Shown here: positions 1 through 64,000 of the stretch, piece after piece
Numbering within the stretch: the first letter of the stretch is position 1
Layout: each line of letters begins with the position of its first letter
NCBI RefSeq assembly: GCF_025370755.1
Contig: NZ_JAMXFC010000034.1
Coordinates: 1 to 64,000, forward strand
Origin: Laspinema sp. D2d
GTDB taxonomy: Bacteria; Cyanobacteriota; Cyanobacteriia; Cyanobacteriales; Laspinemataceae
DNA: 64,000 nt
Direction: 5' to 3'
Position numbers and translations under genes: made by a program
Notes under the pieces: model-generated
Database searches by the model: none
What the model saw: only the letters and a program-made list of their open reading frames with translations
What the model was told of the DNA's origin: nothing

Positions 1-5
1 TGCCA

Positions 6-36
6 AGGGGAGCCTAGATGCAAGTCGGGCTCCCCT
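6..36. repeat. Perfect 9-bp hairpin inside the damaged NTPase 5' region
   Basis: AGGGGAGCC at 6-14 is perfectly complementary to GGCTCCCCT at 28-36, followed by CTTT. A related GGGAGC/GCTCCC hairpin lies at 44948-44964. It may be a dispersed palindromic element that interrupted the NTPase gene, or the terminator of something upstream. Confidence 0.5.
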
Positions 37-69
37 CTTTATTGCTTTCGTGTCACTGGCTTAGTCTAA

Positions 70-981
70 ACTCCAGTCGTCCCCTTACTCGTGGATATTC
101 AAGGCATCGCCAGCACAATCACCCTGTCTGGATTCGCCCAATCCCTAGCGACTGCCATCCAGAAAGCAGCATGGAACGCGCGCCGACTGCAATTACCTCA
201 CCCGGATTTGGAGCAACTGCAAACCGATCCGTTTTTGGCATTGCAAACCTGGTTTACTCAAATTGAGCGCATGGCATCGGGTAAGCGGTTTCTCCTCTGT
301 TTGGATGAATTTGAACGTCTCAGCGAACTGATTGACGCCACAAACAGTCGCGCCCCCCTAAACTTCCTCCGTCACCTGATGCAGCATTGTCCCCAGTGGA
401 TTCTGTTATTTAGCGGTTCCCATACTCCAGATGAATTAGACCCCTATTGGAGTGATTATCTGATTAATACTCAATCCCTGCACCTCACCTATTTGGAAGA
501 ACCGGAAGCGCGAGAGTTGATTCTCAAACCTGTAGAAAAATTTCCCGAGATTTACCATCCGCAAGCCGTTGATCGCATTGTCGAATTAACCGCCTGTCAA
601 CCCTATTTAGTTCAGTTAACTTGTTTGCTGGTCGTCGATCGCCTCAATCAGAAATCCCGAGAACTCACCGGGAAGCGAGGGACAGCGATTCCCGAGTTCC
701 AAGCGACGCGGGAAGATATCGATGGGTTGATTTCCAAGGTATTAGAGGTGGGGGGAATGTATTTTAGAGAATTATGGACAAAAACCCTTTCTGACAGGGA
801 ACGGGACTTTATCCAGGATTTGATGGCGGGAACCGTGGACCCGGGTAATCAACGGCTGATTAAAAAACTGATTAAAAAACAGGTAATCGCCGAGGTAGAA
901 CCGGGAAATTATCAAATCAAAGTGCCATTAGTCCAGCACTATTTTCAATCTGTATTAACCGATGACTATCCCAGTTCGTAG
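70..981 (+). pseudogene. P-loop NTPase (AAA-type), 3' part with disrupted 5' end
   Basis: The frame open from about position 70 encodes the C-terminal ~300 residues of an AAA-type NTPase of the kind with a P-loop, an FLLCLDEFE Walker B-like segment and a C-terminal winged-helix-like tail. The residues before the first GTG (position 91), TPVVPLLVDIQG, look like the normal strand that follows a P-loop in this family, so the protein should begin further upstream. In this frame a TAA stop lies at 67-69, and the sequence before it (around 22-40, CKSGS) only faintly resembles a GKSS P-loop. A 9-bp hairpin covers 6-36. I infer that the 5' end was lost or interrupted. A short protein from GTG 91 is possible but would lack the ATP-binding loop. 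The product is recognised only at superfamily level. Confidence 0.6.
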
Positions 982-1261
982 TAACGACTTCAGTCGTTCT
1001 CTTGTGTTCGTAGTAACGACTTCAGTCGTTCTCTTCCTTAGTTCGTAGTTGCAACAACTGGGGGGGTTAAGCTAAGAACTAAAGTAGGTTAAAACCCCAT
1101 TAAACTGTTTATCAGGTAAGGTTTTCAGTCGGATTTATCCGACTTTAGCTATTAGGCGGGGGTTTGAACCCCCGCCGTTGTGTCGGGAAGAACTAAGACA
1201 AGAGAACGACTGAAGTCGTTACTACGAACATAAGAGAACGACTGAAGTCGTTACTACGAAC
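974..1261. mobile_element. MITE-like cassette with doubled terminal inverted repeats
   Basis: Two tandem copies of a 30-bp repeat (GTTCGTAGTAACGACTTCAG plus TCGTTCTCTT) lie at 974-1003 and 1006-1035, and two exact inverted copies lie at 1200-1229 and 1232-1261. Each repeat contains the palindrome AACGACT-TC-AGTCGTT. The interior has a partial third copy (from 1041) and a hairpin GGCGGGGGTT/AACCCCCGCC near 1156-1175, and no coding frame. The symmetrical architecture resembles a non-autonomous miniature element. Degenerate relatives lie at about 39087-39110 and 49028-49050. No transposase is present nearby, so mobility is inferred. Confidence 0.6.
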
Positions 1262-1270
1262 TTGGAATGC

Positions 1271-1307
1271 AAAAAAAAGGACAGTGCATTGCACTACCCT
1301 TTTTTTT
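1271..1307 (-). terminator. Probable terminator of the fba gene, possibly bidirectional
   Basis: An A-run, a stem (AGTGCA/TGCACT) and a T-run are arranged symmetrically 64 bases beyond the fba stop codon. Read on the minus strand it gives a GC-containing hairpin followed by T residues. The core resembles other GGACA(G)-type palindromes in the window (28913-28938, 41197-41223), so it may be a repeat used as a terminator. Confidence 0.55.
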
Positions 1308-1370
1308 ATTGATGAAAATGGCCGATAAGAGTTACAATCGTTGGCTCTTACCTATGCCAATTTTTACAAT

Positions 1371-2450
1371 TTAGGCGGTGACGGCCTTTTTGATCGTGGC
1401 GCTGAGTTCGCCTTTGGCGTACTTGGCGGCGAAGTCATCGAGGTTGACTTGCTTGATCTTGGAGGCGTTACCGGCGGTACCAAAGGCTTGATAGCGTTCG
1501 GCACAGACTTTTTGCATATATTGGATGGAGGGTTTCAGGAAGTGACGGGGGTCAAATTCCTTGGTATTTTGGGCCAGGGCCTCACGGACAGCGGCAGTGA
1601 TTGCCAAACGGTTATCGGTGTCGATGTTCACTTTACGGACACCGCACTTGATTCCTTTTTGGATTTCTTCGATGGGCACGCCGTAGGTTTCGGGGATGGT
1701 TCCGCCGTATTTGTTGATCAGTTCGATCAAGTCTTGGGGTACGGAGGAAGAACCGTGCATGACCAGGTGGGTGTTCGGCAAGCGACGGTGAATTTCTTCG
1801 ATCCGGCTGATTGCTAAGATTTCCCCAGTGGGTTTACGGGTGAATTTGTAGGCACCGTGGCTGGTTCCGATCGCCACTGCCAAAGCATCCACTTGGGTTT
1901 GCTCAACGAAGTCAACGGCTTGATCTGGGTCGGTCAGCAGTTGATCATGGGAGAGTTTTCCTTCAAACCCGTGACCATCTTCTGCTTCACCCATGCCGGT
2001 TTCCAAAGAACCCAAGCAACCGAGTTCGCCTTCGACGCTGACGCCGATGGAGTGAGCCACTCTCACGACTTCGCGGGTAACTTCAACGTTATACTCGTAG
2101 CTTGCCGGGGTTTTGGCATCTGCTTCCAAGGAGCCATCCATCATGACGCTGGTGAACCCTTGTTTCATGGCCGAGTAGCAGGTGGAAGGTGCGTTGCCAT
2201 GATCTTGGTGCATGGCAATGGGGATATGGGGGTAGGTTTCCACTGCGGCTAAGATCAAGTGACGGAGGAAGTTTTCTCCTGCATATTTGCGTGCACCACG
2301 AGAAGCTTGTAGAATCACGGGGCTGTTGGTTTCGTCAGCAGCCTGCATGATTGCTTGGATCTGCTCCATGTTGTTGACGTTGTAGGCCGGAATGCCGTAC
2401 TCGTTCTCTGCTGCATGATCCAGCATTAACCGCATAGGTACAAGCGCCAT
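1371..2450 (-). CDS. fba: Class II fructose-1,6-bisphosphate aldolase
   Basis: This is the zinc-dependent aldolase that interconverts fructose 1,6-bisphosphate with dihydroxyacetone phosphate and glyceraldehyde 3-phosphate, serving glycolysis, gluconeogenesis and the Calvin cycle in the cytosol. In cyanobacteria the class II enzyme also makes sedoheptulose 1,7-bisphosphate. The 359-residue length is typical of the longer cyanobacterial CbbA form. Visible signatures are HQDHGNAPS near residues 81-89 with the catalytic Asp and a zinc-binding His, GTSHGAYK near 196-202, MHGSSS near 231-236, and a NIDTDNR phosphate-binding segment near 275. The ATG start is preceded on the minus strand by a strong AGGAGGA ribosome binding site. 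The gene appears monocistronic, with a terminator downstream. Identification is firm; the symbol cbbA is also used. Confidence 0.97.
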
Positions 2451-2726
2451 AGATGGTCCTCCTAATTACTTTTTTTTCAGCGATGGGGTATGGACAAGCT
2501 GAAATTGTTACAACAAGTTTAAGACAAATTTCAGATTTTTACGAATTATATCTAAAAATGAGAACTTTATAACGTTTTGATCTCAGAATTGCCAATTTTG
2601 ACTCTCAAAGCCAAATCAATAAAGGGGCAACGGGAAGAAACGCAGGAAAAACAAGCTGAATTTTTAGCCTTCAGCCTTCTTCTTCAATGGCTTTGAGACT
2701 ATAAAAGATATGATGTTTTGAATTTA

Positions 2727-2798
2727 TGGGTCGCCCGGGATTCGAACCCGGAACTAGTCGGTTAAAAGCCGAATACTCTACCGTTGAGTTAGCGACCC
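2727..2798 (-). tRNA. trnK-TTT: tRNA-Lys (anticodon TTT)
   Basis: The minus strand folds into a 72-nt cloverleaf. The acceptor stem is GGGTCGC/GCGACCC with discriminator A, the D arm is ACTC...GAGT, the anticodon loop is CTTTTAA (anticodon TTT), and the T arm contains GTTCGAATC. The 3' CCA is not encoded, which is common in cyanobacteria and makes the CCA-adding enzyme at 29379-30647 relevant. The outermost anticodon-stem pair is mismatched (T-C). Confidence 0.95.
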
Positions 2799-2864
2799 GC
2801 GTGCTTTCTTTTTCAGCACCTTAGCTACATTAGCACAGCCTGTTAAAAAAAAGCAAGGGGTTTT

Positions 2865-3734
2865 TTAAAAAAAATCTACGCTTAGGCGAACTTGGGTTTC
2901 CCACTTGTCTCCGGGTTCCAAATTCATCAGATGTAGCCCGGTGTTGAGGGCGTTTCGAGGGGCGGTCCAAGGTTCGAGACAGTAGAAGTCTTTGTCTTTG
3001 AGGGTCCAAAAGACGACGTTGGAATAACTGGCTTTAAAGAGTAACCGGACTTGCAAGCGGCGACTGTGGTCGATCGCCGTGGCAGCAAGTCCGGTAATTT
3101 TGGTAAAGGCGGCATCGATTTCATCGACATTGAGATCGAAGCTACCGTTGAAGGGATGTTGAGTTTGGGTTTGTTGGTCCGTGTATTGGACGGCAGGAAT
3201 TTTAAATTGGAGTTTGGACTTATCCGGGGCCCAAAAGTAGGGATGGAGTCCGGTAGAAAAGGGCATGGACCGATCGCCGGTGTTGGTGTAGCGTTGGTCG
3301 ATTTCTAGGCTATTGCCTTTGAGCTTGTAGGTAAAGGCCAGTTCAAAATCAAAGGGATAAACGGCACGGGTGCGATCGCTACTATTGAGAATTAGGGTAA
3401 TACTCGCCAGGTCCTTGGTCACTCCCTCCGTGACTTCCCAAGGTAAATCCCGGGCGAACCCATGTTGTTTAAGCTGGTACTCTTTGCCTTGATAGCTATA
3501 GGTGTTATTCGGCAAGTTGCCACAGATGGGAAACAAGATGGGGATGCCGCCACGGACACTTAAATCGGGGTTGGCAAAGCGTTCAGCATCCAGATAGAGG
3601 AGGTCATGACCTTGAACTTGCCAACTGGTGATGATGCCACCCCGTTCGGGAACGACTTTGACCCGGGATTGAGCGGGTTGGTCGGAGAGGATGTAGGTCT
3701 TGTATTGTTCTTCTTTTACTGCGATCGCAAACAC
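2865..3734 (-). CDS. Aldose 1-epimerase family protein
   Basis: This 289-residue protein belongs to the galactose mutarotase-like superfamily, which interconverts alpha and beta anomers of sugars or sugar phosphates. Family-like features are the N-terminal RVKVVPERGGIITSW strand, the RGGIPILFPICGN segment around residues 62-74, the HGFARD motif near 91-96 containing the conserved catalytic-type His and Arg, and TGLHPYFW near 161-168. The pattern PILFPICG...HGFAR is closest to the subgroup acting on free sugars or hexose-6-phosphates rather than classical GalM. The start ATG lies where the N-terminal strand should begin. No partner gene indicates its sugar. Family assignment is good; substrate is unknown. 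Confidence 0.88.
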   Translation of the reverse strand: MFAIAVKEEQYKTYILSDQPAQSRVKVVPERGGIITSWQVQGHDLLYLDAERFANPDLSVRGGIPILFPICGNLPNNTYSYQGKEYQLKQHGFARDLPWEVTEGVTKDLASITLILNSSDRTRAVYPFDFELAFTYKLKGNSLEIDQRYTNTGDRSMPFSTGLHPYFWAPDKSKLQFKIPAVQYTDQQTQTQHPFNGSFDLNVDEIDAAFTKITGLAATAIDHSRRLQVRLLFKASYSNVVFWTLKDKDFYCLEPWTAPRNALNTGLHLMNLEPGDKWETQVRLSVDFF

Positions 3735-3895
3735 TGTTTATCCTTTGTCCTTGAGTCGAATGATCGGGGGCGGCAATTATCTCAGTCTTTACGGTTGTAA
3801 CGGACGGCGATCGGATAGTCAAGGGGAATTTGCCACGGGGTTGATTCAGAACCCTATTTTCAGACCCTTCTCCCCCTGGGGCGATCGCCGTTGCA

Positions 3896-5815
3896 CTAGC
3901 TGGAAACCGTGCTTTTGGCGAACTGCGGCAGTTTGATTTTCTTGTTCCGACCCGCTACCCCAATGGCACCCCCTGCGGCTGCGGCTGCCAGGGCCATCCC
4001 CACGGCCCGAGAGGTCCCATTGGAGGGAGGTGGGGAGGGCGGTTCCACCTCGCTCAATTTATCAGCTTCTCCAAAAGTAAGAGGCGCGCCTAACTCATCG
4101 GTAAATGGGGAAGCATTAAACGCCTCATCTTCAGTACCGGGTAACTCTTCTGGAAGTGTCGGATTAGACTGACTTTCAGTCGCTTTTTGGGAGTCAAAGA
4201 GGGTCTCTCCGGAGGTGACTACTTTAGATTGGCGAGCATCCAGAATCATGGGGGAAGTCATGGGTTCTTCAAACACCCCAGAGATCATATCGATGTGTTC
4301 GAGGATGCGATCGCCCCTTTCCCCTTTGACCACTTTGGGTTGATACTTCCGGACCTCAACGGGTAAAAATTCCACCTTCATTTGTTCTTCTCGCAAGGAC
4401 ACTTTCAGAACGGCAGTATCGTAATCGCTGCGAGCATTCCCTCCAAAAATAAAATTCCCTAGAGAGTAAGCGATAGGCCGTCCCTTATAAATCTCTGCCC
4501 CCTGCAATACATGAGGATGATGACCTACGATCACATCCGCTCCTTGGTCAATCGTAAAATAGGCCAATTCGCTTTGCCAAATTTCGGGATAATTTGCCAG
4601 TTCTACGCCCCAGTGAAAATTCACCACCACCCAATCGACTTCATCCCGAACGGCCTTAATATCCTCAGCAATCCGCTGTTCCATGCCGTGATTAGTTCCC
4701 GGTACGCCTGCGGCTGCGGCATGATAATCCGCCGTATAGTAACCAAAATAAGCAATTCGCTGACCTTTAACATCAATAATTTTAGGACGTCGGGCTTCCG
4801 TCATCTCCATCCCGGATCCGATCGCATGAATCCCGGCTTTTTCTAAAGTTTTTAGGGTTTCCTGGAGTCCGGGACCCTGGTAGTCCATCGCGTGATTATT
4901 TGCCAGATTGACGATATCCACGCCTCCCGAGGTGAGAACCTCCACGGAGGAGGGGTCGGCTTTAAAATTAAAGGTTTTTTCCAGTTTGGTGTCGGCGGTG
5001 GTCAAGGTGCCTTCTAGGTTGACCATTGCCATATCTGCCTCGCGGTATTCCGGCATTTGGTCAAAGGCCCAGGTATAATCACTTCCGATGAGGTCTTCAA
5101 ACCCATGACCGAGGGTGACATCTCCGCTCATCATCAGGGTAACCGTTGGGTCATTGGGGTTAATCACATCGGTATGTTCAATGACGGGAACGGTTTCTAA
5201 GGCGGCTTGGACCATTTTAGGACGTTCCTGCTCCCCGTTGACCGGATTGGAGGCAGTTTGGGGGGAAACAATGGCGTTGGGTTGGGATTGGTCGCGTAGT
5301 TGCAGGTAGCCGATCGCGCTGCCCATGATAAAGGCACTGACGGAGACGCCCGCTACTAAAAATAATCGGAAAACTTTATAGTTGATCCAAGAAGCGGCGC
5401 GGGAGACCCCATCAAGCAACTTCTGTAAATATTGATTTCTGCGTTGTTGGTTGGCTGGGGTGACAATGCGGATGGACTGCTGCCACAATAAGTCAGGATT
5501 TCCCACGGGGTTAGCACCTGTAGCAATGATGCGAACACCATCAATGACTTCTGAATTGAGCCGCCAGATTTGGTGACAAATAAATTTATTTAAGCCGGAA
5601 CGCAGTTGCTGGTAAAGATCCGGTTGATGGTTTAAGCCATTGATTTCCAGGCGGATCGGCAGACATCCTTTTTGGACGGGTTCGACCCTAGCGTAAATAC
5701 CTTGGGGGGCCAGGTATGAGTTAATCAGGTAGGCGATCGCCCGAAAATTTCCCGCCCGTGCTAAGTCGAGCATTGAGGGTTCGGCAAAGGTGCTGAAACT
5801 GGTCATCCTGTTCAC
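3896..5815 (-). CDS. Membrane-anchored CapA family protein
   Basis: The 639-residue protein has four parts: an N-terminal cytoplasmic segment (1-145), one transmembrane helix (about 148-170), a CapA/calcineurin-like metallophosphoesterase domain (about 224-480) and a Ser/Glu-rich tail. The catalytic domain shows MMSGDVTLG near 228-236, NLEGTL, NLANNHAMD, NFHWG and GHHPHVLQG, the Asp/Asn/His ligand set expected of this fold. CapA proteins act in poly-gamma-glutamate or capsule formation, but no capB or capC partner is present here, so the polymer role is not established. The tail ends with an Ala/Gly-rich hydrophobic stretch (about 604-620) and a lysine-rich segment, which may be a second membrane association. 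The ATG at 5815 gives a complete domain and is preceded by AGGAGTGAAC-like sequence. Confidence 0.85.
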   Translation of the reverse strand: MNRMTSFSTFAEPSMLDLARAGNFRAIAYLINSYLAPQGIYARVEPVQKGCLPIRLEINGLNHQPDLYQQLRSGLNKFICHQIWRLNSEVIDGVRIIATGANPVGNPDLLWQQSIRIVTPANQQRRNQYLQKLLDGVSRAASWINYKVFRLFLVAGVSVSAFIMGSAIGYLQLRDQSQPNAIVSPQTASNPVNGEQERPKMVQAALETVPVIEHTDVINPNDPTVTLMMSGDVTLGHGFEDLIGSDYTWAFDQMPEYREADMAMVNLEGTLTTADTKLEKTFNFKADPSSVEVLTSGGVDIVNLANNHAMDYQGPGLQETLKTLEKAGIHAIGSGMEMTEARRPKIIDVKGQRIAYFGYYTADYHAAAAGVPGTNHGMEQRIAEDIKAVRDEVDWVVVNFHWGVELANYPEIWQSELAYFTIDQGADVIVGHHPHVLQGAEIYKGRPIAYSLGNFIFGGNARSDYDTAVLKVSLREEQMKVEFLPVEVRKYQPKVVKGERGDRILEHIDMISGVFEEPMTSPMILDARQSKVVTSGETLFDSQKATESQSNPTLPEELPGTEDEAFNASPFTDELGAPLTFGEADKLSEVEPPSPPPSNGTSRAVGMALAAAAAGGAIGVAGRNKKIKLPQFAKSTVSS

Positions 5816-6379
5816 TCCTATTTCTTGCTGGCAAGTCTAAATTTTAAATCAGGGATATCCCTGGAGAATTGATGTTTAGGGTTTATTTTGGGGAATTAAT
5901 CCCTTTTGAACGATTCCCTCTGGGTTTCCAGAAGGGGTTTGAGTGTTAAAGGCGTTGTGATTTAACCGCTACTCCCAGTGAGCTTGTTTAAATTTGTCCT
6001 TTAATTGGGGAACGGATTGTTGTTTAAGGAACAATCTTTCACCCCTGCCTCATTGCGGTTGAGGTCTGAATGACCAAGACTGAGAGTCACCCTCTTTTAA
6101 GTTAGTTTACGGTGAGAAACCGCCAGAATCAGACGGGCTGGGGTGATTAAACGGGCGATCGCCCCAGAACTAAATTCTTCCCTTCTGCCGCCTGCATTGT
6201 TCACTCAACTCTGTTCCCGCCGATTTTCATCGATTTTCCCCGATTTTTCTAAGTCATCTTCAAGACGGAAATCGGGGAATTTCTTGGAAGGGATTGGCTT
6301 GACGATTGTAGCCCAAAACTTGTATGTTTTCAGTCTTTGACTTGACAAAATTATCTCAGATATGCATTCGCTCACTTTT
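5816..6379. other. Intergenic region without recognisable gene
   Basis: This AT-richer stretch separates the CapA-like gene from the inverted repeat at 6380-6450. A 65-residue frame at 6143-6340 has no recognisable family or ribosome binding site and was not accepted. The promoter of the CapA-like gene should be here but I cannot place it confidently. Confidence 0.5.
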
Positions 6380-6450
6380 GGGGGTCAAGGCGATCGCGTT
6401 GGGGGGTTTAATGTGAGCCAAAACCTGAAAAGGCGATCGCCTTGACCCCC
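6380..6450 (-). terminator. 18-bp perfect inverted repeat with HIP1 cores
   Basis: Positions 6380-6397 (GGGGGTCAAGGCGATCGC) and 6433-6450 are exact inverted copies separated by 35 bases, with a shorter GCTCAC/GTGAGC pair partly overlapping. It lies 31 bases beyond the stop codon of the minus-strand outer-membrane protein gene, so a role as transcript end or mRNA stabiliser is plausible. It lacks a clean T-run. Confidence 0.5.
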
Positions 6451-6481
6451 CTTGCATCATCTCTTCAGGGTTTACCCTACG

Positions 6482-7411
6482 CTAAAACTGATAAGTTACG
6501 CCCACTTGCAAAACAGGGTAAAATCGGAAACGCCCTAACGACTCTTCCAAGTCTTCTTGCTCTCGCTGAAGTGCATTGTTTAGTACAGGATTGGATGCAG
6601 CACCAGGAGCGCTTAACGACACATCGGGCGATCGCTGAAACATCACCCCCAGGTCCATAAAAAAGCCCCATCGCTTTCCAAAAGCCACCGGATTACCCCA
6701 ACCCAGCCCAATATAAGGTGCAAAATCTGGAAAATCAACCTCAGCTTCTAACGTACCTACTTCCGTCACATCAAAGCTAGTGCCACCAATCTCATAGGAC
6801 GGAAGTCCGTCGTCATTGAAATCAGACTGACCGATTCCTGTTGCCTTATTCCCGTTATAAACTAGACCCCCGGTGATCCGAAATCCCGAGTCTTCGTCGG
6901 GAAAATAATCGACAAAAGCCGGTATGGTCCGCAAATCGACATCCGTATCGTAAGTAATGTCGTTTTCTGTAAATTCGCGGTTGAAGGATACGCCATTAAA
7001 TCCAATTCTTGCGTTTAAATTGGGAAAAATCCGACCCGTAACCTGAGCGCCAATCCCCGGGGTTCCCACGCTACCTGAAACGGCAATCCCACTGCGTTCT
7101 TCCAGCAAGCGCAAGGTACGCGGTGGCAAGGGCGCAGGTTGAGATGGGGGAACGGGACGCGGTGCAGGGGGAAGCGTTTGAGTGGGGGGAAGGGGTTGAG
7201 TTGGGGGCAGGGGTGCCGGGGCCGGTGGGACCGGGGTTGGTCCAGGGACTTGTTGACAGCGAGAATTCAGCGGAAACAACCGACACAGGGTTTCTAAATC
7301 GGTATCTTGCGCTTGTAGAGGTTGGGAGAGAGTGGCATCGATCGCCAAAGTGGTTAAAATGCCAACCACCCCATAAAAAATTTTTATAGAAAGACCAATG
7401 TTTTGAGCCAT
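6482..7411 (-). CDS. Putative outer-membrane beta-barrel protein with proline-rich linker
   Basis: The 309-residue product starts with a hydrophobic signal-like segment (about 8-34, ending QPLQAQ), suggesting export. A short two-cysteine segment follows, then a Pro-rich linker (about 55-98, repeats of LPPTQ and PAP). The C-terminal two thirds are rich in alternating Gly/aromatic strands (GRIFPNLNARIGFN, YIGLGWGNP, WGFFMDLGVMF) and end in VGVTYQF, the terminal Phe typical of outer-membrane barrels. I infer a small barrel held in the outer membrane, with the linker possibly contacting peptidoglycan. No enzyme motif is visible. No Shine-Dalgarno sequence is obvious before the ATG. Export is likely; the precise function is unknown. 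Confidence 0.7.
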   Translation of the reverse strand: MAQNIGLSIKIFYGVVGILTTLAIDATLSQPLQAQDTDLETLCRLFPLNSRCQQVPGPTPVPPAPAPLPPTQPLPPTQTLPPAPRPVPPSQPAPLPPRTLRLLEERSGIAVSGSVGTPGIGAQVTGRIFPNLNARIGFNGVSFNREFTENDITYDTDVDLRTIPAFVDYFPDEDSGFRITGGLVYNGNKATGIGQSDFNDDGLPSYEIGGTSFDVTEVGTLEAEVDFPDFAPYIGLGWGNPVAFGKRWGFFMDLGVMFQRSPDVSLSAPGAASNPVLNNALQREQEDLEESLGRFRFYPVLQVGVTYQF

Positions 7412-7684
7412 GAGCTTTTATGTTCGGCTGGTGTTGGGCTGTTTGCGTTTGCCATCGCATCATATCCCATCCCACTGATGCCGGGGTAATGATTTTGTCT
7501 GGGACTGGGCGATCGCCCTTGGGCCCAGGATTGCCCTGGGTGCTTTGCCTTTCCCATCCCTTATCTCTATACTGGGTAAAATACTGTTTAAACTTTTAAT
7601 AACTTTTTTAACGATTCTTAACTCATCCTGGAGTCGGCGATCGCGCCTGAACACCGCACTCCATCGCAATCTTGAGGCCCAACC

Positions 7685-8551
7685 ATGACCGTTCGTAAAG
7701 ACACCATTTTTGAGCAGTTTTTAGCACCCGTCGTCTGGCTATTCGTCGATCAAAAGGCGATGCAGCAAGTAAGTCGTAGCATCGACTGGGAAACCGAGAG
7801 CGATCGCCTCAGACGGCCAGATTTGGAGTACCCCGACTATTACATCACTCAAAATTTTCACGGCATTGAACGCGGTTATCTCAATCCAGGTGCGGCAGTC
7901 AGTTATGACCCGATTACCCAATATGCGCTTCCTCCCCATGAAGGCTGGATCCGTCAAGGGTTAATTGATGAAATTCGCACCCATCCGCGCCGAATTCTGG
8001 ACCTGGGTTGTGGTACGGGTTCGACCACAATCCGGCTTAAGCAAGCCTTTCCTGATGCTGAAGTCATTGGGTTAGATTTATCCCCCTATATGCTGGTGAT
8101 GGCGGAATACAAGGCTAAACAAGCGGGTTTAGAGATTCAGTGGGTGCATGGTCCTGCGGAACAGACGGGATTTGCCCCCAATTCTTTCGACTTGGTGACG
8201 GCTTCGTTATTATTCCACGAGACCCCTACAGAAATTGCCTCGGCGATCGCGCAAGAAAGCTTCCGACTGTTGCAACCTGGGGGACAGTTTTTGATTCTTG
8301 ATGGCAATCAAAAAACCCTACGCCAGACAGAGTGGCTGACCCAAATTTTTGAAGAACCTTATATTCAAGAGTACGCCGGTGGCAGTGTAGATGCCTGGAT
8401 GGGTGCGGCAGGATTTGAGGCGGTACAGACGAGGGAAGTTTGGTTACTCAATCAGGTAACCAGTGGGATCAAACCTTTGCCTCAATCTCCGATGGAGTCA
8501 TCGAGGTGGACGGAACAACAGGAGTCCTGGGTTGTGGCTCCCAGTTACTAA
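7685..8551 (+). CDS. Class I SAM-dependent methyltransferase
   Basis: The 288-residue protein carries a Rossmann-fold methyltransferase domain in its central part. Motif I is ILDLGCGTG at about 104-112, followed by the acidic strand-2 end EVIGLDLSP near 123-131 and a post-motif segment FDLVTASLLFHE. These bind S-adenosylmethionine. An N-terminal extension of about 90 residues (including YYITQNFHGIERGYLNP) may help bind the acceptor. The acceptor is not predictable; the closest general group is the Methyltransf_11/25 type. The downstream HAD hydrolase gene starts 13 bases after this stop codon, suggesting a two-gene operon. Confidence 0.9.
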   Translation: MTVRKDTIFEQFLAPVVWLFVDQKAMQQVSRSIDWETESDRLRRPDLEYPDYYITQNFHGIERGYLNPGAAVSYDPITQYALPPHEGWIRQGLIDEIRTHPRRILDLGCGTGSTTIRLKQAFPDAEVIGLDLSPYMLVMAEYKAKQAGLEIQWVHGPAEQTGFAPNSFDLVTASLLFHETPTEIASAIAQESFRLLQPGGQFLILDGNQKTLRQTEWLTQIFEEPYIQEYAGGSVDAWMGAAGFEAVQTREVWLLNQVTSGIKPLPQSPMESSRWTEQQESWVVAPSY

Positions 8552-8564
8552 GGAGAGAGGGACC

Positions 8565-9287
8565 ATGAGTTTAAAGGCGATTTTATTTGATTTCAATGGG
8601 GTCATTATTAATGATGAGTCGATTCACGAAGAGTTAATCAATGAGTTGCTGCTGTCGGAGAACTTGCGCCCGAAAAAGGGGGAGTTCTGGCAAATCTGTT
8701 TAGGACGCAGCGATCGCGCCTGTATTGCGGAGTTATTTGCCACTCGGGGTCGGTTCCTGACGGATGCGGCGCTGGATGCCTTGGTTGCTCGCAAGGCGAT
8801 CGCCTATCAGGAACGACTCGCTACCCTGGATAAACTGCCGATTTTTATGGGGGTGGAAGACTTGATCTATAAACTGCGCGGCGCTCAGTTAAAATTGGCG
8901 GTGGTCTCGGGTGCTTTGCGATCGGAGGTGGAACTGGTGTTAAATCGGGCAAATATGGCCCAATATTTCTCGGCGATCGTCGCGGGAGATGACATCACCG
9001 CCAGCAAACCAGAACCCGATGGCTATCTATTGGCGGTGGAACGGCTGAATCAGCAATATCCGGAACTCGACCTGACCCCCAGAGATTGTTTAGCGATCGA
9101 AGATACTCCAGCGGGGATTCAGGCGGCTCAACGGGCTGGAATTCAAGTGGTTGGGATTGCCAATACTTACCCGTTTCATATGCTCCAACGGCAGGCAGAT
9201 TGGACGGTAGATTATCTACGCGATGTGGAACTCGATCGCCTCCGGGAGTTCTTTCAGCGTTGTTGGTCTCAACCTGTACCGGGTTAA
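8565..9287 (+). CDS. HAD superfamily hydrolase (subfamily IA) with DxN motif
   Basis: A longer frame runs from 8463, but the ATG at 8565 follows a strong AGGAGAGAGG ribosome binding site and gives the normal HAD N-terminus, so the protein is 240 residues. It resembles beta-phosphoglucomutase or phosphoglycolate phosphatase-type HADs: motif I FDFNGVI (8-14), motif II VVSGA near 108-112, motif III Lys in SKPEPDGY near 147-154, and motif IV IEDTPAGI near 177-184. The nucleophile Asp is present, but the second Asp of DxD, normally the general acid/base, is Asn. This may change or reduce phosphatase activity. Substrate unknown. It is probably cotranscribed with the methyltransferase. Confidence 0.88.
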   Translation: MSLKAILFDFNGVIINDESIHEELINELLLSENLRPKKGEFWQICLGRSDRACIAELFATRGRFLTDAALDALVARKAIAYQERLATLDKLPIFMGVEDLIYKLRGAQLKLAVVSGALRSEVELVLNRANMAQYFSAIVAGDDITASKPEPDGYLLAVERLNQQYPELDLTPRDCLAIEDTPAGIQAAQRAGIQVVGIANTYPFHMLQRQADWTVDYLRDVELDRLREFFQRCWSQPVPG

Positions 9288-9401
9288 GGAAACTCTCAAT
9301 GCCAGAGGAGTTTGAGCCATTCTGAACCCACCCAAAATTTATCTGGGATTGCCTCTTCCCTTTCGGCATGGGTTCATGTTATGATGGTTCTACGAATGAC
9401 C

Positions 9402-9474
9402 GGGGAATTAGCTCAGTTGGTAGAGCGCTGCGATCGCACCGCAGAGGTCAGCGGTTCGAATCCGCTATTCTCCA
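9402..9474 (+). tRNA. trnA-CGC: tRNA-Ala (anticodon CGC)
   Basis: This is a 73-nt cloverleaf with acceptor stem GGGGAAT/ATTCTCC, D arm GCTC...GAGC, anticodon stem CTGCG/CGCAG with loop ATCGCAC (anticodon CGC at 9435-9437), and T arm AGCGG-TTCGAAT-CCGCT. The third acceptor pair is G-U, the classic alanine identity element, which supports the call. The 3' CCA is not encoded. The HIP1 octamer GCGATCGC (9430-9437) spans the anticodon stem and anticodon. Confidence 0.95.
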
Positions 9475-10158
9475 TTTTTAGGGAAAAACTTAGAGATCGC
9501 GATTAAGTTGGGTTCAGAATTGCCGGGGTGGGATAACGTTACAATTCCGCGCTAGATGACTGGTTCAACATCGTTGATAAGCTTTATTTACAAAATCTTT
9601 ACCGATTAGCACCCAATCTGGGGCAGAAACGGGGTGGGTTGTCCTGGGGATCTAATCCGATGCCGATAAGCTAGGCGATCGCGATTCGGGTTACAAAACG
9701 TTACTCGAAATTTGGGGAAATCCCTCAACTTCAATGAACTCAATCTTTGGGAGAATTCAGAGTGGGTTCGATGAGGTAACGAAGTCCCTTTTTAAGAAGA
9801 GGAACTCTTGATGAGCGCGATATAATCAATTGAGCATCCCATGAATGGGTGCATTTTTCAATCGCAACATAACGAGATATTGCTTGGTTTACCTTCAAAA
9901 AACTTAATATGTAGTCTCAACTACCAAAAACAGCCTGATTCGGTGAAAAATCACGGATTCAAGACTGAACAAGGGGTGAAAAGGTAAAGTTTGTAACAAA
10001 CGAATTGTAAGGTTTTGGTAACTATTGTTGCATCTTATGTTGTGTCGATCCAATCCCGGATAAATACGGTATGGTGTAAATATAAAGGAATTATTAAGCT
10101 TACTGGAAGAACGGCGAGAGTCGTTTTTCGGGTAGTCGCGAAGTAAATCCGCATTTAG
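9475..10158. other. Long intergenic region, possible leader
   Basis: No coding frame is supported over about 680 bases. A TATAAT hexamer lies at 9821-9826 without a convincing -35 box, and a 6-bp hairpin followed by ATTTTT lies at about 9834-9857. The 3' half could be a long 5' untranslated region of the small protein gene at 10202. I compared 10100-10160 with the glutamine riboswitch consensus and did not find a convincing match. Confidence 0.4.
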
Positions 10159-10185
10159 CCAATCCCCGACAAGAGATTGGTTTTT
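10159..10185 (+). terminator. Terminator-like hairpin in the leader of the 75-residue gene
   Basis: CCAATC (10159-10164) pairs with GATTGG (10175-10180), followed directly by TTTTT, and this lies only six bases before the AGGAGG ribosome binding site. Such a position suggests transcription attenuation or control of ribosome access. The stem is only six base pairs. Confidence 0.4.
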
Positions 10186-10201
10186 GTTGGCAGGAGGAAA
10201 G

Positions 10202-10429
10202 ATGAATCCCTTAATGCTACGTCAAATTTGGTCCTTGATAGAAAAAACTCAGGTTAACGTTTTGTTAAGCCTAGATGATGCAAGCTTGGTGCAGTGGTTG
10301 CTAAAACAGTTCAAACAAGAGCAACCCCTCGATCCCGATCAAGTGAATGTGTTGAATGCATACTTGCGATCGCGTCTGTCTCTGATTCGTGATATCGCCA
10401 GCGAACGAATTGCCACGGAGATGGGATAA
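10202..10429 (+). CDS. Small conserved cyanobacterial protein
   Basis: The ATG at 10202, just after AGGAGGAAAG, gives a 75-residue protein; an upstream TTG in the same frame lacks a ribosome binding site. It is soluble and helical, beginning MNPLMLRQIWSLIE and containing LVQWLLKQF and LRSRLSLIRDIA, with no cysteine cluster or membrane helix. I recognise the general look of a conserved cyanobacterial hypothetical family but not its function. The long upstream leader with a hairpin hints at regulated expression. It precedes the amino acid transporter locus by 287 bases and is probably separately transcribed. Confidence 0.75.
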   Translation: MNPLMLRQIWSLIEKTQVNVLLSLDDASLVQWLLKQFKQEQPLDPDQVNVLNAYLRSRLSLIRDIASERIATEMG

Positions 10430-10716
10430 CCCCTTGCTCAAGTTCAGGGTTCCCTTGGCCCTAATCTTTATTTCCCGCAATGGATGACCGATCGCGGTCC
10501 AGTTTGTCTGCCGCTTTCTTGGGGGAGAGGCACGCAATGGCGCAACCCACTCAACGGTTGAAACGGTTGATGAAATATCTACTGCGATCGCCACAGCAGT
10601 AGGGATTTTCAGTGGTCGAACCCGCAGGCTTTCCCCAGTCGTGTAAGATAAAGCACAGCCTTTAATTAGGATAATGGCACTGCAACCGGCCAATTCAATA
10701 TAAGAAATTCATAGAG

Positions 10717-11775
10717 ATGGGTAAAAAGGGATTATTGAAACTGGCGAGTCTAGGTTTGGCGATCGCCGTGACTGCTTGTGGGGGGACATCGGGTCAACCC
10801 AATGGAAATGTTGCCACGGGTTCGCAGAAGTTGGCTCAACTTCAAAATCAGGGTCAGATTGTCTGTGGAGTAAGTGGCGAGTTACCGGGATTTAGTTTTG
10901 TCGATGCCACGGGCAAATATGCGGGACTCGATGTGGATATCTGTCGGGCGATCGCCGCCGCTATTTTTGACGACCCCAATGCAGTGGAATTCCGCAATCT
11001 CAACGCTAAAGAACGCTTTACCGCTGTGAAAAGTGGGGAAGTTGATATCTTGAGTCGGAACACCACCTGGACCCTCAGCCGGGATACAGGGGCTGTCGGG
11101 ATGGCATTTGCCCCCGTCGTCTTCTATGACGGACAGGGGATTATGGTTCAGAAAAATAGCGGGATTACCAACCTAGCCGGACTGAAGGATAAAGCAATTT
11201 GCACCCAAACGGGGACGACTAACGAGCAAAATGTCGCCGATCGCATGGCAAGTCTCGGTGTCAAGTATCAACTTGTGGTATTTGATGATATTAATGTTGC
11301 CTATGCCACCTATCTACAGGGTCGCTGTCAAGCGGTGACGTCCGATCGCTCTCAATTAGTCTCAAGGCGATCGCGCTTTCCTGACCCTGACCAACATTTA
11401 ATTTTAGAAGAAACCATTTCTAAAGAACCCCTCGCCCCTGCCGTCGCCCCAGGAGACCCGAACTGGTCCGATATGGTGAATTGGATTATTTATACCACCA
11501 TCTATGCCGAAGAACTGGGGATTACTTCCAAAAATGTCCAGGAAATGGTTAATAGTACCAATCCCGAAATTAGGCGCTTTTTGGGAACGGAAGGCAATTT
11601 AGGCCAAGATTTAGGATTAACCAATGATTTTGCAGCGCGAGTGATTCGCCATGTGGGCAACTATGGAGAAATTTATAATCGCAATTTAGGACCAGAAACC
11701 CCTCTCAATCTGGAGCGAGGATTAAATCGATTATGGACCGATGGTGGGTTGATGTATTCACCTCCCTTCCGCTAA
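10717..11775 (+). CDS. natF: Polar amino acid ABC transporter substrate-binding lipoprotein (NatF/AapJ-like)
   Basis: The 352-residue protein is the periplasmic receptor of a polar amino acid importer. The signal peptide ends in a lipobox, VTAC, with Cys21 as lipidation site. The mature domain is a type-3 solute-binding fold: GVSGELPGFSF, YAGLDVDICRAIAAAIF and AVKSGEVDILSRNTTWTLSRD are typical of the AapJ/BztA/NatF group, as is the C-terminal GLNRLWTDGGLMYSPPFR. In Anabaena NatF works with permeases NatG and NatH and ATPase BgtA for acidic and neutral polar amino acids. Here the matching permeases and ATPase follow on the same strand, so the gene starts the locus. The symbol is by family resemblance and gene order. 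Confidence 0.88.
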   Translation: MGKKGLLKLASLGLAIAVTACGGTSGQPNGNVATGSQKLAQLQNQGQIVCGVSGELPGFSFVDATGKYAGLDVDICRAIAAAIFDDPNAVEFRNLNAKERFTAVKSGEVDILSRNTTWTLSRDTGAVGMAFAPVVFYDGQGIMVQKNSGITNLAGLKDKAICTQTGTTNEQNVADRMASLGVKYQLVVFDDINVAYATYLQGRCQAVTSDRSQLVSRRSRFPDPDQHLILEETISKEPLAPAVAPGDPNWSDMVNWIIYTTIYAEELGITSKNVQEMVNSTNPEIRRFLGTEGNLGQDLGLTNDFAARVIRHVGNYGEIYNRNLGPETPLNLERGLNRLWTDGGLMYSPPFR

Positions 11776-11826
11776 AAGATGTCCATTTTTTAGCTAAATT
11801 TTTTAACAATTAGGAGAAGAAAAACG

Positions 11827-12792
11827 ATGGGGCTAGGTTTATTAATTGATGGAAAATGGGTAACGGAACGGGAACAGGAAGATAGTGGCGGTCGATTTAT
11901 TCGCCCTTCTACCACCTTTCGGAATGGGATTACTGCGGATAAGTCTGGTCAATATCCGGCAGTGGCTGGACGGTATCATCTCTATGTATCGTTAGCTTGT
12001 CCTTGGGCCCATCGGACGCTGATTATGCGATCGTTGAAAGGCTTAGAACAAGCGATTAGTCTCTCGGTAGTTTCCCCGGTGATTGACCAAAATAGTTGGG
12101 AATTTGCGGAGTATCCCGGGATGATTCCCGATACCGTGAATGACTGCGCTTATTTATGGCAACTGTATCTTAAAGCGGATGATAATTACAGTGGACGAGT
12201 AACCGTGCCGGTTTTGTGGGATAAAGAAACTCATCAAATTGTCAACAATGAATCTCGGGAAATTATCCGAATGTTGGATACGCAATTTGAGGGGATTTCA
12301 GAAAATTCTATTGACTTATATCCAGAGGATTTGCAAGAGGTCATTGATAAAACCCTGGACGAGATTTATCAACCGATTAATAATGGGGTATATCGGGCTG
12401 GATTTGCCACAACTCAGGGGGCGTATGAGGAAGGGGTTACAGATTTATTTGATGCTTTGGATCACTGGGAAAAGGTTCTGGAAAAACAGCGTTATTTATG
12501 TGGCGATCGCCTGACAGAAGCTGACATTTGTATGTTTACCACCCTGGTGCGGTTTGACCCGGTTTATTATGTGCATTTCAAATGTAATATCCGGCGAATT
12601 GTAGATTATCCTAATTTATGGAATTATCTCAAGGAATTGTATCAACATCCGGGGATTAAACCTACCTGCAATTTTGACCATATTAAGCAGCATTATTATC
12701 GGAGTCATCCGAAAGTCAATCCCACAGGAATTGTGCCTAAAGGACCGATGATTAATTGGGATGAACCCCACGATCGCAGTCGGTTTGGGTAA
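11827..12792 (+). CDS. Glutathionyl-hydroquinone reductase (YqjG/ECM4-type glutathione transferase)
   Basis: The 321-residue protein matches the Xi-class glutathione transferases, which reduce glutathionyl-hydroquinones to hydroquinones using glutathione. The key motif SLACPWAHRTLI is at about 55-66 with catalytic Cys58. The C-terminal helical domain has DEIYQPINNGVYRAGFA, RYLCGDRLTEADICMFTTLVRFDPVYYVHFKCN and the YPNLWNYLKELYQ segment of this family. A good ribosome binding site (AGGAGAAG) precedes the ATG. It lies 51 bases after the binding protein and 30 bases before the first permease, inside the transporter locus, an unusual position suggesting co-expression. The physiological quinone is unknown; plastoquinone-derived adducts would be a guess. 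Confidence 0.9.
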   Translation: MGLGLLIDGKWVTEREQEDSGGRFIRPSTTFRNGITADKSGQYPAVAGRYHLYVSLACPWAHRTLIMRSLKGLEQAISLSVVSPVIDQNSWEFAEYPGMIPDTVNDCAYLWQLYLKADDNYSGRVTVPVLWDKETHQIVNNESREIIRMLDTQFEGISENSIDLYPEDLQEVIDKTLDEIYQPINNGVYRAGFATTQGAYEEGVTDLFDALDHWEKVLEKQRYLCGDRLTEADICMFTTLVRFDPVYYVHFKCNIRRIVDYPNLWNYLKELYQHPGIKPTCNFDHIKQHYYRSHPKVNPTGIVPKGPMINWDEPHDRSRFG

Positions 12793-12822
12793 AGTTTCGG
12801 GAGGAGTTGAGGGGAACCATAC

Positions 12823-13785
12823 ATGAGAAGATTGTGGCGCGATCGCCGATTTTGGTTTATTGCCATCCAAGCTGTTGCCGTTGTCTTGATTGCGATATTA
12901 GGGGTAACCCTTTGGCAAAACTTGCAGCGCAATTTACAGCAACAAGGCATGACTTTGGGATTTAATTTTTTAGACTCTCAAGCGGCTTTTGATATTGGCG
13001 AAACCCTGATTCCCTACGATAGAAGTTCGACTTATGCTAGAGCTTTATTGGTAGGATTACTCAACTCCTTACGAGTGATGGCGGTGGGAATTATCCTGGC
13101 AACGGTAGTCGGGGTTACTGTGGGAATCGGGCGATTGTGGGATAATTGGCTATTAAGAAAACTTTCATTACTGTATGTGGAAATTATCCGCAATACGCCT
13201 TTATTGCTGCAATTATTCTTCTGGTATTCGGCAGTTTTCTTAAGTTTGCCGGGGTTAAAAGATGTCATAAAATTGCCGGGAATAATTTATTTAAGTCAGC
13301 AAGTTGTTGCTGTTCCCCTGCCTTGGACGATACCGGAAGTGCTAGAGAGTGGGCAAATTGTGGGGGGATTACAACTGTCTCCAGAATTATCCGCCTTGGT
13401 GCTAGGATTGAGTCTTTATACGGCAGCATTTATTGCAGAAATTGTGCGCGCCGGGATTGAATCCGTGCCAAAAGGACAGTGGGAAGCGGCAAAATCCCTA
13501 GGATTAAATCCGAGTTTAATGTTGCGTTTGGTGATTTTTCCCCAAGCGTTGCGAACGATGATTCCCCCCCTGACGAGTCAATATCTGAATTTAGCGAAAA
13601 ATACCAGTTTAGCCATTGCGATCGGTTATCCGGATATTTATTTCGTCGCCTCCACCACGTTTAATCAAACAGGACGGGCGGTAGAAGTGATGATTTTGTT
13701 GATGGCAACCTATTTGACTATTAGTTTATTAATTTCCCTGTTTCTGAATTTTTATAACAAAAAAGTTCAACTGAAAGAACGCTAA
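12823..13785 (+). CDS. natG: Amino acid ABC transporter permease (NatG/AapQ-like)
   Basis: This inner-membrane subunit of 320 residues begins with one hydrophobic segment (about 12-30), a periplasmic stretch with FNFLDSQAAFDIGE, then the HEAR-type permease domain (about 68-310). It has RNTPLLLQLFFWYSAVF near 122-138 and the EAA loop EAAKSLGLNPSLMLRLVIFPQALRT-type sequence near 220-245, which docks on the ATPase. The first-half signature IRNTPLL is typical of the polar amino acid permease family. It starts 30 bases after the reductase gene with a GGGAGGAG-type ribosome binding site. Pairing with the second permease at 13982 would form the heterodimeric channel. Substrates are inferred from the family. 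Confidence 0.88.
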   Translation: MRRLWRDRRFWFIAIQAVAVVLIAILGVTLWQNLQRNLQQQGMTLGFNFLDSQAAFDIGETLIPYDRSSTYARALLVGLLNSLRVMAVGIILATVVGVTVGIGRLWDNWLLRKLSLLYVEIIRNTPLLLQLFFWYSAVFLSLPGLKDVIKLPGIIYLSQQVVAVPLPWTIPEVLESGQIVGGLQLSPELSALVLGLSLYTAAFIAEIVRAGIESVPKGQWEAAKSLGLNPSLMLRLVIFPQALRTMIPPLTSQYLNLAKNTSLAIAIGYPDIYFVASTTFNQTGRAVEVMILLMATYLTISLLISLFLNFYNKKVQLKER

Positions 13786-13819
13786 AATTATAATTAATAA
13801 TCTAGCTTTTCTCTGGTCA

Positions 13820-13930
13820 ATGACGTACATTAAGGATCCCCCTAAGTCCCCCTTAAAAATGGGGACTTTTACTCGGTCCCCCCCTTTTTAAGGGGGGCTA
13901 GGGGGGATCAATTATAGATGTACTTCGTGA
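13820..13930. repeat. Imperfect inverted-repeat element between the two permease genes
   Basis: The left arm GATCCCCCTAAGTCCCCCTT and a right arm with CTAGGGGGGATC form a long imperfect palindrome, bounded by GTACAT (left) and ATGTAC (right). An internal CCCCCCTTTTTAAGGGGGG hairpin lies near 13880-13897. A related CCCCCCTTTTTAAGGGGGGTTGGGGGGAT copy lies at 22661-22688. It looks like a MITE-like or palindromic repeat dispersed in this genome. If transcribed with the operon it would form a strong hairpin in the natG-natH intercistronic region. Confidence 0.6.
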
Positions 13931-13981
13931 ACATGAAAATTCCTATAACTGCCTAAATCTATTAAAAATGGTAATGAATGT

Positions 13982-15025
13982 ATGGATAGCAAAGCCGAAC
14001 TTCCACCTGTTACGCCAAAACTTTCTCCCTGGATCTGGGCCAGAAAAAATCTGTTTAATACATGGTACAACAGTATTCTGACGGTGATTTGTCTGGGGTT
14101 GATTTATCAACTTGTGGGGGGATTGTTGCATTGGGCGATCGCCTTAGCAGATTGGCAAGTCATTGGGGTCAACTGGCGGTTATTTTTAGTCGGAAGATAT
14201 CCCCCCCAACTCTATTGGCGCGTCGGCATAGCAACCGGGGTAATTGTTGCCGCTGCTGCCTTTTCATTTGGGACAATTCGCTGGCGTTCCCGGTGGGTTC
14301 AATGGATTCCTTTAGCTTGGATTTTAGCATTTCCCGTGATTCTTTGGTTCATTGGCGGGGGATTCGGACTGCGACAGGTTCAAACTCAGTTATGGAATGG
14401 ATTATTACTCACCCTGGTGACAGCAATTGTAAGTATTGTTTTGTCATTTCCCGCAGGTGTTTTGTTAGCATTAGGACGGCAAAGTTCTCTTCCCGTGTTG
14501 CGCTGGTTGTGCATCCTGTATATTGAAATTGTCCGGGGATTGCCGTTAATTGGGATTTTGTTTATGGCGCAGGTAATGTTGCCCTTGTTTTTGCCAGTAG
14601 AGATGCGTCTTGATCGCGTCATGCGGGCGATCGCCGGGTTGAGTCTGTTTAGTGCCGCTTACATGGCAGAAAATGTCCGAGGAGGGTTGCAATCTGTCCC
14701 TCGGGGACAAATTGAAGCAGCGAAAGCGTTGGGATTGGCAACCCCTTGGGTAATTTTACTGATTGTATTACCCCAAGCATTACGCGCTGTGATTCCTGCC
14801 ATTGTGGGGCAGTTTATTGGATTATTTAAAGATACCTCTTTACTGGCGCTGGTGGGTTTAGTAGAATTAACAGGGATGGCGCGATCGATTCTGGCTCAAC
14901 CTGAATTTATCGGGGACTACGCTGAGGTTTACATTTTTGTGGGCTTAATTTACTGGATTTTCTGCTATGGAATGTCCCTTGCCAGTCGCCGGTTAGAGCA
15001 AAAATTAGCGGGGGGAAAATCTTAA
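13982..15025 (+). CDS. natH: Amino acid ABC transporter permease (NatH/AapM-like)
   Basis: The 347-residue integral membrane protein has an N-terminal pair of helices (about 33-55 and 80-105), then a permease core from about 130. Core motifs are VRGLPLIGILFMAQVMLPLF near 182-201 and the EAA loop EAAKALGLATPWVILL near 243-258, both typical of AapM/NatH partners. It follows NatG after a 196-base gap filled by the inverted-repeat element, so it may depend on readthrough or on a new promoter. No clear ribosome binding site precedes the ATG at 13982. It should pair with NatG and the ATPase at 15647. Confidence 0.88.
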   Translation: MDSKAELPPVTPKLSPWIWARKNLFNTWYNSILTVICLGLIYQLVGGLLHWAIALADWQVIGVNWRLFLVGRYPPQLYWRVGIATGVIVAAAAFSFGTIRWRSRWVQWIPLAWILAFPVILWFIGGGFGLRQVQTQLWNGLLLTLVTAIVSIVLSFPAGVLLALGRQSSLPVLRWLCILYIEIVRGLPLIGILFMAQVMLPLFLPVEMRLDRVMRAIAGLSLFSAAYMAENVRGGLQSVPRGQIEAAKALGLATPWVILLIVLPQALRAVIPAIVGQFIGLFKDTSLLALVGLVELTGMARSILAQPEFIGDYAEVYIFVGLIYWIFCYGMSLASRRLEQKLAGGKS

Positions 15026-15053
15026 AGGCGATCGCCTCCTCAAAACCGCTAAA

Positions 15054-15074
15054 TTTCTTTATGATAAAGAAATA
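15054..15074. promoter_or_regulatory. 10-bp perfect palindrome upstream of the GAF gene
   Basis: ATTTCTTTAT (15054-15063) and ATAAAGAAAT (15065-15074) are exact inverted copies around one base, 55 bases before the GAF gene start. It could be an operator or a small RNA hairpin; nothing identifies the binding protein. Confidence 0.35.
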
Positions 15075-15129
15075 AGCAAGTTTTGGATAAATCTCTTGCT
15101 TCACCCATTTAAACCCTATTTTTTTATTT

Positions 15130-15624
15130 ATGTCTGATTGGAGTTTGCGAAAGGTTGCTGACCGTTTAGCGAAAACCCTAAACCAGGATTTATTAATTCA
15201 ACAAACGACGTCTGAATTACGAGAAGTCCTTAATGTTAATCGGATTTTATTATATTACTTTTATTCCCCTTGGAAAGGACAAGTTACCTTTGAGTCCGTA
15301 AGTAAACCTGAATTTTCTATTATGGGACAAAGTGGACCCGACAAATGTTTCGGGGAGGAATATGCCGCTTTATATTTGCAAGGAAGAGTCCGGGCAATTT
15401 CTAACATTGAAACTGAACCCATTAACGAATGTCATCGGGAGTTTCTGCGAACCCTTCAAGTTCAAGCTAATTTAGTGGTTCCGGTTCTTTCCCCGATCGG
15501 ACTGTGGGGATTGCTTGTAGCGCATCACTGCGAGGATACTCGACTTTGGTCCTTAGATGATATCAAACGGATGAAAAATGCCGCAGCCACTTTGGGAACT
15601 GCTGCCACCATTCGAGATAGTTAA
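15130..15624 (+). CDS. Stand-alone GAF protein with DXCF-type cyanobacteriochrome motifs
   Basis: The whole 164-residue protein is one GAF domain (about 20-160). It has both cysteine motifs of DXCF-type cyanobacteriochromes, the bilin-binding photoreceptors: DKCF at 71-74 (Cys73) and the canonical Cys-His pair at 101-102. The 28-residue spacing equals that of the two chromophore cysteines of TePixJ (Cys494 and Cys522, from memory). The intervening YLQGRVRAISNI and following VQANLVVPVL and LWGLLVAHHC also match that lineage. There is no kinase, cyclase or GGDEF output domain, so any signal must pass to a partner. The gene lies 104 bases after natH and 22 bases before the transporter ATPase. 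Bilin binding and photochemistry are inferred; it could also be an apo-GAF that kept the residues. Confidence 0.82.
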   Translation: MSDWSLRKVADRLAKTLNQDLLIQQTTSELREVLNVNRILLYYFYSPWKGQVTFESVSKPEFSIMGQSGPDKCFGEEYAALYLQGRVRAISNIETEPINECHREFLRTLQVQANLVVPVLSPIGLWGLLVAHHCEDTRLWSLDDIKRMKNAAATLGTAATIRDS

Positions 15625-15646
15625 AAATGCCCGGAATAAATGAACA

Positions 15647-16390
15647 ATGACCCCAGATAAACGGCCTATTATTATTGCAGAAAATGTCCAAAAATGGTAT
15701 GGACAATATCACGCCCTGCGGGGCGTGAGTCTAACCATTGACCCCGGAGAAGTGGTGGTCATTATGGGTCCATCAGGGTCCGGGAAATCAACCTTTATCC
15801 GGACTTTTAATGCCCTAGAAGACTATCAAAAAGGAAGGATTGAAATTGATAGCATTGAACTCTCCAATGACTTGAAGAATATTGATCATATTCGCCGGGA
15901 AGTGGGGATGGTTTTTCAGCAGTTTAATCTATTCCCTCACCTGAGTGTTTTGGAAAATGTGACCTTAGCGCCCAAATGGGTGCGCCGATGGTCTAAGGTT
16001 AAGGCAGAGGAAGTGGGGATGCAGTTATTGGAACGGGTGGGAATCCTGGAACAAGCGCGGAAGTATCCCGGACAGCTATCCGGGGGACAACAGCAACGAG
16101 TGGCGATCGCCCGCGCCTTGGCAATGCAACCGAAAATCATGCTATTTGATGAACCCACCTCCGCTTTAGACCCAGAAATGGTCCGGGAAGTCCTAGAAGT
16201 CATGCGGGATTTAGCAACCTCGGGGATGACAATGGTTGTGGTTACCCATGAGGTCGGATTTGCCCGAGAAGTGGCCGATCGCGTCGTGTTTATGGATGCT
16301 GGAACCGTCATCGAAGTGGCAACACCAACAGACTTTTTCCAAAATCCCCAAGAAGAACGAACCCGTCAATTTTTATCCCAAATTTTATAG
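15647..16390 (+). CDS. bgtA: Amino acid ABC transporter ATPase (GlnQ/AapP/BgtA-like)
   Basis: The 247-residue cytoplasmic ATPase powers the importer. Walker [10 protein letters not shown] is at 41-49, the Q-loop lies in [10 protein letters not shown] near 89-98, signature LSGGQQQR at 144-151, Walker B IMLFDEP at 164-170, and the switch His in VVTHEVGFA near 201-209. This arrangement is typical of polar amino acid ATPases. In Anabaena the NatFGH permease uses BgtA encoded elsewhere; here an ATPase of that type lies with the permease genes. It starts 22 bases after the GAF gene, implying a shared transcript. The specific symbol is tentative, the family is not. Confidence 0.92.
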
Positions 16391-16416
16391 GCAGTTGTGG
16401 ACCGAATACAGAATTT

Positions 16417-16677
16417 ATGAAGGAAAATATCATTACCGTTTTAGGATTGCTGGCTGGAACATTAACAACATTGGCTTTTGTCCCTCAAGTGCTTCACACT
16501 TGGAAATCTAAATCCACAAAAGATGTTTCATTAAATACATTTTTAATGTTCTGTACGGGAATTTTACTGTGGCTGATTTATGGTCTCTTTAAACAAGATA
16601 TTGCGATAATTTTAGCCAATTTTATCACGTTTATTTTGGCTTCAATTATTTTAGGGCTTAAACTAAAATATAAATAG
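16417..16677 (+). CDS. SemiSWEET family sugar transporter
   Basis: This 86-residue protein is a single triple-helix bundle of the SemiSWEET/PQ-loop family, which dimerises in the membrane to move sugars down a gradient. Three hydrophobic helices are visible (about 5-24, 40-58, 63-82). The defining Pro-Gln pair is at 23-24 in FVPQVLHTW, followed by KSKSTKDVS and NTFLMFCTGILLWLIYG. Length is normal for SemiSWEET. It begins 26 bases after the ABC ATPase gene, so it could be the last gene of that transcript. The transported sugar cannot be read from sequence. Confidence 0.9.
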   Translation: MKENIITVLGLLAGTLTTLAFVPQVLHTWKSKSTKDVSLNTFLMFCTGILLWLIYGLFKQDIAIILANFITFILASIILGLKLKYK

Positions 16678-16730
16678 GCGAACCCCCGACGGATTTTGCT
16701 TTCAAATTATCCTCATTAAACCCCCTGCCT

Positions 16731-18374
16731 GTGACTCCTTCTATCTTTGATGCTGAACATCTGTTATTTACTCCGGCGACTGCGGATGCTGATGCAATTC
16801 CAGTGATTTATGCCTTTCCCAATGAGTACACGGTTGGGATTACTAGCTTAGGTTATCAAATCGTCTGGGCGACCCTGGCAACAAGGGGAGATTTGCAAGT
16901 GTCTCGCTTGTTTACAGATTTACATGAACCCTTACCTGGAGAGCCCGAATTGTTGGGATTTTCCGTATCTTGGGAATTGGATTATGTGAATATTCTGGGA
17001 TTATTAGAGTCTCTGGATATTCCGATTCGCGCATCCGATCGCCAAGAATCACACCCCTTGATTTTTGGCGGGGGTCCGGTTTTGACGGCGAATCCTGAAC
17101 CCTTTGCGGACTTCTTTGATGTGATTTTACTCGGGGATGGGGAAAATCTCCTGGGTGAATTTGTGGACGGGTATCAGCAGGTACGCAAGGCAGGGCGACT
17201 GCAACAATTGCGGCATCTGGCGCAAATTCCTGGGGTGTATGTCCCGAGTTTGTATGAAGTCACCTATAACAGTCCCGAGGGGGCGATCGCCTCTATTCAC
17301 CCCATTGATTCAGACATTCCCCAAACTGTTACTAAACAAACCTATCGCGGTAATGTTTTATCCACCTCATCTGTGGTCACAGAAAAAGCCGCTTGGCCGG
17401 ATATTTTCATGGTCGAAGTGGTTAGAAGTTGCCCAGAAATGTGCCGGTTTTGTTTAGCGAGTTATCTAACTTTACCCTTTAGAACCGCCAGCTTAGAAAA
17501 CTCCTTAATTCCGGCCATTGAACGGGGTTTAAAAGTCACCCGGCGGATTGGATTATTAGGCGCTTCGGTAACTCAGCATCCGGAATTCAATCAATTATTA
17601 GATTACCTGAATCAACCGCAATTTGAGGATGTGCGTCTGAGTATTGCCTCAGTTAGAACTAATACCGTCACCCCAGAATTAGCCCAAACCCTGGCAAGTC
17701 GCGGGACCAAATCCCTAACCATTGCGATCGAAAGCGGTTCGGAACGGGTGCGGAAAATTGTGAATAAAAAGCTGGAAAATCAGGAAATTACCCAAGCGGC
17801 AGTCAATGCCAAAGCGGGGGGATTAACTGGGTTAAAACTGTATGGAATGTCTGGAGTTCCTGGGGAGGAACTGGAGGATTTGGAGGCAACGGTGCAACTG
17901 TTACAGTCATTGAAAAAATCTGCACCGGGTTTACGCCTGACCTTTGGTTGTAGCACCTTTGTCCCGAAAGCGCATACCCCATTTCAGTGGTTTGGGGTGA
18001 ATCCGCAAGCGGAAAAACGGTTGAAAAAGTTACAGAAAGAATTAGGAAAATCGGGGATAGAGTTTCGGCCAGAAAGTTATAATTGGTCCGTGATTCAAGC
18101 CTTAATTTCCCGAGGCGATCGCCGCTTGTCTTCCCTACTAGAATTAGTCCGCCATTATGGCGAAACCCTTGGCAGCTACCGTCGCGCCTTTAAAGAATTG
18201 CGGGGAACATTACCAGACTTAGACTTTTACGTGCACGACAATTGGGAATCCACCCAAATTTTACCCTGGAATCATATTTTAGGACCCTTACCTGTCACCA
18301 CATTGCAAAAGCATTTGGCGGAGGCAACAAGTTATTTTCCTACTGCGGAAAAAATCATGTCTCCGGTGAGTTAG
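16731..18374 (+). CDS. B12-binding-domain-like radical SAM protein
   Basis: The 547-residue protein starts at a GTG that gives the N-terminal domain; no strong ribosome binding site is seen. Residues 1-150 resemble the cobalamin-binding-type N-terminal domain of radical SAM enzymes (LGFSVSWELDYVNIL, IFGGGPVLTANPEPFADFFD, LGDGE). The radical SAM domain has the cluster motif CPEMCRFC with Cys234, Cys238 and Cys241, followed by GLLGASVTQHPEF and SGSERVRKIVNKKLE. The cobalamin-ligand motif DxHxxG is not evident, so B12 use is uncertain. Similar proteins are widespread in cyanobacteria with unknown substrate. It follows the SemiSWEET gene by 53 bases. Confidence 0.85.
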   Translation: MTPSIFDAEHLLFTPATADADAIPVIYAFPNEYTVGITSLGYQIVWATLATRGDLQVSRLFTDLHEPLPGEPELLGFSVSWELDYVNILGLLESLDIPIRASDRQESHPLIFGGGPVLTANPEPFADFFDVILLGDGENLLGEFVDGYQQVRKAGRLQQLRHLAQIPGVYVPSLYEVTYNSPEGAIASIHPIDSDIPQTVTKQTYRGNVLSTSSVVTEKAAWPDIFMVEVVRSCPEMCRFCLASYLTLPFRTASLENSLIPAIERGLKVTRRIGLLGASVTQHPEFNQLLDYLNQPQFEDVRLSIASVRTNTVTPELAQTLASRGTKSLTIAIESGSERVRKIVNKKLENQEITQAAVNAKAGGLTGLKLYGMSGVPGEELEDLEATVQLLQSLKKSAPGLRLTFGCSTFVPKAHTPFQWFGVNPQAEKRLKKLQKELGKSGIEFRPESYNWSVIQALISRGDRRLSSLLELVRHYGETLGSYRRAFKELRGTLPDLDFYVHDNWESTQILPWNHILGPLPVTTLQKHLAEATSYFPTAEKIMSPVS

Positions 18375-18384
18375 TCTAGGGAGT

Positions 18385-18401
18385 GCGAGCATCTTGCTCG
18401 C
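18385..18401. repeat. Short palindromic repeat downstream of radical SAM gene
   Basis: GCGAGCA-TCT-TGCTCGC forms a 7-bp stem with a 3-base loop, 10 bases after the stop codon. A rearranged relative (TATAGCGAGCA...GAGCAAGATGCT) lies at 26661-26693, so it is probably a dispersed palindrome that may also end transcription. Confidence 0.5.
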
Positions 18402-18469
18402 TATCTATATGACCAATTCATTTAGAGGCGCGATATATCGATATCATTAGGGGGTCGGGGGTTTTCAAA

Positions 18470-19642
18470 TTATGGATCACCCTGATTTTGCATTATGTTG
18501 AATATGTGGAGATTGTAAGTTATTTCTGCAATGAAAGTATCGATTCCCTCTAGTAAAGGAATATTTCTAGTGCTTCTTTCTGTCAACTCTTTAAGTATTA
18601 AATAATTACGCTGAACATTTATTTTGGTAAAATTCCAATGCTCTAAACTAGGTAAAATAGAGTATGAACTCCAAGAGTTGTCAATATGAGGTATCCACTC
18701 TTTTGGATAACTACTATCTTTTCTTTTTGATGTTTCACGAAAGACAAAAGCAAAAGCACCTGAAAAAATATCAGCAATTTGTATTCCAGGATAAGTTTTG
18801 GAACTAACTAATTGAGGTAAATTCACAAGATTAAACGTCAGTGGATACTGTGTCCCATTTATTTCAATAAAATTTTTTTCTGGGTTGTTAAGTATTGAAT
18901 CAAAAAATTCTAATTGTTCTTTTAACGGCTTGGAGTCGTCACAGAATACCTCTAATTGGTTAAACTCTTGCCCCCATTCTGTTAAAAGTGAAACAATTGA
19001 AGTCACAGTAAGCTCCAAAATCCATTTGCCTACGCCTGTCCCCTTTAGCGACTCTAGCTCTTCGTTAATGACATCTCGTTGATGAATACAAAAAGTTCTA
19101 ATTAGATCTAACTCATTTAATTCATCTAGCACCTCTCCAGAAGAATTAAAGAGACATGATAAACCTTGGTCGTCATATGTTTTCATAAAACGATAAAAAT
19201 CCTGAAAAATCTCTTCTGCATTGTCCTTTTTTGCTTGAAAATAATAGTAAAGAAAATTGGAAATAAATTGATTAAAATTAAGTTTATAAAAAACAGAGTT
19301 GTGACTAGCCACAGTAGGTTCAACAATATATTCATAAAATTTGCAGGCCAGCGCATATTTTTTGTCATGGATAGAAACTTTAGCCCTTTCGCTAAAGTTT
19401 TCTAAAATATGACTAATAGCTTGTTTTCCTCTGGTAGACTTTATGAGATTTTTAAATTTTAGTTCAGAAGATTGTATTTTGTAATCTTTGATTAGCTTTT
19501 CCACAAATTCCTTGGCTTCTTCATGACTTACTGCTACTGCTGCGTAAGCAAAAAATGGGGTTTCCTGGTTCAGGAGATCATTTCCAGTAAATCCTGACTC
19601 ATCACAATAAATTTGTTGTACTTTTTTTTGGGAAGTATTCAT
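18470..19642 (-). CDS. DUF3800 domain protein
   Basis: The 390-residue protein begins with QQIYCDESGFTG, the conserved N-terminal strand of DUF3800, a family predicted to have an RNase H-like nuclease fold; Asp14 and Glu15 would be the first acidic residues. A later conserved-type segment, LEVFCDDSKPLKE (about 225-240), and IQIADIFSGAFAF (about 290-302) match the family's remaining acidic positions. The gene is much richer in A and T than its neighbours, suggesting recent transfer. DUF3800 genes are often found near mobile elements and defence genes, but no other defence gene adjoins this one. Function is not known. Confidence 0.85.
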   Translation of the reverse strand: MNTSQKKVQQIYCDESGFTGNDLLNQETPFFAYAAVAVSHEEAKEFVEKLIKDYKIQSSELKFKNLIKSTRGKQAISHILENFSERAKVSIHDKKYALACKFYEYIVEPTVASHNSVFYKLNFNQFISNFLYYYFQAKKDNAEEIFQDFYRFMKTYDDQGLSCLFNSSGEVLDELNELDLIRTFCIHQRDVINEELESLKGTGVGKWILELTVTSIVSLLTEWGQEFNQLEVFCDDSKPLKEQLEFFDSILNNPEKNFIEINGTQYPLTFNLVNLPQLVSSKTYPGIQIADIFSGAFAFVFRETSKRKDSSYPKEWIPHIDNSWSSYSILPSLEHWNFTKINVQRNYLILKELTERSTRNIPLLEGIDTFIAEITYNLHIFNIMQNQGDP

Positions 19643-19806
19643 TTTTTTGCTATTAATTGGCTAGAGAATCGTAAAAAAGGATGTAATTGATTTATTTTCC
19701 TGAATGCCTGAGTAATAGAACCTATCCCTGTTGTAAATTGATAGCTTTTTTGGATAAATAAATTTTAACATTGTTCCATTTTAAAATTGTACAAAATAAT
19801 CCTGTT

Positions 19807-19844
19807 AGAAACCGGCTTAAACCTTGTCAAGAAACCCGGTTTCT
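19807..19844. repeat. GAAACCCGGTTTC-type repeat pair
   Basis: AGAAACCGG (19807) and GAAACCCGGTTTCT (19831-19844) belong to the same family as the copies at 30673-30773. It is a short palindrome common between genes in filamentous cyanobacteria. Confidence 0.6.
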
Positions 19845-19851
19845 AACTTTT

Positions 19852-21039
19852 TCAATGCCATTCCCAAATCTTAATTGTCCCATCATCGCCGCCAGTGGCG
19901 AGGGTTTGTCCATCGGGACTGAAGGCGACTGCACAAGTGGCGCGGGTGTGACCCGGGAGGGTGCGAATTTCTCGGCCTGTTTTGACGTGCCATAATTTTA
20001 CCGTGTTGTCGCGACTGCAACTGGCGAGGGTTTGTCCATCGGGACTAAAGGCGATCGCATAGACCCAATGGGTATGACCGAAGAGGGTGCAAATATGGCG
20101 TCCGGTATGGACTTGCCAGAGGTTGATGGTTTGGTCAAAGCTGCTGCTGGCAAGGATTTGGCCGTCGGGACTGAAGGCGATCGCACAGACTTGTTCTCCA
20201 TGTCCCGTGAGGGTATAGAGTTCTCTGCCGGTTTCTCGATGCCAGAGTTTGATGGTTTTGTCACTGCTGCCACTGGCAACGAGTTGGTTATTGGGACTAA
20301 ATGCCACTGCCATTGCATATCCCTGATGTCCGACAAGGGTTCTAACTTGCTGTTTTTTGGCGATATCAATCAGTTTGATGGTTTTATCCCCACTGCCACC
20401 GGCGATAAATTCTCCGTCGGGACTGATGGCGATCGCATAAATTTCGCTGTCTCCCGGGAAACTATGAAGTTCGCTTTCCCCCAAACGTTGCCAAAGTTTG
20501 ATGGTGTAATCCCAACTGCCACTCACCAGAATCGGCGATCGCGGACTATATGCCACTGCGGAAACCCAATGACTATGACCCTTGAGGGTGTACAATTTTC
20601 GTCCCGTATCCCTCACCCACAATTTAATCGTTTTATCCTTACTGGCGCTGGCAATTTGCCGTCCGGTAGGACTAAAAGCAAGAGATAAAACCCAACTGCG
20701 ATGCGCTTGAATGGTATGAACACATTCAAAAAAGCGATAGGCATTAAACTTTTTTAAAGCTGCGATCGCCGTCGGTTCTCTCCGATGTTTCAGCAACAAA
20801 AAGGCTGATCGCCGCACAGTATGAGAGTCATCTTTTAACGCATCAATGACTAATTCTAAACCCGCTTGACCATAATTTAATGCCTCTTTCAACGCCGAAA
20901 CTTTCACCGGAATATCCACCACTGCTAAACGGGTTTGAATCCCCGTCAGTCCCCCCAATACTGCCGCACCCGGCGGCGGCGCATGGTGACCCCCCATCAC
21001 TGCATCATAATATTTCGGACCCTCAAAATTCATTGACAT
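19852..21039 (-). CDS. WD40 repeat protein with N-terminal HEAT-like segment
   Basis: The 395-residue protein has an N-terminal part (1-105) with a HEAT-like helical repeat (LELVIDALKDDSHTVRRSAFLLLKHR), then seven WD40 repeats (about 106-395), enough to close one beta-propeller. Repeats end in IKLW, INLW, VKLW or IKIWEW. Repeat 3 ends IKLID instead of W, and its GH dipeptide is GD. Such proteins act as protein-binding platforms; there is no catalytic motif. The gene starts 34 bases downstream of the TPR kinase gene on the same strand, so the propeller may be that kinase's partner or substrate. Confidence 0.9.
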   Translation of the reverse strand: MSMNFEGPKYYDAVMGGHHAPPPGAAVLGGLTGIQTRLAVVDIPVKVSALKEALNYGQAGLELVIDALKDDSHTVRRSAFLLLKHRREPTAIAALKKFNAYRFFECVHTIQAHRSWVLSLAFSPTGRQIASASKDKTIKLWVRDTGRKLYTLKGHSHWVSAVAYSPRSPILVSGSWDYTIKLWQRLGESELHSFPGDSEIYAIAISPDGEFIAGGSGDKTIKLIDIAKKQQVRTLVGHQGYAMAVAFSPNNQLVASGSSDKTIKLWHRETGRELYTLTGHGEQVCAIAFSPDGQILASSSFDQTINLWQVHTGRHICTLFGHTHWVYAIAFSPDGQTLASCSRDNTVKLWHVKTGREIRTLPGHTRATCAVAFSPDGQTLATGGDDGTIKIWEWH

Positions 21040-21073
21040 AGTATTTAGTGATTCAAACTTGAATCAATTTTCC

Positions 21074-22582
21074 TTAATTTTTAATTAAAATTTCCCACGC
21101 TTGCCATAACAAAGACGCTCGTTCAGCATCTCGTTCTGGCATCAATTGTCTAGCTTGGTCTAAAGTGGTTTGAGCTTCTTTATTGTTGCCAGTTTGCTTA
21201 ATTGCCATACTCATTAATAGCCAGACTAAGGCTTGATTGGGTTGAAATTGTAACGCTTTTAAATAGCTGGAAACTGCATCGGGATAACGGCGAAGTTTAT
21301 AGAGCATAATACCTTTGTCGCGCCATGCATCCCAGCGGTCTGGCTTGAGTTCTAGGGTTGTTTCATAGCCGGATAATGCCTCGTCATAGTTGCCCATTTC
21401 CGCATAGAGACGGGCTTTTTTGTACCAAGCATCGGCATTATTGGGTTTGAGTGCGATCGCCTGGTCATAAGAGGCGATCGCTGCTTCAAATTTCCCAAAA
21501 TTCTCCAAAATTGTCCCTTTAATCATTTGCGGTGTCGCCCCCATTAATCGGGAAACAATCGAGGGATTATTGGGCGGTGGCGGGGGTGAATTCCCCCGAA
21601 CTCCGGGCGAGGGATTGGGTTTCGGATTCGTTCGATGAGTCACCGGGGGTAACCAATCTAAATCCGTGAGAACTTCTGTCGCAGAATGATAGCGCCGATT
21701 GAGATTTGCTTCTAATAATCGGTCTAAAACTTTGGCAAATTCCAGAGTAACGGGAGATAAGAGATAATCGCGCCAATGCCACACCCCTTCCTTAACATCA
21801 AATAAACTAAACGGTTCAGTTGCCGTGAGTAATTGCACACAAGTTACTCCCAAACAATACAAATCACTAGCCGGAACCGCTTGGCCTAAAAATTGCTCCG
21901 GTGCGACATATCCAGCAGTACCAATTACCGTCCCAGTCCGTCCCAATGCTGTTGCAGTGGCAAATTTAGCCGCGCCAAAATCTACTAACACCAGTTGTCC
22001 CGACTTAAACGGATTGGAGTCAGGTTTCTCATTATTGGCTGATTCTAAAAGTTCGGTTATAGTGGCGCGTCGAATAATATTTTCAGGTTTAATATCTCGA
22101 TGAATTACTTTTTTTTCATGGACAAATTGTAAAACTGGCAATAAATCAAATAGCACCTCGCGAACTTTAAATTCCGAAAGTGAACCCTCGGTTTCCAACT
22201 CTTGGGCTAAGGTTTGTCCGTCGATAAATTCTTGAACTAAATATTGATAATTATCCGACTCAAAATGAGCAAATAAGGCAGGAATTTGGGGATGAGTTCC
22301 TAAATCATCTAAACGAACCGCTTCTTTCTGAAACAGTTGCGCTGCTTTTTGAGCATTTTGAGGCGTTTGGTATTGGGGAAAAAATTGCTTGATGACGCAG
22401 CGGGGTTTTGAAGGTTTGTATTCATCGATCGCTAAAAAAGTTCGCCCAAACCCACCCTGTCCAATAGATTTAAGCGCACGATAGCGATCGCCCAGCAGCA
22501 GCTTTGCACCGCAATTATGGCAAAAGTTATATCCTGCCGGGTTTTGAGGCTTTTGACAGTCGGGATTTAAACAATAGCTCAT
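21074..22582 (-). CDS. Ser/Thr protein kinase with zinc ribbon and TPR repeats
   Basis: A longer frame starts at 22648, but the ATG at 22582 begins MSYCLNPDC, the usual start of this family, giving 502 residues. Order: zinc ribbon (Cys4, Cys9, Cys21, Cys24), kinase domain about 33-320 with GQGGFG loop (41-46), Lys65, HRDIKPEN at 161-168 and DFGAAKF, a proline-rich linker (about 335-360), and TPR repeats (about 370-490). All core catalytic residues are present, so an active Hanks-type kinase is expected. No transmembrane helix is seen, so it should be cytoplasmic. It shares the zinc-ribbon-kinase plan with the gene at 26777-28813. Confidence 0.92.
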   Translation of the reverse strand: MSYCLNPDCQKPQNPAGYNFCHNCGAKLLLGDRYRALKSIGQGGFGRTFLAIDEYKPSKPRCVIKQFFPQYQTPQNAQKAAQLFQKEAVRLDDLGTHPQIPALFAHFESDNYQYLVQEFIDGQTLAQELETEGSLSEFKVREVLFDLLPVLQFVHEKKVIHRDIKPENIIRRATITELLESANNEKPDSNPFKSGQLVLVDFGAAKFATATALGRTGTVIGTAGYVAPEQFLGQAVPASDLYCLGVTCVQLLTATEPFSLFDVKEGVWHWRDYLLSPVTLEFAKVLDRLLEANLNRRYHSATEVLTDLDWLPPVTHRTNPKPNPSPGVRGNSPPPPPNNPSIVSRLMGATPQMIKGTILENFGKFEAAIASYDQAIALKPNNADAWYKKARLYAEMGNYDEALSGYETTLELKPDRWDAWRDKGIMLYKLRRYPDAVSSYLKALQFQPNQALVWLLMSMAIKQTGNNKEAQTTLDQARQLMPERDAERASLLWQAWEILIKN

Positions 22583-22660
22583 ATATGGACAAGCCAGCAA
22601 GGGGATAACTTTATAGTAATCGGTTGGCCCAGAATAGACTTCTTGCAAAACTCTAAAAAG

Positions 22661-22688
22661 CCCCCCTTTTTAAGGGGGGTTGGGGGGA
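22661..22688. repeat. Copy of the CCCCCCTTTTTAAGGGGGG palindrome
   Basis: The hairpin CCCCCC-TTTTTAA-GGGGGG plus TTGGGGGGAT matches the core of the element at 13820-13930. It lies in the 147-base gap between two minus-strand genes and may act as a transcription terminator for the WD40 gene upstream. Confidence 0.6.
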
Positions 22689-22729
22689 TAAATTCGTTAT
22701 TTGGCAGGCAGTCTAACTCTATCGAGTCC

Positions 22730-25111
22730 CTACTCACGTTGCCAAATCATCACGGTTTTATCGCTGCTGCCACTCACCAGGGTTTTGCCGTCGGGAGTGA
22801 TGGCAATGCCGGTGACTCCGTTAGTATGTCCCTTGAGGGTTCGGATCAGTTCTCCAGTCTCGCGATGCCACAGTTTAACGGTTTTATCGGTACTGCTACT
22901 GATCAGGGTTTCGCTGTCGGGGGAGAAGGCAACAGCAGCGATCGCCCCGGTATGTCCCGTAAAGGTGCGAATTTCTTCCCCAGAGTTCACCTGCCACAGT
23001 TTTAGGGTCATGTCGGTACTGCCACTGGCGAGGAGTTGTCCATCGGGACTGAAGGCGATCGCATTTACGGCATCGTTATGCGTCTTAAAAACACAAATTT
23101 CCTGTCCCGTTTGTAACTGCCAAAGTTTAATCATCCCATCATCGGCAGCAGTGGCAAGAATGCGATCGTCGGGACTAATCGCTAAAGCGCGAATTATGGC
23201 ATTATGAGCATTAAATCGGCGCAATTCTTCCCCAGTTTCTCGATGCCAAAAAGTAACTGACCCTCGGGTATCACTGGCGATGATTTGTTGACCGTTATTC
23301 AGAAAAATCACGGCATAAACTGCCTCAGAATTGCGAGTAAAGCGATGAAGTGGGCGACCCCCAGCAACATCCCACACCTCAACCGCTTCCCCAACTCCAG
23401 CAGCGATCGCCCCCCCATCGGGACTAAAGGCGATCGCATTCACCGAGGCAAACCAGTCTTCCCCATTAAAGTTGCGGATTTCGGTCCCTTCAGGAATCCC
23501 CCAGCGTTTCACCGTATTGTCCCCATCCCCAGCAGCAATGCTGTTGCCATCGGGATGAATTGTCAAACAATTAATAACATCTCGATGTCCGGCGATCGTG
23601 CGAATGCATCGCCAATTTTGATGGGGAAATCCGTCAGGATCTGGAACAGTCTCTGGAGACTCCAAGGAAGGTTTTTCTCCCCGCCATTTGCCCACAAATC
23701 CTTGCAAATCTCCCAACACTTCGCCGATGGAGGATTCGATTCCCCCCATTGCTTTGGTGAGAGATTCGGGTTTGGTAAAAGGTTTGATGGACAATTTCCG
23801 GATTAAAGGTTTGTTCCCTGTCGTTGGCGTAGACTCTGGGTTTTCCTCCGATGGCGCGATGATTTCTTCGTCCCACTCGTCCAAGTCATCCTCGGAATTG
23901 GCAGGCGGTGGGGTTAAGGGTTTCACGGAAAAGGCTTCTTTACGATATTCCGAGGGGACCCGAGGTGGTTCGCTGGGGTTTTCTGGAATGGGTGGATTGG
24001 CGTTGCTATCGTCAGCAGGAGGTGAGGATAGGGTTTGGAGTTCCGGGAGGGGAGAGGGGATGGCGCGGGATGAGGTTTCTAGGCGTTCCAGACGCTGGGT
24101 GACTGCCTCAATTACGCTATTCACCCGGGCGATCGCCTCTTGGTTTTGTTGGGTTAAAGTCGCTTGAATCTCCTGGAGTTCAGACGCTATTGGCGGTTCA
24201 TTGAGTGCTTCTAATTGTTGCAGGCGATCGTAAATTGCCTCAAATTTCGGGGAATTGGACAGAGATTGGATTGCCTCTTGGAGTGCAGCAGCAGAAGTGC
24301 TGGAGGCGTCGTCGGGTTGGGATGAGGAGAGGGCGATCGCCTGAGTGGTAAGTTCCAGTTGACTCAGGCGATCGCTGAGGGTTGCCAGGGTTTCGGCAGT
24401 GGGAAGGGTGGCGAGGGATTGATAAATTTGCCCCACTGCCTTTTCCGTTTGTTCCCACAAGGATTTTGTAAACGCTTCGATTTGGCGTTCAGTTTCTTGG
24501 TTGACTTGTTCCGTAGCGGTTTCCAGTTGTTCGAGGCGATCGGCTAAAGGTTTGAGATTGGGGAAGGGGGGAAGGGATTCCAATGCTTGATGGATGCGGG
24601 CGATCGCCGTTTCATTTTCCTGGCGCAACGAGTCTTTCAACTCCAATTTCTGCGCTTCGATGCGATCGCGCTGTTGTTCCAGTTGGGATTCCAGGGCGTT
24701 AATCCGGGCGATAATTGGGTCCAGATTCGGCAATTCTGGAATAGCGGGGAAACTCTCCTCAACTTGGGCGATCGCCTCAAACAGTTCATCCCGTAAGGAT
24801 TCTTGTAACTCAGTGATCCGTTCTTCCGTTTGGGAGTTTGCCTGTTGCTTGCTGGATTCGAGGCGATCAAACCGCTGGTTTAGAGGTTGGAGGGAATCAT
24901 AAACTTGGGCGATCGCCTCTTCGCTGCGTCGTTGGTTGAGTTGGTACAGTCGCTGCCGATTCACCAGATTCAAACTCACCGACACCGTTAACGGGACCGC
25001 TGCATAGAGGACTTGTTGAGTCCCAGCAACGGCGATCGTGCCCAGCACAGAACCGGCAAGGGCCACAGATTCAGTAATTTCGAGCCAGTGGGGTTTGGTC
25101 ATGGTTTTCAC
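22730..25111 (-). CDS. Membrane-anchored coiled-coil WD40 protein
   Basis: The 793-residue protein has a short hydrophobic region near the N-terminus (about 14-47: SVALAGSVLGTIAVAG and AAVPLTVSVSLNLV), a long coiled-coil rich in Gln/Glu/Leu (about 55-350) with recurring EAIARVHQALESL-like units, a Pro/Ser/Glu-rich linker (about 350-490), and seven WD40 repeats (about 505-793). Repeats 2 and 3 are divergent. The layout suggests a membrane-tethered oligomer presenting a propeller. It lies directly upstream of the TPR kinase and HEAT-WD40 genes on the same strand. Function is unknown; scaffolding is inferred. Confidence 0.88.
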   Translation of the reverse strand: MKTMTKPHWLEITESVALAGSVLGTIAVAGTQQVLYAAVPLTVSVSLNLVNRQRLYQLNQRRSEEAIAQVYDSLQPLNQRFDRLESSKQQANSQTEERITELQESLRDELFEAIAQVEESFPAIPELPNLDPIIARINALESQLEQQRDRIEAQKLELKDSLRQENETAIARIHQALESLPPFPNLKPLADRLEQLETATEQVNQETERQIEAFTKSLWEQTEKAVGQIYQSLATLPTAETLATLSDRLSQLELTTQAIALSSSQPDDASSTSAAALQEAIQSLSNSPKFEAIYDRLQQLEALNEPPIASELQEIQATLTQQNQEAIARVNSVIEAVTQRLERLETSSRAIPSPLPELQTLSSPPADDSNANPPIPENPSEPPRVPSEYRKEAFSVKPLTPPPANSEDDLDEWDEEIIAPSEENPESTPTTGNKPLIRKLSIKPFTKPESLTKAMGGIESSIGEVLGDLQGFVGKWRGEKPSLESPETVPDPDGFPHQNWRCIRTIAGHRDVINCLTIHPDGNSIAAGDGDNTVKRWGIPEGTEIRNFNGEDWFASVNAIAFSPDGGAIAAGVGEAVEVWDVAGGRPLHRFTRNSEAVYAVIFLNNGQQIIASDTRGSVTFWHRETGEELRRFNAHNAIIRALAISPDDRILATAADDGMIKLWQLQTGQEICVFKTHNDAVNAIAFSPDGQLLASGSTDMTLKLWQVNSGEEIRTFTGHTGAIAAVAFSPDSETLISSSTDKTVKLWHRETGELIRTLKGHTNGVTGIAITPDGKTLVSGSSDKTVMIWQRE

Positions 25112-25454
25112 AACAGGAGAACAAAACTAAAACCGCAGGGGTTACATCGAAGGCTGTTGCAACTTACCTTTGGATTGCTTTCTTCTATGTTAAGGCTTCG
25201 GGGCCGAAATCCAGTCTTTCCCCAGGGCGGATCCAGGTTTAGGGGGAAAAAGTCCGCCACAGATTCTACCCTGTGGAAATTTGGGGAATCAACGGGCGAT
25301 CGATACCGTCCGCATGGATCCTGGTCTGATTTTGGAAATTGTAGAATTCTTGGTTCTACTCTAAACTAGAAATAGTAAGGGATTATTAATCTCCCTCAAA
25401 AATTAGAAAAAATTCCCAATCCTCTGCCGGATCTAACAACAGATTGAAATCAAA
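25112..25454. other. Intergenic region upstream of coiled-coil WD40 gene
   Basis: No gene or structured RNA could be supported. The promoter of the minus-strand WD40 gene should lie here but no convincing hexamers were found. Confidence 0.4.
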
Positions 25455-25489
25455 AAGACCCCTACAGTAAGCTTACTGTAGGGGTCTTT
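25455..25489 (-). terminator. Strong intrinsic terminator of the small secreted protein gene
   Basis: AAGACCCCTACAGTAAGC followed by its near-perfect inverted copy TTACTGTAGGGGTCTTT forms a long stem flanked by A and T runs, 23 bases beyond the stop codon of the minus-strand gene at 25512. This is the clearest terminator in the window. Confidence 0.85.
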
Positions 25490-25511
25490 ATTCTCTCGCT
25501 ATTTTTTAGTA

Positions 25512-25952
25512 TTAATAGGTTTCTTCATAGACAACCTGATCGCCATTATTGGTTACCCGAAAATAGTCGCCCACAGTGTACACGAGTTCACTTCCATCGT
25601 TATCATAGGTCGTTACTATATAGTCTCCATTTCGGGTGGTGGTGACGTCATAGAATCTATTGCTCATCTCATTACCCAGGTTATAATCCACATAGTAAAG
25701 ACTCCCAGCCTCATCCTCACAAATAGAGATGATATAGTTTTCAGTTACGTATTCGGCAACTGAAATGTCCTCTGGAACGCAAAGGCTATCACTCTGCGCG
25801 ATCAACAAATCTTTAGACGGGGCAAAACTAGAATTCTCGACTAAACCAGAGATAGGTGCAGCTAATAAAGGCAGTCCTGGTAATAATACCCCAAAAATTG
25901 TGCCAACTACAGCAGAAACCTTCCAGTTTTTAAGCCAAATTTTTGAAGTCAT
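25512..25952 (-). CDS. Small secreted protein of unknown function
   Basis: The 146-residue protein has a signal peptide: basic start (MTSKIWLKNWK), hydrophobic core VSAVVGTIFGVLLPGLPLLA and a likely cleavage site after LLAAPIS or near LLIAQS. The mature part is acidic and rich in Tyr, Thr and Asp, with predicted beta strands such as YIVTTYDNDGSELVYTVGDYFRV. Two cysteines (in SLCVPED and IISICED) could form a disulfide in the periplasm. No family is recognised. It has its own strong terminator and is probably monocistronic. Confidence 0.7.
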   Translation of the reverse strand: MTSKIWLKNWKVSAVVGTIFGVLLPGLPLLAAPISGLVENSSFAPSKDLLIAQSDSLCVPEDISVAEYVTENYIISICEDEAGSLYYVDYNLGNEMSNRFYDVTTTRNGDYIVTTYDNDGSELVYTVGDYFRVTNNGDQVVYEETY

Positions 25953-26598
25953 TTTATTTTTTCCTAAGTGGGAATGTTTTAACTATAGGCTTATTTTTTT
26001 ACTCTGTCAAGAGTATTTTCTATTGGTATTTATAAGCCTTTTATGAATTTTTCTTAAACTTTTAACTGAGGGGGAACATAGTTGAGAGAGAATATATCGG
26101 TTTTGCCGTCGCAAATATCCGATAAACCTTGCTTATTCGATAATTTTGGTAAATAATAAAACTCGGCAATGGCTCAGGATAAAAGCATCTCAATCAGGCT
26201 TGCCACAAGGGTTTGAGAATAAGCATCATGTACTCATAGCTGCCCGTTTCCTTTTTTGTCTTAAACGATGCTCAAAGGTGGTTTCTTGATTAAGGGCATT
26301 AAGGGCCATCGGTCTGATCACAGCCAAGTTTCGAGGGATATTCAACGATCAGACGCGAGATTTCTCCTCATTAAAATTAACATTTAAAACGCACTGTTCT
26401 TGATTTTCAATACTCTAATTTTCCCGGATAATAGAACCCTGTTTGTAGCCCTCTACGGTTAAAAAACTTAAATAAAACTGGACTTCATGAGAAGTTCCGT
26501 TCCAGATTGCGGAATTGAGATTTTGCGATCGCCTTTTGGGAAAATATACCCACCTCAATCACCGTAGTATGTAGCTTTACCTAATTTCGCAACTCGTC
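25953..26598. other. Intergenic region without recognisable gene
   Basis: This AT-rich region between minus-strand genes has many stops in all frames and no cloverleaf or recognisable RNA. The 73-residue frame at 26577-26798 that overlaps the next hairpin and the kinase gene end was not accepted. Confidence 0.5.
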
Positions 26599-26600
26599 AA

Positions 26601-26630
26601 TGTGTAGAATCCTTCCGAGGACTCTACACA
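26601..26630 (-). terminator. Hairpin downstream of kinase-WD40 gene
   Basis: TGTGTAGAATCC (26601-26612) pairs with GGACTCTACACA (26619-26630) with one mismatch, about 150 bases beyond the stop codon of the minus-strand gene at 26777. It could end its transcript, though no strong T-run follows on that strand. Confidence 0.4.
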
Positions 26631-26776
26631 TAAAAATTGAAACAGCTTATTTTTTACGGTATATAGCGAGCATAAATAAAAGAGAGCAAGATGCTGTTCC
26701 CTCCTTCCGGGAAGAGACCCCAATCTCAGTCTCCTCATCTCGTCGCTAAAACCCGGACCCTTGAGGGTGCAGGATC

Positions 26777-28813
26777 CTAACCCGCAGAATTTCGCCATAG
26801 CTTAATCGTGCCATCGTGAGATGCACTGGCTAAGGTGGTGCTATCGGGACTATAGGCTAGGGAACTGACTGTCATGGAATGTCCCGATAGGGTTGCCACG
26901 TGTTCTATGGTGTCCACAGTCCAGAGTTTGATGGTGGTGTCGTGACTGGCGGTGGCAAAGGTTTTTCCGTTGGGACTGATGGCAACTGCGGATCCGGGTA
27001 AGACATGGGGAGAAAGGGTTTCTCGCAATTCGGGATAATTATCCGGTGCCGTGGGGAGGGTCCAAATTTTTAAGGTGCGGTCCCAACTACAACTGATTAA
27101 GGTTTTGCCATCTGGGGCGATCGCCAAGGCATGAATTGCACCAGAATGGCCGGGAAAATCCTGGAGTAATTCCCCTGTATCCGCCTGCCAGAGGTGAATT
27201 GAGCCATCGGCACTTCCCGAGGCGAGAATGTGCAATCGCCCAGGGTCGGAGGTGGCCCATTTTGGATTGTAGGCGATACAAGTCACGCGATCGCGATGTC
27301 CGGTGAGGGTAAATTGCAATTGTCCGGTTCCCAGGGACCAAATTTTGACTGTGCGATCGCGACTGGCGGTGGCGACTCGCTGTTTATCGGGACAAATTGC
27401 CACCGATGACACCAAGCTAGTATGACCCGTGAGGGTTTGGGTTGGGATGGGGGGGATGCCATCTCGCAAATCTTTGGGGCTCAGTTGCCACAGGTTCCAG
27501 AGTTTCACTGTTCCATCCATGCTGCCACTGGCAAGGATTTGTCCATCGGAAGCAATGGCGATCGCCAGCACTCCCTGATCAGATGCCGAGATTTTTTGCA
27601 CCAATTCCCCAGTTTCTAAATCCCAAAAGGCGACTACACCCTTGTCATTGCCACTGGCGATCGTCCGGGATTGGGCGCTAAAGGCGACGGCATTGATGGG
27701 GGTTTTTCCAGCCGTTTCGGAGATCGTTTGCACGCAGTTCCAACCCACGGGTGCCGGTGGGGAATTGAGGTGGGATGGGGAAGGCGGTTTGGGAGAAAGT
27801 GACTTTGTTTCTAACTGGGGTTCGGTGGTAGAGGATTTCTGGATTGGTGGAAAATATTGCGACACTATCACAACTTTTCCCTTAGACATTGCCGAGTTTA
27901 CAGAAGTTTGAAGCTGAATTTTTGGATTGAGCGCTTTTAAAGCAACTGCTGCTGAAGCATAGCGCTTTGATAAACTTTCGCTCACCATTTTATCGAGAAT
28001 CGTTGCTAATTCATCACTCACGGGATTGAGTAAATAATCTCGCCAAATCCAACGCCCTTCTAAACTATCCCATAAATCAAATGGGGACATATTGGTTAGC
28101 AAATGAATACAACTAACGCCCAAACTATACAAATCGCTGGCAAATCTTGCTTGTCCCCGGAGTTGTTCCGGTGCCGTATATTCAGCACTGCCGATGGTTG
28201 TTCCCGGTTGGTATAATGTTGCTCCTGGAGCATATTTAGAACCGCCAAAATCGACTAAAACCAGGCGTTGAGTGGGATGAGGACGGCGAATAATATTTTC
28301 GGGTTTGATATCGCGATGAATTAGGCTGTGGTGGTGGATGAAATGTAAGATAGGCAACACTGACTCTAGTAATTCTCGAATCTGAGATTCAGTAAATGTC
28401 CCCTGTTCGGCAAGTTCGGTGGCTAAATTGGTCCCTGGAATATAATCTTGAACCAAATACTGGCGATCGCCTTGTTCAAACCAGGCTAATAAGTTGGGAA
28501 TTTGGGAATGGTTACCAATGACTTTTAAGCGCGCAACTTCTTCGCGAAATAACTCAACAGCGGGGCGAGAAGCACTCGGACTGGGGCGAAATTGTTTAAT
28601 AATACAGGGCGGTTTTCTGGGGTGAGACTCATCCACCGCCAAATAGGTCTTAGTAAATCCACCGACCCCAATTTCTTTGAGGGCGCGATAGCAACCCGGG
28701 AAAGGGGAATTCTCAGAACTTTCCAGTCGTAATTTAGCACCGCAACTTTGACAGAATAGATTGCCATCTGGATTTTGGGGTTTGGGGCAATTGGGATTGA
28801 GGCAATGTGTCAT
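26777..28813 (-). CDS. Ser/Thr protein kinase fused to a WD40 propeller
   Basis: The ATG at 28813 starts MTHCLNPNC, matching the family; the frame extends to 28831 and an ATG at 28816 is equally possible. The 678-residue protein has a zinc ribbon (Cys4, Cys9, Cys21, Cys24), kinase domain (about 42-310, HRDIKPEN near 165-172, DFGGSKY), a linker with KPPSPSHLNSPPAP, and seven WD40 repeats (about 370-678). The ATP loop reads GVGGFTKTY, with Thr where Gly is common, but the rest of the catalytic core is intact. It is a cytoplasmic kinase carrying its own protein-binding propeller, the same design as the separate kinase and propeller genes nearby. Confidence 0.92.
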   Translation of the reverse strand: MTHCLNPNCPKPQNPDGNLFCQSCGAKLRLESSENSPFPGCYRALKEIGVGGFTKTYLAVDESHPRKPPCIIKQFRPSPSASRPAVELFREEVARLKVIGNHSQIPNLLAWFEQGDRQYLVQDYIPGTNLATELAEQGTFTESQIRELLESVLPILHFIHHHSLIHRDIKPENIIRRPHPTQRLVLVDFGGSKYAPGATLYQPGTTIGSAEYTAPEQLRGQARFASDLYSLGVSCIHLLTNMSPFDLWDSLEGRWIWRDYLLNPVSDELATILDKMVSESLSKRYASAAVALKALNPKIQLQTSVNSAMSKGKVVIVSQYFPPIQKSSTTEPQLETKSLSPKPPSPSHLNSPPAPVGWNCVQTISETAGKTPINAVAFSAQSRTIASGNDKGVVAFWDLETGELVQKISASDQGVLAIAIASDGQILASGSMDGTVKLWNLWQLSPKDLRDGIPPIPTQTLTGHTSLVSSVAICPDKQRVATASRDRTVKIWSLGTGQLQFTLTGHRDRVTCIAYNPKWATSDPGRLHILASGSADGSIHLWQADTGELLQDFPGHSGAIHALAIAPDGKTLISCSWDRTLKIWTLPTAPDNYPELRETLSPHVLPGSAVAISPNGKTFATASHDTTIKLWTVDTIEHVATLSGHSMTVSSLAYSPDSTTLASASHDGTIKLWRNSAG

Positions 28814-28912
28814 CATAAACAGCACCACCAAGGCATGAGGAATGGTACGTTTAATTGTACGGCTTCAGGGTGATGTTTGAATAGGGTTGGGTTGTTTTTA
28901 CCTGCAAATGAA

Positions 28913-28938
28913 GAAGGACAGAGCAAATGCCCTGTCCC
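28913..28938. repeat. GGACAGGGCA-type palindrome
   Basis: AGGACAGAGCA and TGCCCTGTCCC form an imperfect hairpin. It belongs to the same palindrome family as 41197-41223 and probably 1279-1299. Confidence 0.45.
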
Positions 28939-29050
28939 TAGGATGCCCCATGAATGGTGGGGTTTCAATCGATTTAAAAGGGTCGAAGTTTGGGTAAAAT
29001 AAACCGAATTGGACAAGATTAAATCGATTAAACGGGTGAGGATTGCCATC

Positions 29051-29299
29051 CTAAGTGGGAACTAATTCCCCTGGACGTAATCGCGCCCATTTGCCCATTT
29101 CTTCTTTAAAACTTTCACAACCGACCACATCCCATTCCATCTCAATGGCATCCGGCGTATTGCGGATATTGACATTGATGGTAGGTTCTAGGGGTTCAAA
29201 ATCAGGTGTTTCAGTTAAGTGGGGCTGTTGATGCTGATATTCCACTGCGTTATAGGTTAAGCAGCGATCGACATAGTGGCAGTTTACGCAAATACACAT
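29051..29299 (-). CDS. ycf34: Ycf34 family protein
   Basis: The frame extends to 29359, but the ATG at 29299 gives MCICVNCHYVDRC, the invariant start of Ycf34, and has a GGAG sequence just upstream. The resulting 82-residue protein has Cys2, Cys4, Cys7 and Cys13 clustered at its N-terminus plus one later Cys. Ycf34 is conserved in cyanobacteria and red-algal plastids; work in Synechocystis linked it to an iron-sulfur cluster and photosynthetic electron transport (from memory). It lies head-to-head with the CCA-adding enzyme gene, with 79 bases between the starts, so the two share a promoter region. Confidence 0.92.
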   Translation of the reverse strand: MCICVNCHYVDRCLTYNAVEYQHQQPHLTETPDFEPLEPTINVNIRNTPDAIEMEWDVVGCESFKEEMGKWARLRPGELVPT

Positions 29300-29378
29300 C
29301 GTAAACACTCCATACGGCTTTTTTGTTACTCTAACGTAATCAGCAGAGATATTGCCCACCCGGTAGGTTGATTTTTTT

Positions 29379-30647
29379 ATGAAACAAAGCGACTCTATTC
29401 GTACTCTGGGTCCCGAAACTTGGCCGTTTAGCGTCGAAATGCTGCCTAATGATGCCTATCTCGTTGGCGGTTCGGTTCGAGATGCCTTGCTGGAACGGCA
29501 GTCCCCCTATTTAGATTTAGATTTTGTTTTACCGGGGTATGCGATTAAAATCGCCAAGCAGATTGCCGATCGCTATAAAGCAGGGTTTGTGGTCTTGGAT
29601 GATGAACGCAAAATCGCCCGGGTGGTGTTTCCCAATGCCACGGTGGATTTTGCTAAACAGGAGGGAATGACCCTGGAAACCGATTTGCAACGCCGGGATT
29701 TTACGATTAATGCGATCGCCTACCACCCTACAACGGGTCAGATTGTAGACCCCCTGAAAGGGCGGGAAGACTTACAAACCCGCACAATCCGGATGATTTC
29801 CCCCACGAATCTCGCGGATGATCCCCTGCGGTTGTTACGCGGATATCGGCAGGCGGCGCAATTGGGATTTACCCTAGAACCTCAAACCCAAGCAGCAATC
29901 CGACAATTAGCGCCCTTGTTGCGGCAGGTGGCAGCAGAACGGGTAAATACCGAGTTATGGTATCTGCTGAACTGCCGGGGGGGGAGTCGTCATCTGGTGG
30001 CGGCATGGGAGGATGGTTTGTTGCGCTATTGGTTGCCCGATGCCACAAAAGATTCCCTAACTATTTTAACCCGGATTGATGAAGCCGCGATCCAACTGGC
30101 GGAAAAATGGCCGCAGTTGGGGGAAGAATTTTTGTTGGATTTGCGCGCAACTTTGAGGATTTCGGGATATTTAAGTGTTGCCAAATTAGTTTGTTTGTTA
30201 CCGTTAGAACCGGGTCTAGCCCAATCGCAATTAATGCGATTAAAGTTGAGTCGGGTGGAAATTAAAGCCGCAATTCAGGTGATAAAAAGTTGGCAGTTAA
30301 TCCAACAGCAACCGGAGTTAACAGACTGGACGGTGCGATCGCATTATTTTTTATTTCGTCAGGTGGGGTCATTGTTTCCTTCCTTAGCGGCGATCTTGAC
30401 CGCTTCGGGAATTTCTTTGGATCTACTGGGAAATGCAGTTGAGCGCTATTTAGACCCCGCAGATCTGGCGGCACATCCGAAAGTTCTAATTACGGGGACC
30501 GATTTAATCAGCGAATTAGGAATTCCTGCCAGTCCACAAATTAAGGAGATTTTAAATCAAATTCAGTTAGCGACCGTGGAGGGAGAGATTGCTACAAGGG
30601 AAGAGGCGATCGCATTAGCTGATAAAATCAGGCAATCTATGGGGTGA
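29379..30647 (+). CDS. cca: tRNA nucleotidyltransferase / poly(A) polymerase family (CCA-adding enzyme)
   Basis: The 422-residue enzyme has a class II nucleotidyltransferase head: YLVGGSVRDALL near 28-39, the catalytic DLDFVL near 48-53 with two Asp, RRDFTINAIAY near 104-114 and DPLRLLRGYRQAAQLGF near 149-165. These build or repair the 3' CCA of tRNAs. Both tRNAs in this window lack an encoded CCA. Some bacteria split the activity between separate A-adding and CC-adding enzymes, and I cannot decide between those and a complete CCA enzyme from sequence alone. A C-terminal helical body of about 220 residues is present. Confidence 0.88.
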   Translation: MKQSDSIRTLGPETWPFSVEMLPNDAYLVGGSVRDALLERQSPYLDLDFVLPGYAIKIAKQIADRYKAGFVVLDDERKIARVVFPNATVDFAKQEGMTLETDLQRRDFTINAIAYHPTTGQIVDPLKGREDLQTRTIRMISPTNLADDPLRLLRGYRQAAQLGFTLEPQTQAAIRQLAPLLRQVAAERVNTELWYLLNCRGGSRHLVAAWEDGLLRYWLPDATKDSLTILTRIDEAAIQLAEKWPQLGEEFLLDLRATLRISGYLSVAKLVCLLPLEPGLAQSQLMRLKLSRVEIKAAIQVIKSWQLIQQQPELTDWTVRSHYFLFRQVGSLFPSLAAILTASGISLDLLGNAVERYLDPADLAAHPKVLITGTDLISELGIPASPQIKEILNQIQLATVEGEIATREEAIALADKIRQSMG

Positions 30648-30672
30648 TTAAATGAACCCCAGTTCAAGAATA

Positions 30673-30773
30673 AGAAACCGGGTTTCTGACCCAAATGCTG
30701 GCAAGAAAGCAGCTAATCGTGTGAGAAACCGGGTTTCTGAACCCCAGGTAAAGAACGAAAAACCGAGTTTTTC
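30673..30773. repeat. Three copies of GAAACCGGGTTTC-type palindrome
   Basis: AGAAACCGGGTTTCT occurs at 30673-30687 and 30724-30738, and a diverged GAAAAACCGAGTTTTTC at 30757-30773. The spacing is about 51 then 33 bases. Spacers are not uniform and there are no cas genes, so this is not a CRISPR array. Confidence 0.75.
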
Positions 30774-30797
30774 ACATTATTTGCCACAAAGCAGCCC

Positions 30798-30828
30798 TTA
30801 ATGTGAGAAATAATTTATCTCACATTAA
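30798..30828. terminator. 11-bp perfect hairpin between convergent genes
   Basis: TTAATGTGAGA and TCTCACATTAA are exact inverted copies around nine bases. Sitting between the converging cca and kinase-phosphatase genes, it could stop transcription from both sides. Confidence 0.5.
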
Positions 30829-30884
30829 GTAAAAGATGAGACAAGGACTACAGCACTTCGGCACAACTTATACCCTAACCCCGA

Positions 30885-33800
30885 TCAATCCCCTGCCTTC
30901 TGCTTGAACACCAGTAAGGTGATATCATCATAAACTTTTTGTTGACCAATATATCCTTTAACATCAGAAATTACCGCCTCTTGAATTTCTTGGGCAGATT
31001 TGTGGCAGTTGTGCTGGACGACCTCAATTAAGCGTTCTAATCCATATTCTTGTTTATTCATATCAAACGCTTCTGTAATCCCATCGGTGTAAAGCACTAC
31101 CACATCCCCGGGATTTAACTCGATGCGGGCGGTAGTGACAAACTCCGCCATTTCTTCCACCATTGCGATGGGAAATCCTAAATCAATCGTATCAATTCGT
31201 TCTACGACCCCGTGCGATCGCACTACGAGTACCTCTTCATGTTGTCCGCTGATTTGCAAAACACCATCGGCATAATCCAACAGGGCCAACGTCATGGTTT
31301 TATCACAATTCATCCGTTGAGCATTGTAATAAACCGTGCGATTCAGAACATCTAAAAAGTCTGAAGGATTGGTAAAATTACCTTCCAATAAAGTTCGTAC
31401 TGCCGTTTGAGCCATAATCATCAACACCCCGCTTTCTAACCCATGTCCCGTCACATCCCCGATGCCAATTTTCACTCGGTCCTGATATTGCAGCACATCA
31501 TAATAATCCCCTCCGACTTCCTCCGCTGGTTCCATAAATCCCGCAATATCTAACCCGGAAATCGCATTCAGTTCCGCCTGTTTCGGTAAAATCATTTGTT
31601 GCAGACGACGGGTGACATCTAATTCGGCTGCCATGCGAACATTATCCGCTTTAAGGCGCTCATTCAGAATAGTAATTTCTGCATTTGCTTGCGCCAATTC
31701 AGCAGTCCGTTCTTCCACCTTTTGTTCCAAGGTGCGGTACAGTAAGGCGTTTTCTAAGGAAATAGCAGCTTGGGAAGCTAAGACTTGTAGAACTTCGAGG
31801 CGATCGCCTGTAAAGGCATCAGTCGTTAAGTTATTCTCAAAATAGAGAATTCCCGTCAGTTTCCCTTGATGGCGAATCGTTGTACAAAGTACCGATTTGG
31901 GTTGATGTTTGAGAATGTAAGGGTCTTGGGTAAATAGTCCCTCCCTTGTCGCATTATTTAACACCACATCAGACTGAGTTTTGGCGACATAGTTGACAAT
32001 CGCGGATGAAATATCATCGCATTCTTCTACGGAAATTGATTGCAGGACCATCCTTTCTTCCCCAGAAACTACCGCTGCTTCAACGGTTAATCGGTCGTCG
32101 GTTTGTAAAATCAAAAAAGCTTTAGATGCACCAGCATTCTCTTGGAGAATTTGAATTAACTTTTCCAGCATTTTGCTGAGGACAATTTCGCTGGAAAAGG
32201 CTTCGGAGGCTTTCATCACCGTAAATAAATCCAGGGAACTGCCGCGACTGCTTCCTGTCGAGGAATTAACGGTTTGGAACGAATCTATCGTTGAACCTGA
32301 TTTCCCCGTCCTTCGTAACAATTTAGGATATTTAGTTTCTAACTGTTGAACTTTGGCTTCTGCCCCCCATTTGGTGTAATTGTAGGTGGCTTCTCGGATA
32401 TAAACTTTGCCAACTTCATCCCATCCTTTGTGGAAATAAAATTGCGCCGCTAGTTCATTCGCGAGGGCTTCATTTTGAGTGAATCCTGATTCTTTTGCCT
32501 GGGCGATCGCCTGTCGGTAAAGTTCCATCGCTTCTAGTTCTTTCCCAGAAATTCGCGCTATTTCCGCCGATACCAACAGGAATTTATCCTGGTAATTCTC
32601 CGGGCAGTTTTCCGCCCAGATTTGAAGTTGTTGCTGCTGTTTTTCAAGGAGTTGCCAATATTCTTGCTGGTCCGTTTCCGATGCGGTAGGATAAACCGCT
32701 GCTAAAACCAAGCCATAATAAAATGGATGTTTCGTTTGGGGGAAAAACCCAAAGTTAGCCGGGAAGAGGGGTTCGGCCTCCTGACAGATAGCGAGGGCTT
32801 CTTCATAGCGTTCAAACGTATATAAAACTTGAGTTTTTAAATAATAGTACCAGTTTACCCCACTGATTAAATTTCCCTCGCGCCACAACCGCAATCCCTC
32901 CACTTCATCAAACTCGTCCTCAATCCCCTCAAACTGCTTGATGACGTGCTGCAAATTCAGGCCAGCATAGACCATACTCTGATAATTGGTCTGGCGAATT
33001 GTTATCAGAGATTTCTCAACTTCTTTGGAAATTTCGGCTAGATTGTCTCCAATTTCTAACCGGATCCAAAGTCTCAAAAATAAAGCCCATACTCCATAAA
33101 TCACATCCCCGAAAGACCGGCAAATGAAATAAGAGCGATCATAGAGGGCAAGATTACTTTTGAAAGGTTTTCGGTACGGATTGACGGCATTACAAAACAA
33201 ATTAATCACTTTGCCTCCAAAAATAGGAGTCTTGGATTTATCCAAGAGTTTTAACGCCACTTCTCCAAATTCATACCCGATTTGATAGTAGTTTTGTAGC
33301 GCCAGCATCAATCCGTAGGCCGAGTAAGCAAAGGCCGAAGTTTCCGCATGACCAAAGGTTAAAGAAAGCCGAGTCATAGTTAACATACACCAGACATTAT
33401 AATTGATGTAACCTCCGCCAAATGAAGCTCCCCAAAAGTTAGCTAATAGAGTCATGCAGACCTGTTTTTCCGGGTCTTCCATCGGGGGTTGGTGCAAGAG
33501 GTCGGCAATATTAACTTCGCTCAAATTGGCTTGCACTTCCTGCATTTGGATGCCGATCGCCTCTTGCAATTCCTCCTCAGTTTCCGGAACCTCTAACCCC
33601 ATCAGCTTCATCCCCGCTAATCCTGCTTGCACCGATTCCTGAAATCGCTCCTGAGTAATCGTCAGCAGCACAATCAGGTTATAAATTTCTGCTCGGTCAA
33701 ATTTATCCAGGACTCGTTCTAATAGGATGGTAAATAACTCGTCAGCCTTCTGAAAATTCCCGGCTAAATACTCACATTCTGCCAGTTCTCGATAGAGCGT

Positions 33801-36236
33801 AAAAGTGAGGTCATAAGTCGTCTCCCAAGCCGTTTCAGGTAATAAAATCCGGGCAATATTCAAATGTTTGACGGCTGCTTGATAAGCCGTAGAAGCTTTC
33901 GCTTTTTTGCCAGCAATCCGATTCAAGCGAGCGACTTCTAATTTAAAATCTAGGTCAAAAATAGATTCCCGACCCGCATTCAAATGAGTTACAATGTCAA
34001 ATATTTTAGACTCTAACTCCTCAGAACTCGTGTGACCAAGAATTAACTGACCAATTTGTAAATGAGTAATAGATCGTTCTGATTCAGGAATTAACGAGTA
34101 GGCTGCCTGTTGGACGCGATCGTGCAGAAACTTGTATTCTATCCTAAAATCGCTATCTTGTAAAGAGGCGGCAGTTTCTTCACTGCTTTCCGGTAAAAAG
34201 CTGTAATTCTTACTAGAAAATATAAAGCCTTCCCGCACTGCAGGCCATAAATCCCGGGCGACTGTAATCTGGGACTGTTCACGAACCACTGCCAAGGTTT
34301 TTAAATCAAAACTATTCCCAATACAAGCAGCTATTTTTAAACTTTCCTGTACTGTCGGCGCAAGTTTTTGAATATTGTTGGTCATTAATTCGACCACATT
34401 ATCGGTCATCCCTACCGCTTGAATTTGGTCCATTTCCCAGGACCACTCCCCCTTGCTTTCTCCATCGGGAAACCGAAAGGTTAACAGGTTGCTATCATAA
34501 AGTGATTTAAGCAATTGGTTGATAAAAAACGGATTACCTTGGGTTTTATTAGAAATTAACTCTCCTAGAGGTAGGCTTTTAGTTTTAGAACAGCGCAGCG
34601 TATCTGCAATCAATTCATTGATATGTTCTAATTTCAGCGGTTGCAGTTCAATCCGATTAATAAGGGCTCCCTGTCCCTCCATCTCCTCCACTGCCGAGAT
34701 TAAGGGATGAGCCGCATCTACTTCATTATCCCGATAGGCCCCAATAATCAGTAAAGCCTGACTTTCTGAAGCCGTCGCTAATCGTTGAATTAGTTTCAAG
34801 GAAGCTAAATCCACCCACTGTAAATCATCCAAAAATAGCACGAGGGGATGTTCTTTTTGGGCAAAAACTGCTATAAACTTTTGAAAAAGTAAATTAAATC
34901 GGTTTTGGGTTTCCGTTGGCGGAAGTTCTGGAACTGTAGGCTGTACCCCTATCAGTAACTCTAACTCGGGAATCACATCAGTGATTACCTGTCCTTCCGT
35001 TCCTAATGCTTCGCTAATCCGCTGTTGCCAACGCGCTAATCGTTCTGGGGTTTCTGTTAAAATTTGGCGAATCAAATTTTGGAAGGCTTGAATCAGGGAT
35101 TGATAGGGGATATCGCGGTTGAATTGGTCAAATTTTCCCGAGATAAAATAGCCCCGTTGTTGGGCGATCGGTTTATGAATTTCTTGAACAATTACCGATT
35201 TGCCAATGCCGGAAAACCCTGATACTAACATCAGTTCGATTCCCGCTGCATCGGTTTCTGGAGTGTCTACACTTTGGGCTGTTCCGCTAACTCGTGCAAA
35301 AGCCGCCATTAATGCCGTAATTTCCGCTTTTCTACCGTACAGTTTCTGGGAAATTTGAAATTTGTCCGAAGTGTCCTGTTCCCCAGGCGTAAACTCATCT
35401 ATCTGACCTGTTTCTTGCCATTGCTTCCAGCATTTTTCTAAATCATAGATTAACCCATAAGCACTTTGATACCGCTCTTCTGCGGTTTTTGAGAGCAATT
35501 TCATCACAATGGCACTGACAACTGGAGGAATTCCAGGATTAACTTGATGAGGGGGAATCGGTTGTTTGGCAATGTGAGCATGAACCATTTCCACCGGGTC
35601 CGTAGTAGGAAAAGGAAGCTCCCCGGTTAGCAGTTGATAAAATGTGATTCCCAGAGAATAGAAGTCTGTGCGATAGTCAATGGAGCGATTCATGCGCCCG
35701 GTTTGTTCCGGGGACATATAAGCCAGAGTCCCTTCAAGTAAATTCGGATTACTCAACGTTTGGTGAGAGCGTTCCACCCGAGTAGAAATACCAAAATCGA
35801 TTAAGGTAACTCGGAATGGATCGACATTGACCACAATATTTTGTGGTTTAATATCTAAATGAATAATGGATTGTTTATGAATTTCTCCCAAACTTTTTGT
35901 AACAGTAATCGCGATCTTAAAAAATGTCTCTAAATCTAGGGTTTGAGTAGATAGCAGTTGCTCCGCTGAGAAAGGTCCAGCATCTTCCATCGTTAAGACT
36001 AGGCCCCGACCCCAGCTTTCTAGGTGTAATGGCTTAACGATGCCGGGGATATCCAACGGCTTGACGATTTCATATTGATGCCGGAATTTAGCAAGTTCCG
36101 TAGGGGTAGGATATTCAGTTTTTAAGAATTTGAGAATTTCCGTCTGGACTTGGCCTTCCTTGCGGCCTCGACAAACAATCGTATGATTACTTTCGTGAAT
36201 TTCTTCTAAGATTTCATAACCTGCAAAAGAGAGCAT
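30885..36236 (-). CDS. Giant Ser/Thr kinase / AAA ATPase / GAF / SpoIIE phosphatase protein
   Basis: The 1783-residue protein combines a Hanks-type kinase domain (about 5-270), an AAA_16-type ATPase (about 300-560, P-loop GFSGIGKS at 340-347, Walker B LVLFLDDLQW near 465-474), a long helical TPR-like region (about 700-1280), a GAF domain (about 1330-1490), a coiled coil (EQKVEERTAELAQAN) and a PP2C-type SpoIIE phosphatase (about 1550-1780, IGIGDVTGHG, VVLYTDGITEA, DDITLLV). The kinase catalytic loop reads HLDIKPQN rather than HRD; the catalytic Asp and DFG are kept. This trifunctional layout occurs in filamentous cyanobacteria. Kinase and phosphatase in one chain suggest partner-switching control. 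No transmembrane helix is evident. Targets are unknown. Confidence 0.93.
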   Translation of the reverse strand: MLSFAGYEILEEIHESNHTIVCRGRKEGQVQTEILKFLKTEYPTPTELAKFRHQYEIVKPLDIPGIVKPLHLESWGRGLVLTMEDAGPFSAEQLLSTQTLDLETFFKIAITVTKSLGEIHKQSIIHLDIKPQNIVVNVDPFRVTLIDFGISTRVERSHQTLSNPNLLEGTLAYMSPEQTGRMNRSIDYRTDFYSLGITFYQLLTGELPFPTTDPVEMVHAHIAKQPIPPHQVNPGIPPVVSAIVMKLLSKTAEERYQSAYGLIYDLEKCWKQWQETGQIDEFTPGEQDTSDKFQISQKLYGRKAEITALMAAFARVSGTAQSVDTPETDAAGIELMLVSGFSGIGKSVIVQEIHKPIAQQRGYFISGKFDQFNRDIPYQSLIQAFQNLIRQILTETPERLARWQQRISEALGTEGQVITDVIPELELLIGVQPTVPELPPTETQNRFNLLFQKFIAVFAQKEHPLVLFLDDLQWVDLASLKLIQRLATASESQALLIIGAYRDNEVDAAHPLISAVEEMEGQGALINRIELQPLKLEHINELIADTLRCSKTKSLPLGELISNKTQGNPFFINQLLKSLYDSNLLTFRFPDGESKGEWSWEMDQIQAVGMTDNVVELMTNNIQKLAPTVQESLKIAACIGNSFDLKTLAVVREQSQITVARDLWPAVREGFIFSSKNYSFLPESSEETAASLQDSDFRIEYKFLHDRVQQAAYSLIPESERSITHLQIGQLILGHTSSEELESKIFDIVTHLNAGRESIFDLDFKLEVARLNRIAGKKAKASTAYQAAVKHLNIARILLPETAWETTYDLTFTLYRELAECEYLAGNFQKADELFTILLERVLDKFDRAEIYNLIVLLTITQERFQESVQAGLAGMKLMGLEVPETEEELQEAIGIQMQEVQANLSEVNIADLLHQPPMEDPEKQVCMTLLANFWGASFGGGYINYNVWCMLTMTRLSLTFGHAETSAFAYSAYGLMLALQNYYQIGYEFGEVALKLLDKSKTPIFGGKVINLFCNAVNPYRKPFKSNLALYDRSYFICRSFGDVIYGVWALFLRLWIRLEIGDNLAEISKEVEKSLITIRQTNYQSMVYAGLNLQHVIKQFEGIEDEFDEVEGLRLWREGNLISGVNWYYYLKTQVLYTFERYEEALAICQEAEPLFPANFGFFPQTKHPFYYGLVLAAVYPTASETDQQEYWQLLEKQQQQLQIWAENCPENYQDKFLLVSAEIARISGKELEAMELYRQAIAQAKESGFTQNEALANELAAQFYFHKGWDEVGKVYIREATYNYTKWGAEAKVQQLETKYPKLLRRTGKSGSTIDSFQTVNSSTGSSRGSSLDLFTVMKASEAFSSEIVLSKMLEKLIQILQENAGASKAFLILQTDDRLTVEAAVVSGEERMVLQSISVEECDDISSAIVNYVAKTQSDVVLNNATREGLFTQDPYILKHQPKSVLCTTIRHQGKLTGILYFENNLTTDAFTGDRLEVLQVLASQAAISLENALLYRTLEQKVEERTAELAQANAEITILNERLKADNVRMAAELDVTRRLQQMILPKQAELNAISGLDIAGFMEPAEEVGGDYYDVLQYQDRVKIGIGDVTGHGLESGVLMIMAQTAVRTLLEGNFTNPSDFLDVLNRTVYYNAQRMNCDKTMTLALLDYADGVLQISGQHEEVLVVRSHGVVERIDTIDLGFPIAMVEEMAEFVTTARIELNPGDVVVLYTDGITEAFDMNKQEYGLERLIEVVQHNCHKSAQEIQEAVISDVKGYIGQQKVYDDITLLVFKQKAGD

Positions 36237-36727
36237 AGTTTTTCCGGTTAAAGTTAGTTTGAGTGGTTTTTGAATGGAAGTAAGGTGTCTGATCTAAAAT
36301 TAGGGTAACAGTTTTTCCTAGAGAGGGGGAGGAATTCCCTTCTAACCTACTGAGCTAAAGAACTGCAACCCGCAAAATGTTTCTATTACTCCTTTTTAGC
36401 ATAGGGGATGGTCCTACCCCTAGAGGAAAAGTTCCCGTCCAGAGAGGCGTTATCAAAACTTAACAATTAAATTAGGGCGATCGCCCAGGCAACTCGCATA
36501 GAATAATAGCCACCACTGAACTCAGCGATCGAGAGAGTTCCTTCAACTCGGATCCAAGTTACAATTGAGCTAAACCCATGTCAAGTCAGGGACAGAAACG
36601 AGAACTTTACTAAATTAGAGTAATTTTCTCTCCCCACAAATTAGCACGGAGAACCCTTCTATATATAAGGGTCATCTCGTTCGTTTTACAGGATGATTAT
36701 TAAGGTTTTGGATTCAAATTCATGGGG
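36237..36727. other. Intergenic region without recognisable gene
   Basis: About 490 bases between two minus-strand genes hold no supported frame or RNA. TATATATAAGG at 36660-36670 may be part of a promoter but its direction is unclear. Confidence 0.4.
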
Positions 36728-37933
36728 TTATTTCTCCTGAGCGATCGCCTCCCATAAACTCGCCAAAGGTGGCATCGGTCCTCCCCCCAGGCGATCGCTT
36801 ACCCATTCGGCAGCGGCTAAACCGGATTGCAATGCGGTTTCCAGTTGCCGATCGCCACACCAATCTCCTGCACAAACCATTGGTAAGGGTGTCGTTGCTG
36901 TCAATAAGGGTTGGGTTAAGGGACGCCGACAAAAGGCATAGCGCCAACGATGGACCTGAATCCATTCTGGGTCCTTGAACCAGGGAAGCACGGCTTCCCC
37001 CGCCCAGTCGCACAATTCTCTCCCCACAGTTTCGAGGTCCATGGCGTCTAAATGCTGTTCGGCAAAGTGGGCGCTACTGTGCAAGACAAACACAGGTTGA
37101 GTCGCACCTAGACCCTTGCTACTCTGCCAAAATAGTCCCCGCAAGGGACTTGAAGGGGGAAATACCAGCGATCGCCCCCGATATTCTGCCTGGACCAACT
37201 CTCGTTGTTTCGATGCCGGATACCCCGCCATTACACTGATGCAGGGGTCAAACTCCACTGCTTTGAGGCGATCGAGGAATGGACGAGGCAATCCCGACTC
37301 CCCCGACTCTAACAACATCACCGCTTGGGGGGCTGGGATCGCCATTACCACTGCCTTTGCCTGAACTGCCAAGGGGACAGCAGCATCTCCGGAGTCGGCG
37401 ATCGCTTCTAACTCCAGATGCCAATACCCCTGGTCCGTGGGGGTAACCGTTTGGACTCGACGGGAACGCCAAATCTCTAAATGACGGGCCAAAAACTTCC
37501 CTACCGCATTGATCCCCGTCGGGGCCACATAATAAGGTGCAGATAGGGTTGCAGCCGGATTCATACCCGATTTGATTGTCAAAGAACGGTTTTCGCTAGT
37601 AGTCTGCGGAGGTAGGCTTTGTCCGGATAACCCCACCTGATCGGGTGGGGGTTCTATCTGATAAACCGTATCCGTCCAAGGGACCACCAGTCCCGCCCGA
37701 GACAGGACCTGCACCAACTGTTGAGAAAGCATTCCCCGGGGATCTAAAAACGGTGCGCCAAAATCAGCCTGAGTATCATATAATCGACGGGTAGCAACTC
37801 GTCCGCCCACGCCGCGAGATTTTTCGAGGACGACCACGGTTTGACCCAGACTCCGCAACGATTGGGCAGAGGTCAATCCCGCGATCCCCGCACCGATCAC
37901 GGCAATATCAAATTCAACGATGCGATCGCTCAT
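36728..37933 (-). CDS. FAD/NAD(P)-dependent oxidoreductase, renalase-like
   Basis: The 401-residue protein has an N-terminal dinucleotide-binding fold, IAVIGAGIAGLTSAQ near 10-24, followed by VVVLEKSRGVGGRVATRR near 33-50, the FAD motif typical of amine oxidase and renalase-type flavoproteins. DFGAPFLDPRG follows as in renalase-like proteins. The C-terminal segment PMVCAGDWCGDRQLETALQSGLAAAEW is the usual second FAD-binding motif. The ATG at 37933 gives the full fold. The electron donor substrate is unknown. No operon partner is apparent; the upstream neighbour is divergently transcribed. Confidence 0.88.
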   Translation of the reverse strand: MSDRIVEFDIAVIGAGIAGLTSAQSLRSLGQTVVVLEKSRGVGGRVATRRLYDTQADFGAPFLDPRGMLSQQLVQVLSRAGLVVPWTDTVYQIEPPPDQVGLSGQSLPPQTTSENRSLTIKSGMNPAATLSAPYYVAPTGINAVGKFLARHLEIWRSRRVQTVTPTDQGYWHLELEAIADSGDAAVPLAVQAKAVVMAIPAPQAVMLLESGESGLPRPFLDRLKAVEFDPCISVMAGYPASKQRELVQAEYRGRSLVFPPSSPLRGLFWQSSKGLGATQPVFVLHSSAHFAEQHLDAMDLETVGRELCDWAGEAVLPWFKDPEWIQVHRWRYAFCRRPLTQPLLTATTPLPMVCAGDWCGDRQLETALQSGLAAAEWVSDRLGGGPMPPLASLWEAIAQEK

Positions 37934-38150
37934 CGGTTTGTCCTCATCCGGTTTTAAAAAAGGGGTTTGACTAATCTACCGGATTTGGGACGGTTTCGAG
38001 TAAGCTAACAGCAATCGGTCCACTTAACAGCCAGGAACAGACGGTAAATATTTCTGGCCCTAAAATCGGCGGATCAATCGCCAACATCACGATTATCGAT
38101 CTGTCGAAACCGCAGGGTTTACAAGAGAAGCACAGGGGAGGAAGCCAACC

Positions 38151-38993
38151 TTGGACGAACTGAGAGCAGCGCTAGAGTTAGCCACAGAAGAGGAATTACA
38201 GCAAATCACGGATATCTTATTCCGTCGTCGCTTTAATCCGATTGATTACCTACAAACTCCAGAACCGATCGATATCCAAAGTCGCGATCGCGATTTCTGG
38301 CTGGATGCGATCGAAGAGAGATTTCGCTATCTCGCCGCCGATGGATTAACCGTTTTAAGGGGCAAAACCCGCAAAGTCACCTACCGACAAACCCTCATCC
38401 AAGTTTGCCGCTATTTAAAAATTCCCTATTCTCAAACCTTGTCCACCACGGATTTAGAAGCTGAGGTATTTCTCGGTTTGTTGGGAAAAGCATGGCGACA
38501 ACTCCCGGTTTCGGAACAAAATGCCTTGACTGTGAGGGTCCAGCGATCGCTGGCAGCGGCAACCATTCCCAAACCTCTGCCCCTGTCGGTCCAAAAAGAC
38601 CCCCTGGGCTTACTCTTCAAAGGGGGAAGTGCCGTTGCTTTTACCTCCGTCGTCAAGCCGATCGTCCTTAAACATATTGCCCATCAGTTTGCCCTCCATT
38701 TTGCCCGTTATCAAGTCGCCCAAACGGCGATCGTCCGAGGGGGCGCAGTGGCAGCCGGTCAAGTTCAGACTTACCTAACCACCCAAACGGCCAAACGCGG
38801 AATGGCCCTTTCTGTTGCCCGCTATGGGGCCGCCCGCAGTGCCTTAGCCTTACTCGGACCTGTCCTCTGGGGTTGGTTCTTCGCTGATTTAGGCTGGCGA
38901 ACCATTGCCACCAACTATGGACGGATTATCCCCACCATTTTTACCTTGGCCCAAATTCGGTTGACACGCAGTGAGTGTTGGGAATTTGCGTAA
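38151..38993 (+). CDS. YaaW/DUF3944-like protein
   Basis: The gene uses a TTG start preceded by GGGAGGAAG. The 280-residue protein begins LDELRAALELATEEELQQITDILF, an acidic N-terminal segment like the DUF3944 region of YaaW (UPF0174) proteins, followed by FNPIDYLQ and a central GLTVLRGKTRKVTYRQTL segment. The C-terminal half has hydrophobic and Ala-rich stretches (VAFTSVVKPIVLKHIA; ALLGPVLWGWFFADLGWRTIA) that may associate with membranes. The function of this family is not known; in Escherichia coli the gene lies near the heat-shock genes. The family assignment is moderate. Confidence 0.7.
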   Translation: MDELRAALELATEEELQQITDILFRRRFNPIDYLQTPEPIDIQSRDRDFWLDAIEERFRYLAADGLTVLRGKTRKVTYRQTLIQVCRYLKIPYSQTLSTTDLEAEVFLGLLGKAWRQLPVSEQNALTVRVQRSLAAATIPKPLPLSVQKDPLGLLFKGGSAVAFTSVVKPIVLKHIAHQFALHFARYQVAQTAIVRGGAVAAGQVQTYLTTQTAKRGMALSVARYGAARSALALLGPVLWGWFFADLGWRTIATNYGRIIPTIFTLAQIRLTRSECWEFA

Positions 38994-39002
38994 TGAGTGG
39001 AG

Positions 39003-39075
39003 TGGTGGGTTGGAGATTGGGGAGAGGGGGAGATGGGGGAGATGGGGGAGATGGGGAAGATTGGGGAGATGGTTA
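39003..39075. repeat. GGGGAGATG minisatellite
   Basis: Imperfect 9-base units (GGGGGAGAT, GGGGAAGAT) repeat about five times just after the YaaW-like gene. The sequence is the same kind as the larger tracts at 50919-51243. Confidence 0.75.
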
Positions 39076-39086
39076 CTAGCTGATGT

Positions 39087-39110
39087 TTGTAGTAACGACT
39101 GAAGTTGTTA
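39087..39110. repeat. Diverged AACGACTTCAGTCGTT-type palindrome
   Basis: GTTTGTAGTAACGACTGAAG followed by TTGTT matches the terminal repeat of the cassette at 974-1261 with few changes, supporting a dispersed repeat family. Confidence 0.6.
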
Positions 39111-39165
39111 TGCCCCGTTTGTTGTTTCCCTAATCCTTCTTGTCACTTAATCCTGCACTCTGCCC

Positions 39166-40611
39166 ATGACGAAATCGTTACCCCTGCGGACCATTTGCCA
39201 TCCCGATCGCCAGTTACAAGTCTGGTGGAATAGCGCCCAAGTTGGACTGTTGTTCTTACCCATGAGTCCGTTACTGGGGGGGATGGGTTTGTTGTTGGCC
39301 CTGTTTGGTACCTGGAAACAACGGTATCGGGAAATTCAAGGGCGATCGCTTAACCAAGGATTCGCTGTTCTGGCCCTATGGTTAATTTTGACCACGGTTT
39401 TTGCCCCCGATCGCCTCTCTGCCTTCCTGGGATTATTTAATTTTCTGCCCTTCTTTGCCTTATTTGTCACCTTTAGTCTGCTGATCCAAACTCCGGCACA
39501 AATGCGGCGAATGGCTTGGATTGCGATCGCCACCTCAGTCCCCATCGCTGTGATTGGCTGGGGGCAACTCTTTTGGGGATGGGCGGGACCTGTGAAATTA
39601 GGATTAATCTTAGATTGGCGCTTGGATGCCACCGGCGCACCTCCGGGACGGATGGCTTCGGTGTTTGAATATGCCAACGTGTTGGCAAGTTATTTTTTAA
39701 TGACCTTTATTCTGGGTTTAGGACTGTGGTGTGAGAGTTTTCAGGCATGGCGAACCCTGAAACAACAGCCGAAAAAACCGGAAAAAATCCGTGATCCCCG
39801 TGATCCCCGGGTGGTGAAAACCATTGATCTCTCGGTGACAGGAGAGGAAGGAAAGGTAGGGTGGGGATTAGTGTTTTTGACCCTGGCGCTACTGGTGAAT
39901 GGGATCGCCTTGGTGTTGACTAATTCCCGCAATGGTTGGGCGATCGCCTCGATGGCTGGGGTGGGGTTTATCCTGTATCAGGGATGGCGTTGGCTGCTGC
40001 TGTTCGTGTTCGGGGCCCTGTCTGCGGTGTTGGGGTCGGCGTTTGGTCCTCACCCCCTGCGCCAAGGATTACAGGCGATCGTTCCCGCTTATTTTTGGAT
40101 GAGAATCACGGACCAGTTATATCCCGATCGCCCCGTGGCAACCCTCCGCAAGACGCAATGGCAATTTGCCTGGGATTTGACTCGCATTCGCCCCATCACC
40201 GGATGGGGGTTGCGAAGCTTTAGCGAACTTTACGAAGCTCAAACTCAAGTCTGGATGGGTCATCCCCATAACCTGTTTTTGATGCTGAGTGCAGAAACGG
40301 GAATTCCCGGGATGCTGTTCTTGTCCGGTTTAGTCGCTTGGATCCTGGCACAAGGGGTCTTAGCATTAAAGAATTGGCACGATCTACCTTTAGAGGGAAA
40401 TTCCGAGACGACTGCCTCTGTCCCTTCTGTCCCTGGAGTGCTCACAAACGATCGCTTGATTTTTTTCACCTACCTTGTTACCTTTGCGGGTTGTACCTTA
40501 TTTCACCTCTTTGATGTCACCCTGTTTGACTCTCGGGTGAACATTTTGGGATGGTTGATCCTCGCTGCAATCTATGGGGTAGCAGACTCCCGGCGATCGG
40601 CGGTTTATTAA
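39166..40611 (+). CDS. O-antigen ligase/polymerase family membrane protein
   Basis: The 481-residue protein has about ten hydrophobic helices, with the large periplasmic loop characteristic of Wzy/WaaL proteins around 275-370 (ITDQLYPDRPVATLRKTQWQFAWDLTRIRPITGWGLRSF). The sequence SRNGWAIASMAGV near 258-270 and GWG...GHPHNLFLMLSAETGIPGMLFL near 365-390, with its conserved His and Glu, are typical of this superfamily. Members polymerise or ligate surface polysaccharides. No glycosyltransferase genes adjoin it, so its polymer is unknown. The related IctB proteins of cyanobacteria were once thought to move bicarbonate; nothing here favours that name. Confidence 0.85.
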   Translation: MTKSLPLRTICHPDRQLQVWWNSAQVGLLFLPMSPLLGGMGLLLALFGTWKQRYREIQGRSLNQGFAVLALWLILTTVFAPDRLSAFLGLFNFLPFFALFVTFSLLIQTPAQMRRMAWIAIATSVPIAVIGWGQLFWGWAGPVKLGLILDWRLDATGAPPGRMASVFEYANVLASYFLMTFILGLGLWCESFQAWRTLKQQPKKPEKIRDPRDPRVVKTIDLSVTGEEGKVGWGLVFLTLALLVNGIALVLTNSRNGWAIASMAGVGFILYQGWRWLLLFVFGALSAVLGSAFGPHPLRQGLQAIVPAYFWMRITDQLYPDRPVATLRKTQWQFAWDLTRIRPITGWGLRSFSELYEAQTQVWMGHPHNLFLMLSAETGIPGMLFLSGLVAWILAQGVLALKNWHDLPLEGNSETTASVPSVPGVLTNDRLIFFTYLVTFAGCTLFHLFDVTLFDSRVNILGWLILAAIYGVADSRRSAVY

Positions 40612-40774
40612 GTTATTTTACCCCTGTCCGAAGAAATACGAGAATCTACGGATCCGCATCTCCGAGAAATTACGGAGAATGGATTTCTATAGATCTGCGG
40701 TGGTTGAATCAAGACGATCGCGTTTATGGTAGCTTCAGATGCCCATAGAAATCTTGAAGCTTTGAAAAATTCTT

Positions 40775-40984
40775 ATGATGATCATAGATGCGATTTACCA
40801 GTTCCCGAATCTGACCATAACCGATATTTTTTCTCATATTTATTCCGTGGGTCGGATTACCCAACGCGATCGGCACTTTATCAAGGTTGCCCTTTTAGAA
40901 CAGGACCTCAGTGATGAAGAAATTACCCTTATTGATCGCCTTGTTTATGCAGTCCGGCGCGGTTGGCTGCAAATGATTGACTAA
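40775..40984 (+). CDS. Small conserved protein
   Basis: The 69-residue protein (68 if it starts at the second ATG, 40778) is MMIIDAIYQFPNLTITDIF followed by SVGRITQRDRHFIKVALL and ends in VRRGWLQMID. It is soluble and helical with a basic C-terminal third. It looks like a conserved cyanobacterial hypothetical protein I have seen, of unknown role. A 62-residue frame overlapping it in another frame (40726-40914) has no such pattern. The 160 bases upstream contain short ACGGAGAAT-like repeats but no clear promoter. Confidence 0.65.
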   Translation: MMIIDAIYQFPNLTITDIFSHIYSVGRITQRDRHFIKVALLEQDLSDEEITLIDRLVYAVRRGWLQMID

Positions 40985-41196
40985 TTTCTATCCCCAGTCG
41001 GAATTAACTCAATCTTAACTGTAATCCTGGATACAATTGTTCGGTTAATTCGCTTCATCCGCGTCATTCTCTGCCTTTTTTCCCTTCGCTATATCAGGAG
41101 AATCCGCAAACCCAACTATGCCACAATCGTTATGATTTCTTTACATTGGGCAACCCTCTACTGGAACTTTTACCTCACTTGCCCTCAATTAATTTT

Positions 41197-41223
41197 GAAG
41201 GACAAGGCACTGCCTTGTCCTTC
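41197..41223. repeat. 13-bp perfect palindrome GAAGGACAAGGCA
   Basis: GAAGGACAAGGCA and TGCCTTGTCCTTC flank a single base. Related palindromes lie at 28913-28938 and at the fba terminator. It lies in the 373-base gap (40985-41357) between the small protein and the nuclease gene, which otherwise holds nothing recognisable. Confidence 0.7.
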
Positions 41224-41357
41224 CCTTCTGGGGACCAGAAACCGGGATTTTTCCGGAGTTTGTTGCGGGTTCTCACCGAGGGGGTGAACAAGGCGATCGC
41301 CTCCCCTTGACCAGAACCCGCTACAATACACTTACCCCCTAAACTTGCACGGATAAA

Positions 41358-41915
41358 ATGGACGACGAACCGACAACCTTAGCCTTTTGGGACTATCTTG
41401 AATTGGAGAAAACCAGTTCCGTTCGCCATGACTACATCGCCGGTCAATTATTTGAAATTGAAACCCTCAGTCCCCAACACGATCGCCTTGCAATCAATAT
41501 CGGTTCCGGACTATATGATCGGCTGCGGGGTACAAACTGCCAAGTGTTTACTGCCGACATGAAACTTTGGATTCCCTCGGCAGATGTTGCCTATTATCCT
41601 GATGTTATGGTCATTTGTGAACCCGAGGACTCCAATCCTAATTATAAAACTCAACCTCGATTAATTGTAGAAGTTCTCTCTTCTAATACCGTCGCTACGG
41701 ACCGTCAAGAAAAGTTTTTTGCCTATCAAACCTTACCCAGTTTCCAAGAATATATCCTCATTCCTCAAGAGAAAATGGAGATTGAAATTTATCGCAAAAC
41801 AGCAGAAGGTGACTGGGACAAAACTCTTTTAAATCTAAAAGAAGACCTATATTTGCAATCCCTGGGATTAACCCTACCCCTGCCAGAAATTTATGAAGAT
41901 TCTTTGATGGAATAG
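41358..41915 (+). CDS. Uma2 family endonuclease (DUF820)
   Basis: The 185-residue protein matches the Uma2/DUF820 family, whose fold is of the PD-(D/E)XK nuclease type and which is greatly expanded in cyanobacteria. Family-like features are WDYLELEKTSSVRHDYIAGQLFEIE at the N-terminus, YYPDVMVICEP near 78-88 containing the catalytic-type Asp, and LIVEVLSSNTVATDRQEKFFAYQTLPSFQEYILI near 100-133 with the Glu and Lys of the motif. Whether these proteins cut DNA in the cell is not established. It stands alone between unrelated genes. Confidence 0.9.
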   Translation: MDDEPTTLAFWDYLELEKTSSVRHDYIAGQLFEIETLSPQHDRLAINIGSGLYDRLRGTNCQVFTADMKLWIPSADVAYYPDVMVICEPEDSNPNYKTQPRLIVEVLSSNTVATDRQEKFFAYQTLPSFQEYILIPQEKMEIEIYRKTAEGDWDKTLLNLKEDLYLQSLGLTLPLPEIYEDSLME

Positions 41916-42145
41916 CCTAACCCGTATAACCACCGAGGCAGGGGTGAATCTAGGGTCATGATTGACAAGATACAGTCTCTCACTGGGTTAGGTTAAAGGC
42001 TAAAGGACGCGAAATATTGTGGAATCCTGACTCGAAGTGGGTGCATCTGAGGGGTCAGGGGAACAGGGAATGGTGATGCAACGGGGACAAAACAAAAGGG
42101 GTGGCAATCTTATCTAAGGGCAGTTTGATATTTAGTATCTAGTCT

Positions 42146-44899
42146 ATGAAAAGAATGTTGACTCAAGGGATCACCCGATGCCGATCGCGCTGGAATCACT
42201 GGAAATTTCGGATTTGTACTCGGCGGGGATACCGGCTGCTGCTAAGGGGTCTAGCTTTCCTGATGGCGTTGGGATTCGTCACCGGGGTGTTACCGGCGAT
42301 CGCCACGGGTCCGGGTCCTCTCCCCTCACAAATTCTCACATTTACTCCCGTCAAGGAAAATTATAGCTCACCTCTGCCCTTGTCTCAACTCCCAGTTCCG
42401 CCAGTGGAGGCGGAAGGGGAGACTCTCGTTAACCAGGGACGGGAGCTTTATCAGGGGGGACGGTTTGCAGAAGCAGTCAGGGTTTGGAACCGCGCTGCTG
42501 AAGGGTATCAACAGGGAGGCGATCGCCTCAATCAAGCCCTCTGTCTCAACTATCTCACCCTGGCGTATCAAGCATTAGGAGAGTGGGAGAGCGCGCAAGG
42601 AGCAATTCAAGAGAGTTTATCCCTCGTAGATTCCCCAGAAACTCTCGCTCACAGGTCCGGAAATTCCGTTTCCCAACGGATTCGGGCCCAAGCGTTGAAC
42701 AGCAAAGGGAGTCTGGAATTGGCCCGGGGAGAACCAGAAGCCGCTCTCGACAGTTGGAAACAAGCGGAAGCCTTGTATCACGCTCAAGGTGACCTCACCG
42801 GGGCTTTGGGTAGTCAAATTAACCAAGCTCAAGGGATGCAAACCTTGGGATTATACCGGCGATCGCGACAGTTATTAGAGCAGGTGAACCAACAATTGCA
42901 GTCCCAACCAGATTCCAGTCTGAAAATCACCGGCTTACAAAATCTGGGGAATGCTTTACAACTCGTGGGAGATTTACCCGAAGCGCAACGGGTGTTAGCA
43001 CAAAGTTTATCCATTGCCCGGAATCTGCGCGCTGCGGCGGACATTAGTAACACCCTGTTGAGTTTGGGTAATACCTCCCGCGCTTTAGAGGATTGGGACC
43101 AAGCTCTCACCTACTATCGCGAAGCCGCAGCAACGGCGACTGTCCCGATCACTCAACTTGATGCGGAACTCAATCAGCTCAGTTTATCCATAGAAACCCA
43201 GCAATGGGAAACCGCCCGATCGCTCTTGAACCCCATCACTGAGCAACTGGCAACGCTCCCAGCCAGTCGTTCCGGGGTCTATGCGCGGGTGAATTTCGCG
43301 TTTTCAGCCCTGAAAATGCTAGAGAGTTTATCCGCAACCGGAGAGGGGGATTCGACCCTGAGCGCGCCCGAAATCGCCCAAATCCTGGCAACGGCAGTTC
43401 AAGAGGCGAATGCGCTACAAGATCCCCGATCGCAATCCTACGCCATTGGGGAGTTAGGGTATTTGTACAAACGCACCGGACAGTTTTCCGATGCCCGAAA
43501 ATTGACCCAGCAAGCCCTGGCTCTTGCGGTTAGTATTAATGCCAAAGAGATTGCAGCGCGTTGGCAATGGCAACTGGGACGTATTTTGAAGGAAACTGGG
43601 GAGACTCAAAGTGCGATCGCCGCCTATAGTGAAGCGGTTCGCACACTCTCTCTCCTGCGCCGAGACTTAGTGGCGATCGCCCAAGAGGTGCAATTTTCCT
43701 TTCAAGAACGGGTCGAACCCATCTACCGGGAATTGGTCAGTTTACTCTTAAGTGGTACTCCCACTCAAGAGCACCTTAAACAAGCCCGAGAAACCCTGGA
43801 AGCCTTGCAACTGGCTGAATTAGAGAACTTTTTTCGCCAAGCCTGTTTAGATATCCAGCCGGTGCAAATCGACCAAGTGGATGCTAAAGCCGCAGCGATT
43901 TATCCGATTATTTTACCCGATCGCCTGGAAGTGATTCTCTCCCTCCCGGGACAGCCTCTGCGTCATTATGCCACCGAGTTACCGCAAAGTGAGGTGGAAC
44001 GCATTCTGGAACAGTTACTGGGTGCTTTCAATCCCTTTTTCTCGGATCAAGAGCGGTTGAAGTTATCAGAACAGGTATATGACTGGCTGATTCGACCGGC
44101 AGAAGGGAGTTTAGGTGAGGCAGAGATTCAGACTCTGGTGTTTGTGCTGGATGGTTTGTTGCGTAATCTCCCAATGGCCGCACTTTATGATGGAGGGCGG
44201 TATTTGGTAGAAACCTATAACATTGCCCTCACACCCGGATTGCAATTGCTGGCTCCCCAGGCGATCGCCCAGAACCAACTCCGCGCCTTAACGGTGGGAT
44301 TGACGGAAGCGCGGCAGGGATTTAGTGCCCTGCCTGGGGTTGCACGGGAACTGGACGAGATTGGGTCTCATCTCCCCGCGCAGATGATTTTAAATCAGGG
44401 GTTTACGGCGGATGCGCTCAAGGAGGAGATTCAAAAGAGTTCTTTTCCGGTGGTCCATTTGGCAACCCACGGCCAATTTAGTTCCAATCCAGAGAACACC
44501 TTTATTCTCACTTACGATCAAAAAATTAATGTGACCCAACTCCAAGAGATTTTGCGATCGCGAGAAACGGGCCGTTGGGGGGTCACTCAGTCGGAGATTC
44601 CCCCCATTGAATTGCTGGTGTTTAGTGCTTGTCAGACGGCAACGGGGGATAAACGGGCGGCATTGGGTTTAGCGGGGGTTGCAGTGCGATCGGGGGCGCG
44701 ATCGACTTTAGCGACCTTGTGGTCTGTCAAAGATGATTCTACCTCGCAGTTAATGGCTGATTTTTATCGGGAATTCTCTCTCGGTCAGATGAGTAAAGCT
44801 GAGGCCCTTCGTCGTGCTCAAGTCGCTTTATTGCAACAACCCGAATACCAACATCCGTTTTATTGGGCCGCGTTTATTTTGGTGGGGAATTGGCTTTAA
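42146..44899 (+). CDS. CHAT domain protein with TPR repeats
   Basis: The 917-residue protein starts with a basic segment and one hydrophobic helix (about 30-52, LLLRGLAFLMALGFVTGVLPAIA), a signal peptide or membrane anchor. TPR repeats occupy about 85-500. A C-terminal CHAT domain (about 600-917) has the caspase-like dyad in VVHLATHGQF and FSACQTATGD, plus the family endings ATLWSVKDDST and HPFYWAAFILVGNW. The dyad is complete, so protease activity is possible, as shown for some CHAT proteins in other systems. A DUF928 gene and a CHASE2 cyclase gene follow on the same strand, a neighbourhood I recall from other cyanobacteria. Substrate is unknown. Confidence 0.92.
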   Translation: MKRMLTQGITRCRSRWNHWKFRICTRRGYRLLLRGLAFLMALGFVTGVLPAIATGPGPLPSQILTFTPVKENYSSPLPLSQLPVPPVEAEGETLVNQGRELYQGGRFAEAVRVWNRAAEGYQQGGDRLNQALCLNYLTLAYQALGEWESAQGAIQESLSLVDSPETLAHRSGNSVSQRIRAQALNSKGSLELARGEPEAALDSWKQAEALYHAQGDLTGALGSQINQAQGMQTLGLYRRSRQLLEQVNQQLQSQPDSSLKITGLQNLGNALQLVGDLPEAQRVLAQSLSIARNLRAAADISNTLLSLGNTSRALEDWDQALTYYREAAATATVPITQLDAELNQLSLSIETQQWETARSLLNPITEQLATLPASRSGVYARVNFAFSALKMLESLSATGEGDSTLSAPEIAQILATAVQEANALQDPRSQSYAIGELGYLYKRTGQFSDARKLTQQALALAVSINAKEIAARWQWQLGRILKETGETQSAIAAYSEAVRTLSLLRRDLVAIAQEVQFSFQERVEPIYRELVSLLLSGTPTQEHLKQARETLEALQLAELENFFRQACLDIQPVQIDQVDAKAAAIYPIILPDRLEVILSLPGQPLRHYATELPQSEVERILEQLLGAFNPFFSDQERLKLSEQVYDWLIRPAEGSLGEAEIQTLVFVLDGLLRNLPMAALYDGGRYLVETYNIALTPGLQLLAPQAIAQNQLRALTVGLTEARQGFSALPGVARELDEIGSHLPAQMILNQGFTADALKEEIQKSSFPVVHLATHGQFSSNPENTFILTYDQKINVTQLQEILRSRETGRWGVTQSEIPPIELLVFSACQTATGDKRAALGLAGVAVRSGARSTLATLWSVKDDSTSQLMADFYREFSLGQMSKAEALRRAQVALLQQPEYQHPFYWAAFILVGNWL

Positions 44900-45349
44900 A
44901 TTCGAGACGACCAGGAGGGGGAGTCTCTTACTCCCTGATTAGCTCAGGGGAGCAACAGGCTCCCACTCCTGAATGTTCAGGTCCGTGATTGAGACGGGCC
45001 TCTAGTCTGAGCGCAAGGGTAGCCGTCCCAGGCAATCCGAGCATATCGCTTGGCAAAGAATGCAGTATTTTGATCAATTTATCCGGTGATTTATCCGCTG
45101 TGAACTGACAATTGCAGACTCATTTCAGAGAAAATAATCCCTTCTATCTGGTCGGAGAAAATTTAAGCAGAAAAGCAAAATTCTCGGGATTGGGGGATGG
45201 AAACCCCGAAATCAATAATAGCAATGCAGAGGCTGAACTGAATTCGCAAGAAAACTTTATAAAAACTCCCACATTTTAGTTGAACTGGACTCAAAATATA
45301 GAGTACAGTGAAATAAAGCGGCACATTATCCTAGAGGGGTAACTGTAAT
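44900..45349. other. Intergenic region with GGGAGC palindromes
   Basis: A GGGAG/CTCCC hairpin near 44917-44934 and a GGGAGC/GCTCCC hairpin at 44948-44964 lie soon after the CHAT stop codon and resemble the hairpin at window positions 6-36. The remaining bases to the DUF928 start hold no supported gene. Confidence 0.45.
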
Positions 45350-46123
45350 ATGGCAAGGCAACAGACTAATGTACCTATAACCCTCTTGTTCACCCTATCT
45401 CTAAATTTGGCATGGGTGGGAGGCATTCTTAATCCAGCTCAGGCTCAGACTAGCAGCAACGCGCAACGGATACAACCCGGGGCGATCGCTCAAGTCACTT
45501 TCAATCCCCCAGGCAAGGGGCAACCTCGCAATACTGCTGGGGGTGCATCTCGGGATGGAAATTCCTGTTTACAAGAACCACAGTTGTCCAGTGGATGCGT
45601 CACACCACTCACCCCAGAAGCAGATCAGGGGTTGACAGTAGCACCGCGCCCGACGTTTTATGTTTATGTTCCTCAAACCTCTGCGAGGGAGCTATTTTTC
45701 GCCCTCAAAGATGAAAATAATCAGCATCACTACCAAACCAATATCCCCGTGCCTGAAGGCGAAGGTGCAGTCATGGCGATCGCCTTACCTGATGATGCAC
45801 CCGCTTTAGAAATCGGCCAAACCTATCGCTGGACCTTTATCCTCATCGATGAAACCGGACTTAAGCCCGATAGTCCTGGTGTCCAGGGAGATATTCGCCG
45901 TGTGGAAGCCAACTCCCTAACTCCGGATTCCCAGCAGGCTGATCCTACCCTGGAACTCGCCCAGCAGTATGGAAACGCCGGGATTTGGTATGAAATGATG
46001 AGCACTTTAGGCCAGCTTCGGCAGTCGAGTCCCAATGACCCGACCATTCTAGCGAGTTGGACGGGCTTATTAGCCTCCGTTGGGTTAGAGGAAATTGCCT
46101 CTAAACCGATTGCACGGCCTTAG
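45350..46123 (+). CDS. DUF928 family exported protein
   Basis: The 257-residue protein has a signal peptide (about 1-32: VPITLLFTLSLNLAWVGG, cleavage near AQAQT). The mature part has the DUF928 pattern: LTVAPRPTFYVYVPQTSARELFFALKD near 96-122, an Ig-like strand series, GQTYRWTFILID near 160-171, and a C-terminal helical segment with LAQQYGNAGIWYEMMSTLGQLRQSSP. It should be periplasmic. DUF928 proteins often accompany CHAT and CHASE2 genes in cyanobacteria; their role is unknown. Possibly it is the periplasmic ligand or partner of the CHASE2 sensor that follows (inference). A terminator follows it. Confidence 0.85.
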   Translation: MARQQTNVPITLLFTLSLNLAWVGGILNPAQAQTSSNAQRIQPGAIAQVTFNPPGKGQPRNTAGGASRDGNSCLQEPQLSSGCVTPLTPEADQGLTVAPRPTFYVYVPQTSARELFFALKDENNQHHYQTNIPVPEGEGAVMAIALPDDAPALEIGQTYRWTFILIDETGLKPDSPGVQGDIRRVEANSLTPDSQQADPTLELAQQYGNAGIWYEMMSTLGQLRQSSPNDPTILASWTGLLASVGLEEIASKPIARP

Positions 46124-46198
46124 ATGGAGTCCGAGGGGATTTAATCCAGTTCAGGATTCCCCTTACTCCAATGTTTGCTCAACCATTGCCATTTTATC

Positions 46199-46226
46199 AA
46201 GCCGGGAAATACCCTTCCCGGCTTTT
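46199..46226 (+). terminator. Intrinsic terminator after the DUF928 gene
   Basis: AAGCCGGGAA pairs with TTCCCGGCTT around a six-base loop and is followed by TT. It lies about 75 bases after the stop codon and separates the DUF928 gene from the CHASE2 cyclase gene. The rest of the 46124-46497 gap holds no supported gene. Confidence 0.8.
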
Positions 46227-46497
46227 CCGATCCCGTTTACAACAGCCCCACCCGGCAAGGGGTGTGGGTTGTTCTTCTATGCATCGGATTGGGTGCCACT
46301 CTATGGGTAGGCAATTATAGAGTTTCCCCCAGTGACAGCCGGGAACTCAACCCATGCCGTTGAGCTCATCATCGGTATCTCTTTCAACTGGATTGGCTGT
46401 GGTCAATGGGTGTCGCTTTTCTCCACAAACCCAAGGAATTCTTCTAAAATTTGGGATAAACCTAGAGTCTTTCATCCTTTCTGGGTACCAATAAAAG

Positions 46498-49005
46498 ATG
46501 TGGCTAAAGCTCAGAAAGCAAGTTTGGAAATGGCGTGGCGTCTTGATGACGGCCCCCACGGTTGCTGCGATCGTGATTTCGGCCAACTCAGCGGGGCTCT
46601 TTCAACTGTTAGAGTGGGCCACGTTAGATCTATTTTTTCGTCATCGGCCCCCGGAGCCCACAGACCCTCGAATTGTGGTGGTCACCATTGATGAGGCCGA
46701 TATTACAGAAGTCGGACAATGGCCGATGCCTGATGCAGTTTTAGCCCAATTATTAGAAACCATTACCACATACCAACCCCGCGTCATTGGTATTGATTTA
46801 TATCGCAATTTTCGCGTAGAACCGGGTTCGGAAAGATTACGACAGGTGTTTGAATCTACCCCGAATTTAATTGGGATAGAAAAAGTGGTGGGCAATTCAG
46901 TCAAAGCCCCACCCATTTTAGAGAAGCTGGGCCTCGTGGCAATGGCGGATTTAGTCCTAGATCCGGATGGGAAAGTTCGTCGCAGTTTACTCTCAGTGAT
47001 TACCGATGAGGGGGAGAATAAATTAAGTTTATCCGCCCGAGTGAGTTTAATGTATTTGCAAGCAGAAGGGATGGCCTTAGAGGCGGTAGACCCCGATACT
47101 TCCGAATTGCAATTGGGTAAAGCGCGGTTTCTCCCCCTCCAAGGAAATGAAGGGGGATATGTCCGGGCGGATACGGGAGGCTATCAAATTTTTCTGAACT
47201 ATAAGGGGACAGAACAGAATTTTAAAACCATTTCCATGACTGATATTTTGAACGATCGCATTCCCCCGGATTTAATCCGCGATCGCGTCGTGTTAGTCGG
47301 GGTGACTGCTGAGAGCATAAATGACCTATTTTTAACCCCCTACAGTGCCTATGGCAACAGTCTAATCCGAATGCCTGGAGTGGTGATTCATGCTAATGCG
47401 ATCGCTCAAATTTTAAGCGCTGCCCTCGATGGTCGCCCTTTCATTCAAGTCTGGTCTGATTCTTTAGAATGGTTCTGGATTGCCTTCAATTCCCTATTTG
47501 GTGCCACCGTCTCCTATTCCTTACTTCAAGCTCGAATTTTCAAAAACAATTCCAGCGGACGATGGGCGATCTTTGCCGTCTGGTTGGGGTTGGGGAGTCT
47601 GGGACTTTTAATGGGTGCCTATGTGGCGTTTTTAAATAGTTGGTGGGTTCCCATTGTCTCTCCAATGGTTGCTTTAACCACTTCCGCCATCACGATTGCC
47701 GGATATTATAGCCGGGGACTCCAGCGCGATAGTCAAAGTCAATTGACTCAATTTTTAGAAGCAATGCCGGTGGCGATCGCTGTTCTTGATGCCAAGGGCA
47801 AGCCCTATTATACCAATCAAAAAGCCAAAGAGTTATTAGGAAAAGGACCGATAACGACCACACCGACCCAGCGCTTATCCGAGGTCTATCAAATCTATTT
47901 TGTAGGGAGCGATCGCCCCTATCCTGCTGAAAATTTACCCATCGTCCGGGCACTTCAAGGGGAGCGAACCACCGCCGATGATATGGAAATTCAACGCCCT
48001 GATGCCACCATTCCCATTGAAGCCTGGGGTACTCCCATTTATGACGACAATGGGAATATTTCCTACGCAATGGCTGCCTTTCAAGATATTACCGATCGCA
48101 AACAAGTCGAAGCGGAACGAGAACGGTTTACCAAAGAACTCTTTGAACTGAATCAAAACCTAGAAGATGCCCTGGATGCAGAATTAGAACTCACCGATGC
48201 CTATGGGCGGTTTGTTCCCCATGAATTTCTCTATTTTTTAGGCTATGAAAGCATTGTCGAAGTTAAACTCGGCGAAGCTGTCGAAATGGAAATGTCTATT
48301 TTATTCTCAGATATTCGCGATTTTACCACCCTTTCCGAAGGCATGACTCCGGAAGATAATTTTAAATTTATTAACTCTTATCTGTCCAGTATGGAACCGG
48401 CGATCGCCGATAATAATGGCTTTATTGATAAATATATTGGCGATGCAATTATGGCCTTATTTAGCGGCAGCGCTGATGATGCTGTTAAAGCAGGAATTAC
48501 CATGTTAAACCGACTCGCCGAATACAACCAAGGACGGGAAAAAGCCGGTTATATCCCGATTCATATCGGCATTGGCATCAATACAGGATCCTTAATGCTG
48601 GGCACCGTTGGCGGACAGAAACGGATGGATAGTACAGTGATTAGTGATGCGGTTAATTTAGCCTCCCGGATTGAAGGCTTGACTAAAAATTATGGGGTAG
48701 CTTTGTTAATTGGCGATCGCACCTTTTGCGGTTTGAAGGACCCAAATTCTTATGATATCCGACATATCGACCGGGTTCAAGTCAAAGGCAAATCAGAAAT
48801 TGTTTCCGTCTATGAAGTCTTTGATGCCGACCCCCCTGCGATCCGCGAGGGCAAATTAATTACAAAAAGCATCTTTGAAGAAGCCATCCAGCTTTACAAT
48901 AAAGGCTCCTATACCGAAGCCGCCCGGTTCTTTCAAAAATGTCTAAAAATCAATCCCGGAGATCAAGTCGCCCAAATCTATTTAGAACGCACTCAGTCCC
49001 GGTAA
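46498..49005 (+). CDS. CHASE2-PAS adenylate/guanylate cyclase (class IIIb-type)
   Basis: The 835-residue membrane protein has an N-terminal helix (about 15-35), a periplasmic CHASE2 domain (about 40-320, with IVVVTIDEADI, GIDLYRNF and DRVVLVGVTA), three helices (about 325-405), a PAS domain (about 415-545) and a class III cyclase domain (about 595-775). Both metal Asp are present in ILFSDIRDF, and YIGDAIMALF and NLASRIE are intact. The base-selecting positions are Lys (DKYIGD) and Thr (DSTVISD); Thr marks class IIIb, the group containing bicarbonate-stimulated cyclases. A short TPR-like tail follows. It probably makes cAMP in response to a periplasmic signal. Confidence 0.92.
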   Translation: MWLKLRKQVWKWRGVLMTAPTVAAIVISANSAGLFQLLEWATLDLFFRHRPPEPTDPRIVVVTIDEADITEVGQWPMPDAVLAQLLETITTYQPRVIGIDLYRNFRVEPGSERLRQVFESTPNLIGIEKVVGNSVKAPPILEKLGLVAMADLVLDPDGKVRRSLLSVITDEGENKLSLSARVSLMYLQAEGMALEAVDPDTSELQLGKARFLPLQGNEGGYVRADTGGYQIFLNYKGTEQNFKTISMTDILNDRIPPDLIRDRVVLVGVTAESINDLFLTPYSAYGNSLIRMPGVVIHANAIAQILSAALDGRPFIQVWSDSLEWFWIAFNSLFGATVSYSLLQARIFKNNSSGRWAIFAVWLGLGSLGLLMGAYVAFLNSWWVPIVSPMVALTTSAITIAGYYSRGLQRDSQSQLTQFLEAMPVAIAVLDAKGKPYYTNQKAKELLGKGPITTTPTQRLSEVYQIYFVGSDRPYPAENLPIVRALQGERTTADDMEIQRPDATIPIEAWGTPIYDDNGNISYAMAAFQDITDRKQVEAERERFTKELFELNQNLEDALDAELELTDAYGRFVPHEFLYFLGYESIVEVKLGEAVEMEMSILFSDIRDFTTLSEGMTPEDNFKFINSYLSSMEPAIADNNGFIDKYIGDAIMALFSGSADDAVKAGITMLNRLAEYNQGREKAGYIPIHIGIGINTGSLMLGTVGGQKRMDSTVISDAVNLASRIEGLTKNYGVALLIGDRTFCGLKDPNSYDIRHIDRVQVKGKSEIVSVYEVFDADPPAIREGKLITKSIFEEAIQLYNKGSYTEAARFFQKCLKINPGDQVAQIYLERTQSR

Positions 49006-49027
49006 TCAATCTATTTATTTTGAAGGT

Positions 49028-49050
49028 TTGTAGGAACGACTTTAGTCGTA
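49028..49050. repeat. Diverged AACGACT-type palindrome
   Basis: GTTTGTAGGAACGACTTTAG followed by TCG resembles the terminal repeats of the cassette at 974-1261. Confidence 0.5.
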
Positions 49051-49215
49051 ATGTTGAAGTAATACAAACTCTCTTAACCGAGGGTGGGAGACTTGGTTGG
49101 TAATAGCCACACCCTCGAATGGGTCAGTTTTGAGTGAAGTCAGAATAGAATTTTCAAAAAAGAGCCAATCCATGTCATAATTTTTCTGATATGTCCCCTC
49201 CTCTCTGGTGGCCTG

Positions 49216-50916
49216 ATGACCCTCCGTAAGAAAACATTACTGGCGATCGGCTTGACCCTGGCTGGGTTATTGGGAGTCGTGCATCTAACCTCCTCAACGA
49301 TTTTACTCAATGGCTTTACCGCCTTAGAACAAAAAGAAGCAAAGCGGAATATCCAAAGAGTTTTAGATGCCTTCTCTAATTATCAACAGGAATTACAAGC
49401 CCTTAACTTTCAGTGGGGGGTGTGGGATGAAACGTATCAGTTTATCGAAAAAAGCAATATTGATTATATTGATAGAAATTTAGGAGAAGTAAATTTAGCT
49501 GCCCTCCGAGTCAATGCGATTCTATTTATTAATTCAGAAAGTCAACTGGTTTTTGGTCAGGGTTTTGATTTAATTCGGCAGCAGTTAGTGCCGATTCCGG
49601 AAGAAATTTCTCAGCAGATTGCCGCGACTTCAATTGAGGTGTTGAAACCCAAAAGCTCTTGGGTAGGAATTGTCACCATTAATAACCGTCCCATGACGAT
49701 CGCCGCCGGACCGATTCTCAACAGTCAGGGAAATCTTCCGACTCGGGGAACCCTGGCGATCGCCCGCTTTCTCGATCGCGAAGAAATCCAACGGTTGGCT
49801 AAACTTACCCATTTGGATGTAAGGGCTTATGGAATCATGGACCCGACTACTCCTGTTGAGTTACAGGGGACGATCGCCCGCTTATCCGAGATGTCCGCTA
49901 ATCCTCCTATTCTGATTGAACCACTGAGTCAGGAATGGATGGCTGGGTATAGTTTATTACGGGATATCTATGGTAAACCGGCAGTTTTATTAGAACTGAA
50001 TATCCCTAGAGATATTTACCATCAAGGTCAAGCCAGTGGACGCTATATGATGGTATCTCTCGCGATCGTCGGGCTGGTTTTTGGAGTTTGTACCCTATTG
50101 TTGTTAGAAAAAATGGTGTTAGCTCGGTTATTCTATTTGAGCAAAGATGTCAAGCAAATTGATAACAGTCGAGATTTAGCCTTGCGGGTTTCAGTTTCTG
50201 GAAAAGATGAATTATCCAGTTTATCCCAAACCATTAATGCCATGTTAGACACCTTAGAATCTTCAGCAAAAGCCCTAGAAATCGAACGGGAAAAGGCGGA
50301 AAGGTTGTTGCTCAATATTTTACCCGAGGTCATCGCCGATCGCCTCAAGGGTCACGAAGAAAACATTGCCGATACCTTTGCCGAAGTCACCGTATTATTT
50401 GCCGATATTGTTGGATTTACTCAACTCTCCGCTCAAATTGAAGCAGCGGAATTGGTCCACTTGCTCAATAATATTTTTTCTCGCTTTGATCGCGCCTTGG
50501 AACGGTATCAGTTAGAAAAAATTAAGACCATAGGCGATTGTTACATGGTTGTAGCGGGAATGCCCATTCCCTCTGAAAATAGTGCAGTTGCGATCGCAGA
50601 AATGGCCCTAGAAATGCAAGAAGAAATCGCCCGATTTAACACCGAATTTAATCAATCCTTAAAAATGCGCATGGGGATCCATACCGGCCCTGTCGTCGCT
50701 GGGGTGATTGGGATTAAAAAATTTATCTATGATCTCTGGGGAGATACCGTGAATACCGCCTCCCGAATGGAATCCCACGGCATTCCCGGCCAAATTCAAG
50801 TGTCTAAGACTACCTATGATTGTTTGAAAGATCAATACCGCTTTGAAGAAAGAGGGGCGATCGAAATTAAAGGCAAAGGCGCAATGCAGGTGTATTTGCT
50901 CAAAGGTCACTTGTAG
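49216..50916 (+). CDS. CHASE4-HAMP adenylate cyclase (class IIIa-type)
   Basis: The 566-residue protein has two transmembrane helices (about 8-30 and 277-300) bracketing a periplasmic CHASE4-type domain ([16 protein letters not shown] near 60-76), then a HAMP linker (about 300-350, [15 protein letters not shown]), a short coiled coil with [16 protein letters not shown], and a class III cyclase domain (about 385-560). Catalytic residues are complete: [19 protein letters not shown] and [14 protein letters not shown]. The Lys and Asp at the base-selecting positions indicate adenylate cyclase of class IIIa, unlike the preceding gene. The two cyclase genes are 210 bases apart on one strand. The periplasmic ligand is unknown. 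Confidence 0.92.
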
Positions 50917-50918
50917 TC

Positions 50919-50989
50919 GGGAGATGGGGAGGATGGGGAGGATGGGGAGGATGGGGAGGATGGGGAGGATGGGGAGGATGGGGAGGAAA
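50919..50989. repeat. Tandem GGGGAGGAT minisatellite, purine strand
   Basis: About seven near-identical 9-base units follow the cyclase stop codon directly. Every unit supplies GGGG and GG runs, so the plus strand could form G-quadruplexes. It is complementary in sense to the tract at 51034-51243. Confidence 0.9.
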
Positions 50990-51033
50990 CGACGGAAGGC
51001 AGGACCTTGAATGGGCAATAACAACGTCAGTCA

Positions 51034-51243
51034 ATCTCCCCTATCCTCCCCATCTCCCCTATCCTCCCCATCTCCCCTATCCTCCCCATCTCCCCCATCT
51101 CCCCCATCTCCCCCATCTGCCCCATCTGCCCCATCTCCCCCATCTCCCCTATCCTCCCCATCTCCCCCATCTCCCCTATCCTCCCCATCTCCCCCATCTT
51201 CCCCATCTCCCCAATCTTCCCCATCTCCCCCATCTCCCCATCT
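51034..51243. repeat. Tandem CCCCATCTCC / CCTATCCTCC minisatellite, pyrimidine strand
   Basis: Roughly 23 units of 9 bases alternate CCCCATCTC with CCCTATCCT and variants (ATCTGC, ATCTTC). With the opposite-sense tract just before it, the region could fold into a long hairpin. The 86-residue frame through it (Ser/Pro only) is not accepted as a gene. The remaining bases up to 51516 hold nothing recognisable apart from the leader of the FKBP gene. Confidence 0.9.
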
Positions 51244-51516
51244 GCCTGCAAAATTCTGTCTGGCAAGTTAAAATACTAACCAATAACCACAACGGGAACA
51301 GAGGTCTAGGTTGGCTGGGGATTTCAGCATTCCTGGTTTCCCTGGGGTTAAGTCCCTCCAGTTTGACTGATTTAGGATGAAGGAGGGATAAAATTTTCTT
51401 CACTTCAATCCAGTCTATTAAACCCGCTTTTTTAACGGGCTTAGGCATAGAGTCATCGGTAATCAGCCATAGACTTGGATGCTTTGTTTTCGTAAACATT
51501 ATTAGGAGTAAACAAA

Positions 51517-51945
51517 ATGACCCAAGCCAAGCAGGGCGATATGGTGACAGTTCACTACACGGGTAAATTAGACGATGGGACGGTTTTTGATTCCTCCCTC
51601 GATCGCGACCCTCTGGAATTTGTCCTGGGGGAAGGACAACTCATTGCCGGTTTTGAACAAGCGGTTTTAGGGATGACTCCGGGGGAATCCAAAACCGAAA
51701 AAATTCCAGCGGATGAGGCATACGGTCCTCATCGACAAGAAATGGTAGTGGAAGTTGAACGGCAGCAACTGCCGGATAATATCCCCTTAGATGTGGGACA
51801 ACAATTACAAATTCAACAAGCCCCGGATCAAATTATTCCTGTAGTTATTACGGCGATTTCTGAGTCAAAAGTGACTTTAGACGCTAATCCCCCCCTGGCG
51901 GGAAAAGATTTGATTTTTGAAATTGAGTTGGTTGGCATTGCTTAA
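51517..51945 (+). CDS. FKBP-type peptidyl-prolyl isomerase, SlyD-like
   Basis: The 142-residue protein has the FKBP core VTVHYTGKLDDGTVFDSS near 10-27, GEGQLIAGFEQAVLGMTPGE near 38-57 and an inserted chaperone flap (about 65-125), the SlyD arrangement. It lacks the His-rich metal-binding tail of Escherichia coli SlyD and has no signal peptide, so it should be a cytosolic folding helper. A TTAGGAG ribosome binding site precedes the ATG and a terminator follows the stop codon, so it is monocistronic. The placement among cyclase genes does not by itself indicate a link. Confidence 0.93.
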   Translation: MTQAKQGDMVTVHYTGKLDDGTVFDSSLDRDPLEFVLGEGQLIAGFEQAVLGMTPGESKTEKIPADEAYGPHRQEMVVEVERQQLPDNIPLDVGQQLQIQQAPDQIIPVVITAISESKVTLDANPPLAGKDLIFEIELVGIA

Positions 51946-52018
51946 GGGCAAGAAAGACCCTTTGAGTTTTGTAAAACCATAAAAGATTTAGAGGTTTTTA
52001 AACCGTTAGTACAAAAAG

Positions 52019-52050
52019 ACCGGCGGGGGTTTGTATCCCCGCTGGTTTCT
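52019..52050 (+). terminator. Intrinsic terminator after the FKBP gene
   Basis: ACCGGCGGGG (52019-52028) pairs with CCCCGCTGGT (52037-52046), one G-T pair, followed by TTCT. It resembles the GGCGGGGGTTT/AACCCCCGCC hairpin inside the cassette at 974-1261. Confidence 0.75.
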
Positions 52051-52166
52051 GAGACTCTGGGGGAAATTTAAACTCAGTGCGATCGCCCTTTAAAAGTCGG
52101 ATTAAGGGGATCTATCCTTTTGCTCTCCCTGGCGATATCTAACCATTCTCAGGAATAGGGGAACTG

Positions 52167-54569
52167 CTAAAGTTCAGCTTTTAACCCGAGGAGAAAATAA
52201 GTATTCATTTCTCCTTTTCCTTTCACTGCAATGGGTCCGCGTTTTTCAAAGTAGTAATCATCCTGCAATAAATAATAGGTGGTTTCGCTGACTTGAATTC
52301 GTCCGGGTAAACTGTGAGATTCCATGCGGCTGGCAATGTTTACCGTGTCCCCCCACAGATCATAAATAAACTTTTTGATACCAATCACGCCCGCTACAAC
52401 TGGCCCGCTATGAATGCCAATTCGGATGCTAAAAGACTGCTGGGTTTGCTGATTAAATTGGGTCAAAGCAGTTTGCATATCCAGGGCCATATCTGCGATC
52501 GCTTCGGCATGATCTTCCCGTTCGGTGGGCAATCCCGCAACCACCATATAAGCATCCCCAATGGTTTTAATTTTTTCCAGTTGATGTAATTCGGTGAGGC
52601 GATCGAAGGCAGAAAAAATTAAATTCAGCAACTCTACTACTTCTAGGGCTGAAAGTTCCGAAGCAATTTCTGTAAACCCCACCAAATCGGCAAACAAAAC
52701 CGTAACATTCGCATAAGTTTCGGCGATACTGTTGGGTTCCAGCTTGAGGCGATCAACGATGGGTTCGGGTAAAATATTGAGCAGCAAATTTTCAGTTTTC
52801 TTTTGTTGCTTTTGCAAGGCTTTTTCTACCTTAATGCGTTCGGTGATATTCCTGAAAATTCCCCGAATTGCAACTGGATTTCCTTCTAAATATTTACAAT
52901 TCATACTCCCTTGCAAAGAGATTTTCTGACCGGATTTTGTCATAAATTCAGCGGTGACTTCATCCAAGGTTTCTCCAGCAAAGATGCGGTTAAAACGGTC
53001 TTGATACTGGGGTTTACTCTGAGGATGCAGCAGTTCAAACACCGTCAGGTGTTCTAACTCTAGTTCACTATATCCTAGGGTTTCTTTCCAGGCGCGATTG
53101 ACATATAAAAAGCGACCTTCAATAGAAACACTTTGAATTAAATCGCTGGCATTTTCAAATAAATCGCGATAGCGTTCTTCGCTTTCTTGAAGGGCAATTT
53201 CAGCTTGTTTGCGCTTGATAAATTGACCAATCTGGCTGGCGATCGCACTACAAGTTCCCATCAAATCTTCATCAATCGTCTGGACATCCCGGCTATAAAA
53301 CCCGATCACCCCGAGTAATTCCGAGGATGAATCCACCAGGGGTTCAGTTTCCGAAGCGTCACCCAAAATAGGGAAAACGAACCCACTATTCAAACCCGCT
53401 TGCACTAAGTATTCTGTCTCGGGCCAGGTCATCCCTTCCCCAGCGAGATCCGCTGTCCACACCGCCTCATGAATCGCCCACACATGACCGGGTAATCCTT
53501 CACCCTTGGCTAACTGGGTCTTTCTGTTCTGTCCCAACCCTTCCCAATCCAAGGTCTGGCTGTGCCACAGTTGCAGACAAGTGAGACAATCCGCTTGGCG
53601 TTCTGACTCCCGGGACTTCTTGGACAGGGGATAGCCGTTCCCTTCATCCCCTCTTTGTACCTGCCAAATTTCGCCGACATCCCACTCTAAACTATCACAT
53701 AAGGCAGGCAACAGTTTGGGTGCAGCCTCGACCAGATTTGCCGATTCCGACAAAATCCGAATCGTCGCCGATTGTGCTAAATTCCGTTGTTGTTTGCGTT
53801 TGCGTTCGGTGATATCCCGACCGATATAAACTAAATCGGGAATATCGGCGGCGGAAACATCAATCACGGCACAGGAAAATCCCACATATACTTTTTTACG
53901 AGTTTTGGTATGGCAAACGATTTCTACTGGGGATAATCCGGGTTCATCGCGCTCTATTTGGCACAGGAAAAAATCTTTAACCAAATCCTGATGCTCTCCC
54001 ACAATTTGGGAAATCCCTTTTCCGAGTAATTCGGCTTCAGAATACTCAAATAAATCCAGGGTACTTTGATTAACTTTTTTAATTAAACCCGTTTCAGTAG
54101 TGACGATTAATGCTTCCGCCATTGAGGCGAGAATTTGCTCAATATATCGTTTGGATTCGGAGAGGGCGGCCAAAAGAAGATGGGTTTCATTGGTGGCTTG
54201 GACTAATCGCTGTTCCAAGCTCATGCGATCGGTGACATCTTCTAAAAAAACGATGAGTTGTTGTCCCTGGCTCTCTTCTTTTTGAACGACATACATATCA
54301 AAATAAACCGGCGTACCCGCTTCGGTAAACCGGCTCAGGGATTTTAAATCAAAGCTGATCTGCCGCCCTTCTAAAACCTCTTGTAACAGGTCCTCTACTC
54401 CAATCAATTCGGGAAAAGCAAGACCCACTTCATCATTGACCTGAATGGGACCGGGAGAATCAGAAAATCGGTCCACTCCGGCGGAAGTTTTACGGATGGT
54501 TAAGGCGGAATCGAGGATGAGGTACTCAATGCCGTGGACAACTAAAAATTTTTTAAAGAAGGGGTTCAT
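52167..54569 (-). CDS. PAS/GAF-regulated adenylate cyclase (class IIIa-type)
   Basis: The 800-residue soluble protein begins with a module (about 1-115) related to the N-terminus of the neighbouring hybrid kinase (FPELIG, YFDMY), then PAS (about 140-260), a GAF domain (about 262-455), PAS (about 460-585), a short coiled coil with [15 protein letters not shown], and a class III cyclase domain (about 620-795). LFADLVGFT, KTIGDAYMVV and [14 protein letters not shown] carry the two metal Asp and the Lys/Asp base-selecting pair, predicting cAMP synthesis. No transmembrane helix is present, so its signals are intracellular. Its first 17 bases overlap the end of the hybrid kinase gene, implying translational coupling. 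Confidence 0.93.
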   Translation of the reverse strand: MNPFFKKFLVVHGIEYLILDSALTIRKTSAGVDRFSDSPGPIQVNDEVGLAFPELIGVEDLLQEVLEGRQISFDLKSLSRFTEAGTPVYFDMYVVQKEESQGQQLIVFLEDVTDRMSLEQRLVQATNETHLLLAALSESKRYIEQILASMAEALIVTTETGLIKKVNQSTLDLFEYSEAELLGKGISQIVGEHQDLVKDFFLCQIERDEPGLSPVEIVCHTKTRKKVYVGFSCAVIDVSAADIPDLVYIGRDITERKRKQQRNLAQSATIRILSESANLVEAAPKLLPALCDSLEWDVGEIWQVQRGDEGNGYPLSKKSRESERQADCLTCLQLWHSQTLDWEGLGQNRKTQLAKGEGLPGHVWAIHEAVWTADLAGEGMTWPETEYLVQAGLNSGFVFPILGDASETEPLVDSSSELLGVIGFYSRDVQTIDEDLMGTCSAIASQIGQFIKRKQAEIALQESEERYRDLFENASDLIQSVSIEGRFLYVNRAWKETLGYSELELEHLTVFELLHPQSKPQYQDRFNRIFAGETLDEVTAEFMTKSGQKISLQGSMNCKYLEGNPVAIRGIFRNITERIKVEKALQKQQKKTENLLLNILPEPIVDRLKLEPNSIAETYANVTVLFADLVGFTEIASELSALEVVELLNLIFSAFDRLTELHQLEKIKTIGDAYMVVAGLPTEREDHAEAIADMALDMQTALTQFNQQTQQSFSIRIGIHSGPVVAGVIGIKKFIYDLWGDTVNIASRMESHSLPGRIQVSETTYYLLQDDYYFEKRGPIAVKGKGEMNTYFLLGLKAEL

Positions 54570-57351
54570 TCTCCCAGGCTCGCTCTACAAAAATAACGAA
54601 TGCTTGATAGGCTTCAGTTAATTGAGCGAATAAATCAGATAGATTATCTGCTTTACCTTGCTTGGCGTCTCGTTCCAATTGGGCGGCAATGCTACAAATT
54701 TGTTGAGCTCCCACATTCCCACTGGCACCCTTAATATAATGCGCTTCTTGTTTGAGGGTTGTAAAGTCTTCCACTGAAACGCTTTGGAGTGATATGATAT
54801 GGGTTTGGAGTTCTTCAATAAATGTTTCTAGCAGCTCTTTCCGAAAAACCGAATCTCCTTGAGAAATTCGTTCAAGACGCTCCAGATCCAGGATCTGGTC
54901 TCCGGAGGAGCGATCGCCCGAGTCAACGGGTTGAAAGCTAACTCTTGCTCCGCTCAGTTGATTTACCCATTTTGATAGTATAGCCTGAAGTTGTTCCGGA
55001 CAGACTGGCTTACTAATATAATCATCCATTCCTGCGGCTAAACATTTTTCCCGGTCCTCCTTCATGGCATGAGCCGTCATGGCGATAATCACCGTATGCT
55101 GAGGGTTAGGGACTGGAGAATTCCCAGTGCTCTGTTCTATGCGGCGGATCTGTGCGGTGACTTGATATCCGTCAAGGACTGGCATTTGGCAATCCATCAA
55201 AATGATCGGATAAGCATGAGTCTGCCACAATTTCAGCGCTTCTTCCCCTTGATTGGCAATATCAGCTTGATACCCTAATAGTTCCAGTTGTTTAATGGCT
55301 ACTTTTTGATTAACGGGATTATCTTCAGCCAACAGAATTTTGATGGGAGTTTGACCGATATTAATTTTATCTTTGGGATAGGAAATAGGTTCGGGTTTGG
55401 TGGCAACCGATAAACCGACTGCGCGACAGATGACTTCTAAAAATCGTGCGGGTTTAATGGGTTTAATCGGGCAGTCACAAAATCCACTATTTAAGGCTGT
55501 TTTGACGAGATTGCGCTGATGAGTGGCGGCGATCGCAATCAAGGGAATAGTAGTAAATCGGGAATCCTGTTTAATTTGTTGCCCTAAAGCAATTCCCGTA
55601 ATATCCGGCATTTCTAAATCAATAACGATTAGGTCATACTCGATGCCTTTCTCCCATTGGGTTTGCAAGAAATTGAACGCGGTGTTACCCTCGGTTTCTT
55701 CGACTTGAATTCCCCAACTGGTAACGCGATCGCGAATCACCATTCGCACCACTTCACGGTTGGCTATGACTAACAAAGAGAGTCCCCCTATCTCCCGGGG
55801 TGCTGATAGCTTTTCAATGGGAATTTCGGGCTTTTTAAACGGAACTCTAAACCAAAAATTAGACCCTTCTCCTTCCCGGCTTTCTACACTAATTTCTCCC
55901 TCCATGAGGGTAATCAACTGTTGACAAATTGCCAGTCCTAAGCCGGTTCCTCCATATTCCCGAGTCGTTGAAGAATCTACTTGAGAAAAGGGTTGAAAAA
56001 GCTTACTTTGGTTTTGAGGTGCAATCCCAATCCCCGTATCAATGACCGAGAATAACAAAATTGTTGAATCGGGAGTTTCGGCCACTCGTTCGACTTGCAG
56101 GACGACATATCCCTCATCGGTAAACTTAATGGCATTCCCCATCAAATTCGTGAGAATTTGCCGCAAGCGGGAGCTATCTCCCCGCAACCCTAGGGGGATA
56201 TCTTCCTCGATAAATGAGGCAACTTCTACGGATTTTAAATGGGCTTGGGGGGCTAATAAATCGATGACTTCTTCCACGCTAGTGCCGAGGTTGAAATCTA
56301 ATTGTTCTAAGTGCATCTCTCCCGCTTCGAGTTTGGAGAGGTCTAAAATTTCATCAATCAAGGTTAAGAGAGCATCTCCACTGGTCCGAATCGTGTCAAT
56401 AAAGTCGTGCTGTTCAGCGGTTAAAGTGGTTTCTAGTAATAACCCCGTCATCCCCAAGACGGCATTCATGGGAGTGCGAATTTCATGACTCATATTGGCT
56501 AAAAAGTAACTTTTGGCAATGGAAGCCTGTTCTGCTTCTCGACGGGCGCGATCGAGTTCTGCCGTGGCCCGTTGACGCTCGGTAATATCTCGGCCAATAT
56601 AAACTAAATCCCCATAATCATCGAGTTCGGTCCCAATCGCTGCAATGGAGAAAGAAACAATCATGCTTTCTCCGGTTTTGGTCCGACAAATGCCTTCAGC
56701 CGTGGTGAAAAGGGTGGGTTCAGTGGGGTTATGGTTGTCCCGGTCATGGGTTAAGATTTCTTCACTTTCAATCAGCAAAGAAATGGGCTGACCGATGAGT
56801 TCAGAGTCCTGGGAATACCCAAATAAATTAACGGCGGCGGGATTGACATTTTGAATCCGACCCCGGCGATCGGTTACCAACAAGGCATCGGCCATTGAAG
56901 TGATAATTTTATCGGTGTAGGATTTGGCGGCCTCTAGGGTAGAAAGGAGGAGGTTTGCTTCATTAATGCGTTGCACCAATTCTTGCTTTAATACCATCGT
57001 TTCTGTGGTATTTTCTAAAAGAATTAGCCATCGCTGTTCTTCAGTTTCAGATTGAGTCGGATCCGCTATCAAGTACAGGTCGAAATAAAGCGGATTGTGC
57101 GATTCTCTAATCCGGGTAATTCCTTTGAGTTCAAACCCTTCCTGTTGTCCTTGAATAATTGCCCGGAAGACCTCTTCGAGTCCGATGAGTTCGGGAAATC
57201 CGCACCGGATATCCTCTCCCACCCCGACTTTAGCGCCTCCTGATGCAAATTCCATCGCGCCAGCAGATGCCTCAACTATGTACCAGTTGCGATCGACGCC
57301 TAGGTACTCCATGTGGCGAGGAGTGAGTAGTTTATTGAGAATCGAATTCAT
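54553..57351 (-). CDS. Hybrid histidine kinase with two REC domains and Hpt
   Basis: An in-frame GTG exists at 57369, but the ATG at 57351 gives a 932-residue protein whose start aligns with that of the adjacent cyclase, so I prefer it. Order: N-terminal module shared with the cyclase (about 1-125), PAS (about 145-265), HisKA with NMSHEIRTPMNAV (about 285-350), HATPase (about 395-510), a first receiver that has a phosphorylatable-type VIDLEMPD but an atypical N-terminus (LLVIANREVV), a second canonical receiver (ILLAEDN, LMDCQMPV; about 670-800) and an Hpt domain (HYIKGASG, about 835-925). It is soluble and probably feeds an internal phosphorelay. The outgoing response regulator may be encoded elsewhere. 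Confidence 0.93.
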   Translation of the reverse strand: MNSILNKLLTPRHMEYLGVDRNWYIVEASAGAMEFASGGAKVGVGEDIRCGFPELIGLEEVFRAIIQGQQEGFELKGITRIRESHNPLYFDLYLIADPTQSETEEQRWLILLENTTETMVLKQELVQRINEANLLLSTLEAAKSYTDKIITSMADALLVTDRRGRIQNVNPAAVNLFGYSQDSELIGQPISLLIESEEILTHDRDNHNPTEPTLFTTAEGICRTKTGESMIVSFSIAAIGTELDDYGDLVYIGRDITERQRATAELDRARREAEQASIAKSYFLANMSHEIRTPMNAVLGMTGLLLETTLTAEQHDFIDTIRTSGDALLTLIDEILDLSKLEAGEMHLEQLDFNLGTSVEEVIDLLAPQAHLKSVEVASFIEEDIPLGLRGDSSRLRQILTNLMGNAIKFTDEGYVVLQVERVAETPDSTILLFSVIDTGIGIAPQNQSKLFQPFSQVDSSTTREYGGTGLGLAICQQLITLMEGEISVESREGEGSNFWFRVPFKKPEIPIEKLSAPREIGGLSLLVIANREVVRMVIRDRVTSWGIQVEETEGNTAFNFLQTQWEKGIEYDLIVIDLEMPDITGIALGQQIKQDSRFTTIPLIAIAATHQRNLVKTALNSGFCDCPIKPIKPARFLEVICRAVGLSVATKPEPISYPKDKINIGQTPIKILLAEDNPVNQKVAIKQLELLGYQADIANQGEEALKLWQTHAYPIILMDCQMPVLDGYQVTAQIRRIEQSTGNSPVPNPQHTVIIAMTAHAMKEDREKCLAAGMDDYISKPVCPEQLQAILSKWVNQLSGARVSFQPVDSGDRSSGDQILDLERLERISQGDSVFRKELLETFIEELQTHIISLQSVSVEDFTTLKQEAHYIKGASGNVGAQQICSIAAQLERDAKQGKADNLSDLFAQLTEAYQAFVIFVERAWENEPLL

Positions 57352-57947
57352 TTGGCGTTTCAGGTTCACTAGGGAAACAGTCTGGGCTATTTATTTAGAA
57401 TGCTCAATTGGCTGAGTGGGTTCTAAACGGTGATTCAAAGGATATAAAAGGGTGCGATTTCACGGACTGATACCGCCACCATCCCCAGCCCATTGCTTCT
57501 GTATTTTATCCGAGCTTTTCAATTTTTCATCAAAAAGTTTCAAGGGTGATCAGTTTGGGATTGATAGTTAACTCGGTTTGGGATTGAACCTCCTCTGGAC
57601 TTAGGGAACAGATATGGTAAAATAAAATAATATTTGTTTTGATCCTTAAAAGTTCAGGGACCTAAGAATAGCCGGGAAGACGTTCAGGCTTAAAAAATCC
57701 TAGGTGGGAATCTTGAAACGTCCAACTAGCGGTCCAGTCAAGGTTTAGAATCAAGTCATGGAACGGTTAAAAATTGTTAAACTCACGCCGGTGGAGTCGT
57801 CCACAGAGCCTGGTCTGCTCAAAGAGATCTCCAAGAGATAAAAGGAATCGGAGAAAAGGTGACAATCCAGTATAGCTGCCATTTAGGGGGCGGTTCACCA
57901 GAGAAGTTAATGGGTCAAGAAAACTGTCAGATCGGGTTGTTGAGTGC
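57352..57947. other. Divergent intergenic region
   Basis: About 600 bases separate the divergent hybrid kinase and REC-GGDEF-EAL genes and should contain both promoters. GGTAAAATAAAATAATA near 57613-57629 is a possible -10 region. No gene, tRNA or known RNA was identified. Confidence 0.45.
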
Positions 57948-59687
57948 ATGAAAAAGAAAATATTGATTGTCGAAGATGAAAATTCATTTCGCAAAACCGT
58001 CCTCAAAATTCTAAGTTCGGAAGGTTTTGAAGCCATTGGAGCAGACAATGGGAGTACGGGGGTAAAATTGGCGCAAACTGAACAGCCCGATTTAATTTTG
58101 TGCGATATTATGATGCCTGGGCTAGATGGTTATGAAGTGTTGACTATCCTACAGCAGGACCCGGCCACCGCAACGATCCCGTTTATTTGTTTAACCGCCC
58201 AGGAGGACCGTTCCGCCATGCGTCGGGGGATGGAACTAGGAGCCAGTGATTATCTGACGAAACCCTTTACCCGAACGGAACTGATGGGGGCGATCGCCAC
58301 CCAACTCGGCAAACGGGAACGCCTGAAGCAGGAACAAACCAATGCAGTCCAAGAGGCGATCGCCCAACTCAATGACCTGGTTTATTACGACAGCTTAACC
58401 AATCTTCCGAATCGATTAATGTTGCGCGATCGCTTCGAGCGCAGCCTCACTACTACCCCCCATCAACCCTGCTTCATCCCCATTGCTATCCTGAGTTTAG
58501 ACCAGCTCAACCGCTTCAACAATACCCTCGGCACTGACTACAGCGACTTATTACTTCAAGCGGTAACGGAGCGCACCCTGCGCTATGTGGGACCCGGGGG
58601 GACCGTCGCCCGCTTAAACAGTGAGCAACTGGCCTTAATTTTGCCCCCCTTGACTGAAAAACTGCAAGTAGAAGACACTGCGCGCCAAATTTTGGCCCTG
58701 TTTTCCACCTTTTTTAGTATCTTAAGCGACGAAGTATTTCTCACCAGTAGCATTGGCATCGCCATCTATCCTGATGATGGTCAAGAAATTGATAGCTTGC
58801 TCAAATCCGCTAACTTGGCAATGCACCAAGCCAAAGAACAAGGGGGAAATTGCTATCAACTTTACACTTCAGCTATTGAAGAAAAATCTTACGATCGCCT
58901 CATGCTAGAAATGAGCTTGCGGCAGGCATTAGACCGCAATGAATTCATTCTTTACTATCAGCCCCAAGTTCACTTAAACACGGGCAAAATTGTTGCCGCT
59001 GAAGCACTAATCCGGTGGCTCCATCCTGATCGCGGCTTGATTTCTCCCGCAGAATTTATTCCCATTGCTGAAGAAACGGGATTGATTGTGCGCCTGGATG
59101 AATGGGTCTTGCAGAATGCTTGCGAACAAGCCCAACTCTGGCAACAGGCTGGCTATCAACTCACCATCGCGGTCAACTTATCCGGACTGCAATTTAATCA
59201 ACCCGGTTTAACTCAGCGCGTTATTCATATTATCCGAGAAAGCCAAGTTAATCCCTGTCATGTAGAAATTGAACTCACGGAGAGCGCCCTCGTCCAAAAT
59301 CCGGAACTCGCCATCTGCATTCTGAGAGACCTCAAAGACTTCTCCTTACAACTTTCCTTAGATGATTTTGGAACCGGCTATTCTTCCTTGAGTTATTTGC
59401 GCCAATTTCCCTTTGATACCCTTAAAATAGACCGTTCTTTTGTTAGAGACTTGCTGATTAGCCCTAAAAATGCCGCTATTATTAATGCCATCATCCAACT
59501 GGCTAGACAGCTTAACTTGAAAGTGATTGCCGAAGGGGTAGAAACCCGAGAACAATATGATTTTCTTGCCGAAAATCACTGTGATTTAATCCAAGGTTAT
59601 TACTTTAGTCCTCCCCTCCCTGTGGCCGCCTTTGAAGACCTGTTGACTGCACAACTGCATCATTCCTCTTTTGTCAAAGACCTCTAA
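57948..59687 (+). CDS. Response regulator with degenerate GGDEF and intact EAL domains
   Basis: The 579-residue protein has a receiver domain (about 1-122, acidic pair in VEDE, phosphoacceptor Asp53 in LCDIMMPG, Lys in LTKPF), a GGDEF-type domain (about 140-300) and an EAL domain (about 320-570). The GGDEF signature is replaced by LNSEQL, so cyclic-di-GMP synthesis is unlikely. The EAL domain keeps AAEALIRW, ELTES, LDDFGTGYSSL, LKIDRSFV and IAEGVETREQ, so phosphodiesterase activity towards cyclic-di-GMP is expected. It lies between two hybrid kinases with Hpt domains and is a plausible phosphorelay target of either. The start ATG is unambiguous at the receiver's first strand. Confidence 0.93.
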   Translation: MKKKILIVEDENSFRKTVLKILSSEGFEAIGADNGSTGVKLAQTEQPDLILCDIMMPGLDGYEVLTILQQDPATATIPFICLTAQEDRSAMRRGMELGASDYLTKPFTRTELMGAIATQLGKRERLKQEQTNAVQEAIAQLNDLVYYDSLTNLPNRLMLRDRFERSLTTTPHQPCFIPIAILSLDQLNRFNNTLGTDYSDLLLQAVTERTLRYVGPGGTVARLNSEQLALILPPLTEKLQVEDTARQILALFSTFFSILSDEVFLTSSIGIAIYPDDGQEIDSLLKSANLAMHQAKEQGGNCYQLYTSAIEEKSYDRLMLEMSLRQALDRNEFILYYQPQVHLNTGKIVAAEALIRWLHPDRGLISPAEFIPIAEETGLIVRLDEWVLQNACEQAQLWQQAGYQLTIAVNLSGLQFNQPGLTQRVIHIIRESQVNPCHVEIELTESALVQNPELAICILRDLKDFSLQLSLDDFGTGYSSLSYLRQFPFDTLKIDRSFVRDLLISPKNAAIINAIIQLARQLNLKVIAEGVETREQYDFLAENHCDLIQGYYFSPPLPVAAFEDLLTAQLHHSSFVKDL

Positions 59688-59692
59688 ACTCA

Positions 59693-62600
59693 TCACTTAG
59701 GCTTTTGAAGGGTGATAATAAATCGCTCAATACGGGTTAAAATCACCTCTAATTCAGCGGCCAACTCTTCGAGACCCTCCTGACATTGCTGATTGGCTAG
59801 AGATTCAATTTGACGGGCAATATTGGGCATAGAAAGGACAGCAACGGTCGCTGAACCTCCCTTAAGCTGATGAGCGCGACGGCTCAATTCTACCCAATCT
59901 TGAGTCTTGATATAGCGCTTGATATCCTCGAAATAAACAACTGCATCTTCCATAAAGGTTTCTAAGAGTTCTAACTCAAACTCTTCATCTCCCCGAGAAA
60001 TTTCATGGAGGCGATCGAGATCAATGGGAGCTTCATCCAGAGGCTCAAAGGGGATAGATGTAGAAGGAAGTGTTAGGGGTGGTGTTGGGGGGGGAATGGC
60101 CTCGGGAACGCCGCTGATGGTTTCTCCCCAGTGATGCAAAATTGCAGCTAACTGGTCGAGGTCAACAGGTTTACTAATATAGTCATCCATTCCGGCTTCT
60201 ACACATTTTTCCCGGTCTCCTTTCATGGCATTTGCAGTCATGGCGATGATGGGAGTATGGCGAGATGAACCTTCGCGATCGCGCAACGCTTTTGTTGTTT
60301 TATACCCATCCAAAACCGGCATTAAACAATCCATCAAAACCAGGTCATACTGTTGCTCTGCGAGACAATCCAGGGCTTCCTGTCCATTCTCCACACAGTC
60401 CGCAGCATACCCCAATATTTTGAGCTGATTTAAAATCACTTTTTGGTTAATGGGAGTATCTTCCACCAATAAAATTTTCAGATTCTTCACCGATTCCATA
60501 ACCGGACTGGATCGGCCTGTATCTTCGCGCAGGAATAAGGAAGAAGAAACCCCCGAAGGTTGACCTTGTAAAGCTTGAGTCAACCGTTCTAATAAGCGAG
60601 AGGCTTTAATCGGCTTGAGTAAATAACCCGCCGCCCCTTTTTTCAGGAGACGTTTCACCAATTCATGTTGATGAATCGAGACCATAACCAGCCATTTGAG
60701 TGGGGAGAACTGGGGGTCAGAAATTAGGGTTTGAGCGAGAGTTTCTCCGTCAGTTTGAGCATTTTGCAGGTCAATTAAAACCAGAGAATAAGGGTTCCCT
60801 TGGGTATCAGCGGTTTGCAAAGCGGCGATCGCCTCGGATGAGTTGGCAACCGCCTCACCCTGCAAATGCCAAGACTCTAAATAGGCACAAATCATTTGGC
60901 GACTCGTGGCATTGGCATCCATGACTAACAACCGCAAATTCTGAGGAGATGAGGGTAATTTCGGCAGCACTTTCACCCCACTGGGGGCGGTTTCAAAGGT
61001 GGCGGTAAACCAGAAGCATGAACCAGTCCCCACGGAACTTTCTACCCCAATTTCACCCCCCATTAACGTCACTAATTGCTTACAAATCGCCAATCCTAAC
61101 CCGGTGCCTCCATATTTCCGTGTGGTTGAGGCATCGACTTGGGAAAAGGATTCAAATAATTTATGTTGGTCCCGGGGATTAATCCCAATTCCCGTATCCC
61201 GGACTTCAAAATATAGGGTAGTTGTCGTGGGGGTTTGAATCTGCAAGGAAGCGTGAACCACCACTTCACCCTGATCCGTAAATTTCAGGGCATTTCCGGT
61301 GAGATTCATTAACACCTGACGCAGCCTTGTTGGGTCTCCAATTAAGGTTGGGGGAATCTCCGACTCGACTAGGGAGAGTAATTCCAGGCGCTTACTTTGG
61401 GCCTGGGTTGCCAGCAAATCAATGGTTTCTTCGAGACAGCCGCTTAAACTAAACTCAATGCGATCCAGGCGCATTTCTCCCGCTTCGAGTTTAGAAAAAT
61501 CAAGGATATCGTTAATTAAAATCAGCAAATTTTGACCGCTGGTTTTCAGGGTGTGGACAAAATCTTGCTGTTGGGAAGAGAGGGGAGTTTTGAGGAGTAA
61601 ATCCGTCATGCCAATCACGCCATTCATAGGAGTTCTAATTTCATGACTCATGTTGGCGAGGAATTGAGATTTCATGCGGGAGGCTTGCAGGGCCTGTTCT
61701 CGGGCTTGGACCAATTCATTAATCACTTGAGTGACAATGATGATTCCGCCAATTTGATGTTCTGAGCGGTACCAAGGTTGTACCGCCCAACGCAAATAGA
61801 GTTGGGTTCCATCGCTCAGTTCAAAACATTCTTCCGGTCGAGAGAGGACTGCTCCTTGGAGTGCGCCCTGGTGAATAGCCTGAATATTTTCAGGGGCGGG
61901 TAACTGATGATAATAAGATTGGCCGAGGAGAGATTGTCCCTCCAGTTGATAATCTTTTAACCAACAGTTACTATAGGCCAGGTAGCGCATTTCCGTATCA
62001 AACATTGCCATTGCTACGGGGGCATTAGTAATAATTTGTCGTAATTGTTGGCGTTCCTGTTCGCGGACTTGTTCGATGCGCTTGCGATCGGTAATATCGT
62101 TGAGAGAACCGGCGGTACCGATGTAGGAATTTTGATCGTTAATATTGAGGCGTTTTTGAACTTCTACCCAACGATAACTCCCCTCTTTGGTGAGGAACCG
62201 GGCTTCGTGACGGACGGAATCTTGTTGGTTGTTGATGAGGGCGGCAAAGGCTTTACGAAAACTGGGCCGATCGTCCGGGTGAACAAAGGAGAGGAAAGGT
62301 TGACCGAGACTTTCGGCGACGGTAAATCCGGTGATGTCCGTCCAAGCGGGATTGAGGAAGGTTAAGTATCCATGTTGATCCCGTTGAAAAATAACTTCAC
62401 TTAAATTTTCAACCACGGAACGATATTTGTTTTCGCTGGCTAAAATAGCAGCTTCAGCGCGTTTGCGATCGCTAATATCCCGTTGAATAGTCGCAAAACA
62501 GATCGGTTCATTTCGTTCCGGATGTTTGACGAGAAATAAACTGGTTTCCATATCAAAACACTGGCCGGTTTTAAAGTGACGCAGTTTGGTTTCACCCTGC

Positions 62601-64000
62601 CAATAGCCGGTTTGCATGACGGTGGGAATCGCCACCTTTTGATATTGCACCTTGGTTTCTGGGGTCAGGTAGTCAGACATTTCGGTTTGATAGACCTGTT
62701 CGAGGGAATCGAGTCCCACTCGCAGGCGACCGGCTTCGTTGATATAAATGGCTTTGCCTTCTAAACTCGCCATCCCGATAAAGTCTTTGCTGTTCTCAAC
62801 AAGGGCGACAAATTTGCGGCGTTCTTCATCGGCTTGTTTGCGATCGGTGATGTCGGTATGGGAACCTGTCATGCGGATAGGGTTTCCGGCTTCGTCCCAC
62901 TGGGCTTGACCCCGAGTCAAAATCCATTTATATCCCCCGTCTTCGCACCGAACCCGATGTTCTTGGGAGTAGGAGGGGGCCGTTTGATCTAAATGGGCTT
63001 GCATGGCGTGGCGGCAGGTTTCCAGGTCATCAGGATGAATGCGACTTTCCCAGGCTTGAAAGGGATGAAACTGGTCCTGGGACTCATATCCGAGCATTTC
63101 CTGACCGCGAGCAGAAAGGAAGACCCGATCGCTTTTCAGGTCCCAGTCCCAGATGCCATCGGAAGTCCCTTTGATGGCAAGTTGCCACCGTTCTTCACTC
63201 CGGCGCAAAGCAGCTTCCGTTTTTTGGCGTTCGCTGATTTCTGCTTGCAGGCTGTTGAGGGTTTCCGATAGCTCGTGGGTGCGTTCTTGGACTCGGCGTT
63301 CTAATTCATCATTGGCGCTTTTCAAAGCGTCCTCGGCCCATTTGCGTTGCAGTTCGGCAGCGGCGCGGGAGGCAAAGACGCTGAGAATGGCGTTAGCTTC
63401 CGGTTCTATTTCTAGGGGTTGGTCATGGAGAATGCAGAGGTTGCCAATAGGCTGGTTCTGGGGGTCGAAGAGGGGAACGCCCAAATAGCCCACGGCATTG
63501 AGGGTGGCAAGGGCTGGGGCGTCGGGGAATAAGTCCTGGAGGCGATCGGGGTAATGGCAGAGTCGGCCTTCCTCGATGACGACTTCACAAGGGGTATGGC
63601 ACAGTTCATACTCGAAGTTGTCCCAGAGGCGATCGCCACACCAGAAGGCTAGGGTTTTTAATGTTTTCTTTTGGGTCCCTTCTAGTTGGGACAGCAACAC
63701 ATAGGGGACTCCTAGGGCGGTTGCTAGATGTTGCACCAACACCGGGAAGAATTCTTCTCCGGTGACCGCTGCGGTCCCAGAAATGATGTTCTGTAGGGCT
63801 TTTTCAGCTTGTTTACGGGCGGTGATATCCTGGATGGCGACCACGGCCCCAAGGTTCTCTCCCTGGGCATTGACGAGGGCTTGTCCATTGGCGACTAGAA
63901 TGCGCTTTTTGCCCTGTTTGGGCAGAATTTCCATTTCCTGCTCACAGACTCGTTCTCCCTGCCATGCTCGATACAGGGGGGTCTGTGCAATGGGCATGGG
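59693..64000 (-). CDS. Multi-PAS hybrid histidine kinase with two REC domains and Hpt (5' end outside window)
   Basis: At least 1434 residues are visible. The frame is still inside a PAS domain at the window edge (AWQGERVCEQEMEIL), so the ATG at 63997 is not the true start. Order: partial PAS, GAF (about 70-215), coiled coil (RVQERTHELSETL), four PAS domains (about 270-770), HisKA with NMSHEIRTPMNGV (about 780-850), HATPase (about 890-1005), an atypical receiver (LLVMDANATSRQM), a canonical receiver (ILLVEDTP, LMDCLMPVLDGY) and Hpt (RRAHQLKGGSATV). It is soluble in the visible part. Its stop codon is 5 bases from the converging stop of the REC-EAL gene, so the two overlap in transcript ends. 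The signal is unknown; GAF and PAS imply an internal cue. Confidence 0.92.
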   Translation of the reverse strand, partial: PMPIAQTPLYRAWQGERVCEQEMEILPKQGKKRILVANGQALVNAQGENLGAVVAIQDITARKQAEKALQNIISGTAAVTGEEFFPVLVQHLATALGVPYVLLSQLEGTQKKTLKTLAFWCGDRLWDNFEYELCHTPCEVVIEEGRLCHYPDRLQDLFPDAPALATLNAVGYLGVPLFDPQNQPIGNLCILHDQPLEIEPEANAILSVFASRAAAELQRKWAEDALKSANDELERRVQERTHELSETLNSLQAEISERQKTEAALRRSEERWQLAIKGTSDGIWDWDLKSDRVFLSARGQEMLGYESQDQFHPFQAWESRIHPDDLETCRHAMQAHLDQTAPSYSQEHRVRCEDGGYKWILTRGQAQWDEAGNPIRMTGSHTDITDRKQADEERRKFVALVENSKDFIGMASLEGKAIYINEAGRLRVGLDSLEQVYQTEMSDYLTPETKVQYQKVAIPTVMQTGYWQGETKLRHFKTGQCFDMETSLFLVKHPERNEPICFATIQRDISDRKRAEAAILASENKYRSVVENLSEVIFQRDQHGYLTFLNPAWTDITGFTVAESLGQPFLSFVHPDDRPSFRKAFAALINNQQDSVRHEARFLTKEGSYRWVEVQKRLNINDQNSYIGTAGSLNDITDRKRIEQVREQERQQLRQIITNAPVAMAMFDTEMRYLAYSNCWLKDYQLEGQSLLGQSYYHQLPAPENIQAIHQGALQGAVLSRPEECFELSDGTQLYLRWAVQPWYRSEHQIGGIIIVTQVINELVQAREQALQASRMKSQFLANMSHEIRTPMNGVIGMTDLLLKTPLSSQQQDFVHTLKTSGQNLLILINDILDFSKLEAGEMRLDRIEFSLSGCLEETIDLLATQAQSKRLELLSLVESEIPPTLIGDPTRLRQVLMNLTGNALKFTDQGEVVVHASLQIQTPTTTTLYFEVRDTGIGINPRDQHKLFESFSQVDASTTRKYGGTGLGLAICKQLVTLMGGEIGVESSVGTGSCFWFTATFETAPSGVKVLPKLPSSPQNLRLLVMDANATSRQMICAYLESWHLQGEAVANSSEAIAALQTADTQGNPYSLVLIDLQNAQTDGETLAQTLISDPQFSPLKWLVMVSIHQHELVKRLLKKGAAGYLLKPIKASRLLERLTQALQGQPSGVSSSLFLREDTGRSSPVMESVKNLKILLVEDTPINQKVILNQLKILGYAADCVENGQEALDCLAEQQYDLVLMDCLMPVLDGYKTTKALRDREGSSRHTPIIAMTANAMKGDREKCVEAGMDDYISKPVDLDQLAAILHHWGETISGVPEAIPPPTPPLTLPSTSIPFEPLDEAPIDLDRLHEISRGDEEFELELLETFMEDAVVYFEDIKRYIKTQDWVELSRRAHQLKGGSATVAVLSMPNIARQIESLANQQCQEGLEELAAELEVILTRIERFIITLQKPK

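Follow-up and report, generated by a model that had tools for sequence, protein, structure and literature searches.

The usual view of a cyanobacteriochrome is that of a sensor whose output, a kinase, cyclase or chemotaxis domain, is part of the same polypeptide. In their DXCF domains, as described in an excerpt of PMC11284453, the chromophore is attached at the canonical cysteine and a second cysteine is linked to C10, phycocyanobilin is converted to phycoviolobilin, and the photocycle is of the blue/green type. The GAF domain of TePixJ (3vv4, 4glq), which is one domain of a chemotaxis receptor, carries a DXCF motif and a canonical cysteine 28 residues apart. A search of literature titles and abstracts, in which subscription journals are mostly uncovered, returned no stand-alone or output-less cyanobacteriochrome, and the available portions of PMC10151467 and PMC5578081 do not mention a stand-alone one. 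In Anabaena sp. PCC 7120 the gene alr3356, annotated as "similar to phytochrome", is classed as a cyanobacteriochrome; turning FurA off raises its expression 3.94-fold, and FurA binds its promoter (excerpt of PMC4788461, where a study of seven GAFs of this strain that absorb blue light, Ma et al. 2012, is also cited). The N-II transporter of the same organism, natF-natG-natH-bgtA, serves mainly acidic and neutral polar amino acids, and its genes are alr4164 to alr4167 in a row, so numbered that natH (alr4166) and bgtA (alr4167) are consecutive with no gene between them (part of PMC4500139).

We analysed a locus of Laspinema sp. D2d in which a GAF gene does stand at that place. The window, i.e. 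the whole stretch of 64,000 nucleotides that was analysed, has its transporter genes in the same order as Anabaena, except for the GAF gene and for a glutathione-transferase-like gene. The features are the following:

10717 to 11775, + strand: natF-like substrate-binding protein, family 3 (SBP_bac_3)
11827 to 12792, + strand: glutathione-transferase-like gene, between the binding protein and natG
12823 to 13785, + strand: natG-like permease (domain models)
13982 to 15025, + strand: natH-like ABC permease for amino acids, next to the GAF gene on its upstream side (BPD_transp_1, HEQRo_perm_3TM)
15130 to 15624, + strand: single-GAF DXCF cyanobacteriochrome-like protein, 164 aa (open reading frame; Pfam GAF; cyanobacteriochrome structures by sequence and fold; clade of stand-alone GAFs)
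15340 to 15351, + strand: DKCF motif, residues 71-74, with Cys73 as candidate second bilin-linking cysteine (sequence; conservation in members)
15430 to 15435, + strand: Cys101-His102, of which Cys101 may be the canonical cysteine for bilin attachment and His102 its histidine (sequence; aligned with the ECH of TePixJ)
15647 to 16390, + strand: bgtA-like ATPase of an amino acid ABC transporter, next to the GAF gene on its downstream side (ABC_tran; best model GlnQ, below its cut-off)
16417 to 16677, + strand: SemiSWEET gene, 86 residues, after bgtA
16731 to 18374, + strand: radical SAM gene

The GAF gene lies between natH and the ATPase gene, as had been read from the sequence alone, and on the same strand as both. 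Its stop codon lies 22 nt ahead of the bgtA start, and from this spacing it is probable that the two genes are co-transcribed in the window's genus. A pattern scan for a promoter of its own 5' of the GAF gene gave none on the + strand, and a search of a defence library with the gene gave no match. One can also notice that the order which includes the glutathione-transferase-like gene inside the transporter cluster recurs at loci L038-L040, and that the SemiSWEET gene is retained in the Laspinema-genus loci.

The GAF frame begins with ATG and ends with TAA. It is a real gene and not a chance frame, as shown by 91-94% identity in five further Laspinema genomes. It is under purifying selection, slightly weaker than that on its neighbours: across six genus genomes (15 pairs for each gene) dN/dS averages 0.119 in the GAF gene, 0.069 in natH and 0.073 in bgtA. 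The sole Pfam domain is GAF (PF01590; residues 22-158, E 1.8e-13, 51.6 bits against a curated cut-off of 22.4), and the chain carries no output domain. Its cysteines are at positions 73 (in DKCF), 101 (in ECH, within an ECHR motif) and 134, with 28 residues from Cys73 to Cys101. The closest solved structures by sequence are bilin-binding cyanobacteriochromes; the alignment with TePixJ (3vv4) is free of gaps (E 8e-22) and places the DPCF and ECH of that protein onto DKCF and ECH. The top structural matches of the fold model are again cyanobacteriochromes, with TM-scores of 0.60-0.77 normalised to query length. The mean pLDDT of this model is 80.7, and it is weak at residues 41-80 (block means of 49-66), a span which includes the DKCF motif and Cys73. 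The protein thus has the canonical cysteine with its histidine, a second cysteine in a DXCF motif, and its nearest sequences and folds among cyanobacteriochromes (the model being weak at the motif), while the same-chain output domain, which is usual for the type but does not define it, is absent. The sequence-only reading, which had described an output-less, DXCF cyanobacteriochrome-like single GAF of 164 residues with this pair of cysteines, is therefore confirmed on all these points.

We then consider the family to which the protein belongs. A class-wide profile search gave a match at E<=1e-52 in 132 of the 388 sampled genomes, and in 133 of the 134 listed matches the open frame does not exceed 267 aa. 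Since the assemblies vary and few candidates were scored per genome, the lack of a match in the remaining 256 of the 388 is no proof of loss. When eight genomes were searched with the profile at E<=1e-26, 8 of 65 matches were stand-alone (165-213 aa, 210-302 bits), and the 57 others lay inside frames of at least 551 aa and reached at most 163 bits. In the window's own genome the next best match to the GAF protein, 41% identical, forms part of a larger protein as one of its domains. Three genomes (G269, G099 and G115) have two stand-alone copies each. In genome G000 (31 listed places) many cyanobacteriochrome-like GAF domains are found in large proteins, several of them with DXCF. Among the matches listed from a plasmid collection (10 of 29 records), identity did not exceed 38.1%; a stand-alone clade member with 58% identity was nevertheless seen, in another collection, on plasmid1 of Nostoc carneum NIES-2107. 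Two long frames were considered as output fusions and rejected: the 669-aa frame in G343, the single long one at E<=1e-52, scores lower and is a paralogue of kinase type, and at locus L033 the 341-aa frame is a long open reading frame whose own start gives 164 aa.

The residues are strongly conserved among the 122 distinct members that were compared: Cys101 and His102 are present in 122 of 122, Cys73 in 120 (Ser in the other two) and Asp71 in 115 (seven are without it), with the reservation that these motif counts are inflated, 80 loci having been picked by peptide patterns that contain both cysteine motifs. The profile matches at E<=1e-52 were not selected by motif; 10 of the 134 were fetched. 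Tyr42, Phe44, Gly50, Glu55, Phe74, Arg86 and Trp140 are found in all 122 members, and Trp48 in 121. The chain ends with the GAF domain: 99 of the 122 members have no residue past position 164, and the longest tail has 11 residues. One of the members with Ser in place of Cys73 comes from Mastigocoleus testarum (L106); this locus and L104, on two contigs of one assembly, have an identical gene layout around the GAF gene.

A maximum-likelihood tree was built from 119 rows (118 different) and rooted at the midpoint. In this tree, whose bootstrap is unsettled, 63 stand-alone rows (the window's gene twice among them) and L033 form one clade with support 100/100; L033 had lacked the stand-alone label solely through its long upstream frame. 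The GAF protein hence falls within a group of GAF proteins without output domain that is well supported as a clade and widespread in cyanobacteria. TePixJ falls outside this clade, on a separate branch with the multi-domain rows L218 and L225, and the YYFY and VTFES stretches found in the stand-alone proteins are missing from it. The assignment to the TePixJ lineage made in the sequence-only reading is thus not supported. The nearest branch in the tree, weakly supported at 71/78, consists of GAF domains of multi-domain histidine kinases (e.g. the 942-aa protein of L231). These have a similar CHREFL stretch and a cysteine at the position of Cys73, but the Asp of the motif is missing from them (GDCF, PECF, LGCF) and they are fused to kinase modules, as read by eye from the sequences.

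The gene alr3356 of Anabaena is probably a member of the clade. The gene alr3355 is ndhH (excerpt of PMC8147232), and in the related Nostocales L055 and L063 the gene after ndhH is a stand-alone clade member; we have therefore taken alr3356 as a member, from gene order and from its label rather than by comparing sequences. By its number it follows ndhH, whereas the GAF gene of the window lies inside the nat cluster. Ma et al. reportedly measured seven DXCF GAFs, and alr3356 may be among them.

The explanation that we favour, and which we hold to be probably correct, is that the protein is a stand-alone DXCF cyanobacteriochrome which would act in trans. Phycocyanobilin, or phycoviolobilin derived from it, would be bound through Cys101, while Cys73 would provide the second linkage, a light-labile one; the dark state would then be of the blue type and the photoproduct would lie at longer wavelength. 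The window's genome has one match to the ferredoxin-dependent bilin reductase model PF05996. Because the members seen have no output domain, the GAF would have to act in trans: a light-dependent surface may be read by a separate partner, probably encoded elsewhere than next door. This agrees with the "free bilin-binding regulator" which the sequence-only reading offered as its second option, the protein being a plausible bilin binder. A conserved family of sensors alone suggests long-term retention without a built-in output, and the stand-alone GAF, being small and natural, is a candidate scaffold for bilin proteins.

It could be argued that the protein binds a bilin but does not signal, being instead a bilin carrier, a scavenger or a helper of isomerisation. 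This would suit a GAF without output domain and without a fixed neighbour. It would also suit the regulation in Anabaena, where alr3356, nblA (asr4517) and pcyA are all up when FurA is turned off, and where FurA binding is reported for alr3356 and nblA (available part of PMC4788461). Against it, the second cysteine, which 120 of 122 members retain, corresponds to the photocycle cysteine of the DXCF proteins (PMC11284453, same excerpt). We regard this explanation as unlikely.

The first option of the sequence-only reading was that the N-II-type transporter has the GAF as an accessory, light-sensing subunit, which would bind BgtA or NatH and gate the uptake of amino acids. The position of the gene, on the same strand and just ahead of bgtA, is what suggests it, as does the recurrence of the natH-GAF-bgtA order in six of the eight genus genomes; moreover, in Anabaena BgtA also serves the Bgt system and could be a control point (PMC4500139, in part). 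The comparison of 122 distinct cores, however, shows how narrow this linkage is. The nat position was found for six distinct cores, all from the Laspinema genus, three of which correspond to records with a name (two of Laspinema species, one of "Oscillatoria sp. HE19RPO"). Outside the genus, 0 of 116 distinct cores have natG, natH or a close bgtA beside the GAF gene within the flanks examined, which at some loci extend ~1.5 kb in either direction and are shorter at contig ends. Conversely, a search for bgtA at E<=1e-100 was positive in 22 of 39 relatives, 15 of them outside the genus, and the GAF gene is beside bgtA at none of these 15 loci. At 12 of the 15, bgtA is preceded by a natH-like match; at L139 the natH-like match is 33% identical and ~990 nt from bgtA, and at L137 it is ~515 nt away. 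Eight of these 15 genomes (G011, G012, G014, G016, G030, G032, G034 and G036) have both bgtA and a stand-alone GAF, always apart, on another contig or at 3.8 Mb. Six non-genus GAF loci do have another ABC ATPase nearby, 26-40% identical to BgtA, but natG or natH was seen in none of them; at L028 and L166 this ATPase gene adjoins the GAF gene on the opposite strand. Even inside the genus the spacing between the GAF gene and bgtA varies, from about 21 to 116 nt, and the consecutive Anabaena genes cited above have no GAF among them. Since the 15 bgtA loci seen outside the genus are without the GAF gene and eight of these relatives have it elsewhere, it was probably in Laspinema or its stem that the gene entered the cluster.

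The two genus genomes without the order are G001, where there is a contig break (natH reaches the contig end, and four GAF matches lie in frames of at least 685 aa), and G006, where there is a deletion. In G006 natH and bgtA are intact, 95% and 96% identical to those of the window, and the alignment reads as leaving the first nine GAF codons and the 3' spacer in the gap between them. The five remaining GAF matches of this genome at E<=1e-25 are all in frames of at least 709 aa. This is a later loss and not an ancestral empty site, in an assembly which is 87% complete, so that an assembly error is possible. The residual GAF frame of G006 (L120) continues in frame into bgtA and would add a short N-terminal extension to BgtA.

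With a nat linkage limited to one genus and a GAF gene deleted in G006, a dedicated transporter subunit is distinctly improbable. The nat-operon position is a peculiarity of one genus and not evidence that the GAF protein runs the transporter, for which a role is possible in that genus specifically; the search for this gene order in relatives, called for at the outset, found it inside the genus and at none of the GAF or bgtA loci examined outside. The loss in one relative makes the nat position a genus-level test. A broader version, which we consider a long shot, is that an old photoreceptor family has done away with fused output domains and swaps its partners in trans, and that the transporter operon of this genus captured it, where the state of light or of bilin and iron would tune uptake via BgtA. 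Finally, an ordinary GAF without bilin, whose cysteines would be redox-active or idle, would fit the FurA control of alr3356 as a redox or iron role (excerpt of PMC4788461), but it is highly improbable given that the best structure matches are bilin-binding cyanobacteriochromes by sequence and fold and that the canonical Cys-His is present in 122 of 122 members.

Returning to the stand-alone cyanobacteriochrome acting in trans, we looked at the neighbours of 109 loci. None is common across lineages in a way that would name a partner. The recurrent ones are NdhH (21), VOC (24), MidA-like (27), HIBADH-like (22) and RsmH (16), in counts that include copies of one genome and with names read from the sequences by eye; they occur mainly in Nostocales and we read them as local gene order. 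MidA/NDUFAF7 proteins act on complex I. At L024, L037, L041, L055, L063 and in other Nostocales the GAF gene follows ndhH at a distance of ~0.2-0.8 kb and in the same orientation, and at several of these ndhH-GAF loci a MidA-like or VOC gene comes next. A link of the Nostocales stand-alone GAF to NDH-1 may be worth a look.
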